Positions 1-64,000 of a DNA stretch of 64,000 nucleotides are shown here, in pieces; the first letter of the stretch is position 1, and every line of letters starts with the position of its first letter. Below the pieces are notes generated by a model. The model was given only the letters and a program-made list of their open reading frames with translations, made no database searches and was not told the DNA's origin. A program made the position numbers and the translations under genes. Where the stretch lies: positions 1,734,178 to 1,798,177 of the forward strand of contig NZ_LMMU01000001.1 of the NCBI RefSeq assembly GCF_001422375.1, given 5' to 3'. This DNA is from Methylobacterium sp. Leaf99. Lineage in GTDB: Bacteria > Pseudomonadota > Alphaproteobacteria > Rhizobiales > Beijerinckiaceae.

Positions 1-555
1 CTCGGTCACCCCTTCCTGCCACAGGGAGACCGGCGTCGGGTGGGCGAGGTGGAGGGCGCCTTCGGATTCGCCGCCCGCCATCCGCAGGTCGACGCCGGCC
101 CGGGCCGCGAGGCCGAGCATCGGCCGGTTGCGGGCGAGGCAGCGCACGCGCAGATCCCGCACGCCGCGGTTGCGCGCCGCCCCGGCGATGCGGTGAAACA
201 GCGCTTGGCCGAGGCCGTTGCGCCGGTAGTCGCGCTCCACCGCGAAGGCGGCTTCCGCGTCGGGGCCGAGGGAGAAGCCCGGCGGCGGGGCGCGGGTCGG
301 GCGCAGTTCGCCGAGGGCCCGCAGGGTGCCGTCGACGAAGGCGCCGAAGACGACGCCGTCGACCTTCAGGGCCCGGCGGGCATAGGCGAGGGCCGCCGCG
401 TCGCTCAGGGTGCCCATGAAGCGGCTGGCGCGGGTCTCGGGATCGAGGCGCAGGAAATAGGCCTCCACGGCGGCGGCGTCGCTCGGCCACAGGCGGCGGA
501 TGAGGGGGTGCAAGGAGCTGGATTCGGCGCGGGGCTCGGGTCGGGGTTCTGGCAT
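1..555 (-). CDS. GNAT-family N-acetyltransferase (3' end cut by window edge)
   Basis: The minus strand is open from the ATG at 555 to the window edge (185 codons, no stop reached). The N-terminus begins MPEPRPEPRAES. The centre holds the GNAT acetyl-CoA loop as FAVERDYRRNGLGQALF (motif A, R-x-x-G-x-G/A type), followed by a helix ending RNRGVRDLRVRCLARNRPM, which matches motif B. An RLWPSDAAAVEAYFLRLDPETRASRFMG opening resembles GNAT domains that are often fused to or found beside acyl-CoA synthetases. The acetyl acceptor cannot be told. It is divergent from zapE with about 230 bp between them. The family call is good; the specific role is unknown. Confidence 0.75.
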   Translation of the reverse strand, partial: MPEPRPEPRAESSSLHPLIRRLWPSDAAAVEAYFLRLDPETRASRFMGTLSDAAALAYARRALKVDGVVFGAFVDGTLRALGELRPTRAPPPGFSLGPDAEAAFAVERDYRRNGLGQALFHRIAGAARNRGVRDLRVRCLARNRPMLGLAARAGVDLRMAGGESEGALHLAHPTPVSLWQEGVTE

Positions 556-788
556 GGTGATGCCTTTCCGGTGCTGGGGCGCGCTCGTCGCGCCGGGGTC
601 CGGACGTCACCTCCCTCAAGGTCAGGCAGATGTGGCACCGCTGCCAGTTTTGTGCAATGCAACAAAACGTCCTGCCGCCGGTGTTTCTGGCATACCAACC
701 ATTCGGCTTGATCGGGCCTCGGGCCCGCGGCAGACCCGGAGCGGGCCGCCCGTTCCGGTCCGGCCCACGCGTCGAGGCTTTGTCCGTC

Positions 789-2018
789 GTGAGTTCATCA
801 GCCCCTCCGGCCCCCTCCGATCACGCCCGCTCCGGCGCGATCCCCCACGGTCCGGTCCTGGAGCGCTACGAGGCCCTGGTGGGTTCCGGCGCCATCGAGC
901 GCGACCCGGCGCAGGTCCACCTCGTGCGGGCGCTGGACGGCCTGGCGCAGGAACTCGGCCGGCGCCGGCGCGCCCGCAAGGGCAGCGCGCTGGGCTGGCT
1001 GTTTTCCCGCAAGGACGACCCGGCCGCCGTGCCGAAGGGCCTCTACATCTGGGGCTCCGTCGGGCGCGGCAAGACCATGCTCATGGACCTGTTCCACGAG
1101 GCGGCGCCCGGCCCGAAGCGCCGGGTGCATTTTCACGGCTTCCTCGCCGACGCGCACGAGCGCATCCACGCCCACCGCCAGGCCCTCAAGGCCGGCACGG
1201 CCAAGGGCGACGACCCGATCCCCGTGGTCGCCGATGCCCTCGCCGACGAGGCCACCCTGCTGTGCTTCGACGAGTTCACCGTCACCGACATCGCCGACGC
1301 GATGATCCTCGGCCGCCTGTTCGACGCCCTGTTCCGCCGCGGCGTCACCGTGGTGGCGACCTCCAACGTCGAGCCCGACCGGCTCTACGAGGGCGGCCTC
1401 AACCGGGCCCTGTTCCTGCCGTTCGTCGCCGAACTGACGGCACGCGTCGCAGTCCTGCGCCTCGATTCGCGCACGGATTTCCGCCTGGAGAAGCTCGGCG
1501 GCGCCGCGGTCTACCACGTGCCCGCCGACGCCGAGGCCGAGGCGGCCCTGGCCCGCGCCTTCAAGGGCCTCACCGGCAAGGCCCGGGGCAGGCCCGCCAC
1601 GGTGCGGGTGAAGGGCCGCGACGTCTCCGTGCCGGAGGAGGCGGCCGGGGTCGCGCGCTTCACCTTCGCCGATCTCTGCGCCCAGCCCCTCGGGGCCTCC
1701 GACTACATGGCCGTGGCCCGGGCCTTCCACACGGTGATCCTCGCCGACATCCCGGTGATGAGCGCGGAGACCCGCAACGAGGCCAAGCGCTTCATCACCC
1801 TGGTCGACACCCTCTACGACGCCCACGTGAAGCTCGTGGCCTCGGCGGCGGCCGAGCCGCAGGGGCTCTACACGGCCACCGATGGCCGGGAGGCCTTCGA
1901 GTTCGACCGGACCGTGTCGCGCCTCATGGAGATGCGCTCGTCGGACTACCTCGCCCTGCCGCACGGCGCCGGGGATTCGGAGGCGTCGGGGTCGAGCGCG
2001 GGCCTGGTCGAGACCTGA
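789..2018 (+). CDS. zapE: ZapE/AFG1-family cell division ATPase
   Basis: This is an AFG1-like P-loop ATPase. Bacterial ZapE associates with the division ring, and the mitochondrial homologue AFG1/LACE1 works in protein quality control. Counting from the GTG at 789 (409 aa), Walker A is GSVGRGKT near residues 89-96 and Walker B is LLCFDEF near 157-163. The family signature region HFHGFLADAHERIH follows Walker A, and the SAETRNEAKRFITLVDTLYDAHVKL sensor region lies near the C-terminus. The frame is open upstream to an ATG at 630, but that would add 53 low-complexity residues, so the GTG is preferred because its length is nearer the family norm (about 370-400). It appears monocistronic. Confidence 0.85.
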   Translation: MSSSAPPAPSDHARSGAIPHGPVLERYEALVGSGAIERDPAQVHLVRALDGLAQELGRRRRARKGSALGWLFSRKDDPAAVPKGLYIWGSVGRGKTMLMDLFHEAAPGPKRRVHFHGFLADAHERIHAHRQALKAGTAKGDDPIPVVADALADEATLLCFDEFTVTDIADAMILGRLFDALFRRGVTVVATSNVEPDRLYEGGLNRALFLPFVAELTARVAVLRLDSRTDFRLEKLGGAAVYHVPADAEAEAALARAFKGLTGKARGRPATVRVKGRDVSVPEEAAGVARFTFADLCAQPLGASDYMAVARAFHTVILADIPVMSAETRNEAKRFITLVDTLYDAHVKLVASAAAEPQGLYTATDGREAFEFDRTVSRLMEMRSSDYLALPHGAGDSEASGSSAGLVET

Positions 2019-2455
2019 CCCGGCCACGGGCCTCGGCCTGAACACGACCGCCGGCCGCCCTTTGTCTGACAACGGCCACCGGCCGTCCCTGCCGTCAGCG
2101 GCGGGCGGTCGCACCGCTGGCCGTACCCCTGGTGCGCCATCGCACATACGCCATGCCGAAACGTCCCGGGCACGGAGCCTGATCGAACCGACGGCGTTGC
2201 ACTGCAGCACGCGCTGCATTTAATTGGTCTCATTCCGAAGAACGGCGACGCGCCCGCCGCGCCGCGTCCGCTGCCGCATCCCGGCGGCAGCCGTTCCTGC
2301 AGGAAGCCGGGGCTCTCCGCGCGAGCGATCGATGCGGGACCGCGACACGGATCGCGTGCCCGGACGCCGACGATGTGGCTCATGAGTGGCGACCCAGACG
2401 GGCAACCGGCGGATCACGACCGCCGGCCTCGCCCGATTCAGGACAGGATAGACCG
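2019..2455. other. 437-bp intergenic region upstream of the molybdenum hydroxylase genes
   Basis: No convincing gene lies here; the reading frames that cross it are short and have no initiation signals. It probably contains the zapE 3' region and the promoter of the downstream operon. The one structured element seen is a -35/-10-like pair around 2197-2225 with a palindrome in its spacer (listed separately). The remainder is GC-rich sequence without recognisable signals. Confidence 0.5.
2197..2225 (+). promoter_or_regulatory. Candidate promoter with palindrome in the spacer
   Basis: TTGCAC at 2197-2202 resembles a sigma-70 -35 box, and TTAATT at 2220-2225 a -10 box, spaced 17 bp. The spacer is almost filled by the inverted repeat TGCAGC-ACGC-GCTGCA (2203-2218). 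A palindrome placed between the two boxes is the classical position for a repressor operator. It lies about 230 bp before the first gene of the molybdenum hydroxylase pair, so the 5' UTR would be long. This is inference only. Confidence 0.35.
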
Positions 2456-2935
2456 ATGATCAAACTCACCGTGAACGGGGCTGAACGCAGCTTCGACGGC
2501 GATCCCGACATGCCGCTGCTGTGGTACCTGCGCGACGAGGTCGGGCTGACCGGAACCAAGTTCGGCTGCGGCCAGGCGCTCTGCGGCGCCTGTACCATCC
2601 ATGTCGGCGGCACCGCCGTGCGCGGCTGCGTGACGCCGGTCTCGGCCGCCGAGGGCCAGGCCGTGGTCACCATCGAGGGCCTGTCCCCCGACGGCAACCA
2701 CCCGGTCCAGGCCGCGTGGCGCGACCTCAACGTCGCCCAGTGCGGCTACTGCCAGTGCGGGCAGATGATGCAGGCCGCTTCCCTGCTGACCGACACCCCG
2801 AAGCCCACGGACGCGCAGATCGACGAGGCCATGAGCGGGAACCTGTGCCGCTGCGGCACCTACCCGCGCATCCGCGCCGCCATCCATCAGGCCGCCGGTC
2901 AGGCTGCCCCCGCCGCCAAGGGAGAGCGCCTGTGA
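2456..2935 (+). CDS. Molybdenum hydroxylase [2Fe-2S] subunit (IorA-like)
   Basis: This is the small iron-sulfur subunit of a xanthine-oxidase-family aldehyde/isoquinoline oxidoreductase, passing electrons from the Mo centre. Its 159 residues show the plant-type [2Fe-2S] cluster motif [17 protein letters not shown] (near 37-53) with a later Cys, then the second cluster domain [12 protein letters not shown] and [12 protein letters not shown]. Length and domain order match IorA/CoxS-type subunits. The ATG at 2456 is chosen because MIKLTVNG is the usual family start; the frame continues upstream without similarity. The stop overlaps the GTG start of the large subunit (GTGA), which implies translational coupling. 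The substrate is unknown; 'isoquinoline' is the family name, not a prediction. Confidence 0.9.
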
Positions 2936-5277
2936 TCCACGATTCCCAGATGATGTCCGACATGCTCGTCTCCGAGCCGACCACGACCGCCCCGACCGCC
3001 CTCGCCAATGTCAGCCGCCGCGCCATGCTCGGCGGCATGGGCGCCCTGGTGCTCGCCCTGTCGTGGCGTGATTCGGCGAAAGCCGAGGACAAGACGAACG
3101 AGCCGAAAAAGTTCGGTGCCGATGCCATGCCGCATGGCTGGCAGGACGACCCGAAGGTGTTCGTCGCCATTGCGCCGGACGGCACCGTGACGGTGACCTG
3201 CCACCGGGCCGAGATGGGCCAGGGGGTTCGCACCTCCATCGCCTTCGTGGTTGCCGACGAACTCGAAGCCACCTGGGACAAGGTGAAGGTCACGCAGGCC
3301 TGGGGCGACGAGACCCGCTTCGGCAACCAGGATACGGACGGCTCGCGCTCGCTCCGCCACTTCTTCCAGCACCTGCGCCACGCCGGTGCGGCCGCCCGCC
3401 TGATGCTGGTCCAGGCCGCCGCCAAGCAGTGGAACGTGCCGGTCTCGGAGGTGAGGGCCGAGAACCACGTCGTCACCCACGCCAAGTCCAAGCGCACGCT
3501 GGGTTACGGCGAGATCGCGGCGGCGGCGGCCGAACTGCCGGTGCCCGCCCGCGAATCCGTGACCCTGAAGGAGTCGAAGGACTTCAAGTACATCGGCAAG
3601 GGCAAGATCGGCCTCGTCGACAACCGCGACATCACCACGGGCAAGGCGGTGTACGGCCTCGACACCAAGATCGACGGGATGCTCTACGCCCTCGTCGCCC
3701 GCCCGCCGGTCTTCGGCGGCAAGGTCGCGAGCTACGACGACACCGAGGCGAAGAAGGTCGCCGGGGTGGTCAAGATCTTCAAGATCGACGCTCCCGAAGC
3801 CCCGGTGGAGTTCCAGCCGCTGGGCGGCGTCGCGGTCATTGCGAAAAACACCTGGGCGGCGATGAAGGCCCGCGAGGCCCTCAAGATCACCTGGGACGAC
3901 GGCCCCAACGCCACCTACGATTCCGTCGCCTTCCGGGGCGAGCTGGAGAAGGCGGCGCGGGCGCCCGGCAAGGTCGTGCGCAACCAGGGCGACGTCGACG
4001 GCGCCATGGCGAAGGCCAAGAAGCGGGTCGAGGCCGAATACTTCGTGCCCCACCTCGTCCAGGCCCCGATGGAGCCCCCGGCCGCCGTGGTGCGGATCAG
4101 GGACGGGTTCTGCGAGGCCTGGGCCTGCACCCAGGCGCCGCAGGCGACCCATGATCGGCTGGCGAAGAAGCTGAACCTCGCAGCCGACAAGGTGCGGGTC
4201 AACCAGACCCTGCTCGGCGGCGGCTTCGGCCGCAAGTCGAAGCCCGACTACGTCCTGGAGGCGGCCCTGTGCTCTCAGGCCGTGGACGGCGCCCCGGTGA
4301 AGCTCACCTGGACCCGCGAGGACGACCTGCACCACGGCTACTACCACACCATCTCGGTGGAGCGCCTGGAAGCCGGCCTCGACGACAAGGGCATGCCGGT
4401 GGCCTGGCTCCACCGTTCGGCCGCCCCCACCATCGGCTCGATCTTCGCGGCGGGCGCCAAGAACGAACTCCCGTTCGAGCTCGGCATGGGGCTCACCAAC
4501 ACGCCGTTCGACGTGCCCAACATCCGCCTGGAGAACCCGGCCGCCGACGCGCACGTGCGCATCGGCTGGTTCCGCTCGGTCTCGAACATCCCGCACGCCT
4601 TCGCGATCCAGTCCTTCGTGTCGGAACTCGCGCATGAAGCCGGTCGGGACCCGAAGGAGTACCTGCTCGCCCTCATCGGTCCCGATCGCAAGATCGATCC
4701 GACCACCCTCGGCGACGTCTGGAACTACGGCGAGGACCCGGCCCGCTATCCCATCGACACCGGGCGCCTGCGCGGGGTCATCGAGGCGGCGGCCAAGGGC
4801 ATCGGCTGGGGCCGCAAGATGGCGAAGAACACGGGTCTCGGCATCGCCGGGCACTACAGCTTCGTCACCCACACGGCGGTCGCCGCCGAGGTGGAGGTCG
4901 GGGCCAAGGGCGAAGTCGTGGTCAAGCGCGTCGACATCGCCGTCGATTGCGGGCCGCAGGTGAACCCGGAGCGCATCCGCTCGCAGATGGAGGGTGCCGT
5001 GGTCATGGGCATGGGCCTCGCCCTCTCGGCCGAGATCACGTTCAAGGACGGGCGTGCCCAGCAGAACAACTTCGACGGCTACGAGATCACCCGCATCGAC
5101 GCGGCGCCGAAGGAGATCCACGTCCACCTGCTGCCGAACCCGAATTTTTCGGGGCCGCTGGGCGGCGTCGGCGAGCCGGGGGTTCCCCCGGTGGCCCCGG
5201 CCATCGCCAACGCGATCTTCGCCGCCACCGGCCGGCGCATCCGGCAGCTGCCGATCCGCGACCAGCTGAGCGCCTGA
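2932..5277 (+). CDS. Molybdenum hydroxylase large subunit (IorB-like, Tat-exported)
   Basis: This is the molybdopterin-cytosine-dinucleotide-binding catalytic subunit of an IorAB-type hydroxylase, 781 aa from the GTG at 2932. The N-terminus carries a twin-arginine signal ([19 protein letters not shown] near 24-42), so the dimer is probably folded in the cytoplasm and exported to the periplasm. Mo-binding landmarks are visible: GQGVRTSI early, [14 protein letters not shown] in the middle, and [18 protein letters not shown] near the C-terminus, with the conserved catalytic Glu. A second possible start is the ATG at 2950. There is no cytochrome c subunit or XdhC-type maturase beside it, so electron acceptor and insertion chaperone must come from elsewhere. 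A strong terminator follows. Confidence 0.88.
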
Positions 5278-5310
5278 CCCGGCGCCCCTTCGGGGGTCCA
5301 TCACGACCGG

Positions 5311-5340
5311 GGGGTGTCGCGTCGCGCGGCACCCCTTTTT
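5311..5340 (+). terminator. Rho-independent terminator after the IorAB-like operon
   Basis: An 11-bp stem (5311-5321 with 5325-5335, one G-T pair) closes a TCG loop and is followed directly by five T residues (5336-5340). It lies 33 bp after the stop codon, in the orientation that ends the molybdenum hydroxylase transcript. Confidence 0.85.
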
Positions 5341-5457
5341 CGTGGCGTTCGTCAGGAAAAGCGCCGGTTCCGTCCCCCGGCCCGGAGCCCTCGGGCGTCC
5401 TGGCGGGTTGACGGAGGGACGCAGCCTTCCGCCCATTCTTTCAGGACAGACGCAACG

Positions 5458-5847
5458 ATGACATCGAACACATGGCTCGCGGCCGGCCTCCTCGCCGCCG
5501 CCCTCGCGGGTGCGGCCGGCCCGGCCCACGCCTCGCCCTGCACGGACCAGATCGCGGCCCTCGAGGCCAAGGTGAAGGATCAGGCGAAGGAGTCGATCTC
5601 GGCCTCGACGGGCGGCCAGGCCGACGCCGGTGCGCGGGGCGGCGAGGGCGGCGCGGCCGGAGGCAAGGTGGACACGCCGCCGACGGCGCCGCCCGAGAAA
5701 TCCGCCGAGGCCGGCAAGGGCGGCGACAAGGCGATGCAGGCCAAGGTCGCCCTCGACGAGGCGCGCACCGCCGACGGGAAGGGCGATGCCAAGGGCTGCA
5801 TGGACGCCCTCGGGCGGGCCAGACAGCAGCTCGACGCGGCCCCCTGA
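5458..5847 (+). CDS. Secreted low-complexity hypothetical protein
   Basis: A 129-residue protein with a clear Sec signal peptide (LAAGLLAAALAGAAGPAHA, cleavage probably after AHA near residue 25). The mature part starts SPCTDQIAALEAKVKDQA and has a Gly/Ala/Pro-rich linker and a C-terminal helix with a second Cys (KGCMDALGRARQQL). The two Cys could pair. It probably acts in the periplasm. No known family is recognised. It has its own space after the terminator, so it is likely transcribed alone. Confidence 0.65.
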   Translation: MTSNTWLAAGLLAAALAGAAGPAHASPCTDQIAALEAKVKDQAKESISASTGGQADAGARGGEGGAAGGKVDTPPTAPPEKSAEAGKGGDKAMQAKVALDEARTADGKGDAKGCMDALGRARQQLDAAP

Positions 5848-5987
5848 ACTTCTAGCGCCCGATTTCGTCCGGGAGGGCGCCGGGGAAGCGCTCCCCGGCC
5901 GTCCGTACCCCTCGCTCGGGACGAGGGTCGAAGGGGGAATGGCTGCGCCGCGGCGGCCGGGTTAACCGAAGGCCGCCGGGCAGTCCC

Positions 5988-6209
5988 TCAGGCCGCGGCG
6001 CTGAGGGCGTGCTTGTTGCCGTTGAGACCGGCACACAGGTCGTCGATGTCGGCCAGATCCAGGGAGTCGCCGGAATGACTGGCGATGGCGTCGATCAAAT
6101 GGTCCTGCTGCGGATTGAACGGATTTCCCTGAAGTCGGTAGAACTGATAATACCGCAACGCAGCAATCAATGTATCCCGCTCACGCTCGGTCACAGATAT
6201 ACTCTGCAT
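5988..6209 (-). CDS. Conserved small hypothetical protein
   Basis: A 73-residue acidic protein beginning MQSISVTERERDTLIAALRYY and containing the distinctive stretch QFYRLQGNPFNPQQDHLIDA. The ATG at 6209 is chosen because an AGGAGG and a GAGGTGAG lie just upstream on the minus strand; the frame is open further upstream (to 6368) but those residues look like non-coding sequence. Codon use is less GC-extreme than in the neighbours. It looks like one of the small orphan proteins common in Methylobacterium. No function can be assigned. Confidence 0.6.
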   Translation of the reverse strand: MQSISVTERERDTLIAALRYYQFYRLQGNPFNPQQDHLIDAIASHSGDSLDLADIDDLCAGLNGNKHALSAAA

Positions 6210-6559
6210 TCCGCTCACCTCGACCTCCTGTGACTGTGAGATGGCCAGGCGCCGATCGCACTCACGCCTCAGCAGTGGATGTAGACCGGTATCGAGGCTG
6301 ACGTCTACCACTTGACAGCGAGGCTGAAACGGTCCGCGCGCGGGGCCGAAGCACCGGACCCGCGCCAAGTCCCTGACGCCGTGCCGTTTCCCGCGGATCG
6401 GGTGATTCGCGTTTTATTTGCTGCCCCGCACCCGGGTCGCGCCGGGCCGGGACCACGGGGCGGAAACCTTCCTTAACCCTGCCATGAGATTCTCGCGGAC
6501 GGCCGATGGTGCCGGGTTTCGGTGCCGTTGCGACAACGCGGCGGGAAGGGGACTTCCAC
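6210..6559. other. 350-bp divergent intergenic region
   Basis: It separates two divergent small genes and must hold their promoters. No clear -35/-10 pair, general-stress (GGAAC-N16/17-CGTT) motif or terminator was found. The ORFs that cross it lack initiation signals. Nothing else is seen. Confidence 0.4.
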
Positions 6560-6802
6560 ATGCCCATCATACGAGGCGGGAACCCCCGGATCCGTCAGAC
6601 CGGCGCACGGGACAGCGGCACAGGGGCCGATGCGCGGACGGCGCATTCCGGACCGCCGCCCCTCGCGCCGAACATCCGCCGCCACCTCGGCCTCAGCCTG
6701 CGGACCTTCTACGCCGCCACCCTGGCCGAGCCCGTGGACGACCGGATCGCCGCCCTGCTGGACCGGCTCGGCGAGGAACCGCCGGCAAACCCGCTGTCCT
6801 GA
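6560..6802 (+). CDS. NepR-like anti-sigma factor (orphan)
   Basis: An 80-residue protein whose C-terminal half, PNIRRHLGLSLRTFYAATL then AEPVDDRIAALLDRL, fits the NepR pattern (IG..LR..Y..V..EPVPDRF..LL..L). NepR proteins bind and silence the general-stress sigma factor EcfG until the response regulator PhyR releases it. The ATG at 6560 follows a purine-rich GGGAAGGGGA about 8 nt upstream; an upstream in-frame ATG at 6506 is less likely. Unlike the canonical locus, neither ecfG, phyR nor a histidine kinase lies nearby. The first helix is as expected, but PVDD replaces the commoner PVPD. Several NepR paralogues are known in Methylobacterium. Confidence 0.7.
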   Translation: MPIIRGGNPRIRQTGARDSGTGADARTAHSGPPPLAPNIRRHLGLSLRTFYAATLAEPVDDRIAALLDRLGEEPPANPLS

Positions 6803-7156
6803 TTCGAGTCGCGCGCGATCCTCAAGATTCGCGCAAGACGGTTCGCTCACGTTGGTCGGCCGGCCGGACCCCGGCGTTCACGAACGGACCGGATCCGCGA
6901 CCGTCGGGTCCGGCTCCCGATCCTCGAATGCCGCGTCATCCCACCCTGCGCGTCCTCACCCGCGTCGTCGGCAACGTCCTGCCGGCGGTCCCGTTCTCCC
7001 GCCGCCGCGGGCGCCGCTGACCGTGCCGGCCGACACCGGCCGGTGATCGGTCCCGTCCGTTCGTTGCCGGCGTGGATCGACCCGCCGGGAAATTCATGCT
7101 CGATGCGAGGCTCCCGCGTCTCGGCCCACGGGCCGCCTTTCGGAGCCTGCCACCGC
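6803..7156. other. 354-bp intergenic region without recognised features
   Basis: It lies between the NepR-like gene and the DoxX gene. Open frames cross it on both strands, but none has a family resemblance or a ribosome binding site. A GC-rich palindromic patch occurs around 7025-7045. No terminator with a T-tract and no promoter could be called. Confidence 0.35.
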
Positions 7157-7564
7157 ATGAACACCACCGCCCTCTCGACGACCTGGGCTCCGCGCCTCCT
7201 CAGCGTCCTGCGCATCATGGCGGGGCTGCTGTTCCTCGCCCACGGCACCCAGAAGCTCCTCGGCTTTCCCCCGCGCATGGGCGGCGGCGGCGCGCCGGAG
7301 CTGATCTCCCTCATGGGGCTGGCGGGGCTGCTCGAACTCGTCGGCGGCGCGCTGATGGTGCTCGGCCTGTTCACCCGGCCGGTGGCCTTCCTCCTGTCGG
7401 GCCAGATGGCGGTGGCCTACTTCATGGCGCATGCGCCCAAGAGCCCGTTCCCGGCCCTCAACGGCGGCGACGCGGCGATCCTGTTCTGCTTCGTGTTCCT
7501 CTACCTCGCCGCCGCCGGCGCCGGCCCGTGGAGCCTCGACGCCCAGCGCCGCGGCCGGTTCTAA
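7157..7564 (+). CDS. DoxX-family inner membrane protein
   Basis: A 135-residue integral membrane protein with four hydrophobic segments (about 13-35, 47-70, 74-92 and 105-125). The family opening RIMAGLLFLAHGTQKLLGF and the LLELVGGALMVLGLFTRPVA segment are typical of DoxX/YphA-like proteins, some of which act in thiosulfate or redox metabolism while most are uncharacterised. The ATG at 7157 is the first that gives the canonical N-terminus. It stands alone; the following gene is 132 bp away. Confidence 0.8.
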   Translation: MNTTALSTTWAPRLLSVLRIMAGLLFLAHGTQKLLGFPPRMGGGGAPELISLMGLAGLLELVGGALMVLGLFTRPVAFLLSGQMAVAYFMAHAPKSPFPALNGGDAAILFCFVFLYLAAAGAGPWSLDAQRRGRF

Positions 7565-7696
7565 AAAAAAGCGCCGCCGGCGGTTCCGGTCGCCCGCGGC
7601 GGACCGTAAGCTGTGCCGTTCGTCACCGCGTTGGCGGCGGCGGCACGGCATCGTCCCTCCCCACGGGCCGATCGCGGCCGGACGGACCTTCAGACG

Positions 7697-8455
7697 ATGA
7701 GCGCTTCCCTCTCGCCGACCCCCTGGGACGGCACGACGGCTCCCACCGGGCCGGCGGCGGGCGCCCATCGCCTGCCGCTCGCCCTGAAGCTCGCCTACAC
7801 GGCCTTCATGGCCGTGCTGGTGCCGACCTACGGCTGGTATTACGGGCCGACGAACTTCCTGTACTTCTGCGACATCGCCCTGATCCTGACCCTCGTCGGG
7901 ATCTGGACCGAGCGCGCGCTCCCGATCTCCATGGGCGCCGTCGGCATCCTGGCGCCGCAGGTGATCTGGGTGGCGGATTTCGCCGCCGGCCTGTTCGGGA
8001 TGCCGCTCACGGGCATGACCGACTACATGTTCAAGCAGGAGAACTCGGCGTTCCTGCGCGGCCTGTCGCTGTTCCACGGCTGGCTGCCGTTCCTGCTCGT
8101 CTACCTCGTCTGGCGCCTCGGCTACGACCGCCGCGCCTGGGCCGCGTGGTCGGCCCTCGCCGTGGTGGTGCTGGCGGTCTGCTTCTTCGCCATGCCGGCG
8201 CCCCGGCCCGATCCGGGCCTCACCCCGGTCAACATCAACTACGTCTGGGGCATGAGCGACATTGCCGCCCAGACCTGGATGCCGGCCTACGCCTGGTTCG
8301 GACTCCTCGTCGTCGGCATCCCCCTGGCCCTGTGCGGGCCGACGCACCTCGTCCTGCGGGCCGTGATGCCGAACCCCCCTCAGGCGGTGAAGCGCCAGAC
8401 GCTGCTCCGCTTGATCTCGGCATCCTCCAGGGAGCGGCTCACGGGCACCTCGTAG
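7697..8455 (+). CDS. Multi-pass membrane protein of unknown function
   Basis: A 252-residue protein with about six membrane segments, including LALKLAYTAFMAVLVPTYGW, FCDIALILTLVGIW, GAVGILAPQVIWVADFAAGL, FHGWLPFLLVYLVWRLGY and WSALAVVVLAVCFFAMP. The motif PTNFLYFCDIAL is distinctive of a conserved, unnamed bacterial membrane family. The start is the ATG at 7697. Its last 76 bp overlap the 3' end of the convergent methyltransferase gene, an unusually long tail-to-tail overlap that might mean its C-terminus (PPQAVKRQTLLRLISASS) is an extension. Confidence 0.7.
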   Translation: MSASLSPTPWDGTTAPTGPAAGAHRLPLALKLAYTAFMAVLVPTYGWYYGPTNFLYFCDIALILTLVGIWTERALPISMGAVGILAPQVIWVADFAAGLFGMPLTGMTDYMFKQENSAFLRGLSLFHGWLPFLLVYLVWRLGYDRRAWAAWSALAVVVLAVCFFAMPAPRPDPGLTPVNINYVWGMSDIAAQTWMPAYAWFGLLVVGIPLALCGPTHLVLRAVMPNPPQAVKRQTLLRLISASSRERLTGTS

Positions 8456-9039
8456 GTGGCGAGCCGTTCGAGCCGGTCGCGCGGCAGGTAGGACCGGCCG
8501 GGATCGCCCACCAGCACGGTGGCGCCGCGCGTGTGCAGCCCTGCGAGCCATTCGGTGACGCGGCCGGCCAGATCGCACTCGTAAAAGATGTCGGCGGCGA
8601 GCACGACGGCGCTGCCGGGGTCGGAGCCGATGAGGTCGTCGCGCACGGCCTCGATCCGGTCGGCGACGCCGTTGGCCACCGCGTTGAGGCCGATGGCGGG
8701 GATCGCGAAGCCGTCGAGGTCGCTCGCCGTGACGTGGACCGCCCCGGCCTTGGCCGCCGCGATGGCGACGAGGCCGGAGCCCGAGGCGAAATCGAGGACG
8801 CGGCGCCCGGCCACCACGTGCGGGTTGTCGAGGATGTAGCGGGCGAGCGCCTGGCCCCCCGCCCAGGCGAAGGCCCAGAACGGCGGCGGCAGGCCGATGG
8901 CCTCGAGCTCGTCCTCGGTCTTCTGCCACAGGGCGGTGGCTTCGTCGGCGACGTGCAGCACGATCTCGGGCGCATGGGGCACCGGCATCAGCCGGGTGTT
9001 TTCGCGGATGAAGGCGAGGGGATCGGGCGAGGCGATCAT
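8380..9039 (-). CDS. Class I SAM methyltransferase, ETF-beta lysine methyltransferase-like
   Basis: A 219-residue methyltransferase. The SAM-binding motif I is VLDFASGSGLVAIAA, preceded by PPFWAFAWAGGQALARYILDNP and followed by VLVGDPGRSYLPRD. This whole arrangement matches the animal ETFBKMT (METTL20) family, which methylates lysines next to the recognition loop of electron-transfer flavoprotein beta; alphaproteobacterial members act on bacterial EtfB. The target here is inferred from the family. The ATG at 9039 overlaps the glycosyltransferase stop by four bases (ATGA), so the two are translationally coupled. The 3' end overlaps the convergent membrane-protein gene. Confidence 0.78.
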   Translation of the reverse strand: MIASPDPLAFIRENTRLMPVPHAPEIVLHVADEATALWQKTEDELEAIGLPPPFWAFAWAGGQALARYILDNPHVVAGRRVLDFASGSGLVAIAAAKAGAVHVTASDLDGFAIPAIGLNAVANGVADRIEAVRDDLIGSDPGSAVVLAADIFYECDLAGRVTEWLAGLHTRGATVLVGDPGRSYLPRDRLERLATYEVPVSRSLEDAEIKRSSVWRFTA

Positions 9040-10190
9040 GCGATCAGTTCCGCGTAGATCGCACACACGGCGCGGCTCACGGCCGTCTCCGTGAAGCCGC
9101 CCTCGCGGATGCGACGCCGCGCGGCGTCGCCCAGGCGCGCCACGAGGCCGGGATCGGCGGCGAGGCGCGTGAGGGCGGCGGCCAGGGCGGCGGGGTCGTC
9201 GGGGGGGACGACGAGCCCCTCGATCCCGTCGCGCACCAGGGTCCGGCAGCCCGGCACGTCGGTGGTGAGAAGGGCCCGCCCGCACGCGGCGGCCTCCAGC
9301 AGGGTGCGGGGCAGGCCCTCGCCGCCGCGGGACGGCAGGCAGGCGACGTGGTGGGCGGCGTAGGCTCCGGCGACGTCGGTGGTGGCGCCGTGCCAGGTGA
9401 TCCCGTCGCGCGACCACTCCCGCAGCGTCGCCTCGGGGATCGCCCGGCGATTCGACGGGTCGGGCGCGCCGTAGAGCGAGAGCTCCACGGCCACGCCGTC
9501 GGCGCGGGCGAGGCGCACGGCCGCCACCGCCGTGTCGACGCCCTTCGACCACAGCATCCTGGCCACCAGGGCGACCCGCAGGGGCGGGGCCGGCGGCAGG
9601 GGCCGGGTCGCGAAGGCGTCGGGATCGACGCCGGCGCCGCCCACGAGGGTGACGTTCGCGTCGGCCGGGTCGAGGCCGAGGGCCCGGGCGTCGTCGGGAT
9701 TCTCGAACAGGAACCGGGTCCTCCTTGAGGCGAGCGGTCCCCGGATCAGGCCGCGGAGCGCCAGGCGCGACAGGCGTCCGGTGGCGTCGGCGCGGGCGCC
9801 CAGCAGCCCGAGGCCGGTGAGGGCGTAGACCCGCGCCGGGATGCCCGCCATGGCGGCGGCGGTGCCGCCGACGAGGATGGCGCGCAGCGCGATGCAGTGG
9901 ACGATGTCAGCCTTCAGCGCCTTGAGGATGCCGGCGAGCTGGCCCGCCGCGTAGCCGGCCGCCATGGGGTTGAGGCTGGAGCGCTCGGCCTCCAGATGGA
10001 CCACCCGCGCCCCCGTGGCCTCGATGAGGGCGCGGTGGTCGCGCACCCGCGTCACCACCGCCACGGTGAGACCCATGGCGACGGCCGCCCGCGCCAGGGG
10101 CAGGAAGTGCGAGGCGAAGAACCAGTCCTCGGTGACGACGAAGACCAGGGTTTTTGGCGATGCGGCAGGGCGAGGGGGCGGCGTATCCAT
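9036..10190 (-). CDS. Glycosyltransferase family 4 protein
   Basis: A 384-residue GT-B-fold glycosyltransferase. The N-terminal domain opens TLVFVVTEDWFFASHFLPLARAA and the C-terminal domain has LRVALVARMLWSKGVDTAV, the donor-binding SRGGEGLPRTLLEAAACGRA (E-x7-E-like motif) and GCRTLVRDGIEGLVVPPDDP. Such enzymes transfer sugars from nucleotide donors to lipid or polysaccharide acceptors at the inner membrane. The specific acceptor is unknown, and no polysaccharide cluster is nearby. The start is the ATG at 10190. It is followed with a 4-bp overlap by the ETFB-methyltransferase-like gene, an unexpected partner. Confidence 0.82.
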   Translation of the reverse strand: MDTPPPRPAASPKTLVFVVTEDWFFASHFLPLARAAVAMGLTVAVVTRVRDHRALIEATGARVVHLEAERSSLNPMAAGYAAGQLAGILKALKADIVHCIALRAILVGGTAAAMAGIPARVYALTGLGLLGARADATGRLSRLALRGLIRGPLASRRTRFLFENPDDARALGLDPADANVTLVGGAGVDPDAFATRPLPPAPPLRVALVARMLWSKGVDTAVAAVRLARADGVAVELSLYGAPDPSNRRAIPEATLREWSRDGITWHGATTDVAGAYAAHHVACLPSRGGEGLPRTLLEAAACGRALLTTDVPGCRTLVRDGIEGLVVPPDDPAALAAALTRLAADPGLVARLGDAARRRIREGGFTETAVSRAVCAIYAELIA

Positions 10191-10232
10191 CGGCCAGCCT
10201 GTAGCATGTCTCACGGCGCAGGGAGTCCGACG

Positions 10233-10661
10233 ATGGCCACGACCGAGGGCCTGACCATCCGGCCGTTCGAAGCCGGCGACCGCGCGGCGGTGATCGCCCT
10301 GTGGCGGGCCTGCGGCCTCGTGGTGCCCCACAACGATCCGGAGACGGACATCGACCGCGCCGCCGGCCGGGCGAATTCCGACGTCCTCGTCGGCGTCACG
10401 GCGGACGGGCGGGTGGCGGCGAGCGTGATGGTCGGCCATGACGGCCATCGCGGCTGGCTCTACTACGTCGCCGTCGCGGCGGACGCGCGGGGCCGGGGCC
10501 ACGGCCGGGCCATCGTCGCCGCCGCCGAGGCGTGGCTGCGCGCCCGCGAGGTCCCGAAGGCGCAGCTCCTGATCCGCGACACCAACGCGGCCGTGCGCGA
10601 CTTCTACACAGGGCTCGGCTGGGACGAGAGTCCGCGCATCGTGATGGAACGCCGGCTCTAG
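10233..10661 (+). CDS. ypeA: YpeA-type GNAT acetyltransferase
   Basis: A 142-residue single-domain GNAT protein. The sequence IRPFEAGDRAAVIALW...VVPHNDPETDIDRAAG and GHDGHRGWLYYVAVAADARGRGHGRA follow the YpeA family closely in order and length (about 141 aa). The acetyl-CoA loop is ARGRGHGR. The ATG at 10233 has GGAG seven bases upstream; an in-frame ATG at 10206 would add nine residues. The substrate is not established for the family. It is divergent from the glycosyltransferase with only 42 bp between starts, so their promoters overlap. Confidence 0.82.
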   Translation: MATTEGLTIRPFEAGDRAAVIALWRACGLVVPHNDPETDIDRAAGRANSDVLVGVTADGRVAASVMVGHDGHRGWLYYVAVAADARGRGHGRAIVAAAEAWLRAREVPKAQLLIRDTNAAVRDFYTGLGWDESPRIVMERRL

Positions 10662-10738
10662 AACGCAGTGTCGCGCCCGGAACGCGGCGGCCCGGCCACC
10701 GGTTGTCGCCCTACGAAACCATCCGGGGGAGCAGGAGA

Positions 10739-11986
10739 ATGGCGGCGGATCGGGACGAGGACGGCACCGTCGCCGATCCGCGCGACGCGGCCGAGGAGGC
10801 GGGCCTCGCCTATGTCGACGACGCGACGCCGGGCCTGACCCGCCGCCGGAGCGGCACGGGCTTCTCCTACCGCGATCCCAAGGGCGCCGCCGTGCGCGAC
10901 GCGAAGACCCTGGCCCGCATCCGGGCGCTGGCCATTCCGCCGGCCTACACCGACGTGTGGATCTGCGCCCGCGCCAACGGCCACATCCAGGCCACAGGGC
11001 GCGACGCCAAGGGGCGCAAGCAGTACCGCTACCACGCCGATTTCCGCGCCGCCCGGGACCAGACCAAGTTCGAGCACATCATGACCTTCGCCGACGTGCT
11101 GCCGGGTCTGCGGGCCCGCGTCGACGCCGACATGGGCAAGGCCGGCCTGCCCCGCGAAAAGGTGCTGGCGACGGTGGTGCACCTCCTCGAGACCACCCTG
11201 ATCCGGGTCGGCAACGACGATTACGCCCGCACCAACAAGAGCTTCGGCCTCACCACCCTGCGCGACCGGCACGCCACCATCGCGGGCGCCGCGCTCAGCT
11301 TCCGGTTCAAGGGCAAGAGCGGCAAGACCTGGGACCTCGGCGTCAAGGACCGGCGCGTCGCCCGAATCGTCAAGGCCTGCCAGGATCTGCCCGGCCAGGA
11401 GCTGTTCCAGTACCGCGACGCCGACGGCACGGTCCGCGACGTGACCTCGGCCGACGTGAACGCCTATCTCCGCGAGATCACCGGCCAGCCCGTCACCGCC
11501 AAGGATTTTCGCACCTGGGCCGGCACGGTGCTGGCCGCCCTGGCCCTGCAGGAATTCGAGGCGTTCGACAGCGCGGCCGCCGCCAAGAAGAACCTGCGCG
11601 CCGCCATCGAGAGCGTGGCGAGCCGGCTCGGCAACACCCCAACCATCTGCCGCAAGTGCTACATCCATCCGCAGGTCCTCGACGGCTACCTCGAAGGCGA
11701 CCTGCTGCTGCAGGTGAAGGACGCCGTCGAGGACGAGCTGCGCCACGACCTCACCCGCCTGAAGCCCGAGGAGGCGGCCGTGCTCGGCCTGCTCCAGGCC
11801 CGCCTCGCCAAAGCGAGCCAGGCCACGCCGGCCAAGACCGTCGCCAAGGCCGCGGGCAAGGCCAAGGCCAAGACGGCCGGCAGGACATCGGCCGGACGGG
11901 ACGCGTCGTCCGGCGCCAAGACCCGCGCCAAGACCCTGGCGAAGGCGGCCTCGGACGCCGGGACGGCGGACCGGCCCGCCGCCTGA
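10739..11986 (+). CDS. DNA topoisomerase IB (poxvirus-like)
   Basis: A type IB topoisomerase relaxes supercoils by nicking one strand through a 3'-phosphotyrosine. The 415-residue protein has the N-terminal DNA-binding domain (GFSYRDPKGAAVRDAKTLARI, then IPPAYTDVWICARANGHIQATGRDAKGRKQYRYH) and a catalytic domain with RVGNDDYARTNKSFGLTTLR and the active-site Tyr near 308 in CRKCYIHPQVLDGY. A Lys/Ala-rich tail of about 55 residues (from about 360) resembles the basic extensions on high-GC bacterial DNA-binding proteins. The start is the ATG at 10739 behind AGGAGA. It stands alone. Confidence 0.92.
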   Translation: MAADRDEDGTVADPRDAAEEAGLAYVDDATPGLTRRRSGTGFSYRDPKGAAVRDAKTLARIRALAIPPAYTDVWICARANGHIQATGRDAKGRKQYRYHADFRAARDQTKFEHIMTFADVLPGLRARVDADMGKAGLPREKVLATVVHLLETTLIRVGNDDYARTNKSFGLTTLRDRHATIAGAALSFRFKGKSGKTWDLGVKDRRVARIVKACQDLPGQELFQYRDADGTVRDVTSADVNAYLREITGQPVTAKDFRTWAGTVLAALALQEFEAFDSAAAAKKNLRAAIESVASRLGNTPTICRKCYIHPQVLDGYLEGDLLLQVKDAVEDELRHDLTRLKPEEAAVLGLLQARLAKASQATPAKTVAKAAGKAKAKTAGRTSAGRDASSGAKTRAKTLAKAASDAGTADRPAA

Positions 11987-12107
11987 GCCCATGCCGCTGC
12001 GAAGCCGTGTCGTTTGGGCACGCCGCCCGACCGCAACCCCATCCGAAAACGCCCGTTGCCGAGGACGCGTCCGGGCCGGTTCGGCGGACGGACAGGGACT
12101 CCAAAAA

Positions 12108-13118
12108 ATGGCACGCATCGCGGTCGTCACGGGCGGGACCGCCGGCATCGGGCTGGCGACGGCGGAGCTGTTCGCCAAGCGCGGCTGGGCGGTGGCCGTC
12201 ATCGCCCGCGATCCCGAACGTCTGGCGCAGGTGCGCGACAGGCTGGCCGTCCATGGGCGGCCCGTCCTCGCCCTCGCGGCCGACGTGGCGGATGCTGAGG
12301 CCGTCGCGGGGGCGGCCGAGCGGGTGGAGCGCGAACTCGGGCCCATCGACGCCTGGGTCAACAACGCCATGGCGACCATCGTCAACCCGGCCGACCGGAT
12401 CACCCCGGAGGAGTACCGGCGGGTCACCGAGACGACCTATCTCAGCCAGGTCTACGGGACGCTCGCGGCCCTGCGGTCCATGAAGCCGCGCAACCGCGGC
12501 GCCATCATCCAGGTGTCCTCGGGCCTCGCCATCCGGGCCGCCCCCCTCCAAGCGCCGTACTGCGCCGCGAAGTTCGCCGTCACCGGCTTCACCGACGCCC
12601 TGCGCTGCGAACTCATCCACGACCGGGTCGGGGTGTCGCTCAGCATCGTCTACCTGCCGGCTGTGAACACGCCGCAGTTCAACTGGGCCCGCAACCGCAC
12701 GGGCCACGGCCAGTACGCCCCCGATCCGGTCTACGATCCGCGCCTGTGCGCCGAGGCCATCGTCGCCACGGCGGTGACGCCGCAGCGGGACGTTTGGGTC
12801 GGTCGCAGCGTGCTGATGATGCATGCCGCGCAAGTGATCGCGCCGGGCTTCGCCGACCGGAAGGCCGCCAGCATGTGGGACGCCCAGTTGACCGACGCGC
12901 CGGCCCCGGACAAGGCCGGCAACCTGTTCGCGCCCGTGCCGGGACCGGCCCGCATCGACGGGCGCTTCGGCGACCGCACGGAGACCACGCGCAGCGAGTA
13001 CTGGACCAGCCGCGAGCGCGACTGGCTGCTCGCCGGCCTCGGCGGCATCGCGGCGATCGGCTTCGTCGGTGCCCTGGCCCTGGCGCGGGGACCGCGCCGT
13101 TTGCCGCCGCGCCGCTAA
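12108..13118 (+). CDS. SDR-family oxidoreductase with C-terminal membrane anchor
   Basis: A 336-residue short-chain dehydrogenase. The Rossmann motif TGGTAGIG is at residues 9-16, and the catalytic set is Ser in IQVSSG and Tyr/Lys in YCAAK (YxxxK). The NNAM motif replaces the usual NNAG. A C-terminal extension beyond the standard 250 residues ends in a hydrophobic segment (WLLAGLGGIAAIGFVGALALA) and Arg-rich tail, so the enzyme is probably tethered to the inner membrane facing the cytoplasm. The start is the ATG at 12108. Substrate and cofactor preference cannot be read from the sequence. Confidence 0.85.
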   Translation: MARIAVVTGGTAGIGLATAELFAKRGWAVAVIARDPERLAQVRDRLAVHGRPVLALAADVADAEAVAGAAERVERELGPIDAWVNNAMATIVNPADRITPEEYRRVTETTYLSQVYGTLAALRSMKPRNRGAIIQVSSGLAIRAAPLQAPYCAAKFAVTGFTDALRCELIHDRVGVSLSIVYLPAVNTPQFNWARNRTGHGQYAPDPVYDPRLCAEAIVATAVTPQRDVWVGRSVLMMHAAQVIAPGFADRKAASMWDAQLTDAPAPDKAGNLFAPVPGPARIDGRFGDRTETTRSEYWTSRERDWLLAGLGGIAAIGFVGALALARGPRRLPPRR

Positions 13119-13238
13119 GATCCGAGCCCGGTGTTCGAAGCTGCGACCAAGCCGCGCCGCGCGGATGGATTTGCATTAGAGTAGACCGAATCGGCCGCGT
13201 TGTTTGCTGACGCTGCGGGCCGAACGGGAGGATGACCC

Positions 13239-14648
13239 ATGGACGTCGACGCGCTTCTGCTCTCGCGGATTCAGTTCGGCTTCACCATGGCCTTCCACAT
13301 CATCTTCCCGGCCTTCACCATCGGGCTGGCGAGCTTCCTCGCCCGCCTCGAAGGCCAGTGGCTGTGGACCGGCAACCCCCTGTACCGGAACCTCTACCGG
13401 TTCTGGGTCAAGGTGTTCGCGGTGTCGTTCGGCCTCGGCGTCGTGTCCGGCATCGTCATGAGCTACCAGCTCGGCACCAACTGGTCGCGCTACTCCGACT
13501 TCACCGGCAACGTCCTCGGGCCCCTGATCCAGTACGAGGTGATCACGGCGTTCTTCCTCGAGGCCGGCTTCCTCGGGATCATGCTGTTCGGCTGGGAACG
13601 GGTGGGGGACCGCCTGCACTTCGTCTCCACCTGCATGGTGGCCTTCGGCACCCTGGTCTCGGCGTTCTGGATCCTGTCGGCCAATTCCTGGATGCAGACG
13701 CCGGCGGGCTTCGTCGTCGAGAACGGCCGGGCCGTGGCCACCGACTGGTGGCAGGTGATCTTCAACCCGTCCTTCCCGATCCGCTACGCCCACATGGTGA
13801 TGGGCTGCTTCCTCACCACGGCCTTCGCGGTGGCGGGCATGTCGGCCTGGATGATTCTTCGCGGGCGGAAGGAGCCGCCGGCCAAGGTGGTGGGTGCCCG
13901 CGTCTCCCTGTCCATGGCCCTGTGGTTCGCGGTGATCTGCACGCCGCTCCAGATCATGATCGGCGATTCGCACGGCCTCGCCGTCCTCAAGCACCAGCCG
14001 ACGAAGCTCGCGGCCATCGAGGCGAACTGGGATCGGCAGGCCAACATGCCGCTGCTGCTGTTCGCGATCCCGAACATGGCGGAGGAGAAGAACGACTTCG
14101 AGATCGGCATCCCGAAGCTCGGCTCGTTCATCCTCACCCACGACTTCTCCGGCGTGGTGCCGGGCCTGAAGGACGTGCCGCGCGACCAGCGGCCCCCGGT
14201 CTGGCCGGTGTTCTACTCGTTCCGCATCATGGTCGCCATCGGGATGGCGATGCTGGGCCTGAGCCTCTGGAGCCTGGTCCTGCGCTGGCGCGGCACGCTC
14301 TACACCAACCGCTGGTTCCTCAACGCCGCGATGCTGATGACGCCGTCCGGGTTCGGGGCCGTGCTGTTCGGCTGGTTCACAGCCGAGATCGGGCGCCAGC
14401 CCTACATCGTCTACGGGCAGCTGCGGACGGCGGACGCGCACTCGCCGCTCACGGTCAGCGCGGTTACCACCTCCCTCGTGGCGTTCCTCATCGCCTACAC
14501 GATCATCTTCGGCTTCGGCTCGTACTACCTCGCCAAGCTCCTGCGCAAAGGCCCCGAGCCCCTGGAGGAGGCGATCCGCGGCGAGGATCTCGCCCGCAAG
14601 CCCAAGCGGCCGCTCTCGGCGGTCAGCGAAACGCTGCGCTCGGCCTGA
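13239..14648 (+). CDS. cydA: Cytochrome bd-type quinol oxidase subunit I (CioA-like), no subunit II adjacent
   Basis: The 469-residue subunit I carries quinol oxidation and the haem sites of a bd-type terminal oxidase. Residues matching E. coli CydA ligands are visible: His20 (MAFHIIFP), Glu100 and Glu108 (QYEVITAFFLEAGF) and His185 (RYAHMVMG); GWFTAEIGRQP occurs in the C-terminal half. The short loop after the first six segments resembles the cyanide-insensitive CioA subclass. A GGGAGGA sits nine bases upstream of the ATG. The usual partner cydB/cioB should follow but does not: the next gene is convergent and starts three bases later. Either subunit II is elsewhere or this is an orphan. Confidence 0.9.
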   Translation: MDVDALLLSRIQFGFTMAFHIIFPAFTIGLASFLARLEGQWLWTGNPLYRNLYRFWVKVFAVSFGLGVVSGIVMSYQLGTNWSRYSDFTGNVLGPLIQYEVITAFFLEAGFLGIMLFGWERVGDRLHFVSTCMVAFGTLVSAFWILSANSWMQTPAGFVVENGRAVATDWWQVIFNPSFPIRYAHMVMGCFLTTAFAVAGMSAWMILRGRKEPPAKVVGARVSLSMALWFAVICTPLQIMIGDSHGLAVLKHQPTKLAAIEANWDRQANMPLLLFAIPNMAEEKNDFEIGIPKLGSFILTHDFSGVVPGLKDVPRDQRPPVWPVFYSFRIMVAIGMAMLGLSLWSLVLRWRGTLYTNRWFLNAAMLMTPSGFGAVLFGWFTAEIGRQPYIVYGQLRTADAHSPLTVSAVTTSLVAFLIAYTIIFGFGSYYLAKLLRKGPEPLEEAIRGEDLARKPKRPLSAVSETLRSA

Positions 14649-14651
14649 CCG

Positions 14652-15323
14652 TCAGAGCGCGGCCGGAGCCGTGAACGCGGCGGGGGACGGCCCGGCGGCG
14701 CGGCGCACGGACACGGCGCCGTCGGCCTCCGTCACGGGCGCGAGGCCGAGATGGCGGGCCAGGGCGACGAGGTCCTTGAGGCGGCCGGTCTGGGTCTTGC
14801 GGCGCAGGTTGAGCCGGTGGGTCTCCACCGTGCGGACGCTGAGGTTGAGGCGGCGGGCCACCTCCTTGTTGCTGAATCCGGCGCTGAGGAACCGCAGGAT
14901 CTCCGCCTCGCGGGGGGTCAGGCCGTCCGTGGGGTCGACGGTCCGCGCCGCCGCGGGCAGGCCGGCCAGGGCGAGGATGGCGGCGCAGACGACGCGGGCG
15001 CAGGCGCTGCGGGCGACGAAGACATCGGCGCCGGCCGCGACCAGGCGGCCCGACGCCGCGGCGTCCAGGGTCTCGAAGGCGGCGAGGATCTTGAGGCCGG
15101 GACACCGCGCACGCAGGCGCTCGATCCGGGCCGCACCGCCGCCGGAATCCCCGGCGCCGACGATCACGAGGGCGACGGTGGCACCGGGCATGTCCGGGCC
15201 ACCCCGAATCAGGTCGGCCTCGCTCACCGTGTGCAGGGCGGGCTCGTGCTCGAGGACCGCCCGAAAGGTCGGCTCGAGCCCATACGGTTCGTCGACGATC
15301 AACACCCCAACGGCCTGATGCAT
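14652..15323 (-). CDS. LuxR-family transcriptional regulator with degenerate receiver domain
   Basis: A 223-residue protein with a receiver-like N-terminal domain (about 1-120) and a LuxR/NarL-type helix-turn-helix (LTPREAEILRFLSAGFSNKE then VARRLNLSVRTVETHRLNLR). The first acidic pocket residue is present (VLIVDEP), but the strand that should end in the phospho-acceptor reads VALVIVGAGDSGGG without an Asp at the canonical position, so classical phosphorylation is unlikely. The ATG at 15323 follows GAGGGGGA. The next leftward gene in this orientation lies upstream: the diguanylate cyclase ends 220 bp away. It is convergent with cydA. The regulon is unknown. Confidence 0.78.
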   Translation of the reverse strand: MHQAVGVLIVDEPYGLEPTFRAVLEHEPALHTVSEADLIRGGPDMPGATVALVIVGAGDSGGGAARIERLRARCPGLKILAAFETLDAAASGRLVAAGADVFVARSACARVVCAAILALAGLPAAARTVDPTDGLTPREAEILRFLSAGFSNKEVARRLNLSVRTVETHRLNLRRKTQTGRLKDLVALARHLGLAPVTEADGAVSVRRAAGPSPAAFTAPAAL

Positions 15324-15542
15324 GCCGCGATCCCCCTCATGTGCCGCCACGAGACACCGCAGCAGGACTGTGAGAGTTCACTTCAAGACTTGTTCCAGAC
15401 CTCCGTCGACGACGTCTTGCGCCGTTTCAGGGTGAACACCCACGGGGCCGGTGGACGATGGCCGGAGAACTGGCGCCGACCTCGCCGAACCCGTCTCGCA
15501 ACGGCACAGACCGGAGTCCCGATGGGAGAAGCGGCCGCCGGA

Positions 15543-16439
15543 TCAGCCGGCGCGGGCGAGGAGCAGGTCGGCGGTGGCGGTGACGACGCGGTTGCGGCCC
15601 GTCGACTTCGCCTCGTAGAGCGCGATGTCGGCGCGCTTGACCAGACCCTCCACGGTGTCCCCCTCGATCCAGTCGCTGACGCCGAAGCTGCAGGTGAGGC
15701 GGATCGGCGCCCGCGCGCCGCGGATGCGCAGGGCCTCGATGCCCCGGCGCAGGCGCCCGGCCAGGGTCTCGGCCTCCGTCCCCGGGCGATGCGGCAGGAT
15801 CACCCCGAACTCCTCGCCGCCAAGACGCCCGACGATGCCCTCGGCGCCGATCTCGCGGGCGACGGCCTGGATCGCCGCATCGCCGACATCGTGGCCGTAC
15901 TCGTCGTTGATGCGCTTGAAGTGATCGATGTCGAGGAGGATCGCCGACATCCTGCCGTGGTTGCCGACGCGCTCGGCCGCCTCGTGGGACCGCTGGAGGA
16001 AGGCGCGGCGGTTGAGGAGGCCGGTGAGCGAATCGGTCTGGGCCAGGCGGATGAGTTCGCCCTGCATGCTGGTGAGCCGGTCGGCGGCGCGCAGGCGCGC
16101 ATGCAGCTCTTCGGGCCCGGGCGGCTTCTCGATGAAATCATCGGCGCCGCTGTCGAGGGCCTCGGCAAGGTTCCGGGCGTTGCGGGCGGACGACATGGTG
16201 ATGACGTAGAGGGGCCGGTTCGATTCGGCGAGCAGGCGGGCGGACCAGCACAGTTCCAGGCCGCTCAGGGGCCGGACTTCAAGGCTGGTGATCAGCACTC
16301 GCACGGATGGGGTGGTCTCGACGAAGTCGAGGGCCTCGGTGGAGTTCGTGAAGACGCTGACCGTGTGCCCGTTGGGTTCGAGCAGGGCGGCGATCATCTT
16401 GAGGACCACCCGACTGGTATCGACGAGAACGATGTGCAT
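15543..16439 (-). CDS. Receiver-GGDEF protein, diguanylate cyclase
   Basis: The 298-residue protein has a CheY-like domain (1-120) and a GGDEF domain (about 130-290) with an intact active site GRLGGEEFGVILPH and the nucleotide-binding TDSLTGLLNRRAF...DIDHFKRINDEYGH. It should make c-di-GMP from two GTP in the cytoplasm. In the receiver the expected acceptor strand reads VLITSLEVRPLSGLE, with Ser at the Asp position by alignment from the following Gly, while the conserved Lys (FIEKPPG) remains. No RxxD inhibitory site is seen before GGEEF. The ATG at 16439 gives the canonical MHIVLVD start. Confidence 0.82.
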   Translation of the reverse strand: MHIVLVDTSRVVLKMIAALLEPNGHTVSVFTNSTEALDFVETTPSVRVLITSLEVRPLSGLELCWSARLLAESNRPLYVITMSSARNARNLAEALDSGADDFIEKPPGPEELHARLRAADRLTSMQGELIRLAQTDSLTGLLNRRAFLQRSHEAAERVGNHGRMSAILLDIDHFKRINDEYGHDVGDAAIQAVAREIGAEGIVGRLGGEEFGVILPHRPGTEAETLAGRLRRGIEALRIRGARAPIRLTCSFGVSDWIEGDTVEGLVKRADIALYEAKSTGRNRVVTATADLLLARAG

Positions 16440-16541
16440 GGCGTAGCGGCTCCCCGTATCGGGCAACGATGACGCCAAGAGATTAACTTGTTGCCACTTT
16501 CTCCGGTGGCGACTTGGCACCGCCGGAGCGCGCGATCGCCG

Positions 16542-16997
16542 TCAGCGCAGGGCCGCCTGCCGATGGGGGACGGTCACGGTGACGACGCGCGCGCCGCCCG
16601 TCGACACCGCCGGGGCGGCGGCCGGCCTCGCCGAGACCCCGGCCGTTCGGTTGCGCGCGACGACCCGCGGGCGCGCCGCCGCCCGCCGGCGCACCGTCGG
16701 GGCGGGGGCATCGATCACGTAGACCGTCGGCGTGCCGACGGGGGCCGGATGGATTCCGGCGACGGTGGGGACCCCGTAGGTGCCGTAACCCCATGCGCTC
16801 GGGACGATCTGGTCGGGGCGGGGAAACCGGGTGAGGGGCGCACCGACATAGTCGCCCCGGATGGCCGACCCGGCATAGCCGTAGGTCGAGACCACCGCGT
16901 AACCGGCCTCGTCGGAAGCGTATTGCGCCTGGGCGCTTCCGAGGGCGGTGCAGGACAGGGCGGCCCCGAGCAGGGCGGCCGTGAGGCGTGACGGCAT
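16542..16997 (-). CDS. Secreted hypothetical protein
   Basis: A 151-residue protein with a Sec signal peptide (LTAALLGAALSCTALGSAQA, cleavage after AQA near 24). The mature part is rich in Tyr, Gly, Pro and Ala (YASDEAGYAVVSTYGYAG) and ends with a basic, Arg/Ala/Pro-rich region. It has no recognised domain and is likely periplasmic or outer-membrane associated. The start at 16997 lies in the only ATG before the signal peptide. No operon partner. Confidence 0.65.
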   Translation of the reverse strand: MPSRLTAALLGAALSCTALGSAQAQYASDEAGYAVVSTYGYAGSAIRGDYVGAPLTRFPRPDQIVPSAWGYGTYGVPTVAGIHPAPVGTPTVYVIDAPAPTVRRRAAARPRVVARNRTAGVSARPAAAPAVSTGGARVVTVTVPHRQAALR

Positions 16998-17185
16998 GGA
17001 CGACGAACTCCCGTGCGGGACCTTAAGTCCTCGGCGGCATCATGGGAGACAAACCGCACGGCCGCACGGGTGTTCCGGACGGCGGGCCAGGGGAAGACTG
17101 CGTAGGCGGGTCGGCTTGCTCCGTGCGATGCGGATGCCTTCGCGCGAAAACCCCGCCTAGCGGCGGGGATTGTCGCGGGATCGCT

Positions 17186-17440
17186 TCAGCGGCAGGTGGT
17201 GACGCGACGGACGATCCAGCCCTCGCCGTCGACCCAGAGGCGGCGACGGGTGCGGCTGCAATTGGTCAGCTCGTCGTCCTCGGCCATGGCGGCGACGGCG
17301 GTGATCGGCCGGTTGGCGAGCTGGGTGACCTCGGCCGGCGCCTGGGGCGCGGCCGGAGCCGCCTGGGCGCCCGACAGGCCGGCCATGGCGAAAAGGACGA
17401 CGCCCGCGTTGAGGAATCCGCGCGTATGAAAGACCAGCAT
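17186..17440 (-). CDS. Small secreted hypothetical protein with paired Cys
   Basis: An 84-residue protein from the ATG at 17440 (the open frame begins at 17479). A hydrophobic signal (GFLNAGVVLFAMAGLSGAQA) is followed by an Ala/Pro-rich stretch and a C-terminal domain with LTNCSRTRRRLWVDGEGWIV and TTCR, where the two Cys probably form a disulfide. It is a periplasmic protein of unknown function, of a type common in Methylobacterium genomes. Confidence 0.62.
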   Translation of the reverse strand: MLVFHTRGFLNAGVVLFAMAGLSGAQAAPAAPQAPAEVTQLANRPITAVAAMAEDDELTNCSRTRRRLWVDGEGWIVRRVTTCR

Positions 17441-17623
17441 GCCTGAACCCCGACCGCGCGCCACCCTGGCGCGCCCCATCGCCGTCCGGAACAGGCACGA
17501 GACCCGTCCGTCCTTGCGATAGGTTAAATCCCGGCGGGCCGGAAGGGTTGCAGGAATTCAGGCGGTTGGATGGCAGAAAAACGTCGGCCGCCCCAAGATG
17601 TCAGTCCCGACGCGAACGCCGGC

Positions 17624-17794
17624 TCAAGGCGTCGCCGTCACCGTGATCATCGGCAGGGTCACGGCGAGCCGGGTCTCCCCCGGCAGGGTGCCGGGCAAGG
17701 CACCGGGCAGGGTCGGCAGCAGGATGGCACCGAGCCCGAGGAGCAGGCTGAAGCCGAGCAGGGAGACCTCGATGCCGCGATAGAACCGGTCCAT
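17624..17794 (-). CDS. 56-residue single-pass membrane microprotein
   Basis: The ATG at 17794 has GGAGGGG five bases upstream, a near-ideal ribosome binding site. The product starts MDRFYRGIEVSLLGFSLLLG, has one hydrophobic segment (about 9-30) and a Leu/Pro/Gly repeat (TLPGALPGTLPGE), and ends MITVTATP before TGA. It was found by reading the minus strand directly because it is below the usual length limit. The SD match, hydrophobic profile and clean stop support it; no family is recognised. Confidence 0.5.
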   Translation of the reverse strand: MDRFYRGIEVSLLGFSLLLGLGAILLPTLPGALPGTLPGETRLAVTLPMITVTATP

Positions 17795-17961
17795 GACAAC
17801 CCCCTCCGCCCTGCGTGACGCCGATCATCATCGGCGCAACTCCCTGAGGAAAGGGTAACCCGTCGCTGAATTTTTTGGAGGGCCGGATCTTTTCGGGATG
17901 ACCAGTCTTCGAACGCGCGCCGTCTTCGCGTGGGCGCAATCGTCGAAGGGACGATATCTCG

Positions 17962-18285
17962 TCAGGCGGAGCCGGCCACGGGCATGCGGATCAGGTCCGT
18001 CTGCGGCGGGTGGAGCAGGGCGGCGGCGAGGTTGGCCTCGAGGACGATGAGGTCGCAGTCGGGATCGGGCTCCCAGCCGCAGCCGCAACCGCCGGGCTGC
18101 TCGTGGGCCCGCGCCACCTGACGGTAGAGCGTGCCGAGGGTCCGGGCGGCCACTTCGAGGGCGTGCATGGCCGGCAGGGGAGCGCGGTTGAGGCTCTGCC
18201 AGAACGCCCGGCGCAGGGCCTCGTCCAGGGTGTCCTCCGCCGGGACCACCTCGGCGCAGGTGTGGTGGGCGGGGCGGACGTTCAT
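17962..18285 (-). CDS. Hypothetical protein, second gene of a two-gene operon
   Basis: A 107-residue protein beginning MNVRPAHHTCAEVVPAEDTL with a predicted helical middle (EALRRAFWQSLNRAPLPAMH) and a Cys-rich patch GGCGCGWEPDPDCDL. The ATG at 18285 overlaps the preceding gene's stop by four bases (ATGA). The Cys cluster (three Cys in about 12 residues, plus one at the N-terminus) could bind a metal, but no family is recognised. Function unknown. Confidence 0.55.
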   Translation of the reverse strand: MNVRPAHHTCAEVVPAEDTLDEALRRAFWQSLNRAPLPAMHALEVAARTLGTLYRQVARAHEQPGGCGCGWEPDPDCDLIVLEANLAAALLHPPQTDLIRMPVAGSA

Positions 18286-18449
18286 GCGGAGGTTCCCCGG
18301 CGGAGGTGGGCCGGGGCCGGCTCCGGCGCGCCGGCGACGAAGTCGAGGAAATCCGTGAAGCGATGCAGGCGCAGGTCGAGGCAGGACCCGTCCCACCAAG
18401 CGAGTTGCGCGTAGCCCCGGACCCAATCCAACGCCCGTTCCATCATCAT
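18282..18449 (-). CDS. Small hypothetical protein, first gene of a two-gene operon
   Basis: A 55-residue protein starting at one of three consecutive ATG codons (18449, 18446, 18443) with GGGAGG about five bases upstream; a longer frame would need a TTG at 18512. The sequence is helix-rich with aromatic residues (ALDWVRGYAQLAWWDGSCLD, then LRLHRFTDFLDFVAG). It overlaps the next gene by four bases. Unknown function; the coupling suggests the two products work together. Confidence 0.52.
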   Translation of the reverse strand: MMMERALDWVRGYAQLAWWDGSCLDLRLHRFTDFLDFVAGAPEPAPAHLRRGTSA

Positions 18450-18698
18450 CGCCTCCCTACCCGCCGCCGAATCGACGACAGCAGCAATGCGGCGCAACAA
18501 CTTGGATTTCAACCGTATTGGGAAAGATTGGAACGCGTATAAATCAAGGCTTGTAGCCTCTCGACCGGAGTTTCGAGTTGGATCAATTCCAGATCTTCGA
18601 TGAAACCCGAGGTCCGGCGCGGGTTTGTGCAGCTCTGGCGCGACGGGTCCGTCGAAGGGCCGGCCGCACGGCGGGTTCGATAAAAAAATCGCGGCGCC

Positions 18699-19067
18699 CT
18701 ACAGGACCACCCGCATGGCCATGAGGCCGAGGAGCAGGCCACCGAGGCCGAGGCCGACGGAGCCGAAGATGTAGGCCAGCGCCGCGGCGGTCTCGCCGCG
18801 CTGCAGGAGGAGGATTCCGTCGAGGGCGTAGGTCGAGAACGTGGTGAAGCCGCCGAGCACCCCGGTGGCGAGGAACAGGCGCAGGGGCTGGCTGCCGCCG
18901 CGCATGGCGTACCAGCCGACGAGGACGCCCATCAGGGTCGAACCCACGATGTTGATGGCGAGGATGCCGAACGGAAAGGTCGAGCCGAGGCGCACGGCGG
19001 CGAGGCCGACGCCGTGGCGGGCCATGCCGCCGATACCCGATCCGAGGAAGACGAGGAGGAACCCCAT
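18699..19067 (-). CDS. crcB: Fluoride channel CrcB/Fluc
   Basis: A 122-residue, four-segment membrane protein that dimerises into a fluoride-selective channel. Family signatures are GGMARHGVG near residue 13, FPFGILAINIVGSTLMG, the pore/Na-binding region GVLGGFTTFSTYALD (with the conserved Phe/Thr-Phe-Ser-Thr), and the final GLLLGL segment. It lies 20 bp after the NDUFA9-like gene and is probably cotranscribed with it. No fluoride riboswitch can sit directly upstream because of the tight spacing. Confidence 0.92.
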   Translation of the reverse strand: MGFLLVFLGSGIGGMARHGVGLAAVRLGSTFPFGILAINIVGSTLMGVLVGWYAMRGGSQPLRLFLATGVLGGFTTFSTYALDGILLLQRGETAAALAYIFGSVGLGLGGLLLGLMAMRVVL

Positions 19068-19087
19068 GGCGGCGGCCCTGGAGGGCG

Positions 19088-20230
19088 TCAGCCGCGGGTG
19101 CCCCAGCGGGTCCCCATCCGGCTCGGCCGGGTGGCGTCGGGGCCCAGCGCCGGGCCGCTCGGCTTCGACGGCACGTAGGGCACCGGAGCCAGGGTCTCGG
19201 GCACTTCGGATTCGGCCGCGACCCGGGGCTTGGCGAACTGGCCGGCCTTGCGGAAGGTCCAGAGGTAGCCGGGCACCACCGCTTCCATGGTGGTGGGCTG
19301 CAGGCCGATCCCTTCCAGGGTGCGCCCCTCCGCCCTGGCCGCGTCGGAGACGACGTTGTCGGTCTGGAGCAGGGTGACCTGATCGCGGGTGAGCTTGAGG
19401 GAATCCGGCAGGAGGCCGAGGGTGAGGGTGTCGACGATCTCCAGGGCCCGTGCCTGCAGGCGGGCGACGGGCAGGGGCAGGTCGAGGACCTTGCGGCGGC
19501 GCATGGTGACCGTGAGCATGTAGCGCACGAGGGCCTCGAGGGTGGCGACCTCGGGGCCGCCGAGTTCGTACACCGCGCCGGCGGGCACACGGCCCTCGAC
19601 GGCGCGGGTCACCGCCTCGGCGACGTCGCCGACATAGACCGGCTGGAACCGGGTCTGGGCGCCGGCGAGCGGCAGCACCGGCAGGACGGTGGTCAGGGCC
19701 GCGAAGCGGTTGAAGAAGCTGTCGCCCGGTCCGAACACCAGGGACGGGCGCAGGACGACGTGGTCGCCGCCGGCCTCGCGGATGCGGGCCTCGCCCAGCG
19801 CCTTGGTGCGGGCATAGGCCGAGGGCGAATCGGCATCCGCGCCGATGGCCGAGACGTGGACGAGGGGGGCGCCGATGGCGGCCGCCGCGCGGGCGATCTC
19901 GCCGGCCCCGTCGGCCTGGAGCCGGGAGAAGCTCTGGCGCCCGGTCTCCTGCAGGATGCCGACGAGGTTGACCACCACGTCCGAGCCGTGGACCGCCGCC
20001 GCGATGGATTCGGGATACCGCAGGTTGGCCTGCACGGCGACGATCTGGCCGACCTTGCCCAGCGGCTGGAGGAACAGGGCCAGATCGGGCCGGCGCACGG
20101 CGACCCGGATGCGGTAGCCGCGTTTGGCGAGCGCCCGGACCACGTGGCGGCCGAGGAAGCCGGAGCCGCCGAACACCGTGACGAGCTGGTCGGCGGGGCG
20201 GGTGAGGGGAAGGGTCTCGAAGCCGGTCAT
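19088..20230 (-). CDS. NDUFA9-like atypical SDR, complex I-associated NAD(P)-binding protein
   Basis: A 380-residue Rossmann protein with the atypical SDR motif VTVFGGSGFLGRHVVRALA at 17-35, HVSAIGADADSPSAYARTKALGE around the active-site Tyr/Lys region and LRPSLVFGPGDSFFNRFA. This pattern fits the complex I NDUFA9-like subfamily of alphaproteobacteria, whose mitochondrial member stabilises the junction of the complex I arms. A C-terminal Pro/Ser-rich tail (after about 330) is extra. The start is the ATG at 20230; the longer frame from 20293 has no support. It is upstream of crcB in the same direction. Confidence 0.8.
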   Translation of the reverse strand: MTGFETLPLTRPADQLVTVFGGSGFLGRHVVRALAKRGYRIRVAVRRPDLALFLQPLGKVGQIVAVQANLRYPESIAAAVHGSDVVVNLVGILQETGRQSFSRLQADGAGEIARAAAAIGAPLVHVSAIGADADSPSAYARTKALGEARIREAGGDHVVLRPSLVFGPGDSFFNRFAALTTVLPVLPLAGAQTRFQPVYVGDVAEAVTRAVEGRVPAGAVYELGGPEVATLEALVRYMLTVTMRRRKVLDLPLPVARLQARALEIVDTLTLGLLPDSLKLTRDQVTLLQTDNVVSDAARAEGRTLEGIGLQPTTMEAVVPGYLWTFRKAGQFAKPRVAAESEVPETLAPVPYVPSKPSGPALGPDATRPSRMGTRWGTRG

Positions 20231-20422
20231 CGCGCTCTTAAGGTCTCGAAAAAGCGGCCCCGGTGCGCCCTGCCGTGACCCCGATCGGGGCACGGGTCCG
20301 CGCCGGTCCTTGACGGGTGCCGAAACCGGTTCGGCCTCGACGGGGACTATCTAGGACAGTTCCGGCCGGTGGGGGAGCCGTGGGCGCACGAAAAGCGCCG
20401 GCCTGTCACGGGCGGGCCGTCC

Positions 20423-21139
20423 TCAGCGCAGGCGTGCCTGCGTCTCGGGCGGAGCCAGCGGGGTGCGCCGGCTCAGGCCCTTGTGGACGTGGACCATCAG
20501 GGCGATGCCGAACAGGGGGGTGAGCAGGTTGAGCACCGGAACCACCATGAGGCCGGCCAGGAGCGCACCGGCGGTGAGGGTGGTCGGCCCGAAATGGCGG
20601 CGCATGGCGCCGGCCTCGTCCAGGGGCCGGAAGCGCCCGGCGGCGAGCTCGAAATACTCCCGCGAGAGCAGGTAGGCGTTGGCGCCGAAGAACGCGATGA
20701 GGTTCACGCCCGGCACGAAGAACAGGATCAGGGCGACGAGGTTCACCAGGAGGGCGAGGCCGGCGAAGCGCACGGCGTAGAGCATCGCCCGGCCGAGCGG
20801 CAGGGCGGTGCCCGGGGGATCGCCGGGAAAATCCGTGCGCTCGACGATCTCGGCCGCGTCGTCGAGGAAGAAGCCCGCCACCAGGATCGAGATGGCCGGC
20901 ATCACGTAGGCGAGGCCGACGAACAGGCCCGCACCCGCGAAGAACACCGCCAGGGTATCGAGGAAGGGATAGTCCACGGAGAGGTGGTGCTGGGACAGGA
21001 ACCAGTTGATCGCCCGGGTGAGCCCGGCCCAGACCACGAACAGAAGGCCGACGGTGAGTCCGAGGGACTTCCACAGGATCGCCCGCAGGGGCGGCGAGAA
21101 GACCTGCCGGAGGGCGGCGAAGGCAGCCTTGAACAGCAT
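20423..21139 (-). CDS. EI24/CysZ-family membrane protein
   Basis: A 238-residue membrane protein with about four to five hydrophobic segments (SLGLTVGLLFVVWAGL, LAVFFAGAGLFVGLAYVMPA, FAGLALLVNLVALILFFVPG, AGALLAGLMVVPVLNLLTPL). The FVPGVNLIAFFGANAYLLSREYFE segment is a hallmark of the EI24 domain shared by CysZ sulfate permeases. Alphaproteobacterial members have not been shown to carry sulfate, and no cys gene is adjacent (the sulfate importer is 6.7 kb away). The start is the ATG at 21139. Confidence 0.8.
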   Translation of the reverse strand: MLFKAAFAALRQVFSPPLRAILWKSLGLTVGLLFVVWAGLTRAINWFLSQHHLSVDYPFLDTLAVFFAGAGLFVGLAYVMPAISILVAGFFLDDAAEIVERTDFPGDPPGTALPLGRAMLYAVRFAGLALLVNLVALILFFVPGVNLIAFFGANAYLLSREYFELAAGRFRPLDEAGAMRRHFGPTTLTAGALLAGLMVVPVLNLLTPLFGIALMVHVHKGLSRRTPLAPPETQARLR

Positions 21140-21228
21140 GACCGTTGCGAATCCCGTGGTCGTGTCGATGGGTGCCGGGCGTCGCCCCCGCCGCCCGTTC
21201 GCCGGAGGTTTTGGCGGCGCGCGCCGGC

Positions 21229-21284
21229 GGACGCAAGGGCGTCCGGGCAAGCGAAGGGCGTCCGGGCCGGCAAGGGCGTGCCCG
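21229..21284 (+). repeat. Short imperfect GGGCGTCCGGGC repeats between divergent genes
   Basis: The unit AAGGGCGTCCGGGC occurs twice and a third partial copy follows (AAGGGCGTGCCC), with GGACGC-AAGG-GCGTCC forming a small hairpin at 21229-21244. The block lies between the EI24 gene start and the Kelch gene start. It may be simple slippage in GC-rich DNA. Confidence 0.45.
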
Positions 21285-21358
21285 CACGGGCCGATCCCGC
21301 GCAGCCATCGACCCTCGCGGCGCGTTCGGACTCAAGGCGGCCCACCGGAGCGGACATC

Positions 21359-22336
21359 ATGCGTGCCCTGATCCTCACCCTCGCCATCGCTGTCGGCACC
21401 CTGCCCGTGCGCGCCCACGAGTCCGGGACGGCCGGACTCTGGAGCCGCGCCGCGCCGGCCCCCGCCCCGCGCTCGGAGGTGGCCGTCGCCGAACTCGCCG
21501 GCCGCGCCTACGTGATCGGCGACTACAACGGGGCGACCGGGCTGCTCATCTACGATCCGGCGACGGGCGGGTGGCGGACGGGCGCGCCGTTCCCCACGCC
21601 GATCCACCACGCCATGGCGGTGGGGCATGGCGACCGCGTCTACGTGTTCGGCGGCTACGGCACCGGCTGGCGGGCGAGCGACCGGGTCTGGGCCTACGAT
21701 CCGAAGGCCGATGCCTGGAGCCCGCGGGCGCCGATGCCCTCCGTCCGCGCGGCCGGCGGGGCGGCGGTGATCGACGGCCGCATCCACGTGGTCGGCGGCA
21801 GCGTCTCGGGCGGCGCCAACGCGTCGGGCCACGCGGTCTACGATCCGGCGCGCGATGCCTGGAGCGCGGCGGCGCCCCTGCCGACCCAGCGCGACCACCT
21901 CGCCGTCCAGGCCGTGGGCGGCCGCCTCGTCGCCATCGGCGGACGCATGGACGGCGATCCCGACCGCAACCTCGCCGTCACCGAGATCTACGACCCGGCC
22001 ACCGACGGCTGGCGCACGGGGGCGCCGATGCCGACGGCCCGCAGCGGCGCCGCCGCGGCGGTTCTCGGGGGCGAGGTCTTCGTGATGGGGGGCGAATCGA
22101 ACGCCCGCACCTTCGGCGCCGTCGAGGCCTACGATCCGGCCCGGGATGCCTGGACCCGGCGCACGCCCCTGCCGACGCCGCGCCACGGCTTCGGCGCCAT
22201 CGTCCAGGCCGGGCGCATCCACACCCTGGTGGGCAGCCCGAATCCGGGGGGCGACCGCTCGGACCGCGTCGAGGTGCTCGACCCCGAAATGCACGACCCC
22301 GAAGGACTCGCCCCCGGGGACGGGGCCCGGCGCTGA
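21359..22336 (+). CDS. Secreted Kelch-repeat protein
   Basis: A 325-residue protein with a Sec signal (LILTLAIAVGTLPVRAHE, cleavage near 19). It contains about six Kelch repeats, each with GG or GD after a hydrophobic strand and a Y-x-P ... W spacing, for example RVYVFGGYGTGW, RIHVVGGSVSGG, RLVAIGGRMDGD and EVFVMGGESNAR. Six repeats would fold into a beta-propeller in the periplasm. This resembles bacterial N-acetylneuraminate-epimerase-like propellers, but no sialic acid genes are near, so only a binding or scaffold role is suggested. Confidence 0.82.
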   Translation: MRALILTLAIAVGTLPVRAHESGTAGLWSRAAPAPAPRSEVAVAELAGRAYVIGDYNGATGLLIYDPATGGWRTGAPFPTPIHHAMAVGHGDRVYVFGGYGTGWRASDRVWAYDPKADAWSPRAPMPSVRAAGGAAVIDGRIHVVGGSVSGGANASGHAVYDPARDAWSAAAPLPTQRDHLAVQAVGGRLVAIGGRMDGDPDRNLAVTEIYDPATDGWRTGAPMPTARSGAAAAVLGGEVFVMGGESNARTFGAVEAYDPARDAWTRRTPLPTPRHGFGAIVQAGRIHTLVGSPNPGGDRSDRVEVLDPEMHDPEGLAPGDGARR

Positions 22337-22405
22337 CCCTCGCGCGTTGCCGCGCATCGCCGGCCTCTGGTAGGCCGGCCTCCCACCCGAGCCCCGGACG
22401 CCCCG

Positions 22406-23740
22406 ATGCGCAGACCCGAGCACGACAGCCTGCCGCCCAGCATCGCGCCGCGCTTCGTCCCCCTGCCGGCCGAGCCGGAGGTGATCGTGATCGGCGCCGG
22501 TGCGGCCGGGATCGCGGCGGCGCGCGAACTCGACCGGGCCGGCATCGCCGTGGCGGTGCTCGAAGCCCGCGGCCGCGTCGGCGGACGGGTGGCGACGGCC
22601 GCCCTGCGCGGCCACGCCGTCGATCTCGGCGCCCATTGGCTCCATGCGGGACCGATCAATCCCCTGGTGCGCCTCGCCGAGGCACGGGGCGAGCCCCTGC
22701 GGATCGCCGCCCAGGAGAGCCACGTCCGGGTCGGGCGCCGGCCCGGACGGCCGTCCGAGGCCGCCGCCCTCGGCCGCGCCTTCACGGTGGCCGACCGGGC
22801 CATGACCGACGGCGCCGCGCGCGGCGGGCCGGACCGCCCCGCCGCCAGTGCCCTGCCGCCGGGGCTCGGGCCCTGGGGCCGGCGGGTGGAACGGGTCCAC
22901 GGCCTCGTCTCGGGCCGGCCCCTCGGGGAGGTCTCCCTCCAGGATTTCCCCAGCATGGAGTACGGCGACAACCGCTTCATCGCCGGGGGCTACGGCGGCT
23001 ACCTCGCCCGCCTCGCGCAGGGGCTGCCCATCGCCCTCGACACGCCGGTGACCGGCCTCGACTGGACCGGGCCGGGCGTGCGCGTCGCCTGCGCCGGCGG
23101 CGGGACCTTTTCGGCCAAGGCTGTGATCGTGACGATCCCCACCATGGTCCTGCGGCGGGCGTCGCTGTTCACCCCGGCCCTGCCGCCTGCGGTGGCGGCG
23201 GCCCTCGACGGCTTCTCCGTCGGACTCTACGAGCACGCGGTGCTGCACTGGCCGTCCTGCCCGTTCCGGGGGAACGACCGCCTCGCCAGCCTCGTCGGCG
23301 GGCACCATCCCGTGCCGGGGCTCCTCACCCGCATCGACGGCACGCCGTTCCACTACTTCGAGCTCGATTACGCCATGACGGCCGCCCTCGACGCGCGCCG
23401 GGCCGGGCCGGACGGGGCGCGGCGCCTGGTCCGGCGGGCCCTGGAACAGCATTTCGGCGCGCGCGCCCTCCACGACCTGTCGATCCCGGTGGTCAGCGAA
23501 TGGCGCCACGACCCGTGGTCGCGCGGCTCCTGGGCGGTGGTGCCGCCGGGCCATGCCGGCGCCCGCCAGGCGTTGCAGGCGCCCGTGGGCGAGCGGATCT
23601 GGTTCGCCGGCGAGGCCCTGTCGCGTCTGCAATGGGGTACCGCCGGGGGTGCCTATGCGGAGGGCCTGCGGGCGGGGGCGGAGGTCGCCGGCCGGCTTCG
23701 CTCCTCCGGGGAACGGACCCGGACGCCCGACGCGGCGTGA
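22406..23740 (+). CDS. FAD-dependent amine oxidase (flavin monoamine oxidase family)
   Basis: A 444-residue flavoprotein. The dinucleotide-binding motif EVIVIGAGAAGIAAARELDR is at about 25-44 with the FAD ribose Glu in VAVLEARGRVGGR, followed by VDLGAHWLHAG. The C-terminal FAD motif is RIWFAGEALSRLQWGTAGGAYAEGLRAG. These fit the MAO/polyamine-oxidase superfamily; the substrate amine is unknown. It begins 69 bp after the Kelch gene and may be cotranscribed. No signal peptide is seen, so it is cytoplasmic. Confidence 0.86.
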   Translation: MRRPEHDSLPPSIAPRFVPLPAEPEVIVIGAGAAGIAAARELDRAGIAVAVLEARGRVGGRVATAALRGHAVDLGAHWLHAGPINPLVRLAEARGEPLRIAAQESHVRVGRRPGRPSEAAALGRAFTVADRAMTDGAARGGPDRPAASALPPGLGPWGRRVERVHGLVSGRPLGEVSLQDFPSMEYGDNRFIAGGYGGYLARLAQGLPIALDTPVTGLDWTGPGVRVACAGGGTFSAKAVIVTIPTMVLRRASLFTPALPPAVAAALDGFSVGLYEHAVLHWPSCPFRGNDRLASLVGGHHPVPGLLTRIDGTPFHYFELDYAMTAALDARRAGPDGARRLVRRALEQHFGARALHDLSIPVVSEWRHDPWSRGSWAVVPPGHAGARQALQAPVGERIWFAGEALSRLQWGTAGGAYAEGLRAGAEVAGRLRSSGERTRTPDAA

Positions 23741-23779
23741 GGCCGTCGTCCGGGCGGCCTCACCCGCGGGGCCGCGGCG

Positions 23780-24013
23780 TCAATGCGCCTCGGACGACGC
23801 CGCGGACGGTTCGCCCCCGCCCGACGAACCGGGCCGGATGTCGTGCAGGGCGCGATCCAGGCGAACCAGCGCCGCCCCGATCCTGTCCGGCAGCGCGTCG
23901 TCGTCCATGGGCGGAAACGCATCGGCCAGGGCCCGGTCGACACCCGTTCGAAACGGGGTCCGGTGGCACTTGTCGGATCGCGGCGTCCAGATTCGCGAGA
24001 AAAGCGCTGTCAT
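23780..24013 (-). CDS. Small hypothetical protein downstream of the DUF6894 gene
   Basis: A 77-residue protein starting at the ATG at 24013, only nine bases after the DUF6894 stop codon, so probably in the same transcript. The centre, LADAFPPMDDDALPDRIGAA followed by LVRLDRAL, looks helical and acidic; the ends are low-complexity. A vague likeness to NepR-type anti-sigma helices (DRIGAALVRL) is noted but is too weak to use. Function unknown. Confidence 0.45.
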   Translation of the reverse strand: MTALFSRIWTPRSDKCHRTPFRTGVDRALADAFPPMDDDALPDRIGAALVRLDRALHDIRPGSSGGGEPSAASSEAH

Positions 24014-24022
24014 TCCGGCCGT

Positions 24023-24259
24023 TCACTTCAGTTTCAAAACGTCTCTCAAGGGAAACGTGGCACGCACCACATGGTTCTCATCGGTAATCTCGAAGGTCTG
24101 GCCGTCCACCTCTTCGCCCGCGACGAGCTTCGAGGCGAGGATCTCACGCGCGGCCAGAACAGCCTCCCGACAGGCGGCCTCGACATTTGGGAAGTCGCCT
24201 CCCTCCTCGTCTTCGACAAGGACAGTGCCGTCGCGGATATGCAGGAAGAAACGGGGCAT
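24023..24259 (-). CDS. DUF6894 domain protein
   Basis: The 78-residue product begins MPRFFLHIRDGTVLVEDEEG and continues DFPNVEAACREAVLAAREIL, the standard DUF6894 pattern (RxFFHxRDG...D.EG...F...). Genomes of Methylobacterium and Bradyrhizobium often carry many copies; the function is not known. A perfect 10-bp hairpin lies just upstream of its start (24267-24291) and reaches into the ribosome binding site. Confidence 0.8.
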   Translation of the reverse strand: MPRFFLHIRDGTVLVEDEEGGDFPNVEAACREAVLAAREILASKLVAGEEVDGQTFEITDENHVVRATFPLRDVLKLK

Positions 24260-24266
24260 CGCTGTC

Positions 24267-24291
24267 CAACGCGAAACATCATTTCGCGTTG
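24267..24291 (-). promoter_or_regulatory. Hairpin at the DUF6894 ribosome binding site
   Basis: CAACGCGAAA (24267-24276) and TTTCGCGTTG (24282-24291) are perfect inverted repeats around a 5-nt loop. On the minus strand the stem ends about eight bases before the ATG at 24259, touching the weak GGACAG Shine-Dalgarno. It could be an operator, or an RNA hairpin that limits translation. No T-tract follows, so it is not a terminator. Confidence 0.4.
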
Positions 24292-24367
24292 CCGTACGAT
24301 AGCGTGCGGTGATTCTTAAATATGCCCGATGATGCCGGTTTCGATGGTGGCAGCGCCCCTCCGCCGG

Positions 24368-24394
24368 CCCCGATGATCCCGACGAACGGGATCA
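24368..24394. terminator. Hairpin after the GGDEF-EAL gene
   Basis: CGATGATCCCG and CGGGATCATCG (11-bp perfect stem, loop ACGAA) lie 14 bases after the end of the leftward GGDEF-EAL gene. There is no clear T-run, so it may be a Rho-assisted or processing hairpin rather than a classical intrinsic terminator. Confidence 0.5.
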
Positions 24395-24407
24395 TCGCCA
24401 GGGGTTG

Positions 24408-26936
24408 TCAGGCCGCCGCGCGGGCTTCCGGAGCCGCGAAGAAGATCGACGCGAACCGGCCGGGCAGGGCCGCGATCAGGCCGTCGACCTCGGCCCTCGG
24501 CCGGCCCGGGCTGAACAGGAAGCCCTGGATGTCGTCGCATCCCCGTGCCCGGAGCATGGCCGCCTGCTCGACGGTCTCGACGCCCTCGGCCGTGACGGTG
24601 ATGGACAATTCGCGGGCAAGCGTCAGGATCGCCTCGATGATCGCCAGGCACTCGTGGCGGGTGCCCATCTCGTTGATGAACGAGCGGTCGATCTTGATCT
24701 TGTCGACGGGGAACCGGATCAGGTAGCTCAGGGACGAGTAGCCGGTGCCGAAATCGTCGAGGGCGATCCGCACGCCCAGGGCCCGCAATTCCTTCAGGTT
24801 CGAGACGGTGGTGCCGTTCATCTCGAAGAACACCGATTCGGTGATCTCGAGTTCGAGGCGGTCCGGTGCGAGGCCGCTATCCTCGAGGGCCTGGAACACG
24901 TCGAGGACGAAGTCGGCGTGGCGGAACTGCGTCGGCGAGATGTTGACCGCGATCCGGATGGGCTCCGGCCAGCGCGCCGCCTCCCGGCAGGCCTCCTGCA
25001 ACACCCAGCGTCCGATCACCGCGATCAGCCCGGACGCCTCGGCGACGGGGATGAAATCCGCCGGCGAGACCGGGCCGCCGGGATCGCGGGTCCAGCGCAG
25101 CAGGGCCTCGAAACCGCGGACCTCGCCCCGCACGAGGCCAACGAGGGGCTGATAGTGCAGGCTGAGTTCGCCCTGCGCGATGGCGCGCTTGAGATCGACT
25201 TCGAGGTCCCGACGCTTGAGCACGGAGGCTTCGAGATCGGGGGTGAATTCCGACACCTCGCCCCGGCCGGCGGCCTTGGCCCGGTAGAGGGCGAGGTCCG
25301 CCCGCCCCAGGAGGGTCTCGGGCGTGGTGGCATCGTGCGGCGCGAGGGCGATGCCGATGCTGACGCCGATCTCCACCTGCACGCCGTCGATGACGTAGGG
25401 AACGCTGATCTGCCCGATCACCGCGCGGGCCAGGGCGAGGGCGTCGTCCGCGTCGGCGCAGGGGTGCAGGATGGCGAACTCGTCGCCCCCGAGGCGCGCC
25501 ACGAGGTCGCCGGGCCGGGCCAGGGCGGCGAGCCGGGTGGCGACCCGGGTCAGCAGCGCGTCGCCGAGGGCATGGCCGAAGGTGTCGTTGACGATCTTGA
25601 AGCCGTCGAGGTCGAGATAGAGCAGGGCGCAGGTCACGCCCATGCGCTCCGCCCGCTCGCATTCCATGGAGGCCAGGTCCTGGAACAGGGCCCGGTTGGC
25701 GAGGCCCGTCAGGGAATCGTAGCTCGCCAGGTAGGCGATCCGCGCCTCGGACTGGCGGGCGGCGGTGATGTCGGCGCCGATCCCGTGAAAGCCGAGGAAC
25801 TCGCCGGACGGGCCGTACAGGGGCTTGCCGCTCAGGCGCCACCATTGGGCCGCTCCGGCGATGCCCACCTCGACGACGCGTTCGCGGAACGCTTGGCGCC
25901 CGGCCACGAGGGCGATGATCTCGGCCGCCGCCGCGCCGGGGGCGGGGCGGGCGCCCTCGATCTCCGCGCCGGCGGTCTTCGCACCCCGGAGCAGGGTTTC
26001 GAACGGGGCCTGCAGAAGCTGCGCCGCGGACTGGCCCGAGATCTGGACGAGACGTTGCGAGACGTTCTGGAACCGGCCGTCGGGGCCGGTCTCCCACAGC
26101 CACTCGCTGGCGTTCTCGGTGAAGTCGTTGAGCAGGAGGCCGATGGTCTCGTTCTGCTCGGCGACCCGGAGGCGATCGACCATGCGTCCCGTCGAGAGGC
26201 GCGCCATGCGTCCGGTGGTGAACAGAACGAAGGCGGCATAGACGACGAACAGGATCGCCAGGGTCCGCGAGACGTCGTCGCCGCGCGCCGCCAGCGCCAC
26301 GAAGCCGCCGGCGACCACGGGCAGAACGAACAGGGTCGCCACATGGCGGATCGGGCCGAGGGCGTAGGCCGTCGCCATCAGTCCGGCGCACAGGGCGACG
26401 ACGTAGAGGCTGTGATCGGCATCGGCCCGGACGAAGAGGGCCACCGGCATCGTGGCCCAGGCGAGGCCGAGGGTCAGGGCCAGGAGGCGCACCGCCGCAT
26501 GCGCCGTCCCGACCCGGGCCGCGGACAGGCGCGCACGGCGGCAGAAGCCCGCGCCGGCGAGGCAGGCCGCCGCCGGCACCACCGCGCCGGCAAGCAGGGC
26601 CAGCAGATAGGCGGTCGGGGCATCGCCCCAGAACAGCAGCAGGACCGTGACGGCCACGACCACATGGGTCAGGGCGATGTAGGGCGCGAAGGGCAGGGTC
26701 TCGCCGAGCTGGCCCGTCGCCAGGGCGATCCGGTACCGGTCGGGTAGGGCGGTCCGCCCCGGGGCTGCGCCGGACACGGCGGGATCGAAGGCCGCGTGCC
26801 GGAATGCGGGGACCCGCGTATCGGGCGCGGGTTCACGGGGACGTCCCACTTCACGGGGATTTCCCGGCAGGATGGAGACCGGCTTGCCCCTCCCGAAGAG
26901 GGCTCCCCGATGGTCGGGTGAAAAGGGACTCGGCAT
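24408..26936 (-). CDS. MASE-like membrane sensor, PAS-GGDEF-EAL c-di-GMP enzyme
   Basis: An 842-residue protein. After a disordered N-terminus, about six to seven membrane segments span 80-255 (for example ALTHVVVAVTVLLLFWG and LYVVALCAGLMATAYALG). A PAS domain follows (near 275-400, ENASEWLWETGPDGRFQNVS), then GGDEF (RLGGDEFAI, with DSLTGLANRALF) and EAL (FEALLRW, DDFGTGYSSL, AEGVET). Both catalytic motifs are intact, so it could make or degrade c-di-GMP, with direction set by the sensor. The ATG at 26936 gives a long Pro/Arg-rich leader; a later start is possible. It is monocistronic, with a hairpin after the gene. Confidence 0.88.
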   Translation of the reverse strand: MPSPFSPDHRGALFGRGKPVSILPGNPREVGRPREPAPDTRVPAFRHAAFDPAVSGAAPGRTALPDRYRIALATGQLGETLPFAPYIALTHVVVAVTVLLLFWGDAPTAYLLALLAGAVVPAAACLAGAGFCRRARLSAARVGTAHAAVRLLALTLGLAWATMPVALFVRADADHSLYVVALCAGLMATAYALGPIRHVATLFVLPVVAGGFVALAARGDDVSRTLAILFVVYAAFVLFTTGRMARLSTGRMVDRLRVAEQNETIGLLLNDFTENASEWLWETGPDGRFQNVSQRLVQISGQSAAQLLQAPFETLLRGAKTAGAEIEGARPAPGAAAAEIIALVAGRQAFRERVVEVGIAGAAQWWRLSGKPLYGPSGEFLGFHGIGADITAARQSEARIAYLASYDSLTGLANRALFQDLASMECERAERMGVTCALLYLDLDGFKIVNDTFGHALGDALLTRVATRLAALARPGDLVARLGGDEFAILHPCADADDALALARAVIGQISVPYVIDGVQVEIGVSIGIALAPHDATTPETLLGRADLALYRAKAAGRGEVSEFTPDLEASVLKRRDLEVDLKRAIAQGELSLHYQPLVGLVRGEVRGFEALLRWTRDPGGPVSPADFIPVAEASGLIAVIGRWVLQEACREAARWPEPIRIAVNISPTQFRHADFVLDVFQALEDSGLAPDRLELEITESVFFEMNGTTVSNLKELRALGVRIALDDFGTGYSSLSYLIRFPVDKIKIDRSFINEMGTRHECLAIIEAILTLARELSITVTAEGVETVEQAAMLRARGCDDIQGFLFSPGRPRAEVDGLIAALPGRFASIFFAAPEARAAA

Positions 26937-27824
26937 TCGGAAGGTCCCGTTCCGGTGTCATGTCCGCCGTCCATGGGAGGGCGACGCGGAACCTTAGAAT
27001 CCGGTCCTTTGAAGGATCGTTAAAGGACGGACGCGGGTCGATCCTGTCGAGACCTACGCGCGAAGCCGGATTTACCGCCGGAACCTCGGCGGACAGGGCC
27101 GATGCGTCGGCAGCGACAGGTCAGTCCCTGTCCAACACGTCCTCCGGAGGCACCACCGGCGATAGCGACGTTGATTTGACGCGGGCGAACAAGACGACAT
27201 CAAGATCGAGCGAAGAACTGGATCGAATATCCGATCCAGCGCGACGGCCTCTCCTCCCCGCGCATCATGCCGGACCGAGTTTTCAGAGGCCGGCGGCGTT
27301 CCGCTGATTCGCGGAGAGGCCCCCATGTGCCTCGACCGCCGTGCCGGCGCCTCTGCGCGGACGGGCAATCCCCCGTTCGGAGATCGATCGACGGCGGGCC
27401 GCAACGGGCGCGCACCACGCCGGTGCCGATGGCTCCCACGGCCTCGCCGGCGGTCGCCTGGACCGGAGAACTTTTCTCATCGCCCGTTCGCATGTCACGT
27501 TCGCATGCCACGATCCCATGTCACGATTTTCTGCGGATCGGGACGCGACGAAGCGATCTCGCGGAGGCGAGATCGTCTAAAAATGTTCTTCCTGAAGAAC
27601 GCAACGGGGGAGAAGAGATCGCCTCCCGAACCATCGATTCGCAAAAAATCCTTCCTTCGCCGGGTGAATCTACGCGGAACGCCTGGAGTTTCGGTCCCTC
27701 ACCGCCATATCCCGACGCGGCACGGATCATCGCGCGGTTGACAACGTTCGTTATATCGAACGAAAACCTTGCCGTGGATCGGTCGATCCAGGATTCCGCA
27801 CGGCCCGTTTTCGAGAGGCGACAG
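26937..27824. other. 888-bp intergenic region upstream of the sulfate transport operon
   Basis: No ORF here has a family resemblance or good start. It contains several inverted repeats: CGATCTCGC/GCGAGATCG (27554-27575), GTTCTTC/GAAGAAC (27585-27600) and TTCGTT/AACGAA (27747-27764), the last next to a TTGACA. Sequence around 27488-27525 repeats CATGTCACG and CGTTCGCATG pieces. Local composition is less GC-rich than the genes. It is an unusually long control region for this window; an unrecognised small RNA or small protein is not excluded. Confidence 0.45.
27738..27764 (+). promoter_or_regulatory. Candidate promoter/operator of the sulfate importer operon
   Basis: TTGACA (27738-27743) matches the sigma-70 -35 consensus. 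Immediately downstream is the perfect inverted repeat TTCGTT-ATATCG-AACGAA (27747-27764), placed where a bound repressor would block RNA polymerase. It lies 60 bp before the sbp start. A matching -10 is not clear. Sulfate genes are usually controlled by sulfur status, but which regulator binds here cannot be told. Confidence 0.45.
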
Positions 27825-28898
27825 ATGTTGAGCGAGACCCATCCGACCCCGGGCCGGCGGAGCCTGACCCTGTCCGCCCGCCTCGCCGCGGCCCTTCTCC
27901 TGGCCGGACCCGTCTTCTTGGCGGGGCCCGTCTTCCTGGCGGGGCCCGCCCGGGCCGACAGCGAACTGCTCAACGTCTCCTACGATCCGACGCGCGAGCT
28001 CTACAAGGACATCAACGCCGCCTTCAGTGCCGACTGGAAGGCCAAGACCGGCGAGACCGTGACCGTGCGCGCCTCCCATGGCGGCTCCGGCTCGCAGGCC
28101 CGCACGGTGATCGACGGCATCCCGGCCGACGTGGTGACCCTCGGCATCCCCTCCGACATCGACGCGATCAGCCGGCTGGCCAAGAAGATCCCGGCGGACT
28201 GGCGGACCAAGCTCCCCAACGAGGGCCTGCCCTACACCTCCACGGTGGTGTTCCTCGTGCGCAAGGGCAATCCGAAGGGCGTCAAGGACTGGGGCGACCT
28301 CGTCAAACCCGACGTCAAGGTCATCACCCCCAACCCCAAGACCTCGGCCGGCGGGCGCTGGAACTTCCTCGCCGCCTGGGGCTACGCCTACGAGAAGGAG
28401 GCCAAGAACGCCGACAAGGCCAACGCCTTCGTGGGCGAGCTCTACAAGAACGTGCCGGTCCTCGACACGGGCGCCCGCGGCTCCACGGTGACCTTCGCCC
28501 AGCGGGGCCTCGGCGACGTGCTGCCGACCTGGGAGAACGAGGCCTACCTCGTGTTCGACGAGTTCGGTCGCGACAAGTTCGACGTGGTGGTGCCGCCGAC
28601 CTCCATCTACGCCGAGCCGCCCGTCGCCCTGGTGGACGCCAACGTCGACAGACGAGGAACCCGCAAACAGGCCGAGGCCTACCTGCAATTCCTCTACTCG
28701 GATGCCGCCCAGGCGATCTTCGCCAAGCACCATTACCGCCCCCTCAACCGGGCGGCGGCGAAGCCCGAGCATCTGGCCCAGCTGCCCGAGGTGAAGCTGT
28801 TCAAGATCGAGGATCTCCAGGGCAGCTGGGACGACATCCAGAAGAAGAATTTCGACAACGGCGGCCTGTTCGACCAGCTGAGCAAGGCCGGACGGTAA
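27825..28898 (+). CDS. sbp: Sulfate ABC transporter substrate-binding protein
   Basis: A 357-residue periplasmic binding protein (Sbp/CysP family) that captures sulfate or thiosulfate for CysTWA. After the signal peptide (cleaved after PARA near 45) the mature protein begins DSELLNVSYDPTRELYKDIN, the family hallmark, with SHGGSGSQARTVIDGIPADVV, NPKTSAGGRWNFLAAWGYA and the C-terminal FDNGGLFDQL. The ATG at 27825 follows GAGAGGCG. The signal peptide contains a tandem duplication (GPVFLA twice, 18-bp DNA unit). First gene of the operon sbp-cysT-cysW-cysA. Confidence 0.93.
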   Translation: MLSETHPTPGRRSLTLSARLAAALLLAGPVFLAGPVFLAGPARADSELLNVSYDPTRELYKDINAAFSADWKAKTGETVTVRASHGGSGSQARTVIDGIPADVVTLGIPSDIDAISRLAKKIPADWRTKLPNEGLPYTSTVVFLVRKGNPKGVKDWGDLVKPDVKVITPNPKTSAGGRWNFLAAWGYAYEKEAKNADKANAFVGELYKNVPVLDTGARGSTVTFAQRGLGDVLPTWENEAYLVFDEFGRDKFDVVVPPTSIYAEPPVALVDANVDRRGTRKQAEAYLQFLYSDAAQAIFAKHHYRPLNRAAAKPEHLAQLPEVKLFKIEDLQGSWDDIQKKNFDNGGLFDQLSKAGR

Positions 28899-28954
28899 GT
28901 TCACCCTCCCCCGCAAAGAGGGGAGGGACAAAGACCAACCTTCAGGACCCTCCC

Positions 28955-29812
28955 ATGGCAGAGCCTCCCCTGCGCCCGCGACGGCGCTTCCGGCAGCCGA
29001 GCGTCATCCCCGGCTTCGGCCTGACGCTCGGCTACACCCTGACCTGCCTCAGCCTCGTCGTGCTGCTGCCCCTGGCCGCCCTGGTGGTGCGCGCCTCCGG
29101 GCTCGGATTCTCGGGCATCTGGGAGGTCGCCACCGATCCCCGCGTGGCCTCGGCGCTCCGCGTCAGCTTCGGCGTTTCGGCCCTGGCGGCGCTGACCGCG
29201 TCGGTGTTCGGCTTCCTCGTCGCCTGGGTGCTGACCCGCTACGACTTTCCCGGCCGCCGGATCGTCGACGCGGTGGTGGACCTGCCCTTCGCCCTGCCCA
29301 CCGCCGTCGCGGGCATCGCTCTGGCTTCCCTCTACGCGCCGAACGGCCTCGTGGGTGCGCAGCTGGCGAAACTCGGCATCGAGGCCGCCTACACGCCGGT
29401 GGGCATCTACATCGCCATGGTGTTCATCGGCCTGCCGTTCGCCGTGCGGACCGTGCAGCCCCTCATCGTCGAGATCGACAGGGAGATCGAGGAAGCCTCG
29501 GCCACCCTCGGGGCGGGCCGCCTCCACACCCTGACCCGGGTGGTGCTGCCGCCCCTGATCCCGGCCGTGCTCACGGGCTTCGCCCTCGCCTTCGCCCGCG
29601 GGGTCGGCGAGTACGGCTCGATCATCTTCATCGCCGGCAACCTGCCCTACGTCTCCGAGATCGCCCCGCTCCTCATCGTCATCAAGCTCTCGGAATTCGA
29701 TTACGGCGGCGCCTGCGCCATCGCGACGATCATGCTCGGCATCTCGTTCGTGACCCTGCTCGCCATCAACCTCATCCAGGCCTGGAGCCGCAGGAGATTC
29801 GGCTATGTCTGA
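28955..29812 (+). CDS. cysT: Sulfate ABC transporter permease CysT
   Basis: A 285-residue inner-membrane permease with six segments; forms the channel with CysW. Family features are [29 protein letters not shown] at the start and the ABC-contact EAA-like loop [20 protein letters not shown]. It begins 56 bp after sbp. Its stop overlaps the cysW start by eight bases, indicating coupling. Confidence 0.93.
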
Positions 29813-30683
29813 GATCGCGACCGACCTGCCCCGGCACCAGCCGGCCAGCGTCGTCACCGAGGGCGGCCTCGTGCGCGGCCTCCTCATCGCGGTGGCCATC
29901 GTCTTCCTCGCCCTGTTCCTGGTGCTGCCCCTGGCGACGGTGTTCGTTCAGGCCTTCGCCAAGGGCTGGGACGCCTATCTCGCCGCCTTCCACGAGGCCG
30001 ACGCCCACGCGGCCATCCGCCTGACTCTGATCACGGCCGCCATCGCCGTGCCGTTCAACCTCGTCTTCGGCATCATGGCCTCCTGGGCCATCGCCAAGTT
30101 CGAGTTCGCCGGCAAGAACCTGCTCGTGACCCTCATCGACCTACCGTTCTCGGTCTCGCCGGTGGTCTCGGGCCTGATCTACGTCCTCGTCTTCGGCTCG
30201 CAGGGGCTCATCGGCCCGTGGCTGCTGGAGCACGACATCCAGATCATCTTCGCGATCCCCGGCATCGTCCTGGCGACGATCTTCGTCACCTTCCCGTTCG
30301 TCGCCCGCCAGCTCATCCCGCTCATGCAGGAGCAGGGCACCGCCGAGGAGGAGGCCGCGTTGACCCTGGGCGCGTCCGGCTGGCACGCCTTCCGGACGGT
30401 GACGCTGCCCAACATCCGCTGGGGGCTGCTCTACAGCGTGCTCCTCTGCAACGCCCGCGCGATGGGTGAATTCGGCGCGGTCTCGGTGGTCTCGGGCCAC
30501 ATCCGGGGCCTCACCAACACGCTGCCGCTCCACGTGGAGATCCTCTACAATGAGTACAACTTCGTTGCCTCTTTCGCCGTCGCCTCCCTCCTTGCCGGCC
30601 TCGCTCTTGTCACACTCGGCCTCAAATCCCTCCTCGAATGGCGCTACGCCGGCGACATCGCGGCGTCCGGGCGCCGGCACTGA
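29805..30683 (+). CDS. cysW: Sulfate ABC transporter permease CysW
   Basis: A 292-residue partner permease. Typical CysW sequence is seen in [79 protein letters not shown], the EAA loop [19 protein letters not shown] and [28 protein letters not shown]. The ATG at 29805 lies inside the end of cysT. Five bases separate its stop from the cysA GTG. Confidence 0.94.
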
Positions 30684-30687
30684 CCCC

Positions 30688-31734
30688 GTGACCGGCTCCA
30701 CCGCCATCCGCGTCGAGAACCTGTCGAAGACCTTCGACACGGCCGCGGTCCTGCACGACCTCTCCCTCGACGTGCGGGCGGGCGAGCTCCTGGCCCTGCT
30801 CGGCCCCTCGGGCTCGGGCAAGACCACGCTCCTGCGCATCATCGCCGGCCTCGATTTTCCCGATCGCGGCCGCATCGTGTTCGGCGCCGAGGACGCCACG
30901 CGGCTCCCCGTGCAGCAGCGCGCCGTGGGCTTCGTGTTCCAGCACTATGCCCTGTTCAAGCACATGAGCGTCGCCGACAACATCGCCTACGGGCTGAACG
31001 CCCGGAAGCGCTCGGAGCGCCCGGCCAAGGCCGAGATCAAGCGCCGGGTCGGCGATCTCCTCGATCTCATCAAGCTCTCGGGCTTCGCCGACCGCTATCC
31101 CTCCCAGCTCTCGGGCGGCCAGCGCCAGCGCATCGCGCTCGCCCGGGCGCTCGCCGTGGAACCACGCGTGCTCCTGTTGGACGAGCCGTTCGGAGCCCTG
31201 GACGCGCAAGTCCGAAAAGATCTGCGGCGGTGGCTGCGCGAGATCCACGACCGCACGGGCCAGACCACGATCTTCGTCACCCACGACCAGGACGAGGCCC
31301 TCGAACTCTCCGACCGCGTCGCGGTGCTGGCCAAGGGCCGCCTCGAGCAGATCGGCACGCCCGACGAGGTGCAGGAGGCGCCGGTCTCCGCCACGGTCCT
31401 GAAGTTCCTGGGCGACACCATCGAGGTCGAGGCCATCGCCCAGGGCGGCGAGGTCCGGGTCGACGGCCGGCTCACGCCCGTCGTCGCGCCCCCCGGCCTC
31501 GTCGGCCCGGTCAAGCTCTACGCCCGGCCGTGGCAGCTCCAGTTCGCGGAAGCCGGCGAGGCGCACCTGCACGGCACCGTGCGCTCGTCCTACCGCAGCC
31601 AGGGCCGCCAGCGCATCGAGGTCGACCGGATCGAGGGCAAGACCGTGGTGGTGGAAGCCTCCGACACCGCCCGCCTGCCCGCCGGCCGCGAAGTCGGCCT
31701 GCGCATCCTCGCCGGACACGTCTTCGCCGGGTAA
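30688..31734 (+). CDS. cysA: Sulfate ABC transporter ATP-binding protein CysA
   Basis: The 348-residue ATPase powers the importer. It starts at the GTG at 30688 ([16 protein letters not shown]). Walker A is GPSGSGKTT near 40-48, the Q-loop is FVFQHYALF, the signature [15 protein letters not shown], Walker [13 protein letters not shown], and the switch His [10 protein letters not shown]-terminal regulatory TOBE-like domain (about 240-348) includes [10 protein letters not shown]. Operon end; a long perfect hairpin lies 130 bp downstream. Confidence 0.94.
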
Positions 31735-31756
31735 GCCCCGGGGGGGTATCCGGGTT

Positions 31757-31846
31757 CGAAGGGCCAGCCCTTCGCGGGTCCAGGGCGGAGCCCTGGATTG
31801 CTTCGTCGGGCTCTGCCCGACACCCGCCGAAGGGCTCGCCCTTCGG
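31757..31846. repeat. Row of four short palindromes after cysA
   Basis: Four perfect hairpins follow one another: CGAAGGGC/GCCCTTCG (31757-31774, loop CA), TCCAGGGC/GCCCTGGA (31779-31797, loop GGA), GTCGGGC/GCCCGAC (31805-31821, loop TCT) and CCGAAGGGC/GCCCTTCGG (31827-31846, loop TC). The first and last share the core GAAGGGC. The mosaic look is that of REP-like intergenic elements that are dispersed in Methylobacterium genomes. Confidence 0.7.
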
Positions 31847-31864
31847 AATCCCCGATGGGCGCGG

Positions 31865-31909
31865 CGCAAACGAAAGGGCGAGGGACATTCCCTCGCCCTT
31901 TCGTTTGCG
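31865..31909. terminator. Bidirectional 20-bp hairpin between cysA and the sulfonate-binding gene
   Basis: The arms 31865-31884 and 31890-31909 are perfectly complementary over 20 bp around the loop ACATT. The stem contains AAACGAAAGG and its complement CCTTTCGTTT, so each strand has a moderately T-rich descending arm. Lying between two convergent operons, it fits a shared terminator. Confidence 0.7.
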
Positions 31910-31935
31910 ACCAACCCCTTCGCGTGTACCGAAGC

Positions 31936-32928
31936 TCAGGTGCCCGGCTTCCACACGGCGTCCGACACCACCAGGGGCTTGGGCAGCAGACCGAGGCGGT
32001 GGAAGGCATCGGCCACGGCCTGCTGGTCGGCCACCGTGCCGGCGTCGAGGGGCGTGACGCCGTAGGTGAGGCGCTTGAGGGCGACGGTGAGGATCGGGGC
32101 CGGTATGCCTACGGACGGCGCGAGCTCGGCCGCGACGGCGTCGGTGTTGTCCTTGGCCCAGGCGTCGATGGTGCCGATGGCCGCCAGGGTGGTGTCGAGG
32201 ACGGCGCGGTTGGCGGGGGCGTCGGCGAAGGGCCGGCGCGAGAGGTAGAACTGGCGGTTGGGCACGAGGCCCTCGCCGGTGACGAGGGTGCGGGCCCCCG
32301 TCGCCCGCTCGCCCGAGGCGAGGTAGGGGTCCCAGATCGCCCAGGCCTCGACGGAGCCGCGGGCGAAGGCTGCCGCCGCGTCGGCGGGGCCGAGGAAGGC
32401 CAGCTTCACCGCGTCGTAGGGCACCCCCGCCGCCTCCAGGGCGCGCACGAGGAAGTAGTGGACGTTGGAGCCCTTGTTGAGGGCGATGGTCCGTCCGCGC
32501 AGGTCGGCCACGGTGCGGATCGGGCTGTCGGCGGCCACCAGAATGGCCTCGCCGCGTGGGGCGGCCGGCTCGTGGGCGACGTAGACGAGGTCGCGGCTCG
32601 CGGCCTGGGCGAAGATCGGCGGCGCCTCGCCGGCCGAGCCGAGATCTATGGCCCCGGCGTTCAGGGCTTCCATCAGGGGCGGCCCCGACGGAAATTCCGA
32701 CCAGGCGACGCGGTAGCCCAGCGGCTTCAGCCGCTCTTCCAGCAGGCCCTTGCCCTTGAGCAGCACGAGGGTGCCGTACTTCTGGTAGCCGATCCGGATC
32801 ACCTTCTCGTCGGCACGGGCCTGGGGGCTGAAGAGCGCAAGGAGCGTAAGGGCAGCGGCGAAAAGCATCCAGCCGTTGAACGGAGCGTATCTTCCAGAGG
32901 TCAGGGTAAGGGCGGTGGCGCGTGGCAT
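31936..32928 (-). CDS. Aliphatic sulfonate ABC transporter substrate-binding protein (second SsuA-like)
   Basis: A 330-residue periplasmic protein with a signal peptide (GWMLFAAALTLLALFSPQARA). The mature part begins DEKVIRIGYQKYGTLVLLKG and has [24 protein letters not shown] and AWAIWDPYLASGERATGARTL, the SsuA/TauA pattern. It is a paralogue of the SsuA at 36140-37078 (same motifs IGYQKx[14 protein letters not shown]). It lies 240 bp after ssuD in the same direction, separated by a palindromic element, so it may have its own promoter and bind a different sulfonate. The start is the ATG at 32928. Confidence 0.88.
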   Translation of the reverse strand: MPRATALTLTSGRYAPFNGWMLFAAALTLLALFSPQARADEKVIRIGYQKYGTLVLLKGKGLLEERLKPLGYRVAWSEFPSGPPLMEALNAGAIDLGSAGEAPPIFAQAASRDLVYVAHEPAAPRGEAILVAADSPIRTVADLRGRTIALNKGSNVHYFLVRALEAAGVPYDAVKLAFLGPADAAAAFARGSVEAWAIWDPYLASGERATGARTLVTGEGLVPNRQFYLSRRPFADAPANRAVLDTTLAAIGTIDAWAKDNTDAVAAELAPSVGIPAPILTVALKRLTYGVTPLDAGTVADQQAVADAFHRLGLLPKPLVVSDAVWKPGT

Positions 32929-32995
32929 GGACAATTGTCCCCGGTTCGAGATTGGTTCGGCTCGATCACCCCGGTCCCGGCAGTCACAACGGGCT

Positions 32996-33087
32996 CCCTC
33001 TCCTGAAAGGAGAGGGTTGGGGTGAGGTGTGCGAACTCTCCGGAAAAGTCCCGCACCTCACCCTGTCCCTCTCCTTCCAGGAGAGGG
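32996..33087. repeat. Large nested palindromic intergenic element
   Basis: Two small hairpins of CCCTCTCC/GGAGAGGG type (32996-33016 and near 33067-33087) flank a longer inverted repeat, GGGTGAGGTGTGCG-like on the left with CGCACCTCACCC on the right. The whole can fold as a cruciform of about 90 bp. Elements with the CTCTCC...GGAGAGGG...GGGTGAGG word are frequent between genes of many Alphaproteobacteria, so this is probably a dispersed non-autonomous element. Confidence 0.7.
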
Positions 33088-33167
33088 GACCCGCGCCAGA
33101 CCCACCTCGGTTTCCGTGACGATCAAGCGTTCAGGTGCAAGCTTTCAATCGTGAAAGAGAATCTGCT

Positions 33168-34328
33168 TCAGTGCGCCGACACCCGGCGGGGCACGATGTC
33201 GTTGGCCATGACTTCGCCGAAGGGGCCGTCGTTGCGGGCGTTGCTCGGCGCGACGCCGGTGGTGGCGCGCAAGGGGAGCTTCGGGAACACGAGTTCGGCG
33301 AAGCGGTAGGCTTCCTCGAGGTGCGGGTAGCCCGACAGGATGAAGCGGTCGATGCCGAGATCGATGTACTCCTTCATCCGGTCGGCCACCTGATCCGCCG
33401 AGCCGACGAGGGCGGTGCCTGCGCCGCCGCGCACGAGGCCGACGCCGGCCCAGAGGTTGGGCGAGACTTCGAGCTTGGTGCGGTCGCCGCCGTGGAGCGC
33501 CATCATCCGGCTCTGGCCCACGGAATCCTGGCGCTTGAGGGTGGCCTGGGCCCTGGCGATGGTCTCGTCGTCGAGGCGCGAGATCAGGTTCTCGGCGGCC
33601 GCCCAGGCCTCGCCCTCGGTCTCGCGGACGATGACGTGCAGGCGGATGCCGTACGAGAAGGTCTTGCCCCTGCGGTCGGCGGCTTCCCTGGCCCTGGCGA
33701 TCTTCTCGGCCACGCCGGCCGGGGGCTCGCCCCACGTCAGGTAGACCTCGCAATGCTCGGCCGCGACCTCGATCCCAGCGGGCGAGGAACCGCCGAAGTA
33801 GAGCGGCGGGTAGGGCTTCTGCACGGGCGGGAAGATCACCCGGCCTTCCTCGACCTTCAGGTGCTTGCCCGCGTAGTTCACGGTCTCGCCCGACATCAGG
33901 CCGCGCCAGATGTGCAGGAACTCGTCGGTGACCACGTAGCGCTCGTCGTGGTCGAGGAAGACGCCGTCGCCGCGCAGCTCCACCGGATCGCCGCCCGTGA
34001 CCACGTTGATGAGGAGCCGCCCGTCGGAGATCCGGTCGAGGGTGGCGGCCATGCGGGCGGCGACGGCCGGCTCCTGCAGGCCGGGGCGCACGGCGACGAG
34101 GAACCGCAGGCGCTGGGTCAGGGGGACGAGGGCCGAGGCCACCACCCAGGAATCCTCGCACGAGCGGCCCGTGGGCAGCAGCACGCCGTAATAGCCGAGC
34201 TCGTCCGCCGCCTGGGCGATCTGACGGAGATACGGAAGGGTGACGGCCCGCGCGCCGTCCGTGGCGCCGAGGTAGCGGCCGTCGCCGTGGGTGGGCAGGA
34301 ACCAGAGGACGTCGGTCTGACCGGTCAT
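33168..34328 (-). CDS. ssuD: FMNH2-dependent alkanesulfonate monooxygenase SsuD
   Basis: The 386-residue enzyme cleaves alkanesulfonates to aldehyde and sulfite using FMNH2 from SsuE and O2. The sequence [61 protein letters not shown] and [25 protein letters not shown] is characteristic of SsuD in the bacterial luciferase superfamily. C-terminal [20 protein letters not shown] is also typical. The ATG at 34328 begins [10 protein letters not shown]. Last gene of the core ssu transcript, with 104 bp of repeats between it and ssuB. Confidence 0.94.
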
Positions 34329-34358
34329 GGGGATTCTTTCGGATCGAGGGGAGGGAAA

Positions 34359-34456
34359 GCGCGGCCCAGGCCGGCGCGTGGTTCTGAGGAAGGCGCGGCC
34401 AAGCCGGCGCGGGGTTCTGAAGATTGCGCGGCTCAGGCCGGCGCGTGGTTCTGAAG
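34359..34456. repeat. Three tandem copies of the ssuB 3' end
   Basis: A unit of 33-34 bp starting GCGCGGCC/GCGCGGCT and ending GGTTCTGA occurs at about 34359, 34393 and 34426. The third copy is the real 3' end of ssuB, including the stop codon (codons for NHAPA); the other two extend into the ssuB-ssuD gap with a few substitutions. It looks like local tandem duplication. Confidence 0.75.
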
Positions 34457-35290
34457 CAGGTGATCGAGGATGCGGCCTTCGAGGGCCGCGAGGTCCGGGT
34501 CGCCGCGCCGGCGCGGGCGGGGCACCTCGACCTTCACGTCGAGGGCGATGTGGCCGTTCTCGACGACGAGGATGCGGTCGGCCATGGCGACGGCTTCGGC
34601 GACATCGTGGGTGACGAGGAGGGCGGTGAAGCCCTGTGCCCGCCAGATTCCCTCGATCATCGCCTGCATGTCGATGCGGGTGAGGGCGTCGAGGGCCCCG
34701 AGGGGTTCGTCGAGGGCGAGAAGGCCTGGGCGGGAGACGAGGGCGCGGGCGAGGGCCACGCGCTGGCGCTGGCCGCCGGACAGGGTGGCGGGCCAGTTGG
34801 CCGCCTTGTCGGACAGGCCGACTTCGCCCAGGGCGCTCAGCGCGCGGGCGCGGCGCTCGGCCCGGGTGCCGGTCTCGCCCAGGCCCACCGCGACGTTGTC
34901 CACCACCTTCGCCCAGGGCAGGAGGCGCGGCTCCTGGAACATGATGCGTTTGGGCGGTGGCCGCACGGCCTCGGATTCGAGGACGACGCGGCCGGCGCTC
35001 GGCTGCTCCAGGCCGAGGATCAGCCGGAGCAGGGTGCTCTTGCCGCAGCCCGAGCGACCGACAACGGCGACGAACTGCCCGGCCGGGATGTGGAGGTCGA
35101 GGCCGGTGATGACCGCGTGCCCGTCGAAGGATTTCGACAGGTCGCGGACGGTGACGGCGAGGCCGCCCGTGGCGGCGGCCTCGGGCGTCCGGGCGCGGAC
35201 CGGCCCCTTGGCCGGTCGGTCGGCCAGCTTGTGGACCGGTGCGGTTCCGGGTGCGGCGGCCTCGTGGGCGCGCAGGGCGGTGGCGATCAT
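34433..35290 (-). CDS. ssuB: Sulfonate ABC transporter ATP-binding protein SsuB
   Basis: The 285-residue ATPase drives sulfonate uptake. Walker A is GRSGCGKST, the Q-loop [14 protein letters not shown], the signature [15 protein letters not shown], Walker [14 protein letters not shown], and the switch VTHDVAEA. An N-terminal extension of about 45 residues before the ABC domain is longer than usual. The start is the ATG at 35290, 45 bp after ssuC. The 3' end is duplicated in tandem downstream. Confidence 0.93.
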
Positions 35291-35335
35291 GGCCGGGTTC
35301 CGTGGGTGTTCGGTCAGATTGGGCGAGGCGGCGCC

Positions 35336-36133
35336 TCAGACGGTCCGGTAGGCCGGGTTCCAGGCGAGACACGTGCGCTCGAGCCAGCGGGTGAGCACGT
35401 CGGCGAGCTTGCCGAGGCCGGCGTAGATCACGATGGCGAGGACCACGACGTCGACGAGCATGAATTCCCGCGCCTGCATGGCCATGTAGCCGAGCCCCGA
35501 GGAGGCCGAGATGGTCTCGGCGACGATGAGGGTGAGCCACATGATGCCGAGCGCGTAGCGCAGGCCGACGAAGATCGACGGCAGGGCCCCGGGCAGCACC
35601 ACCCGGATGAACAGGCTCCACGACGACAGGCCGTAGACCCGGCCCATCTCCACGAGTTGCGGATCGACGGAGCGGATGCCGTGCAGCGTGTTGGCGTAGA
35701 CGGGGAAGAACACGCCCAGCGCCACGAGGAAGAGCTTGGCTTCCTCGCCGATGCCGAACCACAGGATCACCAGGGGGATGAGGGACAGGTGGGGCACGTT
35801 GCGCACCATCTGCACCGTGGTGTCCGTGAGCCGGTCGGAGGCGCGCGACAGGCCGTTGGCGAGGCCGAGCGCGAAGCCGATGCCGCCGCCGACGGCGAAG
35901 CCCGCGAGCGCCCGCAGGGTGCTGATCCAGAGGTTGGCCCAGAGCTCGCCCGTGCGGCCGAGCTGCCAGCCCGCCGCGATCACGTCGAGGGGCGCCGGCA
36001 TGAACCGGGTCGAGACGAGGCCGGCGGAGCTCGCCGCCTGCCAGCCGAGGACGATGCCCAGCGGCAGGAGCCAGGGGACGAGGCGCTGGGTGGTGCCGTC
36101 GAGGAGACGGGGGAGGAGACGGGGACTTGCCAT
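35336..36133 (-). CDS. ssuC: Sulfonate ABC transporter permease SsuC
   Basis: A 265-residue permease with about six membrane segments. Family sequence includes [66 protein letters not shown] and the EAA loop [38 protein letters not shown]. It forms the membrane channel with SsuB. The start at 36133 is six bases after the ssuA stop. Confidence 0.93.
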
Positions 36134-36139
36134 GGGATG

Positions 36140-37078
36140 TCAGCCGTTGGGGGGCGCCGCCCACACCGCGTCGGCGACGCGGATGGATTTCGGGATCAGG
36201 CCGGCGGCGTGGAAGCGGTCGGCGATGGCCTGCTGCTCGGCCACGAGTTCGGGCGTCACCGGGCCGATGACGTAGTCCGTGCGGGCGACGGCCCGTTCGG
36301 TGGCCGCCAGGGGGACGCCGGTACCGCGGGACAGGATCGCCGCCACCGCGGGGCGGTTGGCCTCGCACCAGGCGGCCACGCCGGACAGGGCCTCGACCAC
36401 GGCCTTCACGACCTGCGGCTGGGTCCGGGCCACCGAGCGGTTGGCGAGGAAGAAATTGTTGGGCCGGGCGATGTCCGTCGCGAGGGCCAGGACGCGCACG
36501 TCGGGTCGCCCCTGGGCGATGGCGAAGTAGGGGTCCCAGATGGTCCAGGCATCGATCTGACCGCTGGCGAAGGCAGCGGCCGCATCCGCCGGCGCCAGGG
36601 TCACGGGGACGATGTCGGCGTAGGTCAGGCCGGCCTTGGCCAAGGCCGCCAGGGTGAGGTTGTGGGCGCTCGACGCCTTGGCGAAGGCGACGCGCCTGCC
36701 CTTGAGATCGGCCAATGTCCGGATCGGCGACGCCTCCGCCACCAGGATCGCGGCGCCCGAGCCCGCCGCACCCTGGGCCGCCGCGTAGACGAGGTCGCTG
36801 CCCGCCGCCTGGGCGAAGATCGGCGGGGCGTCGCCGGTCTGGCCGAACGCGATGCCGCCGAGGTTGAGCGCTTCGAGGAGCGGCGGCCCGAACGAGAACT
36901 CGGTCCAGCCGACGCCGACTCCGAGGGGTTTCAGGCGTGCCTCGAGGACGCCCTGCTGCTTGGCGACCACGAGGATGCCGTTCTTCTGGTAGCCGATGCG
37001 AAACACCGGGTCTGCCGCCCGGGCAGGCCACGCGGCGGTGGCGAACGCCGTCGCGAGAAGGGCTCGCCGGTCGATCAA
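36140..37078 (-). CDS. ssuA: Aliphatic sulfonate substrate-binding protein SsuA
   Basis: A 312-residue periplasmic protein. No ATG or GTG fits; the best start is the TTG at 37078, which overlaps the ssuE stop (TTGA) and opens [24 protein letters not shown], a complete Sec/Tat-like signal peptide. The mature part has [47 protein letters not shown] and [21 protein letters not shown], as in SsuA. Translational coupling to ssuE probably compensates for the weak start codon. Confidence 0.88.
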
Positions 37079-37656
37079 CGGGCGGCTCCGGCCACGGCAC
37101 GGGCGGGTTCGCGCGCGGCCGACGCGTGGAGGAGCTGGCTCGCGAGCTGGCCGGCGGCGTCGGAGACCCGGGCGCGCACGCCGGCATCCGTGAGAACGCC
37201 GTCGGTGAAGTCGGCGTCGGCGGCGTAGACGGCCGTGGGCAGGGCCAGCGCCCCGAAGAAGCCGAACAGGGGCCGGAAGGCGTGCTCGACCACCAGGGCA
37301 TGGCGGGCGCCGCCGCCCGTGGCGACGATGGCCACCGGCTTGCCCGTCAGCGCCGTCGGATCGACGAGGTCGAACAGGTGCTTGAACAGGCCCGTATAGG
37401 CGCCCTTGTAGACCGGGGAGCCGACGATGAGGGCGTCCGCCCCCTCGATGGCCTCGACGATGCGGCGGGCCGGGAGGGACAGGTCCTGGCGCGACCAGGC
37501 GGCGCCGAGGGCGGTGCCGGCATCGACCATGTCGAACAGCTGGATGTCGGCCTGGATCTGCGTCTCGGTCTGCGCGGCGACGGCCTCGACGAGGCTGCGC
37601 GTCTTCGAGGGGCGCTGCAGGTTCGCACTGAAGCCCACGATGCGGGGACGGGTCAT
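37075..37656 (-). CDS. ssuE: NADPH-dependent FMN reductase SsuE
   Basis: A 193-residue flavodoxin-fold reductase that supplies FMNH2 to SsuD. The FMN-binding [17 protein letters not shown] is at 8-24, [22 protein letters not shown] near 79-100 (with the Tyr-insertion region characteristic of SsuE) and [23 protein letters not shown]. The ATG at 37656 is chosen over an upstream frame. It is the first gene of ssuE-ssuA-ssuC-ssuB-ssuD; the control region is 37657-37895. Confidence 0.92.
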
Positions 37657-37895
37657 GAAGGTTCCGATCGGACAGCTTTTCAGAAGAAAAACAGCGTCGC
37701 CCAAAGCAACGCTGCATTCACGAAAAGATGTCCCACGGTCACCCCTGGGTCAATGAAACGTTCCCGCAAAGATCGGTATGGCCGAAGACGAACCTTTCTT
37801 CGATCAGGTCCAAGAAGGGAATTTTCTTTTATCCCGGGCAGCGGGTCTCCCCGGCCGACAGCGCAGTGCACCATCGGCCCCCTCGGACGGCGGGA

Positions 37896-38336
37896 TCAGC
37901 CGGCGGCGTCGGGGGCGTGGGCGTCGAGCCAGGCGACGGCGCCCGAGAGGTCGAACCCGTGCCGCGTCCCGAAGGCGAGCACGTCGTCGCGGCGCAGGCG
38001 CCCGTCGAGGACGGCGCCGAGGACATGGAGCGTCAGGGAGCGCGTGCCGGACCGGCAATGGGCGACGACGGGGCCGGGGGCGGCCGCCACCGCCGCCCGG
38101 AACGCGTCGATCTCGGCGCGGCCGAGGGTGGCCCCCGTCACCGGCTGGTGGTGATAGGCGAGGCCGGCGGTTCGCGCCGCGGCGGCTTCGGCCGCCGTGC
38201 CGGGCAGGCCGGGTTCCTCGCCGTCGGGACGGTTGTTGATGAGGGTGGTGACGCCCTGGCGTCCCAGGCCGGCGATCTCGTCCAGGGTCGGCTGACCCGC
38301 CACCGAGAGGGTGTCGTCGATCCGCGTGAGCCGCAT
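37896..38336 (-). CDS. TIGR01244-family (DUF442) sulfur-transferase/phosphatase-like protein
   Basis: A 146-residue dual-specificity-phosphatase-fold protein. The P-loop HCRSGTRS (H-C-x5-R) near 93-100 contains the catalytic Cys and Arg, and LSVAGQPTLDEIAGLGRQGVTTLINNRPDGEE is the family opening. Members are found alone or fused to persulfide dioxygenase-like beta-lactamase domains (Blh) in sulfide metabolism. It begins three bases after the dnaQ stop, so it is cotranscribed, and it borders the sulfonate locus. The substrate is unknown. Confidence 0.82.
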   Translation of the reverse strand: MRLTRIDDTLSVAGQPTLDEIAGLGRQGVTTLINNRPDGEEPGLPGTAAEAAAARTAGLAYHHQPVTGATLGRAEIDAFRAAVAAAPGPVVAHCRSGTRSLTLHVLGAVLDGRLRRDDVLAFGTRHGFDLSGAVAWLDAHAPDAAG

Positions 38337-38339
38337 GGG

Positions 38340-39074
38340 TCAGGCCCCCTCTTCGCCGAGGTAGTCGCGCCAGACGGAAGCCGGCCCGAGGGTGGCGAGG
38401 AAGGCGGCATGGCGGGCGCTCTCCTCCGGGGTGAGGCGGTGGCGCAGGCGGCGCGGGGCCAGGGGGGCGCCATCGTCGGAGAGGGCCGGCCCGGTCTCGG
38501 CCAGCGCGGTCTCGGCGGCGGCAAGTCCGAGGCTCGTCTGCTTGCCGCCGAGCAGCTCGACATAGACCTCCGCCAGGATCTGCGAATCGAGGAGCGCCCC
38601 GTGCTTGGTGCGCCGGGTGGTGTCGATGCCGTAGCGCACGCACAGGGCATCGAGGGTGTTCGACGCACCCGTGTGCTTGCGCCGGGCGAGCTGCAGGGTG
38701 TCGACCACGTCGGAAAGATCGATGGGCGGGGGCGCCGCGGCCCCGAGGCGGGCGTATTCCATGTTGAGGAAGCCGACGTCGAAGGGTGCGTTGTGGATCA
38801 CCAGGGGCGAATCCCCGCAGAACTTGCGGAAGTCGTCGACGATGTCGGCGAACAGGGGCTTGTCGGCCAGGAACGCGTCCGAGAGGCCGTGGACTCCGAA
38901 GGCGCCCTGGGACACCGGCCGCGTCGGATTGCAGTAGCGGTGGAAGGTCGCCCCGGTCTGGACGTGGTTGATGAGCTCGACGCAGCCGATCTCGATGAGG
39001 CGGTCGCCGTTCTTGGCGTCGGTGCCGGTGGTCTCGGTGTCGAGGACGATCTCGCGCAGCATCGTCTGTTCCAT
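38340..39074 (-). CDS. dnaQ: DNA polymerase III epsilon subunit (3'-5' proofreading exonuclease)
   Basis: A 244-residue DEDDh exonuclease that proofreads for the replicative polymerase. Exo I is IVLDTETTGTD, Exo II HNAPFDVGFLNMEY and Exo III KHGALLDSQILAEVY with the catalytic His/Asp. A C-terminal region after 185 carries the polymerase-binding tail. Start: ATG at 39074 (MEQTMLREIV) or, as in many DnaQ proteins, the internal ATG at 39062. It belongs to the origin-proximal group dnaQ-coaE-aroE. Confidence 0.93.
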   Translation of the reverse strand: MEQTMLREIVLDTETTGTDAKNGDRLIEIGCVELINHVQTGATFHRYCNPTRPVSQGAFGVHGLSDAFLADKPLFADIVDDFRKFCGDSPLVIHNAPFDVGFLNMEYARLGAAAPPPIDLSDVVDTLQLARRKHTGASNTLDALCVRYGIDTTRRTKHGALLDSQILAEVYVELLGGKQTSLGLAAAETALAETGPALSDDGAPLAPRRLRHRLTPEESARHAAFLATLGPASVWRDYLGEEGA

Positions 39075-39133
39075 GGAGGGCGGGGGTGGCCGACCATGCG
39101 CCGGAGGCCGGGCGGGTTCAAGGCGGGGCAGGT

Positions 39134-39742
39134 TCAAGGCGGGGGCGGCGTTCCGTGAAGGCGCGCCAGGATCGCATCGACCTCGGCCTCGGCCCGGGCG
39201 AAGCCGAGACCCGTGTCGAGGACGAAATCCGCCCGGGCGCGTTTTTCGGAATCGGGCATCTGCTTGGCGAGGATCGATTCGAAGGTCGCCGCATCCATGC
39301 CGGGGCGGGCCAGCACCCGCTCGCGCTGGACCTCGGCCGGGGCGGTGACCACCAGCACCGCGTCGCAGCGGGCGTCGCCCCCGGTCTCGAACAGGAGGGG
39401 GATGTCGAGGACGGCGACGGGCGCCCGCGCGTGGGCGGCGAGGAAATCGCCGGCGGCCCGGCGGGCCAGGGGATGGACCAGGGATTCCAGGGTCGCGAGG
39501 CGGTCGGGGTCACCGAGCACTTGGGCGCGCAGGCGGGCCCGGTCGACGGACCCGTCCGGCGCCAGGGTGCCGGGAAACGCCTTGGCGATGGCGACGGCGG
39601 CCGCGCCGCCCGGGGCGTAGAGGGCGTGGACCGCCGCATCGGCATCGTGGACGGGCACGCCGCGCTCGCGAAACATCGCGGCGGTGGCGGATTTCCCCAT
39701 GCCGATGGAGCCGGTGAGGCCGAGGACGACCGGCCCGCTCAT
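39134..39742 (-). CDS. coaE: Dephospho-CoA kinase
   Basis: A 202-residue P-loop kinase for the last step of CoA synthesis. Walker [15 protein letters not shown] is at 8-21, followed by [14 protein letters not shown] (substrate Asp), and the lid/Walker B-like [24 protein letters not shown]. The ATG at 39742 overlaps the aroE stop by four bases (ATGA), so it is coupled to aroE. Confidence 0.94.
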
Positions 39743-40578
39743 CGACCGACGAGATCGGCGACGAGGCGGTCGCGCAGGGCCGGGGTGACTCTCGGCTCGA
39801 CCCCGAACCATTTCGAGAAGCCCGGCACCGCCTGATGCAGGAGCATGCCGAGGCCGTCGACGGCGGCCAGGCCCCGGGCGCGGGCGGCGGCGAGGAGCGG
39901 GGTCTCCAGGGGTACGTAGACGATGTCGGCGACGCTCGCCGTGGCGGGCAGGGGCGTCAGGTCGAGGTCGAGGGCGCCGTGGCCGGCCATGCCGAGGGAG
40001 GTGGTGTTGACGAGGAGTCCCGTCCCGGACAGGGCGGCGGGCAGGTCGGCCCAGTCGAGGGCGGCGACCCGCCGGGGATCGAGGGCCACGAGGGCCTCGG
40101 CGCGGGCATGGGTGCGGTTGGCGACGCGGATGCGGGCGAGGCCGCGGTCGAGCAGACCGACCACGATGGCGCGGGCCGCCCCGCCGGCCCCGAGGACCAG
40201 GGCCGTCCCGCCCGTGCGCTCCGGCCAATCGGCACCGAGACTCTGGTCGAGATGGGCGATGAAGCCCGGCGCGTCGGTGTTGTCACCCCACAGGCGGCCG
40301 TCCGCGTCGAAGAACACGGTGTTGACCGCGCCGATCTTTTCCGCCCGCGGCGTCAGGGCGTCGACGAGGCGGAACGCCGCCTCCTTGTGCGGGATCGTGA
40401 CGTTGCCGCCGGCGAACCCCCGCTCCCGCAGGGTCCGCAGGAATTCCAGAAACCGGTCCGGCGCCACGTCGACACGCTCGTAGGTGCCCGCGATCCCGTG
40501 CTCCGCGAGCCAGTGGCCGTGGATCAGGGGCGAGCGCGAATGCGCGATGGGGTGTCCGACGACGAAGGCCTTCGTCAC
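39739..40578 (-). CDS. aroE: Shikimate dehydrogenase
   Basis: A 279-residue NADP-dependent enzyme that reduces 3-dehydroshikimate in aromatic amino-acid synthesis. Substrate-binding motifs are [12 protein letters not shown] and [13 protein letters not shown] (catalytic Lys), the NADP motif is [10 protein letters not shown] with [10 protein letters not shown], then NTTSLGMAG and [19 protein letters not shown]. The GTG start at 40578 overlaps the CDF transporter stop (GTGA). It is translationally coupled to both neighbours. Confidence 0.94.
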
Positions 40579-41573
40579 AGCACGTCCTCCGGAGTCAGGT
40601 GACAGGCGGGCCCGTCGGTCCCTTCGATCTGCACGGTCGCGTGCCCGATGCCGAAGGTCGTTTTCAGGTCCTCGGCGAGGCCGAGCAGGAAGGCGTTGCC
40701 CGGGTGGCCGCCCGGCATGACGAGGTGGGCGGTGAGCGCGATCTCCGTGGTGCTCATCGGCCAGATATGGAGGTCGTGGAGCGTGGACACGCCCGGCCGG
40801 GCCGCGAGGAACCCGCGCACGGCCTCCGGATCGATGCCGGGCGGCACCGCCGACAGGGCCATGACCACGCTGTCGCGGAGCAGGCCCCAGGTCATCCAGA
40901 CGATGAGGCCGGCGATGGCGAGACTGACCACGGGGTCGATCCACGCCGCCCCCGTGAGCACGATGGCGAGGCCGGCGAGCACGACGCCGAGCGACACGGC
41001 GGCATCGGCCATCATGTGCAGGTAGGCGCCGCGGATGTTGATGTCGCTGCCCTTGCCCGACGCGAACAGCCAGGCGGTGACGCCGTTGATGGCGATGCCG
41101 ATGCCGGCCACCACCATCACGGTCACGCCCGCCACGGGTGCGGGGTCCGTGAGGCGCAGGATCGCCTCCCAGATGATGGCGCCCGTGGCCACCAGGAGGA
41201 ACACGGCATTGAACAGGGCGGCGAGGATCGAGGAGCCGCGCAGGCCGTAGGTGAAGCGCGGGCTCGGGGCGCGCTTGACCAGCACCGAGGCGATCCAGGC
41301 GACGACGAGGCCGAGCACGTCCGACAGGTTGTGGCCGGCATCGGCCACCAGGGCCATGGATTGCGCGGCGAAGCCGTAGCCGGCTTCGACGATCACGAAC
41401 CCGGTGTTGAGGGCGATGCCGATGGCGAAGGCCCGGCCGAACGAGGCCGGCGCGTGGACGTGCCCGCCGGCGTGACTCCCGCCATGACCGCCGCCGTGGC
41501 TGTGGCGATGTCCGTGATCGTGGCCGGCATGATCGTGGCCGGTATGATCGTGGTCGTGATGGTGTGCAGCCAT
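40575..41573 (-). CDS. Cation diffusion facilitator (Zn/Co/Ni exporter, ZitB/DmeF type)
   Basis: A 332-residue CDF exporter. The N-terminus is a His-rich metal-sensing tail (MAAHHHDHDHTGHDHAGHDH and more, to about residue 42). Six membrane segments follow, with the metal site residues in ALVADAGHNLSDVLGL (HxxxD) and HMMADAAVSLGVVL (segment V), and a C-terminal cytoplasmic domain. It works as a metal/proton antiporter in the inner membrane. Its stop overlaps the aroE GTG, an odd pairing for a metal exporter. Confidence 0.9.
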   Translation of the reverse strand: MAAHHHDHDHTGHDHAGHDHGHRHSHGGGHGGSHAGGHVHAPASFGRAFAIGIALNTGFVIVEAGYGFAAQSMALVADAGHNLSDVLGLVVAWIASVLVKRAPSPRFTYGLRGSSILAALFNAVFLLVATGAIIWEAILRLTDPAPVAGVTVMVVAGIGIAINGVTAWLFASGKGSDINIRGAYLHMMADAAVSLGVVLAGLAIVLTGAAWIDPVVSLAIAGLIVWMTWGLLRDSVVMALSAVPPGIDPEAVRGFLAARPGVSTLHDLHIWPMSTTEIALTAHLVMPGGHPGNAFLLGLAEDLKTTFGIGHATVQIEGTDGPACHLTPEDVL

Positions 41574-41689
41574 GGGATCTCCGTGGCACCCCGGCCGAGT
41601 CGTCTCGCGCGCCGTGCGATGCCCTTAGCCGCGATACGCGCATCCATCCAGCGCGCATGGCCTCGGGGACCGGTCAGGTCCCGCCGCCC

Positions 41690-42619
41690 TCAGGTGGCAA
41701 ACCCCTGCAGGACCATCAGGACCAGGGGAATGGCGAGGCCGGCCAGGATCGTCTGGACCGCGACGATGCCCGCCATCAGGGGCGCGTCGCCGCCGAGCTG
41801 GCGCGCCATGATGTAGGAGGACGAGGCCGTCGGCAGGGCTTGGAAGATCAGGGCGGTGAGGGCGGCCGGTCCGTGCAGGCCGAGGGCGCGGCAGGCCAGG
41901 ACCGTGGCCAGGGGCATCGCCAGGAACTTGACGGCCGAGGACACCAGGACCGGACGCATCCAGGTTCGCGCCGTCGACAGGTCGAGGGCGGCGCCGACGC
42001 AGAGCAGGCCGAGGGGCAGGGACGCCTGCCCCAGGGCCCTGAGCACCGGCTCGAGGCCGGGCGGCACGCCGAGCCCCGACGCCTGGAGCAGGATGCCACC
42101 GAGGCACGCGAGGACGAGGGGGTTGAGGGCGAGCTGGCGGGCGAGGCCGGCCGCGCCGGGCCGGCCGCCGGTGCCGAAGCGGGCGAAGACGAGCACGCAC
42201 AGGATGTTCACCGTGGGGACGATGGCGGCGTTCGCCACCGCCGCCAGGGCGATCCCCTGCGTCCCGAACACCCCGATCGCCGCCGAGACGCCGACGTAAT
42301 TGTTGAAGCGGACCCCGCCCTGGAACACCGAGGTGAAGGCCGCCCCCTGAAAGCCGAGGCGTTCTCGCGCCGCCACGAGGGCGGCGGCGACGGTGCAGGT
42401 GGACGCGACGAGCACGGCGACGAGGGCGAGCACCGGCACGCCCTCGAGATGCGCGGTGGCGAGTCCGTGGACGAACAGGGACGGCAGCAGGACGTAGTAG
42501 CTGAGGCGTTCGGCCTGGGGCCAGAACGTTGCGCCGGGGAAGCCGACCCGGCGCAGGACGGCGCCGAGGGCGATCAGCAGACCGATGGGAACCAGGGCGA
42601 GGAGGACGGACCCGATCAT
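41690..42619 (-). CDS. AEC-family (auxin efflux carrier-like) transporter
   Basis: A 309-residue protein with about ten membrane segments in two repeats, beginning IGSVLLALVPIGLLIALGAVLRR. FNNYVGVSAAIGVFGTQGIALAAVANA and the C-terminal ALIFQALPTASSSYIMARQLGGDAPLMAGIVAVQTILAG are typical of bacterial AEC carriers of malonate or other organic acids. The ATG at 42619 is 27 bases after the maf stop, so the two may be cotranscribed. The substrate is unknown. Confidence 0.87.
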   Translation of the reverse strand: MIGSVLLALVPIGLLIALGAVLRRVGFPGATFWPQAERLSYYVLLPSLFVHGLATAHLEGVPVLALVAVLVASTCTVAAALVAARERLGFQGAAFTSVFQGGVRFNNYVGVSAAIGVFGTQGIALAAVANAAIVPTVNILCVLVFARFGTGGRPGAAGLARQLALNPLVLACLGGILLQASGLGVPPGLEPVLRALGQASLPLGLLCVGAALDLSTARTWMRPVLVSSAVKFLAMPLATVLACRALGLHGPAALTALIFQALPTASSSYIMARQLGGDAPLMAGIVAVQTILAGLAIPLVLMVLQGFAT

Positions 42620-42645
42620 CGCGGACCGCCGGACGGGTCGCGCAT

Positions 42646-43266
42646 CTAGAACGCCAGGAGCTGTCGGGCGCGCAGGCGGGCGAGCAGGGGCAGCAGGGGC
42701 AGGCCCAGGATGGTGGTGTGGTCGCCGTCGATCCGCGTGAAGAGATGGATGCCGAGGCCCTCGAGCTGGTAGGCGCCGACGCTCGCCGTGGCGCCGGGAC
42801 CGGCGAGCCCCACGTAGGCTGCGATGGCCGCCGCACCGAGGGGCCGCACGGTGAGGTGGGCCGTCTCGACGAAGCTGTCGGGGGGGTGACCGCCGCCGCA
42901 CAGGGCCACCGCCGCATGGAGGCGGTGGGTCCGCCCGGCGAGGCGCGCGAGCTGGGTGCAGGCGGCGGCCGCATCGGCGGGCTTGTGGAACACGATGCCG
43001 TCGCATTCGAGCACCTGATCGGCCCCGACGACGATGCGGTCCGGCACGCGGGCCGCCACCGCCTCGGCCTTGGCGCGGGCGAGGCGCAGGGCGAGGTCGA
43101 CCGGGCCGAGCCCCGCGCAGGCCGCCTCGACGGCGCGCTCGTCCACGCCGGGGGCCTGCGTCTCGACGGTCAGGCCCGCACTCGTGAGGAGGGCGCGCCG
43201 CGTCGGGCTGGTGGAGGCGAGAAGCAGCGGCGCCGCGCCGCGCCACAGGGGAGAGGGCGAATCCAT
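42646..43266 (-). CDS. maf: Maf-family nucleotide pyrophosphatase
   Basis: A 206-residue Maf/HAM1-fold protein that hydrolyses non-canonical or excess nucleoside triphosphates. The family opening is PLLLASTSPTRRALLTSAGL, then VDERAVEAA, VVGADQVLECDGIVFHKPAD and VGAYQLEGLGIHLFTRIDGDHTTILGLPL. The ATG at 43266 follows GGAG. Its place near aroE/coaE and PPSRP is typical of alphaproteobacterial origin regions. Confidence 0.9.
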   Translation of the reverse strand: MDSPSPLWRGAAPLLLASTSPTRRALLTSAGLTVETQAPGVDERAVEAACAGLGPVDLALRLARAKAEAVAARVPDRIVVGADQVLECDGIVFHKPADAAAACTQLARLAGRTHRLHAAVALCGGGHPPDSFVETAHLTVRPLGAAAIAAYVGLAGPGATASVGAYQLEGLGIHLFTRIDGDHTTILGLPLLPLLARLRARQLLAF

Positions 43267-43313
43267 CGCTCCAGTGTCACGGATCGCCGCGCCACGACAA
43301 GGTCCGTTCCGGT

Positions 43314-43538
43314 CTAGCGGCGCATGCTGCGGAAGCGGCAATACCGGCCGTTGTCCTGGAAGCCGCCCGGACACCGGGCGACGCAGGCGCCCGCGGCGAA
43401 CTTGAGGGGCGGGCGGCAGGAATACTTGTAGCTCTTGTTGCGACCCTGGTGATCCTGCGCCCGGCCGGCCTCGGCGGGGGCGACGGACCCGCCGACGAGG
43501 AGGGCGAGGAGGGCGGCGCAGGCGAGGCGGTTCGGCAT
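43314..43538 (-). CDS. Small secreted Cys-containing protein
   Basis: A 74-residue protein with a Sec signal (LACAALLALLVGGSVAPAEA, cleavage near 24) and a short basic mature domain with four Cys (SCRPP, ACVARCPGGFQ, YCRF), likely two disulfides in the periplasm. No family recognised with certainty. It is leftward, between the GT61 remnant and maf. Confidence 0.62.
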   Translation of the reverse strand: MPNRLACAALLALLVGGSVAPAEAGRAQDHQGRNKSYKYSCRPPLKFAAGACVARCPGGFQDNGRYCRFRSMRR

Positions 43539-43608
43539 CGGGCATCCCGAAATAGCGGATACCCGTCAACCGGCGCCGATCCCGATTGGTTCGCGGGTCC
43601 GATCGTCG

Positions 43609-44737
43609 TCAGACCGTCGCCTTGGCCGGGCCGCCCCAGTCGATCCAGTCGAAGGCGAGGTCGAGATCCGCCGGATCGACGCTGAAACGGCCGTCCCCGT
43701 CCGGGGACGCCGCGCCGATGACGTAGCCGTTGTGATGGTCGAGTTCCTGATCGATCCCGGATTGCAGGAATCCGAGATCGGCCGTGTCGTCCCGGGCCGC
43801 CATCACAAGGGTGCCGGGCCGCGAAAACATCGAGGCATGGAGGCCGGACCCGTATTCCCCGCAGATGGTCCCGGCCGCGTCGAACAGTTCGACCTGCTCG
43901 CGGAGGCCGAGCCGTTCCGGGGACACGATGGTGAAGCCCCGCTTGCGGGCGGTGTCCTCGAACAGGACGCGCTGGTGGAGGGACCGGGTGTTGTGGGTGA
44001 CGGCATTGACCGAGCGCGTCACGAAGATCCTTCGCCGGGCGGGGCGCCGGAACCGCCGGAACCGCCGGATCGCGGAGGGCGGCGCAGGCCTCGGCGAACA
44101 GGGGGGACACGCGTGTGCCGAACCGCAAGGTCGAGGGAACGATGAGCTCCCGGCACAGGACCACCTCGCGCGTGCGATCGTAGACGGCGCATTGGTGCGG
44201 ATCGATCCCCAGGATCGCGAGCCACCGGCGCGCGAAATCGGGCGTGTCGGACGGCATCAGGAACGTCAGCCGGCTCAGGCGGTAACCGGCCAGGCGGAGC
44301 AGATGGAGCTTGGGCAGGAAATCCACGAGCCAGTGGCCGTAGCCGAGATAACCCGCTCCGGTCAGGAGCACGACGGGATCGTGGACGCGCCGCACCGCCG
44401 CGTCCGGAAGCCACGCGTCGGTCGCCGCGTAATTCTTCGCGATGTAGTCCCGGCCGAGATTGAGGTCGTGGCCGACGTTGAAGCACCCGTCCGTCATCAC
44501 GATGCCCTCGCCGAGGACGGTGGCCTCGCGGACACGGTAGATGGCGGTTCCGAGGACGACGCTTTGGGAATGATAGAGGCGCAGCAGGTCGCTGGTGACG
44601 GCGCCGATCAGCAGGGACGGTGGCTTGATCCGTGAGCGATGGGCCCGGCTCACCTCGATCATCGATCCGCGCCCGGCCTGCACGCTGGCGCGCAGGTCGA
44701 TGATGGCCTCGTCCATCGGCCGGCCCACGACGCTCAT
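43609..44737 (-). pseudogene. GT61-family (DUF563) glycosyltransferase interrupted by a frameshift
   Basis: From the ATG at 44737 the first frame encodes a GT61-like N-terminal half with YLGYGHWLVDFLPKLHLLRL and AVYDRTREVVLCRELIVPS, then leaves the family after VPAVPAPRPAK. In another frame downstream the match resumes with RRRIFVTRSVNAVTHNTRSL, VSPERLGLREQVELFDAAGT and GEYGSGLHASMFSRPGTLVM to the stop at 43609. Removing one base from the G4 tract at 44041-44044 (C4 on the coding strand) would join them as PAPARRRIFVTRS. The ATG overlaps the PPSRP stop by four bases. Either a real single-base insertion, a phase-variable gene or an assembly error. Confidence 0.72.
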
Positions 44738-45564
44738 GTGGCGATGAATTTCAGCCGGTGCTCGCGGTGCAGGTCGAGGATGGCGGCGGCGGTTTCCTCG
44801 ATGGAACGGCGGGTCACGTCGATGGTCGGCCAGCGGTGCTTGGTGCACAGGCGCCGGCACGCCGCGATCTCGTCGGCCACGGCCGAGCGGTCGACGTAGA
44901 GGGACGAATCGTCGGCTTTCAGGCTGAGCAGGCGGTTCTGGCGGATCTGCACGATGCGCTCGGGGCTCGCCAGCAACCCGACGAGGAGGGGCTTTCGCGC
45001 GTTCTCCAGGGAGGCCGGCAGCGGCATGCCGGGCACCAGGGGGAAGTTCGCGGTCTTGAGGCCGCGGTTGGCGAGGTAGATTGCCGTGGGGGTCTTCGAG
45101 GTGCGGCTGACCCCCACCAGGATCACGTCGGCGTCGTCGACATCGACGGGCAGGTTGCCGTCGTCGTGCGCCAGGGTGAAGTTCATGGCGTCGATGCGCT
45201 TGAAGTACTCGGCGTTGAGCATGTGCTGGGCGCCGGGCCGGGCCGTCGAATCCGCCCCGAGGTAGGATTGCAGCAGGGCGTGCACGGGCTGGAGCACGGA
45301 GAGGCACGGCGAGCCGGTCTCGCGGCAGGCCGCCTCCAGGCGCTCGGTGAGGTCGTGGCCGACGAGGGTGTAGAGCACGAGGCCGGGCGCGGCCTCGATC
45401 TCGGAGATCACCCGCTCGAGCTGCGGCCCGGACCGCACCAGGGGGTAGACGTGCTCGATGGCCGAGACGCCCTCGTACTGGGCGGCGGCCGCGCGGCCGA
45501 CATTGATCAGGGTCTCGCCGGTGGAATCCGAGACGAGGTGGAGGTGGAAGTAGCTGCGGCTCAT
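44734..45564 (-). CDS. Pyruvate,phosphate dikinase/PEP synthase regulatory protein (PPSRP; RP001 family)
   Basis: A 276-residue DUF299 protein, an ADP-dependent kinase and Pi-dependent pyrophosphorylase that switches PPDK or PEP synthase off and on. The opening [21 protein letters not shown] and the P-loop [18 protein letters not shown] near 150-167 are diagnostic. This is the gene called RP001 in Rickettsia, which flanks hemE and the replication origin there and in Caulobacter. PEP supply matters in serine-cycle methylotrophs. The start is the ATG at 45564. Confidence 0.92.
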
Positions 45565-45646
45565 GGAGAAAGCGGTCTCCTCGGGATCAGGAGACAAGGA
45601 GCGGGCCGGCCCTGTCCACCGCGCCGGCCTCGGGGGAGTCGATGAG

Positions 45647-45655
45647 TGTGGATAA
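45647..45655 (-). promoter_or_regulatory. DnaA box
   Basis: TGTGGATAA on the plus strand is the exact reverse complement of the strong DnaA box TTATCCACA. It lies 82 bp from the PPSRP start in the origin candidate. Confidence 0.8.
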
Positions 45656-45843
45656 GCCGGCTCGCCATCGGGGTCCAGGCGGGACCCGCCCCGTGTTGTC
45701 GACTCTGGCGTCCACACGCCGTCCGACGCACGTCGCCGCGACGCGGTTTTGGGAGAATCAGGGACCCGGCAGCGCCCAGCGGCGCGGGGCGCCTCGCAAG
45801 GCACTGTCCGGCATCGTCTATCCGGGACATTGCTCCCAATCCG

Positions 45844-45858
45844 TTAAAGCCCTCTTAA
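45844..45858. promoter_or_regulatory. CtrA binding motif (TTAA-N7-TTAA)
   Basis: TTAAAGCCCTCTTAA contains two TTAA half-sites with exactly seven bases between them, the full CtrA consensus spacing. In Caulobacter, CtrA bound at the origin blocks replication in swarmer cells. The site lies between the DnaA box and the AT-rich stretch. Confidence 0.7.
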
Positions 45859-45914
45859 CGCCGTGGCGGCGGGGACGGCCTGTGGACGCTTTTCCGCTCC
45901 CGTCATCCAGCCCC

Positions 45915-45957
45915 CTAAAAGAAAAAACAGAGTCCTAGAATCTCTCTTTCCTTTTAG
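45915..45957. other. AT-rich segment, possible DNA unwinding element
   Basis: A stretch with poly-A/T runs bounded by CTAAAAG (45915-45921) and its inverted copy CTTTTAG (45951-45957), in otherwise about 70 percent GC surroundings. Its position about 125 bp before hemE and beside the CtrA site suits an origin unwinding element; it could also serve the hemE promoter. Confidence 0.5.
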
Positions 45958-46082
45958 AAGGGCCGTGTGGGGATCGATCCGGGGTGGGCGTCCATGGAAG
46001 GACGCAGGAACGGTTTTCGAGGGGAGACAGCCGCGCCATCGGTGCTACATACCGGTCACGGGGTTGAGGCGTCGGAGATCGG

Positions 46083-47213
46083 ATGAGCCAGGGTGATGGG
46101 GCGGACCGCGTGGTCCTGCGGGTGCTCTCGGGCGAGGCGCAGGCGCGTCCTCCCGCCTGGATGATGCGCCAGGCCGGCCGCTACCTTCCCGAGTATCGGG
46201 AGGTCCGCGCCAGGGCCGGTTCGTTCCTCGACCTCTGCTACAACCCGGATTTCGCCACGGAGGTCACCCTCCAGCCGATCCGCCGCTTCGGCTTCGAGGC
46301 CTCGATCCTGTTCTCCGACATCCTCGTGATCCCCGATGCCCTCGGCCAGGACGTGCGCTTCGTCGAAGGGGAGGGGCCGCGCCTCGACCCACTCGCCGGC
46401 CGGGCCGAGTTCGAGCGCCTGCGCCAGGCCGACGATCCGGCGATTTTTTCGCATCTGGCACCCGTCTTCGAGACCGTGCGCCGCCTGCGGGCGGAGCTGC
46501 CCCACGAGACCACCCTGCTCGGCTTCTGCGGCGCGCCCTGGACGGTGGCGAGCTACATGATCGGCGGGCGCGGCACCCCCGACCTCGCGCCGTCGCGGGC
46601 GCTGGCCCGGCACGACACCGCCCTGGTCGAAGCCCTCATCGACCGCCTCGTCACGGTGCAGACCGAGTATCTCGTGCGCCAGCTCGAGGCCGGGGCCGAC
46701 GCCGTGCAGATCTTCGAGTCCCATGCCGGGTCGCTGCCGGACGTGCGCGGCGCCTCGGAGCCGGAGGAAGCGCCCGTCAACGAGGTCGCCGAGAGCGCCC
46801 TGCCGGAGGGGACGCCCCGCGACGCCCTGACCCGCTGGTCGCTCCAGCCCATCGCCCGGATGATCGCCGGCGTCCGCGCCCGCGTGCCGGGCGCCAAGAT
46901 CATCGTGTTCGCGAGGGGCTCGGGCCTCGACGGCCACGCCCGCGTGGTGCCGGAGACGGCGGCCGATGCGGTGGGCGTCGACTGGTCGGTGGATCTGGCG
47001 GCGCTGAGGGGCCGTGTACCGGCCACCACCGTCACCCAGGGCAACGTCCACCCCGATACCCTCATCGAGGGCGGAGCGGCCCTGGACGCGGCCGTGGACG
47101 GCGTGCTGGCGGCGACGGACGGCCTGCCGCACATCTTCAACCTCGGCCACGGCATCACGCCGCAGACCCCCATCGCCCATGTCGAGCAGATGCTGAAGCG
47201 ACTGCGCGGCTGA
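46083..47213 (+). CDS. hemE: Uroporphyrinogen decarboxylase
   Basis: A 376-residue enzyme that decarboxylates uroporphyrinogen III to coproporphyrinogen III in haem (and bacteriochlorophyll) synthesis. The signature [20 protein letters not shown] is at 24-43, then [33 protein letters not shown] and [22 protein letters not shown]. It is about 25 residues longer than usual because of an acidic insertion after SHAGSLPD ([20 protein letters not shown]), and the usual SWAG reads SHAG. The stop overlaps the hemJ start (TGATG). Confidence 0.93.
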
Positions 47214-47656
47214 TGGACGGCCTCTACCTCTGGATCAAGGCGCTCCACGTCGTCGCCGTCATCTCGTGGATGGCGGCGATGCTCTACCTGCCGCGCCTGT
47301 TCGTCTACCACGCCTCCCTGGTGCCCGGGCCGCACGCGCAGGCGCAGTCCGAGACCTTCAAGGTGATGGAGCGCCGGCTCCTCAAGGCGATCATGACGCC
47401 GGCCATGATCGCCACTTGGGCGTTCGGGCTGATCCTGGTCTGGCAGAGCGGCTACTACGCCGCCGGCTGGCTCCAGGCGAAGGTGGTCCTGGTGCTCGCC
47501 ATGAGCGGCATCCACGGCTGGCTCGCCCGCATGGTCAAGGACTTCGCCGCCGACCGGAACACCCGCGGCCACAAATTCTACCGGGTGCTCAACGAGGGAC
47601 CGACCCTGCTCATGGTCGCCATCGTCGTGCTGGTGGTGGTGAAGCCGGGGACGTAG
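47213..47656 (+). CDS. hemJ: Protoporphyrinogen IX oxidase HemJ
   Basis: A 147-residue, four-segment membrane protein that oxidises protoporphyrinogen IX, passing electrons to the respiratory chain. The conserved His is in LWIKALHVVAVISWMAAMLYLPRLFVYH, and MERRLLKAIMTPAMIATWAFGL, LQAKVVLVLAMSGIHGW and FYRVLNEGPTLLMVAIVVLVVVKP are typical. The ATG shares one base with the hemE stop, so the two haem steps are coupled. Confidence 0.92.
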   Translation: MDGLYLWIKALHVVAVISWMAAMLYLPRLFVYHASLVPGPHAQAQSETFKVMERRLLKAIMTPAMIATWAFGLILVWQSGYYAAGWLQAKVVLVLAMSGIHGWLARMVKDFAADRNTRGHKFYRVLNEGPTLLMVAIVVLVVVKPGT

Positions 47657-47695
47657 GAAGAGAGCAGCGACCTGACCTCCGTTTCAAGGACCGCC

Positions 47696-48049
47696 ATGCC
47701 TCCGATCGTGACGTCCGCCCTCGCCGGCCTGGCCATGGCCCTCCTGGCGACCGGCACCGCCCGGGCGGCGAGCTTCCCGTGCGACAAGGCCGAGGCGGCG
47801 GACGAGAGGGCGATCTGCGCCACCCTCGCCCTCAACGACCGCGACGTCGAGATGTCCACCCGCTTCGAGATCCTGCGCGCCATGCTGCCCATGGGCGGCA
47901 ACGCCAAGCTGCGCGAGGACCAGGAAACGTGGCTCGCCGAGCGCCGCACCTGCGGCGCGGATGTCGCCTGCCTGACTCAGGCCTACGACGGCCGCTTGAA
48001 GACCCTGCGCGCGGTGTTCTCGGAGTTCGCCAAGCAGGGCCCGCTCTAG
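47696..48049 (+). CDS. LprI-like (DUF1311) secreted protein
   Basis: A 117-residue protein with a signal peptide (ALAGLAMALLATGTARA) and a DUF1311-like domain: FPCDKAEAADERAICATLAL, LREDQETWLAERRTCGADVA and CLTQAYDGRLKTL with four Cys in the family positions. The family includes a lysozyme inhibitor (LprI); the role here is unproven. It starts 40 bp after hemJ and may be cotranscribed. Confidence 0.75.
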   Translation: MPPIVTSALAGLAMALLATGTARAASFPCDKAEAADERAICATLALNDRDVEMSTRFEILRAMLPMGGNAKLREDQETWLAERRTCGADVACLTQAYDGRLKTLRAVFSEFAKQGPL

Positions 48050-48121
48050 GGTGCCCTCCGGCGAAGGGGAGACCGGTTCGTCGCACGAGAGCACGACGGA
48101 ACAAGGCGTCGGAGACGTGAT

Positions 48122-48139
48122 CCGATCCCGCTGGATCGG
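48122..48139. terminator. Weak hairpin between convergent genes
   Basis: CCGATCC and GGATCGG pair around a CGCT loop in the 98-bp space between the LprI-like gene and hisG. There is no T-tract, so terminator function is tentative. Confidence 0.3.
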
Positions 48140-48147
48140 GCACGGCT

Positions 48148-49122
48148 CTAGCTCAGACGGGCAAGCAACCGGTCCATCAGCGGGTTGTCCGGCGTGAAGG
48201 CGTAGTCGATCTTGCGCACGCTGACCGAGCCGGCCCCGGCCTTCACCAGGGCGTCGGCCAGATCGAACACCGCGTCGACGGGGCAGTGCAGCACCATCTC
48301 GCCCCGACCCTCGGGGGCGCCGTAGGGCAGATCGGCGTCGTGCAGGGCGGAGATGCCGGCGAGATCGATGTCGCCGTCATCGGGCATGGCGGCACGGACC
48401 TCGCGGGTGGTGCGGGCCCGCTCCTCGGCCTGGATGCGGCCGAGCACGGCCCGCAGGGCATTGCGCGGGCTCGGGCCCCAGGCGGCGTTGAGGGAGGCGA
48501 CGAGGTTCGCCTCCGAGCGCAGGATGATCCCGTCGTCCAGAATCTTCAGGGCGTTGGCGGCGAGGGTCGCGCCCGTGGTGGTGATGTCGACGATGATCTC
48601 GGCCGAGCCGGCCGCCGGCGCGCCCTCGGTGGCGCCGAGACTTTCCACGATGCGGTAATCCGCGACCCCGTGCTCGGCGAAGAACCGGCGGGTGAGGTTG
48701 ACGTACTTCGTGGCGATGCGCAGGCGCTTGCCGTGGCGCACCCGCATCTCGGCCGCCACCTCGTCGAGGTCGCTCATGGCGCGGACATCGATCCAGGCCT
48801 GGGGCACGGCGACGACCACCGTCGCCTGTCCGAAGCCCAGCGGAGTCAGCAGTTCGACCTGCCCCCGCGCCTCGGGCAGGGATTCGCGGATGAGGTCCTC
48901 GCCGGTGATGCCGAGATGGGCGGCGCCGGAGGCCAGCTGCGCCGCGATCTCGGAGGCCGAGAGGTAGCGCACCTCGACGCCGGGCACGCCGACGAGCTTG
49001 CCGCGGTAGTCGCGGGCACCGGTGTTCTGCGCGAGCTTGAGGCCGGCCCGGGCGAAGAAGGCGGCGGCGTTCTCCTGCAGGCGCCCCTTGGAGGGCACGG
49101 CGAGGACGAGGGGATCGGTCAT
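48148..49122 (-). CDS. hisG: ATP phosphoribosyltransferase catalytic subunit
   Basis: The 324-residue enzyme starts histidine synthesis by joining ATP and PRPP. LVLAVPSKGRLQENAAAFF is the family opening, and GITGEDLIRE and the PRPP loop EIIVDITTTGATLAANAL follow. The C-terminal extension makes it longer than the short HisG forms that usually partner HisZ. Start uncertain: ATG at 49122 (MTDPLVL) is preferred; 49140 and 49155 are in frame, and the latter two overlap hisZ. It follows hisZ closely and is cotranscribed with it. Confidence 0.9.
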   Translation of the reverse strand: MTDPLVLAVPSKGRLQENAAAFFARAGLKLAQNTGARDYRGKLVGVPGVEVRYLSASEIAAQLASGAAHLGITGEDLIRESLPEARGQVELLTPLGFGQATVVVAVPQAWIDVRAMSDLDEVAAEMRVRHGKRLRIATKYVNLTRRFFAEHGVADYRIVESLGATEGAPAAGSAEIIVDITTTGATLAANALKILDDGIILRSEANLVASLNAAWGPSPRNALRAVLGRIQAEERARTTREVRAAMPDDGDIDLAGISALHDADLPYGAPEGRGEMVLHCPVDAVFDLADALVKAGAGSVSVRKIDYAFTPDNPLMDRLLARLS

Positions 49123-49132
49123 CGGCGCCGGC

Positions 49133-50302
49133 TCAGCCATGGGAGGTTCGGGCATGGGAGGTGTCGGAAGGAGCGACCCGCGAGAGCCAGACTGCGCAGC
49201 CCACCGCCGGCACCGGGATCGGGCTGCCGAGGTGCTGCAGGAGGCCGTCGTAGCGCCCGCCGCCGACGAGGGGCGGGCCAGCGGGACCGGCCGCCGTCAC
49301 CTCGAAGATGAAACCGGTGTAGTAGTCGAGGTTGCGGGCGAAGCCGCCCGAGAAGGCGAAGCTCTCCACGGCGAGACCCCGCGCGGCCATGAAGCCCGTG
49401 CGCTCCTCGAACAGACCGAGCGCCGCCTCGAGGGGCGGATGGTCGAGGCCGGCAGCGCGGATGAGCTCGCGCATGGCCGCCGCCGCGGCGTCGGGGTCGC
49501 CCGCGATGGCGCGGTAGCGCTCGACGAGGGCGCGGTTCTCCGGGTTGAGGCCGGCGCCGCCGCTCGCCTGGGCGGCGGCCTTCGACAGGAAGCGCTCGGC
49601 GATCTCGCCGGCGCTGCGGCCGCCGACCCGCGAGATGCCCGCGATGGACAGCACGTCCTCGACGAAGGCGCGCACGCCCTTGGGGTCCTGCCCCTGGATC
49701 GCCGCGAGCAGGCCCGCATGCGGGTCCTCCTGGCGCACGCCGTTGGTGACCTCGTCGAGGGACCTGCCGGCCGCGATGGCCCGCAGGGTCCGGCGCTTGG
49801 CGGCCGGGGGCACATTGAGCGCGTCCAGAAGGGCGTCGAGGAGGCCCATGTCGCCGAGGCGCACGGCGACGTCGCTCCGGCCCATGGCGGACAGACCGTC
49901 CAGGGCGAGGCCGAGCACCTCGGCATCCGCCGCCGGCGTGTCGGTGCGGCCGATGGATTCGATGCCCGCCTGCAAAAACTCGTCCGGCTCGTCGCGGCCC
50001 AGCCGGAACACCGGCCCGCAATAGCTGTAATCGGCCGAGGCCCCGGCGCCGTGCGCGAGATGGTGGCGGCAGACGGGAATCGTGAATTCCGGCCGCAGGC
50101 ACAGCTCGGCGCCGCCGGCATCCTGGGTCACGAAGATGCGCCGGCGGATGTCCTCGCCCGACAGTTCGAGGAACGGCTCCACGGGCTGCAGCACCGGCGG
50201 GGTCACGGCGCCGTAGCCGGCATCCGCGAACTGGGCGAGCAGGCGCGCCGTGCCGTGCGATTGTCCGCCGGCGATCGCGCCGCCGGCTTCCGGGTTCATC
50301 AT
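49133..50302 (-). CDS. hisZ: ATP phosphoribosyltransferase regulatory subunit HisZ
   Basis: A 389-residue HisRS paralogue that binds and regulates HisG. Class II synthetase-like motifs remain (LCLRPEFTIPVCRHHLA, FRLGRDEPDEFLQAGIESIG, DYYTGFIFEVTA, GGGRYDGLLQHLG), but the tRNA-binding C-terminal domain of HisS is missing. The start is one of two adjacent ATGs (50302/50299). It precedes hisG, which supports the HisZ rather than HisS call. Confidence 0.9.
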   Translation of the reverse strand: MMNPEAGGAIAGGQSHGTARLLAQFADAGYGAVTPPVLQPVEPFLELSGEDIRRRIFVTQDAGGAELCLRPEFTIPVCRHHLAHGAGASADYSYCGPVFRLGRDEPDEFLQAGIESIGRTDTPAADAEVLGLALDGLSAMGRSDVAVRLGDMGLLDALLDALNVPPAAKRRTLRAIAAGRSLDEVTNGVRQEDPHAGLLAAIQGQDPKGVRAFVEDVLSIAGISRVGGRSAGEIAERFLSKAAAQASGGAGLNPENRALVERYRAIAGDPDAAAAAMRELIRAAGLDHPPLEAALGLFEERTGFMAARGLAVESFAFSGGFARNLDYYTGFIFEVTAAGPAGPPLVGGGRYDGLLQHLGSPIPVPAVGCAVWLSRVAPSDTSHARTSHG

Positions 50303-50367
50303 GGGTCCGCCCGCCTCGTCATCGCGCCCTCGTAGCAACCGGAATCCGGCTTGGCGACCAAGTGCTT

Positions 50368-50402
50368 CCCACAAAACGACCGGTCGCCGGGCGTTTTGTG
50401 GG
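50368..50402. terminator. Hairpin after hemH
   Basis: CCCACAAAACG (50368-50378) and CGTTTTGTGGG (50392-50402) form a perfect 11-bp stem, with a smaller GC-rich hairpin inside the loop. It begins five bases after the leftward hemH stop and lies just upstream of hisZ. The A/T block inside the stem may serve as a terminator without a classical T-run. Confidence 0.6.
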
Positions 50403-50407
50403 GGACA

Positions 50408-51481
50408 CTACAGCCAGCCCTGCAATTCGCGCCGGACCACGGTCTCGATCACCTTGAGGCCGAGTGCCCCGTCGTTGAGGCACGGGATGTAGGCGAAGCG
50501 CTCGCCGCCATTGTCCTCGAAATAGTGCCGGTTCTCGCCGTCGAGCTCTTCCAGGGTCTCGAGGCAGTCGGCCGAGAAGCCGGGCGCGACGATGGCCATG
50601 CGCTTCACGCCGCTTTTCGCCAGCTCCTGCACGGTCTCGTCCGTGTAGGGGCGCAGCCATTCCTCGTTGCCGAAGCGCGACTGGAAGGTGGTGCGCATCT
50701 TGTCCGTCGAGAAGCCGAGGGCCTCGCGCACGAGGCGGCCGGTCTTCACGCACTGGCAATGGTAGGGGTCGCCCTTGAGGAGGTAGCTCTTCGGCACCCC
50801 GTGGAACGAGGTCAGGATCACCTCGGGCTCGAAGTCGAGCTTGGCCAGGCCCTCGCGGATCGAGGTGGCGATGGCCTCGATGTAGACCGGATCGTCGTGA
50901 TAGGGCGCCGAGACCCGCAACGTCGGCTGCCAGCGCATCTTCATCAGGGCCTTGAACGCCTGGTCGCAGGCCGTGGCCGAGGTGGCGGCGGCGTATTGCG
51001 GATAGAGCGGCACGAGGAGGATGCGGTCGCAGCCCTGGTCGAGGAGCGCCTGGATGCGCTTGTCCATCTCGGGCTTGCCGTAGCGCATGGCCCAATCGAC
51101 CACGACTTGATCGCCCATGGCCGCCTGCAGGCCCTCGGCCTGGCCGCGGGTGATGGTCTTGAGCGGTCCCTCGTCGCGCTCGTTGTTCCACACGGAGGCG
51201 TAGTCGCGGCCCTTTGGCCCCGGGCGCTTCGTCAGGATGATGAGGTTGAGGAGCGGCCACCAGATCAGGCGCGGCACCTCGATGACCCGGCGATCCGACA
51301 GGAACTCCTTGAGGTAGCGGCGCATGGGCCAGTAGCTCGTGCCCTCGGGCGTACCGAGATTGGTCAGGAGCACGCCGATGCGGCCCCAGCGCACGGGCGG
51401 ATGCTCGGCGGGGAGTGGGGCGGTGCTGGTCTGGAGCGGCATGCTGTCCTGCAGGGACGTCGGGGCGACGCGTTCGGTCAT
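50408..51481 (-). CDS. hemH: Ferrochelatase
   Basis: A 357-residue enzyme that inserts Fe(II) into protoporphyrin IX, the last haem step after HemJ. RIGVLLTNLGTPEGTSYWPMRRYLKEFLSDRRVIE is the family opening; the metal site includes His in ILTSFHGVPKSYLLKGDPY and Glu in GFSADCLETLEELD. PLYPQYAAATSA is also conserved. It lies 4 kb from hemE-hemJ on the other strand and is divergent from a methyltransferase (102 bp apart). Confidence 0.94.
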   Translation of the reverse strand: MTERVAPTSLQDSMPLQTSTAPLPAEHPPVRWGRIGVLLTNLGTPEGTSYWPMRRYLKEFLSDRRVIEVPRLIWWPLLNLIILTKRPGPKGRDYASVWNNERDEGPLKTITRGQAEGLQAAMGDQVVVDWAMRYGKPEMDKRIQALLDQGCDRILLVPLYPQYAAATSATACDQAFKALMKMRWQPTLRVSAPYHDDPVYIEAIATSIREGLAKLDFEPEVILTSFHGVPKSYLLKGDPYHCQCVKTGRLVREALGFSTDKMRTTFQSRFGNEEWLRPYTDETVQELAKSGVKRMAIVAPGFSADCLETLEELDGENRHYFEDNGGERFAYIPCLNDGALGLKVIETVVRRELQGWL

Positions 51482-51583
51482 CGGGTTTCCGGGCTCGCCG
51501 GGCGGGCGGCAAAGTTGTGTCAGCGGGGATATCTATCTAGAGCAGGCGGCCTGCCAGCATCACCCGATGGATTAGGGCGCGAC

Positions 51584-52537
51584 ATGCCGTCTCCCCGGTA
51601 CTTCTTCAACCACTTCATGCCGTTCACGGGCTATCCCTATACGGGTGCCCCGACCGCCTGCAATCTCTGCGGCTCGACGCGCAGCGTGACGGTGGCCGAG
51701 ACCGACCGGCGGCTGAAGACCCTGCGCTCCATCGCCTGCGAGCAATGCGGCCTCATCCGCACGGACCCGATGCCGACCCCGGCGGAGCTGGCGGACTACT
51801 ACGCCACCGCCTACCGGGCCGATTACCAGCTCGCCTTCGCCGGCGGCCCGCCGCGCAACCACCTCAACCGCTCGGCCCGCGAGGCGACGTTCCGCGCCGG
51901 CCTCCTGGCGCCGAAGCTCAAGGCCGGTGCCCGCGTCCTCGATTTCGGCTCGGGCTCGGGCGAGTTCCTGGCGGCCGTCCGCGCCAAGGGCTGCGAGGCC
52001 ATCGGGGTCGAGCCGGGCAGGGACTACGCCGCCTATGCCCGCACGCAGCACGGCGTCGAGGTGCTGGACGACGCCGACGATGCGCGCTTCCCGGCCGGGC
52101 ATTTCGACGTGATCACCACCCACCACGTCATGGAGCACCTGCGCGATCCGGCCGACGTGATGGCGCGCCTGTCGCGCTGGCTCAAGCCCGACGGCGTGCT
52201 CTACGCGGCGGTGCCGAACATGGCCGCCACGGGCAAGCCGCCGCACGAGCGCTTCCACTTCGCCCACGTCCACGGCTTCGTGCGCGAGACCTTCGACCTC
52301 ACGGCGCGCCGGGCCGGCCTCGTGCCGCATCCGGACTACTGGCGCGAGGACACCACGGTGGTCTACGCCAAGACCGATGCGCCCATGGGTGCGCTCGCCG
52401 TGCCGGGCCTCGCCGAGCGCCTCGCCGTCGACCTCAAGCCGATGCCGGCGGGCGCCTACCTCGCGTCCGGCGCCTGGATCTGGCCGATGCTGCGCCGGAA
52501 CGCCAAGGCCGTGCGCGACACCTTCGTGGCGCGCTGA
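51584..52537 (+). CDS. Class I SAM methyltransferase with N-terminal zinc ribbon
   Basis: A 317-residue protein. An N-terminal Cys4 motif (TACNLCGSTRS ... IACEQCGLIRTDPMP) binds zinc. A SAM domain follows with VLDFGSGSGEFLAAVRAKGCEAIGVEPG, DVITTHHVMEHLRDPADVMARLSRWLKPDG and HFAHVHGFVRETFDLTARRAGL. This layout resembles sugar C-methyltransferases and ubiquinone-type enzymes of the Methyltransf_23 class; the substrate is unknown. The start is the ATG at 51584. Confidence 0.8.
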   Translation: MPSPRYFFNHFMPFTGYPYTGAPTACNLCGSTRSVTVAETDRRLKTLRSIACEQCGLIRTDPMPTPAELADYYATAYRADYQLAFAGGPPRNHLNRSAREATFRAGLLAPKLKAGARVLDFGSGSGEFLAAVRAKGCEAIGVEPGRDYAAYARTQHGVEVLDDADDARFPAGHFDVITTHHVMEHLRDPADVMARLSRWLKPDGVLYAAVPNMAATGKPPHERFHFAHVHGFVRETFDLTARRAGLVPHPDYWREDTTVVYAKTDAPMGALAVPGLAERLAVDLKPMPAGAYLASGAWIWPMLRRNAKAVRDTFVAR

Positions 52538-52603
52538 GCTCCGTCGTCGTCGCGTCGCGGGAATTGGCCTAGAACGGGAACCCCAGCCGCCGAGACCTGT
52601 CCC

Positions 52604-54130
52604 ATGCCGCGCCCCAACCGTCGCCAGACCTTCGGCCTCGGGCTCGGCGCCGGTCTCGCCGCCGGGATGGGCTCCGAGGCCCGGGCAGCAATCCCCGTCC
52701 CCGAACCGACCTTCACCCTGCTCCTCGTCAACGACCTCTACCGGATGTCGGAGAACGAGGGGCGCGGGGGCTTTGCCCGCCTCAACGCCATCGTGAAGGC
52801 CGAGCGGGCGCGCGGCGTGCCGCTCCTCTACGCCCATGCCGGCGACACCCTGTCGCCGTCCCTGATGTCGGGCTTCGACCAGGGCGCGCACATCGTCGAA
52901 CTCCTCAACATCGCCCCGCCCGACGTGTTCGTGCCGGGCAACCACGAGTTCGATTTCGGTCCGGCGATCTTCGCCCGGCGCATGGGCGAGGCGAACTTTC
53001 CCGTGTTCGCCGCCAATCTTCGCGATGGCGCCGGGCGCCCCCTGCCGGGACTCCGCGACCGGACCCTGACGACCCTGGGCGGCATCCGAGTCGGTATCGT
53101 CGGCATCGCCCTCGCCAGCACGCCGGACAAGTCCCAGTCGGGCGACCTGCGCTTCGCCCCCGAACTCGAGACCCTGGCCCGGGAGGCGGAAAGCCTGCGC
53201 ATGGAGGGCGCCGACCTCGTGGTGGGCGTCTGCCATACGGGCCGGGTGACGGACGAGGCCATCGTCGCCGGGCGCCTCGTCGACATCCTCCTGTCGGGGC
53301 ACGACCACGACCTGGCGCTCCGCTACGACGGCCAGACCGTCATGGTCGAATCGAGCTTCGACGCCCATTTCGTCACCGCCATCGACGTCACCGTGACGGT
53401 CACTGGGTCGGGTAAGGCCCGGACGGTGACCTGGCGCCCGGGTTTTCGCGTGTATGATTCGGCCAGCGTCGTCCCGGACCCCGAGACCCTTGCGGTGGTC
53501 CGGCGCCTCGAAGGGGATTTGTCCCGCGAACTCGACGTTGCCCTCGGCGAGACGCGCCTGCCGCTGGACAGCCGCATCGCCGCCGTGCGCGTCCGCGAGG
53601 CGAGCTTCGGCAACCTCGTGGCCGATGCCCTGCGCGCCGGCACGGGGGCGGATCTCGCCATCACCAACGGCGGCGGCATCCGGGGCGACACCCTGTATCC
53701 GGCGGGCCACGTGCTGACGCGCCGCGACATCCTCCTGGAACTGCCCTTCGGCAACACCACGGTCCTCGTCGCGCTGACCGGCGCGCAGATCCGCGCCCTC
53801 CTGGAGACGGGGTTCTCGGAGTTCGGCCGACCGGCGGGGCGCTTCCCGCACGTCTCCGGCCTCGTCGTCACCGTCGATCCCGCCGCCCCGGTCGGCGCCC
53901 GCATCGTCGCCCTGAGCCATGACGGCGCGCCGCTCGACCCCGGGAAGACCTACACGGTGGCCTCGAACAACTTCCTCTACGACGGCGGCAACGGCTACGG
54001 CGAACTGGCCAGGGGCCGCACCCTCATCGGCCGCACCGACGGCACCCTCGTCGCCAACGCGGTCATGGCCTACATCCGGGCCAACGCGCCCCTCGCCATC
54101 CCGTCCGAGGGACGCATCCTGACGCCCTGA
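52604..54130 (+). CDS. UshA-family 5'-nucleotidase/metallophosphatase, exported
   Basis: A 508-residue protein with a signal sequence containing RRQTFGLGLGAGLAAGMGSEARA (Tat-like). The metallophosphatase domain has AHAGDTLSPS, PGNHEFDFG and LSGHDHDLAL, and the C-terminal substrate domain EASFGNLVADALRAG, NGGGIRGDTLYPAG and NNFLYDGGNGYGELA. The first metal motif, normally NDxHG, reads VNDLYRMSENEG, so one metal-binding His is missing. It may hydrolyse nucleotides or sugar nucleotides in the periplasm, but activity could be changed. The following ung gene is 13 bp away. Confidence 0.82.
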   Translation: MPRPNRRQTFGLGLGAGLAAGMGSEARAAIPVPEPTFTLLLVNDLYRMSENEGRGGFARLNAIVKAERARGVPLLYAHAGDTLSPSLMSGFDQGAHIVELLNIAPPDVFVPGNHEFDFGPAIFARRMGEANFPVFAANLRDGAGRPLPGLRDRTLTTLGGIRVGIVGIALASTPDKSQSGDLRFAPELETLAREAESLRMEGADLVVGVCHTGRVTDEAIVAGRLVDILLSGHDHDLALRYDGQTVMVESSFDAHFVTAIDVTVTVTGSGKARTVTWRPGFRVYDSASVVPDPETLAVVRRLEGDLSRELDVALGETRLPLDSRIAAVRVREASFGNLVADALRAGTGADLAITNGGGIRGDTLYPAGHVLTRRDILLELPFGNTTVLVALTGAQIRALLETGFSEFGRPAGRFPHVSGLVVTVDPAAPVGARIVALSHDGAPLDPGKTYTVASNNFLYDGGNGYGELARGRTLIGRTDGTLVANAVMAYIRANAPLAIPSEGRILTP

Positions 54131-54143
54131 GGATGTTTTGCCG

Positions 54144-54836
54144 ATGACAGGCCCCGTCGCCGACGCCCTCGCGCGGTTTCGCCGCTCGGGTTCGCCCTGG
54201 CTCGAACTGCCGTTCTTTTCCGGCGACGCGGCCGACACCGCCGCCATGCGGGTCGATGAGCGCATCGCCGAAGGCGTCACCGTTCTGCCGGCGCCGGAGA
54301 ACATCTTCAACGCCCTGGCGCTGACGCCGCTCAATGCGGTCAAGGCGGTGATTCTGGGCCAGGACCCGTATCCGACGCCGGGCGACGCCAACGGCTTGGC
54401 CTTCTCCTATGTCGGCGCGCGGCGCCTGCCGGTCTCCCTCAAGGTGATTTTGGCCGAACTTCCGGAGGCGGCGGCCAAGCCGACGGGCGGTGACCTCACT
54501 CCCTGGGCGCGGCGCGGCGTGCTGCTGCTGAACTCCGCCCTCACGGTGGAGCAGGGCAAGTCCGGCGCGCACCTGCGCTACGGCTGGGCTTCGCTCACCG
54601 ATCAGGCCGTGGAGGCCGTCTCGAAGCGGGCGGAGCCGGCGGTGTTCCTGCTGTGGGGTGCCCAGGCGCGGGCGCGCGCCGCCCTCATCGACACGGCGCG
54701 CCACGGCGTCATCGAATCCGGGCATCCCTCGCCGCTCAACCGCCAGCGCGACTTTCCGGGCTCGCAGCCCTTCGCGGCGGCCAATGCCTGGCTGGAAGCG
54801 CACGGGGTCGCGCCCATCGATTGGAGTCTGGGCTGA
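54144..54836 (+). CDS. ung: Uracil-DNA glycosylase (family 1)
   Basis: A 230-residue enzyme that removes uracil from DNA. The catalytic motif AVILGQDPYPTPGDANGLAFS contains the water-activating Asp, and the leucine-loop motif is SGHPSPLNRQRDF. PWARRGVLLLNSALTVEQGKSGAH is also conserved. It starts 13 bp after the UshA-like gene and may be cotranscribed. The ATG at 54144 is preferred over an upstream TTG. Confidence 0.93.
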   Translation: MTGPVADALARFRRSGSPWLELPFFSGDAADTAAMRVDERIAEGVTVLPAPENIFNALALTPLNAVKAVILGQDPYPTPGDANGLAFSYVGARRLPVSLKVILAELPEAAAKPTGGDLTPWARRGVLLLNSALTVEQGKSGAHLRYGWASLTDQAVEAVSKRAEPAVFLLWGAQARARAALIDTARHGVIESGHPSPLNRQRDFPGSQPFAAANAWLEAHGVAPIDWSLG

Positions 54837-54933
54837 GGCGACGCGGCCCCTTGGAGGCGGGGGGCGGGCGGTCTATCTCCGTCGGGCACATAAGCGGAGC
54901 TTAAGAATCCGCCGCACTCCGAGGAAACGCCCC

Positions 54934-55350
54934 ATGCTCGTACGCTCCGCCCTTGCCCTGAGCCTCGCGCTCGCCCTGCCGGCCGCCGCGCAGGCGCAGA
55001 TCCGCAACGCGCCGCAGCCGCGGGCGCTGGAATTCGCCGCCTACATCTTCGCCGCCGCCAATGTCTGCGGCTACCGCATCGGCGCCGATCAGTTCGACGC
55101 GTTGCTCGAGAAGCAGGGGACGCGCGCCGCCGATGTCGGCCCGCGCGGGCCGTTCGGTGGGAGGGTCCAGACCATCTTCGCGCTGATGTCGAACCAGATG
55201 CAGCTCAACCGCGAGCAGGCGTGCCTCGCGGTAGCCGGCGAGTATGGCCCCGAGGGCAACATCACCAAGAACGTGCTGCTGCCGCCGCTGCCGGCGGGCG
55301 CACCGGGCGAAGCTCCCCCGGCCGAGACCGCGCCGAAGCCCGCCCAGTAG
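54934..55350 (+). CDS. Secreted hypothetical protein
   Basis: A 138-residue protein with a Sec signal (LALSLALALPAAAQAQ, cleavage after AQA). The mature part QIRNAPQPRALEFAAYIFAA then ANVCGYRIGADQFDALLEKQ suggests a helical domain with two Cys (C45-like and later EQACLAVAGEYGPEGN). The C-terminus is Pro/Ala-rich. A periplasmic role is likely; the family is not recognised. A strong hairpin follows. Confidence 0.68.
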   Translation: MLVRSALALSLALALPAAAQAQIRNAPQPRALEFAAYIFAAANVCGYRIGADQFDALLEKQGTRAADVGPRGPFGGRVQTIFALMSNQMQLNREQACLAVAGEYGPEGNITKNVLLPPLPAGAPGEAPPAETAPKPAQ

Positions 55351-55358
55351 GATCGTTG

Positions 55359-55384
55359 TCCGGAGGCCCCTCGGGGCCTCCGGA
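55359..55384. terminator. Hairpin shared by convergent genes before ftfL
   Basis: TCCGGAGGCCC and GGGCCTCCGGA pair over 11 bp around the loop CTCG, followed by TCTTGGG. It lies eight bases after one stop codon and eight before the ftfL stop, so it probably ends both transcripts. Confidence 0.7.
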
Positions 55385-55392
55385 TCTTGGGC

Positions 55393-57066
<1,674 letters not shown>

Positions 57067-57206
57067 GCCTTCGTCTCTCCCGATTTTTTCTTCGCGCCGA
57101 AGGGCGCGTGTTTGGCGTGTGCGGTCCCGGCGCCGTGAGGCGCACGCGGAACCGCATTGTGTTCGATCACACCAGTTTGATGGAAGGGGCAAGGAAAAGC
57201 GCTTGG

Positions 57207-57234
57207 GAAATTTTCAACGCGCGGACAAAATTTC
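57207..57234 (-). promoter_or_regulatory. Inverted repeat upstream of ftfL
   Basis: GAAATTTT (57207-57214) and AAAATTTC (57227-57234) are perfect 8-bp inverted arms 12 bp apart in a locally AT-rich stretch 140 bp upstream of ftfL. The T-rich/A-rich arms and spacing are compatible with a LysR-type or other dimeric regulator. Serine-cycle genes are known to be regulated by QscR in M. extorquens, but no binding can be claimed from sequence. Confidence 0.4.
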
Positions 57235-57260
57235 GTTTGAAATCAGCCCGTCATATGGGG

Positions 57261-57482
57261 TCAACCCGTCATGGCCATCGCGGTGTAGCCGGCCTGGGTC
57301 AGGACTTCCGCGACCGTTGCCCCGTGCTCGCGGGTGGTGACGGCGACGCGGCCGTGATCGAGGTCCACCGCCACCCGGGCATCGGGGTCGAGGCGCAGGA
57401 TCGCCCGGCGCACCGCCGTGGCGCAGCCGTCGCAGGTCATCCCGTCCACCTGCATCAGCAGGTCCGACTGCATCGGATTCAT
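57261..57482 (-). CDS. Heavy-metal-associated (HMA) domain copper chaperone, CopZ-like
   Basis: A 73-residue ferredoxin-like HMA protein. The metal motif GMTCDGC (GMTCxxC) is at about 14-20, with LLMQVDGMTCDGCATAVRRAILRLDP and VAVTTREHGATVAEVLTQAGYTA following the normal beta-alpha-beta-beta-alpha-beta fold. It binds Cu(I) or a similar ion in the cytoplasm. The ATG at 57482 follows AGGA. No copper ATPase is adjacent; it lies upstream of ftfL in the same direction. Confidence 0.82.
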   Translation of the reverse strand: MNPMQSDLLMQVDGMTCDGCATAVRRAILRLDPDARVAVDLDHGRVAVTTREHGATVAEVLTQAGYTAMAMTG

Positions 57483-57715
57483 GGTCCTGGGACCTTTCGT
57501 CGTCGCGCGCCCCGGCGGCCATGTTGATCCGGCGCGGACGCGATGCAAGCGCGGAGGCGGAAAGCCCAGGTCACACAGGGCAAAAATCGTCGTGGGCCAC
57601 GGGCGGCGCGTCTTGTGAGGACTCGGCGTCTCGGCGACAAAGAGCGCTCGGGCCGGTGCCGTCCCGCGGCGCCGGCCGCGAAATCGCAGATGCGTTCTGA
57701 GGTGAGATCATCCCG

Positions 57716-59146
57716 ATGGCCCGGATCGTCGGCCGGCGCGGCGGCCCGTGGGTCCTCGGTCTCCTGGGACTCGGCGCCCTGGCGCCGCTGTCCGTCTACG
57801 CCCCCTTGAGCGGGGCTTTCGCACTGGCCACGGCCGGTGGTGCCGGCGCCCTCCTCGCCCATCGGCGGGCGAAGGCCCTGTCCGCCCGCTGCGAGAAGCT
57901 CTCGGGCGAGGTGGACGTGCTGTCCCAGCGCCTCCTGCGCCTCGAATCCGTGACCCGCCTCATCGCCGAGCAGCAGGTGCGGGCCAATGGGGCCGGTCCC
58001 GACGCGAAGGCCGGTGCCGACACGGCGGCCCTGGCGGCCGGCGTCGAGGAGGTCACCGCCGAGATCGGTCTCCTCAGCGGCATCGTGCGCGAACTCGCCG
58101 CCGTGGTCGCGGCGCAGGACGGAGAGATCGCCGGCCTGAAGCTGGTGCCCGTGCCCCCGGCGATCAAGCCGCCGCCCGTCGCCCCCGAGATCGTCGTGGT
58201 CCCCCGGCAGGCGCCCCCGCCGGCCGCGCCGTGGACACCCCGACCCCTCGATGTGGCCGCCCGCGAGGCCGCGTCGCGCGAGGCGGTCCGCGACGGCGCG
58301 ATCCTGGCGGCCTTCGACGGGATCGGCCTCGAAGTCCATCTCCAGCCCGTGGTCTCCCTGCCGCAGCGCAAGGTCGTCTCCTACGAGGCCGTGGCGCGCC
58401 TGCGCGTCGCGGGACCGGGCGACCTCCCCTCCGGCGACCTCCTGGCGCCCGACGCGTTCCTGTCCATCCTCGAGCGCCACGGCCGGACCACCGATCTCGA
58501 TCGGCGGATGCTCCAGCGCACGGCCACGGTGGCACGCCACCTGGCCGGGCGCGGCAGCCGGGCGGCCGTCGCCTACGGCCTGTCGCCGCTCTCCCTGTTC
58601 GAGCCCGGCTTCCTGCGGTCCCTGGGTCGCCTCGTGGCCGACGAGCCCGAACTCGCCGGCCGCCTCGTCGTGGCCCTGCCGCAGACGAGCTGGCGCAGCC
58701 TCGACGCCGAGCAGGCCGGGGCCCTGGCCGACCTGCGCGATGCCATCGGCTTCACCCTCGACCGGCCCGTGGACCTGCGCTTCGATCCGTCCGCCCTTGC
58801 CGACCGCGGCGTGGGTCAGGTCAAGGTGCCCGCCGACATGCTCCTGCGGCCCGGCACCCATCAGATCATGCCCGACCTCGCCATCGAGGATCTCGTCGCC
58901 GCCCTGGGCCGGGCCGGCATCCAGCTCGTCGCCGACCGCGTCGAGCGCGAGACCGACGTGCCGGACCTCATCGACCTCAACGTTCCCCGGGCGCAGGGGA
59001 CGGTGTTCGCCCCCGCCCGCGCCGTGCGCGCCGAGGTGCTGGCCGCCCCGCCGCCCGCGCCCGAGCCGGCCCAGTCGGCGGGCGACGAGCCCGAGCCGCC
59101 GCCCCAGCGCCGCCCGTTCCGGGACTTTTTGCGGCGGGCCGGTTAG
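57716..59146 (+). CDS. Membrane-anchored protein with degenerate EAL domain
   Basis: A 476-residue protein. Two hydrophobic segments at 13-50 are followed by a coiled coil (about 55-130, LSARCEKLSGEVDVLSQRLLRLES), a Pro-rich linker and an EAL-type domain from about 195. The signature reads YEAVARLR in place of EALxR, and the metal motifs DDFGTG and AEGVE are replaced (DLRFDPSAL, VADRVE). It therefore probably lacks phosphodiesterase activity and may bind c-di-GMP or a partner. It precedes the HAD gene, 90 bp apart. Confidence 0.8.
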   Translation: MARIVGRRGGPWVLGLLGLGALAPLSVYAPLSGAFALATAGGAGALLAHRRAKALSARCEKLSGEVDVLSQRLLRLESVTRLIAEQQVRANGAGPDAKAGADTAALAAGVEEVTAEIGLLSGIVRELAAVVAAQDGEIAGLKLVPVPPAIKPPPVAPEIVVVPRQAPPPAAPWTPRPLDVAAREAASREAVRDGAILAAFDGIGLEVHLQPVVSLPQRKVVSYEAVARLRVAGPGDLPSGDLLAPDAFLSILERHGRTTDLDRRMLQRTATVARHLAGRGSRAAVAYGLSPLSLFEPGFLRSLGRLVADEPELAGRLVVALPQTSWRSLDAEQAGALADLRDAIGFTLDRPVDLRFDPSALADRGVGQVKVPADMLLRPGTHQIMPDLAIEDLVAALGRAGIQLVADRVERETDVPDLIDLNVPRAQGTVFAPARAVRAEVLAAPPPAPEPAQSAGDEPEPPPQRRPFRDFLRRAG

Positions 59147-59236
59147 ACGCGTCGCCCCTCGTCCGGCGTTGATTTCATGCGCCCCCGCGCCTAACCGAGC
59201 GACGCGCCACGCCCTCGACCCCCCACAGGCCCCCGC

Positions 59237-60124
59237 ATGACCGAACCCGTGCCCACGATCCCAGGGCTCAGCGCCATCGCCGACCGCTTCGACGTGATCC
59301 TGTGCGATGTCTGGGGCGTGCTGCACGACGGCGTGCGCGCCCATACCGAAGCGGGCGAAGCCCTGATCCGATTCCGCGGCTTGCCGGGCGGGACGCGTCC
59401 GCGCCGGGTGGTGCTGGTCTCCAATGCGCCGCGCCCCTGGGGCGGCGTCCGGACGATCCTCGACGGATACGGCGTGCCGCGCGAGGCCTACGACGCCATC
59501 CTGACCTCGGGCGACCTCACCCGCAGCCTGCTGGCCGGGACGCCGGGGGCGCGCATCCACCATCTCGGGCCCGAGCGCGACGCCCCGATCTTCGACGGCC
59601 TCGACATCCGCCGCGTCGCGGCCGGGGAGGCGGACGCCGTCGTCTGCACCGGCTTGTTCGACGACACCCGGGAGACGGCCGAGGATTATCGCCCGGCCCT
59701 GGAGGAGTGGCGCGCCCGCGACGTGCCGATGATCTGCGCCAACCCCGACCTCGTGGTCGAGCGTGCCGGATTGCTGATTCCCTGCGCCGGCCTCATCGCC
59801 GAGGCCTATGCGACCCTCGGTGGCCGGGTGACCTATGCGGGCAAGCCGTACCGGCCGGTCTACGCGGCGGCCCTCGACATGGCCGGCGCCCTCGACGGTC
59901 TCGCCGCCCCGGACCCCGCCCGGGTGCTCGCCGTGGGCGACGCCCTGCGCACGGACATCGCCGGGGCGTCGGCGTTCGGACTCCCGAACCTCCTCGTGGC
60001 GCGCGGCATCCATGCCGAGGAACTGGGGGTCTCGACGGAAGGGGCCACCCTCGGCGACGTCGCCGAATGGCTCGGTCGGCAGTCCGTGCGGCCGGACGCC
60101 ATCATCGAGCGTCTCGTCTGGTAG
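59237..60124 (+). CDS. TIGR01459 HAD-superfamily hydrolase
   Basis: A 295-residue class IIA HAD phosphatase. Motif I is VILCDVWGVLHDGV (nucleophile Asp and DxxG-type second residue), motif II VLVSNAPRP, the Lys motif AGKPYRPVY, and motif IV VGDALRTDIAGASAFG. This family, limited mostly to Alphaproteobacteria, is often found next to ribF, as here (1.4 kb away), which suggests a flavin phosphate substrate, unproven. Confidence 0.86.
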   Translation: MTEPVPTIPGLSAIADRFDVILCDVWGVLHDGVRAHTEAGEALIRFRGLPGGTRPRRVVLVSNAPRPWGGVRTILDGYGVPREAYDAILTSGDLTRSLLAGTPGARIHHLGPERDAPIFDGLDIRRVAAGEADAVVCTGLFDDTRETAEDYRPALEEWRARDVPMICANPDLVVERAGLLIPCAGLIAEAYATLGGRVTYAGKPYRPVYAAALDMAGALDGLAAPDPARVLAVGDALRTDIAGASAFGLPNLLVARGIHAEELGVSTEGATLGDVAEWLGRQSVRPDAIIERLVW

Positions 60125-60131
60125 GCTTGGT

Positions 60132-60665
60132 TCAGGCGAACATCGCGTCGATGGCGTCCTGGGCCGTGGCGGGGCCGTTGATCTGCGGTCCGTTGAGGAT
60201 CAGCAGCTCGCTGCGCACGCGGCGCTCGACCTCTTCCGGATCGATGCCGCCCTCGTCGCGGGCCTTCACGGCGGCGGCGAAGCGCGACAGGCGGCTCTCC
60301 AGCTGCCGCAGGGCATCCACCACCTTGCTGATCCGCTGGCCGGTGATGTCCTGGAAGGTGCAGGCCTCGAAGATGTCGTTCATCCGCGCTTCGACGGTGG
60401 CCCGGTAGTTCTTGTCGTCCGGCAGGCCGAGGATCTCCTCGGCCGCGTTCATGATCGAGTTGGTCGCCCCCGCCGTCGCCGCCACCACGCAGCCGAGTTC
60501 CTCGTGGGCCATGGGCAGACGGTCGCGCGTCAGCTCGTTGGCCCGCAGGGCGGCGATCTCGGTGCGGAGATGCGCGATGTAATCGGCGATCTCGACGAGT
60601 TCCCGGACCAGGGACGGTTTCTCCGGCGCGGTGTTCGCCTTGCGCGCCCTGTTTGCGAGTGCCAT
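60132..60665 (-). CDS. CheZ-like chemotaxis phosphatase homologue
   Basis: A 177-residue helical protein. The motif ACTFQDITGQRISKVVDALR around residues 115-134 matches the CheZ active-site helix (D-I-T-G-Q-x-I), where Asp and Gln insert into the phospho-CheY site. The N-terminal SLVRELVEIADYIAHLRTEI helix also fits. It follows the CheY-like gene in the same direction (162 bp). There are no other chemotaxis genes nearby. Confidence 0.78.
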   Translation of the reverse strand: MALANRARKANTAPEKPSLVRELVEIADYIAHLRTEIAALRANELTRDRLPMAHEELGCVVAATAGATNSIMNAAEEILGLPDDKNYRATVEARMNDIFEACTFQDITGQRISKVVDALRQLESRLSRFAAAVKARDEGGIDPEEVERRVRSELLILNGPQINGPATAQDAIDAMFA

Positions 60666-60827
60666 CGACTCCCGCCTCCCCTGTGCCGTTCGTTCCCGCG
60701 AAGTGTCGGCCCCGTCTGCGCCTCGGACGACCCCCGTTCCACCCGCTCCGGGATGGCGGGGGCCGTCCGCGCCGGCGCGACGCGGCCGGGCCGAAAGGCG
60801 AACCGATCCGACGGATCGGTGCCCGCA

Positions 60828-61211
60828 TCAGGCGCCGCAGACCGCCTCGATCTTGCTCTTGAGCGTGGCGGCGTTGAACGGCTTGACGATGTAGTTGTTC
60901 ACGCCGGCCTTCTTGGCGGCGATGACGTTCTCGGTCTTCGACTCGGCGGTGACCATGATGAACGGCGTGGTGCGCAGGGCCTCGTCGGCCCGCACGTGGC
61001 GCAGCAGCTCGTAGCCCGTCATCGGCTCCATGTTCCAGTCGGAGATCACGAGGCCGTACTTGCGGTTCTTGAGCCGGGCGAGGGCGGCGGTGCCGTCGGA
61101 GGCGTCGTCGACCTCCTCGAAGCCGAGCTGCTTCAGGAGGTTGCGGATGATACGGACCATCGTCTGATAATCATCGACGACGAGGATCGGCATGCCGAGA
61201 TCGAGGGCCAT
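60828..61211 (-). CDS. CheY-like single-domain response regulator
   Basis: A 127-residue receiver. The acidic pair is in ILVVDDYQTMVRIIRNLL, the phospho-acceptor Asp in VISDWNMEPMTGYELL, Thr/Ser in FIMVTAESKTE, and Lys in NNYIVKPFNAATL, so all phosphorylation residues are intact. The Trp after Asp (DWNM) is typical of CheY proper. It is probably dephosphorylated by the adjacent CheZ-like protein. The start is the ATG at 61211. Confidence 0.9.
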   Translation of the reverse strand: MALDLGMPILVVDDYQTMVRIIRNLLKQLGFEEVDDASDGTAALARLKNRKYGLVISDWNMEPMTGYELLRHVRADEALRTTPFIMVTAESKTENVIAAKKAGVNNYIVKPFNAATLKSKIEAVCGA

Positions 61212-61489
61212 GGGCGCGTGTGCTCCGTCAGGTCGAGGCCGATGCGCTCACGCCGCGGCGGCTCGGGATTGGGCCGGGGCCGATCGATGTTCGTGCCCCG
61301 TGATCGTGAAACTACGGCCCATCGACTTGCAAAGCGGTTAACTGCGGCGTCGTGTCGACATCCCGGAGCGAGGCGTGCCGGTGCGGGGCGTGGTCGTCGC
61401 TTGACCCCCCCGGCGGATTTCGACAGGTTCCGCCGCCGACGCGGGGCGTCGGACCCGCGTCCACCGAGCCACAGCACCGTCAGGACCAG

Positions 61490-62512
61490 ATGCCGCCCGG
61501 CGACAGGACAGCCTTGCCGGACTCGATTCCCGCGCCGGGCCGGCGTTTCACGGTCTGTCGCGAGGACGAGCCCGTGCCGTCGGCCATCGCCGGCGCCATC
61601 GCGGCCATCGGCAACTTCGACGGCGTCCATTTCGGGCATCGCGCCCTCATCGCCGCCGTGCGCGAGACCGCCGCCGCGGCCGACCGGCCGGCCGTGGCCC
61701 TGACCTTCGAGCCGCATCCGCGGGCGTATTTCGCGCCGCATCTGCCGATGTTCCGCCTGTCCGACGCGGCGGCGAAGGAGCGGGTGTTCGCCCATCTCGG
61801 CCTCGACGGCCTCGTCGTCCGCCGCTTCGACGCGGTGCTGGCGGGGACCGGCGCCCGGGCCTTCGTCGAGACCCTGCTCGTGCGCGACCTCGGCCTCTCG
61901 GGCGTCGTCGTCGGCCACGATTTCCATTTCGGCCGGGAGCGCGAGGGCACGCCGGCCGTCCTGGCCGACCTGTGCGCGGGCGCGGGCCTGAGCTGCCGCA
62001 TCATCCCGCCCGTTTCCCTGCCGCCCGTTTCCCAGGAGGATGCCATGGAGCCGGTCTCGTCGAGTGCGATCCGCACGGCCCTGGCCGAGGGCGACGTCGC
62101 CCGCGCCAATGCGCTACTCGGCTATCGCTGGTTCGTCTCGGGGAAGGTGCAGCACGGGGACAAGCGCGGACGCACCCTCGGCTACCCCACGGCCAACGTC
62201 GCGCTTCCCGCCTGCGGCCTCGCCCACGGGATCTACGCCGTGCGGGTCGCCCTGCCCGACGGCGGCCTCCGGGACGGGGTGGCGAGCTACGGCCGCCGGC
62301 CGACCTTCGACGACGGGGCGCCCCTCCTCGAGGTCAACCTGTTCGATTTCTCCGGCGATCTCTACGGCCAGGCCATCACAGTGGAATTCGTGGACCATAT
62401 CCGCGGCGAGGAGCGATTCGCGTCCGCCGAAAGCCTCGTCGCCCGCATGGATATCGACGCGGCGCAGGCGCGCGCGATCCTCGCGGCCGATACGGTCCCG
62501 TCCATGCTGTAG
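61490..62512 (+). CDS. ribF: Bifunctional riboflavin kinase/FAD synthetase
   Basis: A 340-residue enzyme that makes FMN and then FAD. The N-terminal adenylyltransferase domain has GNFDGVHFGHRALI (HxGH-like) near 38-51 and VVVGHDFHFGREREGTP; the C-terminal kinase has GDKRGRTLGYPTANVAL and the conserved ASYGRRPTFDDG and EVNLFDFSGDLYGQAITVEF. The ATG at 61490 follows AGGA. The last codons and stop are duplicated in tandem just downstream. Confidence 0.93.
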   Translation: MPPGDRTALPDSIPAPGRRFTVCREDEPVPSAIAGAIAAIGNFDGVHFGHRALIAAVRETAAAADRPAVALTFEPHPRAYFAPHLPMFRLSDAAAKERVFAHLGLDGLVVRRFDAVLAGTGARAFVETLLVRDLGLSGVVVGHDFHFGREREGTPAVLADLCAGAGLSCRIIPPVSLPPVSQEDAMEPVSSSAIRTALAEGDVARANALLGYRWFVSGKVQHGDKRGRTLGYPTANVALPACGLAHGIYAVRVALPDGGLRDGVASYGRRPTFDDGAPLLEVNLFDFSGDLYGQAITVEFVDHIRGEERFASAESLVARMDIDAAQARAILAADTVPSML

Positions 62513-62537
62513 GCTCTTGCATGCTGTAGGCTTTTGG
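62504..62537 (+). repeat. 17-bp tandem duplication of the ribF 3' end
   Basis: ATGCTGTAGGCTCTTGC (62504-62520, containing the last two codons and stop) is followed at once by ATGCTGTAGGCTTTTGG, 15 of 17 identical. It resembles the duplication at the ssuB 3' end. Confidence 0.7.
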
Positions 62538-62853
62538 TCCCGTCGGGGGGATCGGGTCACGCCTGTCCCTCCGGCGGTTCCAATGCCCCCTGCCGGTCAC
62601 GGTTCATTAACCATCCCGGCGCATTCTTCCCTCACCCCGGACGCGGCTTCGCTCCACGGTCGGAGGGGACCACGAGGCCGGGACGGATGACGCCGGATGT
62701 ACGCGCATCCGCTCCCGGCTCCCGTGGTCACCGCGCCAGGACGCGGCTCCCCGGGGACCCTCTCAGTTTCGCCGAAGTTCGGGCGCTCCCTCGAACGCAC
62801 GGCTCGGGCTCCGTCCGGAGCCGCGACGTTCCGCTCACGAAGCAGGTGCCCCG
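62513..62853. other. 341-bp intergenic region after ribF
   Basis: Apart from the short tandem duplication at its start, nothing stands out. Open frames through it lack good starts. GTTCATTAACCAT near 62602 contains a CtrA-like half-site (TTAACC), too little to call. It probably contains the promoter of the downstream microprotein. Confidence 0.35.
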
Positions 62854-62982
62854 ATGGTCAAAACTCTGATGGTCGTCCTGACGGTCGTTGTTGTCCTCGC
62901 CCTCGCCGCCGCCGTGCGGGTGGTGCTCCTGCCGTTCCGGAGTGTCCGAAGCCTGGCACGCCGACGCCTCGCCGCCGCCTGA
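62854..62982 (+). CDS. 42-residue membrane microprotein
   Basis: From the ATG at 62854 the product is MVKTLMVVLTVVVVLALAAA then VRVVLLPFRSVRSLARRRLA and a short end, with one long hydrophobic helix and a strongly basic cytoplasmic tail, a plausible small inner-membrane protein. AGGT lies about 10 bases upstream. It is below usual length cut-offs and unsupported by a known family, so it is tentative. Confidence 0.42.
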   Translation: MVKTLMVVLTVVVVLALAAAVRVVLLPFRSVRSLARRRLAAA

Positions 62983-63040
62983 AATCCGCGCGGCCCCACC
63001 CGCGGGTGGGGCGACGATCCGGGAGCGCCGGGACGCGCCC

Positions 63041-63808
63041 CTACAGCTTCGTCGGATTCGCGGCCAGCCGCCGTGCGGCGACCTGAAGACCGGCATGATC
63101 GTGGCCGCCGCTCAGGGCATAGGCCGTGCGGCCGACGATCCAGTAGGCGGTCTCGCCATCGCCGGGACTCGCCACCTCGCCCTCGCCCGGACCGGCCTTG
63201 CCGCCCTGGGTGGCGAACAGGGAGAGTTCGCCCAGGGCCCCGGCATCGATCACCACCTCGACGCTCGTGCCGTTGCGGGCGGGCACGATCTGCACGTCGC
63301 GCACGGTCCAGTCGCCCGGAAGGTCCGGGAGGGCGATGCCCGTGGCCCCGGCGATGCCCGTGCGGTCGTAGGTGGTGGTGCGCTGCGCCGCCAGCCGACC
63401 TCGGATCTGCGCCGCCTCACGGGCGTTGCGGGCATCGGCCACCAGGGTCGGATCCACCGGAGCCGCGAAGGTGTCGGGCACGCCGAGCAGGAAGCTGTCC
63501 GAATGCGCGAGCCACCCGGCGCCCACCAGCAGGGCGATCACGGCCGCGCGGCGCAGGCGGTCGCCGACCCGGCGCCAGGCGAGGGACCGGTCGAGGCGGC
63601 GGGCCGCGGCGCGGTTTCGCTCCGGCCCCGGACCGGGCATCCGGGTGAAGGCCTCCCGCAGGGCATCGCGATCGTGCATCTCGGCCATGACACGGGCCGC
63701 GATCTCGGGATTGCGCCCGAGGTGGGCCTCCACGTCGAGGCGTCGCATCACGTCGAGCTGTCCGTCGACGAAGGCGGTGAGATCGGTGTCTGTAATCGGG
63801 TCGACCAT
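63041..63808 (-). CDS. Membrane anti-sigma factor-like protein
   Basis: A 255-residue protein with the zinc-less anti-sigma N-terminal pattern DTDLTAFVDGQLDVMRRLDV then EAHLGRNPEIAARV, one membrane helix (AAVIALLVGAGWLAHSD, about 90-106) and a periplasmic domain that includes TSVEVVIDAGALGELSLFATQ and AYWIVGRTAYALSGG. This is the layout of RsiW/RskA-like regulators of ECF sigma factors. The expected sigma gene is not in the 190 bp upstream that can be seen. The ATG at 63808 follows GGAAG; 63823 is an alternative. Confidence 0.72.
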   Translation of the reverse strand: MVDPITDTDLTAFVDGQLDVMRRLDVEAHLGRNPEIAARVMAEMHDRDALREAFTRMPGPGPERNRAAARRLDRSLAWRRVGDRLRRAAVIALLVGAGWLAHSDSFLLGVPDTFAAPVDPTLVADARNAREAAQIRGRLAAQRTTTYDRTGIAGATGIALPDLPGDWTVRDVQIVPARNGTSVEVVIDAGALGELSLFATQGGKAGPGEGEVASPGDGETAYWIVGRTAYALSGGHDHAGLQVAARRLAANPTKL

Positions 63809-63970
63809 CGCTGTCGCTTCCATTCGGTTCTGGCCTGCGCCTCGGCGCCGATGGTCTTCCGGCCAGATCGGTCGGTCCGTCACCACGATGGCAACGCCTT
63901 CGGCTTTCTTCGGGGACAGCGGACCGATCAGGGGATCGAAGGACCCCGTTGACGACGCACCGCCCTTTAA

Positions 63971-63997
63971 CCTGCGATTTCAATATCCTGCGATTTC
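63971..63997. repeat. Direct repeat at the right edge upstream of the anti-sigma gene
   Basis: CCTGCGATTTC occurs at 63971-63981 and 63987-63997, a 16-bp period on one face of the helix. It lies about 165 bp upstream of the leftward anti-sigma-like gene and could be a tandem regulator site. The window ends three bases later. Confidence 0.4.
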
Positions 63998-64000
63998 CAT

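Follow-up and report, generated by a model that had tools for sequence, protein, structure and literature searches.

A candidate replication origin between PPSRP and hemE in Methylobacterium, with a conserved CtrA-type site and a predicted KOPS pivot at the par cluster

The gap between the divergent PPSRP and hemE genes of Methylobacterium is probably the chromosomal replication origin (oriC), as judged from the sites arrayed within it and the genes around it. It lies in the window, i.e. the whole 64,000-nucleotide stretch analyzed here, which corresponds to C1:1734178-1798177 of a 4,645,412-bp genome in 14 contigs (genome G000 below); the sequence and its list of open reading frames delimit the gap to 518 bp (Table 1). 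An earlier note on this DNA had proposed an oriC of the hemE/PPSRP type with a CtrA site at this place. The location stands, both neighbors matching their profiles and starting right at the edges of the gap, and the proposal gains from the conserved architecture and from the same gene order in other alphaproteobacteria; what did not hold is the GC-skew minimum that the note had expected here. The origins of Caulobacter crescentus (Cori) and Rickettsia prowazekii are likewise reported to sit between hemE and COG1806, and the flanking genes, a TTAA-N7-TTAA site, DnaA-type sites and an AT-rich stretch are common to them and the gap (PMC1914354).

Table 1. Features of the PPSRP/hemE gap and its borders (window positions; genus loci are the 28 aligned ones)
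Feature	Position	Strand	Evidence and conservation
PPSRP (COG1806, RP001 orthologue)	44734..45564	-	left boundary; PF03618 298 bits, NF003742 337 bits
PPSRP/hemE intergenic gap, proposed oriC	45565..46082		rigid architecture kept in 28/28 aligned genus loci
Weak DnaA-like site, CTGTCCACC here; TTGTCCACC or TTATCCACC in several relatives	45612..45620	+	alignment, tally
GANTC (CcrM-type) site 1, within GGAGTCGA	45636..45640		28/28 loci, 208-209 bp before CtrA-type site
DnaA box TTATCCACA	45647..45655	-	sole perfect copy in window
GANTC site 2, within TCGACTC	45701..45705		28/28 loci; missing in G024
Weak DnaA-like site GCGTCCACA; mostly GCGTCAACA in relatives	45708..45716	+	alignment
TGGGAGAATC element holding GANTC site 3 (45755-45759)	45750..45759	+	TGGGAGA invariant in 28 loci; GANTC 28/28
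CtrA-type site TTAA-N7-TTAA, TTAAAGCCCTCTTAA	45844..45858		28/28 loci, also G024, G036
DnaA-type site GCGTCCACA, fixed 37 bp from CtrA-type site start	45881..45889	-	28/28 loci, also G024, G036
AT-rich element, candidate unwinding element	45915..45957		67% AT
GANTC sites 4 and 5, inside AT-rich element	45930-45934, 45938-45942		pair in 28/28
Weak DnaA-like site TCCCCACAC, TCCCCA-type, adjoins AT-rich element	45965..45973	-	alignment
hemE	46083..47213	+	right boundary; TIGR01464 346 bits, over cut-off

The gene setting is general in the genus. A PPSRP match was recovered in all 59 genus genomes searched, and hemE/COG1806 flanks are present in 28 of the 30 best-scoring loci fetched from these genomes; the other two have no hemE motif in their flank and were dropped, leaving 28 readable loci for alignment, which are related to one another and are hence not independent. 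Next to PPSRP, the interval towards maf holds a glycosyltransferase-61-like gene split over two frames (window 43609-44740, minus strand), with PF04577 matching its second piece only; maf directly adjoins PPSRP in genomes G008 and G024.

In the alignment, all 28 loci show a TGTGGA core, the reverse of a DnaA-type box, exactly 37 bp after the start of the CtrA-type site. A GAGTCGA motif precedes that site by 208 bp in 17 loci and by 209 bp in the remaining 11. Measured from the same point, five GANTC sites occupy offsets of -208/209, -143/144, -88/89, +85 to +87 and +93 to +95 in every locus. Between the start of PPSRP and a motif near the beginning of hemE, the length ranges from 557 to 904 bp, and these fixed offsets thus point to a rigid array whose surroundings drift. 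Invariant columns make up 106 of the 410 in the core. Mean identity to the window's own locus is 0.658 over this 410-bp core and 0.646 at PPSRP four-fold sites; hence, it is the motifs and their spacing that are conserved rather than the stretch as a whole. A BLAST search of 149 family genomes with the gap DNA matched 14, seven of them from the genus (the window's own genome included), and the matches from other genera were weak. The array also persists in two further genomes: G036 retains all its elements, with five GANTC sites, despite having mnmG 428 kb away, and G024 retains all but the second GANTC site (four of five).

The earlier note had described a single strong DnaA box on the reverse strand, with initiation perhaps relying on weak sites, and both points are sustained. 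The perfect box, TTATCCACA, occurs twice in the entire genome as against four times for a backward control pattern, and so a single copy in the gap is not beyond chance. Its position is occupied by TTATCCACA in six of the 28 loci, by TTATCCACC in six, CTATCCACA in two, TTATCCCCA in seven and TTTTCCCCA in seven. A TCCACA core is kept there in 8 of 28 loci, as opposed to 28 of 28 at the GCGTCCACA site beyond the CtrA-type site, which makes a weak site more constant than the strong one. Within the TCCCCA-type site, the GGGGA block (45969-45973) is kept in at least 90% of the loci. The gap combines one perfect box with weak, positionally conserved sites at an unexceptional density: with a lenient DnaA-box matrix, 10% of 350-bp genome windows score as high. 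As an origin finder, a scan with this type of matrix ranked low-GC islands first and did not pick the gap. The gap stands out from chance through motifs and spacings that are kept throughout the genus, and not through the density of its boxes. In G008, the sole TTATCCACA of the fetched 400 kb (C1:1165033) lies ~1 kb from a parS-like palindrome (C1:1166044) and 14 kb from the hemE gap.

The TTAA-N7-TTAA site and the AT-rich patch that the earlier note saw in the gap are both real features of it. This CtrA-type site is the only one of its form in the window and arose in none of 100 shuffles; it is intact in all 28 loci although its spacer comes in ten different versions. Genome-wide the pattern occurs at 28 places versus four for its backward control, indicating that it is generally enriched and not peculiar to the gap. 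The TCGACTC around the second GANTC site makes an inverted repeat with the GAGTCGA at 45636-45642. No IHF-type site was matched in the gap at up to one mismatch with an E. coli-type consensus; as that consensus is gammaproteobacterial, we treat such a site as accessory, while noting that an IHF site is a feature of the Caulobacter origin (PMC1914354). Trans-acting factors that could read the array are encoded in the genome. The CtrA model NF045991, whose cut-off was passed in one of 14 control genomes, finds two matches over cut-off (422 and 410 bits, at G000 C9:154254-154925 and C1:663999-664667), raising the possibility that there are two CtrA paralogues. There is a single RAMA domain, which we take to mark CcrM, and among the controls this domain was found only in Caulobacter. 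The dnaA gene lies at C9:214288, on a different contig from the gap.

CtrA sites of the TTAA-N7-TTAA form usually act in promoters, and the gap could accordingly be a mere divergent promoter region regulated by CtrA and CcrM, serving PPSRP and hemE, with an incidental likeness to origins. The 28 genomic places of the pattern and the unremarkable DnaA-box density agree with this, and the conservation of the CtrA-type and GANTC sites could reflect transcription of the two genes instead. However, an array of ~300 bp with nearly constant spacing and five constant GANTC sites exceeds what two promoters need, as does an element on the hemE side that is common to the origin-type gaps of other alphaproteobacteria. 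We therefore regard a purely promoter-based explanation as improbable.

That element emerged from an outgroup sample of 80 alphaproteobacterial parA loci, 22 of which have both PPSRP and hemE inside their 10-kb flank (the other 58, left out, are shortened by a contig end or the flank, or are rearranged). The order in these is a leftward PPSRP, the gap, and then rightward hemE, hemJ, rho, mnmE, mnmG, rsmG, parA and parB, with hemH inserted in some and later genes undetected in others; the gap is 6.7-9.4 kb from parA. The element, GA[GC]TC..AGAA, stands 64-82 bp before the hemE-side end in 13 of the 22 outgroup gaps and 16 of the 28 genus gaps. A full TTAA-N7-TTAA is present in four outgroup gaps (L175, L178, L196 and L246). 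The gaps of Mesorhizobium, Rhizobium and Shinella, about 420-430 bp long, share with the Methylobacterium gap the gene pair, the DnaA-type boxes and the hemE-side GANTC/AT-rich element; unlike it, they have no full TTAA-N7-TTAA and are still 7-9 kb from parA. In the locus of one Rhizobiales MAG (L177 5319-6921), eleven parS cores, TTTCACGTGAAA, are packed into 1.6 kb upstream of mnmG. Relative to Cori, the gap is sparsely furnished, with one full CtrA-type site versus five and one strong DnaA box versus five (PMC1914354), though several GANTC motifs are reported for the Caulobacter origin too (PMC3973325). In Brucella, according to one study, CtrA was not observed to bind the origin (PMC2877005).

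A GC-skew minimum at the gap, which the earlier note had anticipated, was not recovered: skew is almost absent, shallow and broad. In the fetched part of C1, the raw cumulative curve is lowest at ~1.72-1.73 Mb and nearly as low at ~1.84-1.86 Mb. The authors of the M. extorquens genomes likewise report a lack of GC skew (PMC2680597), and skew has been described as insufficient for placing the origin in several alphaproteobacteria (PMC1914354). GC skew at four-fold sites, compared between the gap and the par cluster in five genomes, was not decisive as a mapping tool either: it favors the par cluster in four and the gap in G018, with z above 2 in G000 only. Arm balance to dif was set aside as a locator since it splits, favoring the par cluster in three of the five genomes and the gap in two. 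Of 15 genomes scanned for a dif-like site, CGCATAAGATATATTATGGAAY, 13 have a single copy (in G000 at C10:180883-180904). In the single-contig, ~6.6-Mb genome G026, it lies at C1:371699, ~0.8 Mb from the gap at C1:1181699, which would imply either very unequal arms or a misassembly.

A clearer polarity is carried by oligomers. When all 8-mers with 40 or more occurrences on the outer arms were ranked by strand bias, GGGCAGGG (74 to 21) and GGGGAGGG (46 to 13) came out on top; in the held-out region, the top 6- and 7-mers were not polar in this way. Both 8-mers fit the published form of KOPS (PMC6199493), and we used the form GGGSAGGG, picked after its bias in G000 had been seen. The best predicted switch in G000 falls at C1:1,696,779-1,698,478, outside the window and ~82 kb to the left of the gap, within the cluster secB/tim44-mltA-smr-rho-mnmE-mnmG-rsmG-parA-parB-holA-lptE-leuS. 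The ParA of this genome has its best named match in M. dankookense (87%), on which the genus assignment rests. Three parS-like sites in this par cluster (C1:1692046, 1694027 and 1699038) are about 81-88 kb from the gap, as opposed to ~8 kb between the parS cluster and the origin in Caulobacter (PMC5815017). Thus, parS is not within ~10 kb of the proposed origin as in the Caulobacter-type linkage, and strand composition does not switch at the gap, the KOPS pivot being 82 kb away.

The distance between the two regions varies widely in the genus, mnmG and PPSRP sharing a contig in 18 of 18 genomes, 17-428 kb apart and in both relative orders. KOPS counts between them were compared in five genomes chosen for few contigs and distant clusters (56-428 kb): G000, G008, G024, G036 and G018, of which G036 and G018 were read as samples. 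The polarity favors the par cluster in all five (110 to 31 overall, or 138 to 51 with the full GGGNAGGG; individually, p is below 0.05 except in G008, at 0.13), which ties the pivot to the par cluster. Three partial loci with few KOPS (G019, G010 and G050) were kept outside this tally; the order seen in G019, with the gap 17 kb from mnmG, can be read as intermediate. In Pseudomonas aeruginosa and Burkholderia cenocepacia, GGGNAGGG is similarly skewed along both arms towards dif, in a layout that was measured from the origin or judged to agree with it (PMC6199493, PMC4948915); the pivot here differs in falling at the par cluster and is separated from the proposed origin by tens to hundreds of kb.

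These results bring forward the main rival to the gap, namely that the working origin lies in or beside the rho-mnmEG-parAB-leuS cluster, the gap being a former origin kept as a promoter region regulated by DnaA, CtrA and CcrM or as a DnaA-binding reserve. A KOPS pivot that falls at the par cluster in each of the five genomes is as expected if initiation takes place there; the four-fold skew in four of them and the arm balance in three lean the same way, and sampled GC skew in G036 has its minimum at the par cluster. Against this, the 20 kb surrounding the G036 pivot contain no DnaA-like 9-mer over threshold, and the other four genomes have scattered ones only. The five par-cluster gaps, when aligned, vary in length and display no comparable shared array in the portions of the alignment inspected. 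The composite motifs of the PPSRP/hemE gap were found in that gap only in the fetched part of C1, with no second array near the par cluster. Near C1:1703000, the gap between the RR and LDT genes was weighed as an origin on account of its higher AT content and rejected, as these genes are ~38 kb from the par cluster in G008. Moreover, KOPS are the most polar 8-mers against a general strand asymmetry close to nil; the pivot need not be a by-product of replication or mark its start, and skew and KOPS bias were judged to be separate phenomena in P. aeruginosa (PMC6199493). The persistence of the rigid array with the par cluster 428 kb off, the want of a comparable array in the inspected portions of the par-cluster alignment, and this near-absence of strand asymmetry are our reasons for preferring an oriC at the gap; initiation in the par cluster appears unlikely, albeit less so than the other alternatives.

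Published Methylobacterium records suggest yet another position. One of two genome papers on the genus puts a putative origin upstream of dnaA in M. oryzae (PMC4161386), and the other numbers M. extorquens AM1 and DM4 from dnaA (PMC2680597); four of nine genomes considered here also start at this gene. The M. extorquens numbering is, however, a stated convention adopted by its authors for want of GC skew (PMC2680597). In addition, neither of the two genomic copies of TTATCCACA is near dnaA, which is on contig C9, and more than 1.2 Mb separate this gene from the KOPS pivot in G008, G018 and G036. An origin upstream of dnaA consequently seems the least credible of the alternatives, and we consider it very improbable.

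Taking the PPSRP/hemE gap as oriC, DnaA would load on the box at the TTATCCACA position and on the weaker TCCACA and TCCCCA sites, and would thereby melt the AT-rich element next to hemE. The TTAA-N7-TTAA site, whose closest constant DnaA site is 37 bp away, would be bound by phosphorylated CtrA, which would restrain initiation until its removal. The GANTC sites, if methylated by a CcrM-type enzyme, would change their methylation state at the passage of the fork. CcrM is reported to be dispensable for the control of initiation in Caulobacter (PMC3973325), so these sites may instead time transcription or do nothing in initiation. The par cluster with its parS would serve as the segregation center, with the FtsK guide words arranged around parS and not around the origin; FtsK pumping DNA from the septum towards a pole-anchored parS would favor such a layout of KOPS. 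We read the gene orders as showing that the gap and parA, 7-9 kb apart in other alphaproteobacteria, have been separated in Methylobacterium while the KOPS pivot stayed with parS. In its full form the idea is more tentative than the origin assignment, at somewhat short of an even chance: origin and centromere would have parted, KOPS polarity would follow segregation, and the origin gated by CtrA would be as much as 428 kb distant from the first DNA to be segregated.

The analysis thus defines, at the level of sequence, a candidate oriC for the genus in which a CtrA-type site is conserved. In titles and abstract openings of mainly open-access literature, we found no Methylobacterium origin mapped to hemE and no KOPS pivot at parS. 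The range of 17-428 kb is comparable in order to the ~500-kb zone in which Caulobacter is reported to tolerate an additional parS cluster (PMC5815017). Genomes of the genus with the proposed origin and parS 17 to 428 kb apart make KOPS polarity, the order of segregation and CtrA control directly testable against origin and centromere. If the separation is as we propose, Methylobacterium would constitute a natural experiment in which KOPS polarity follows segregation and not replication.
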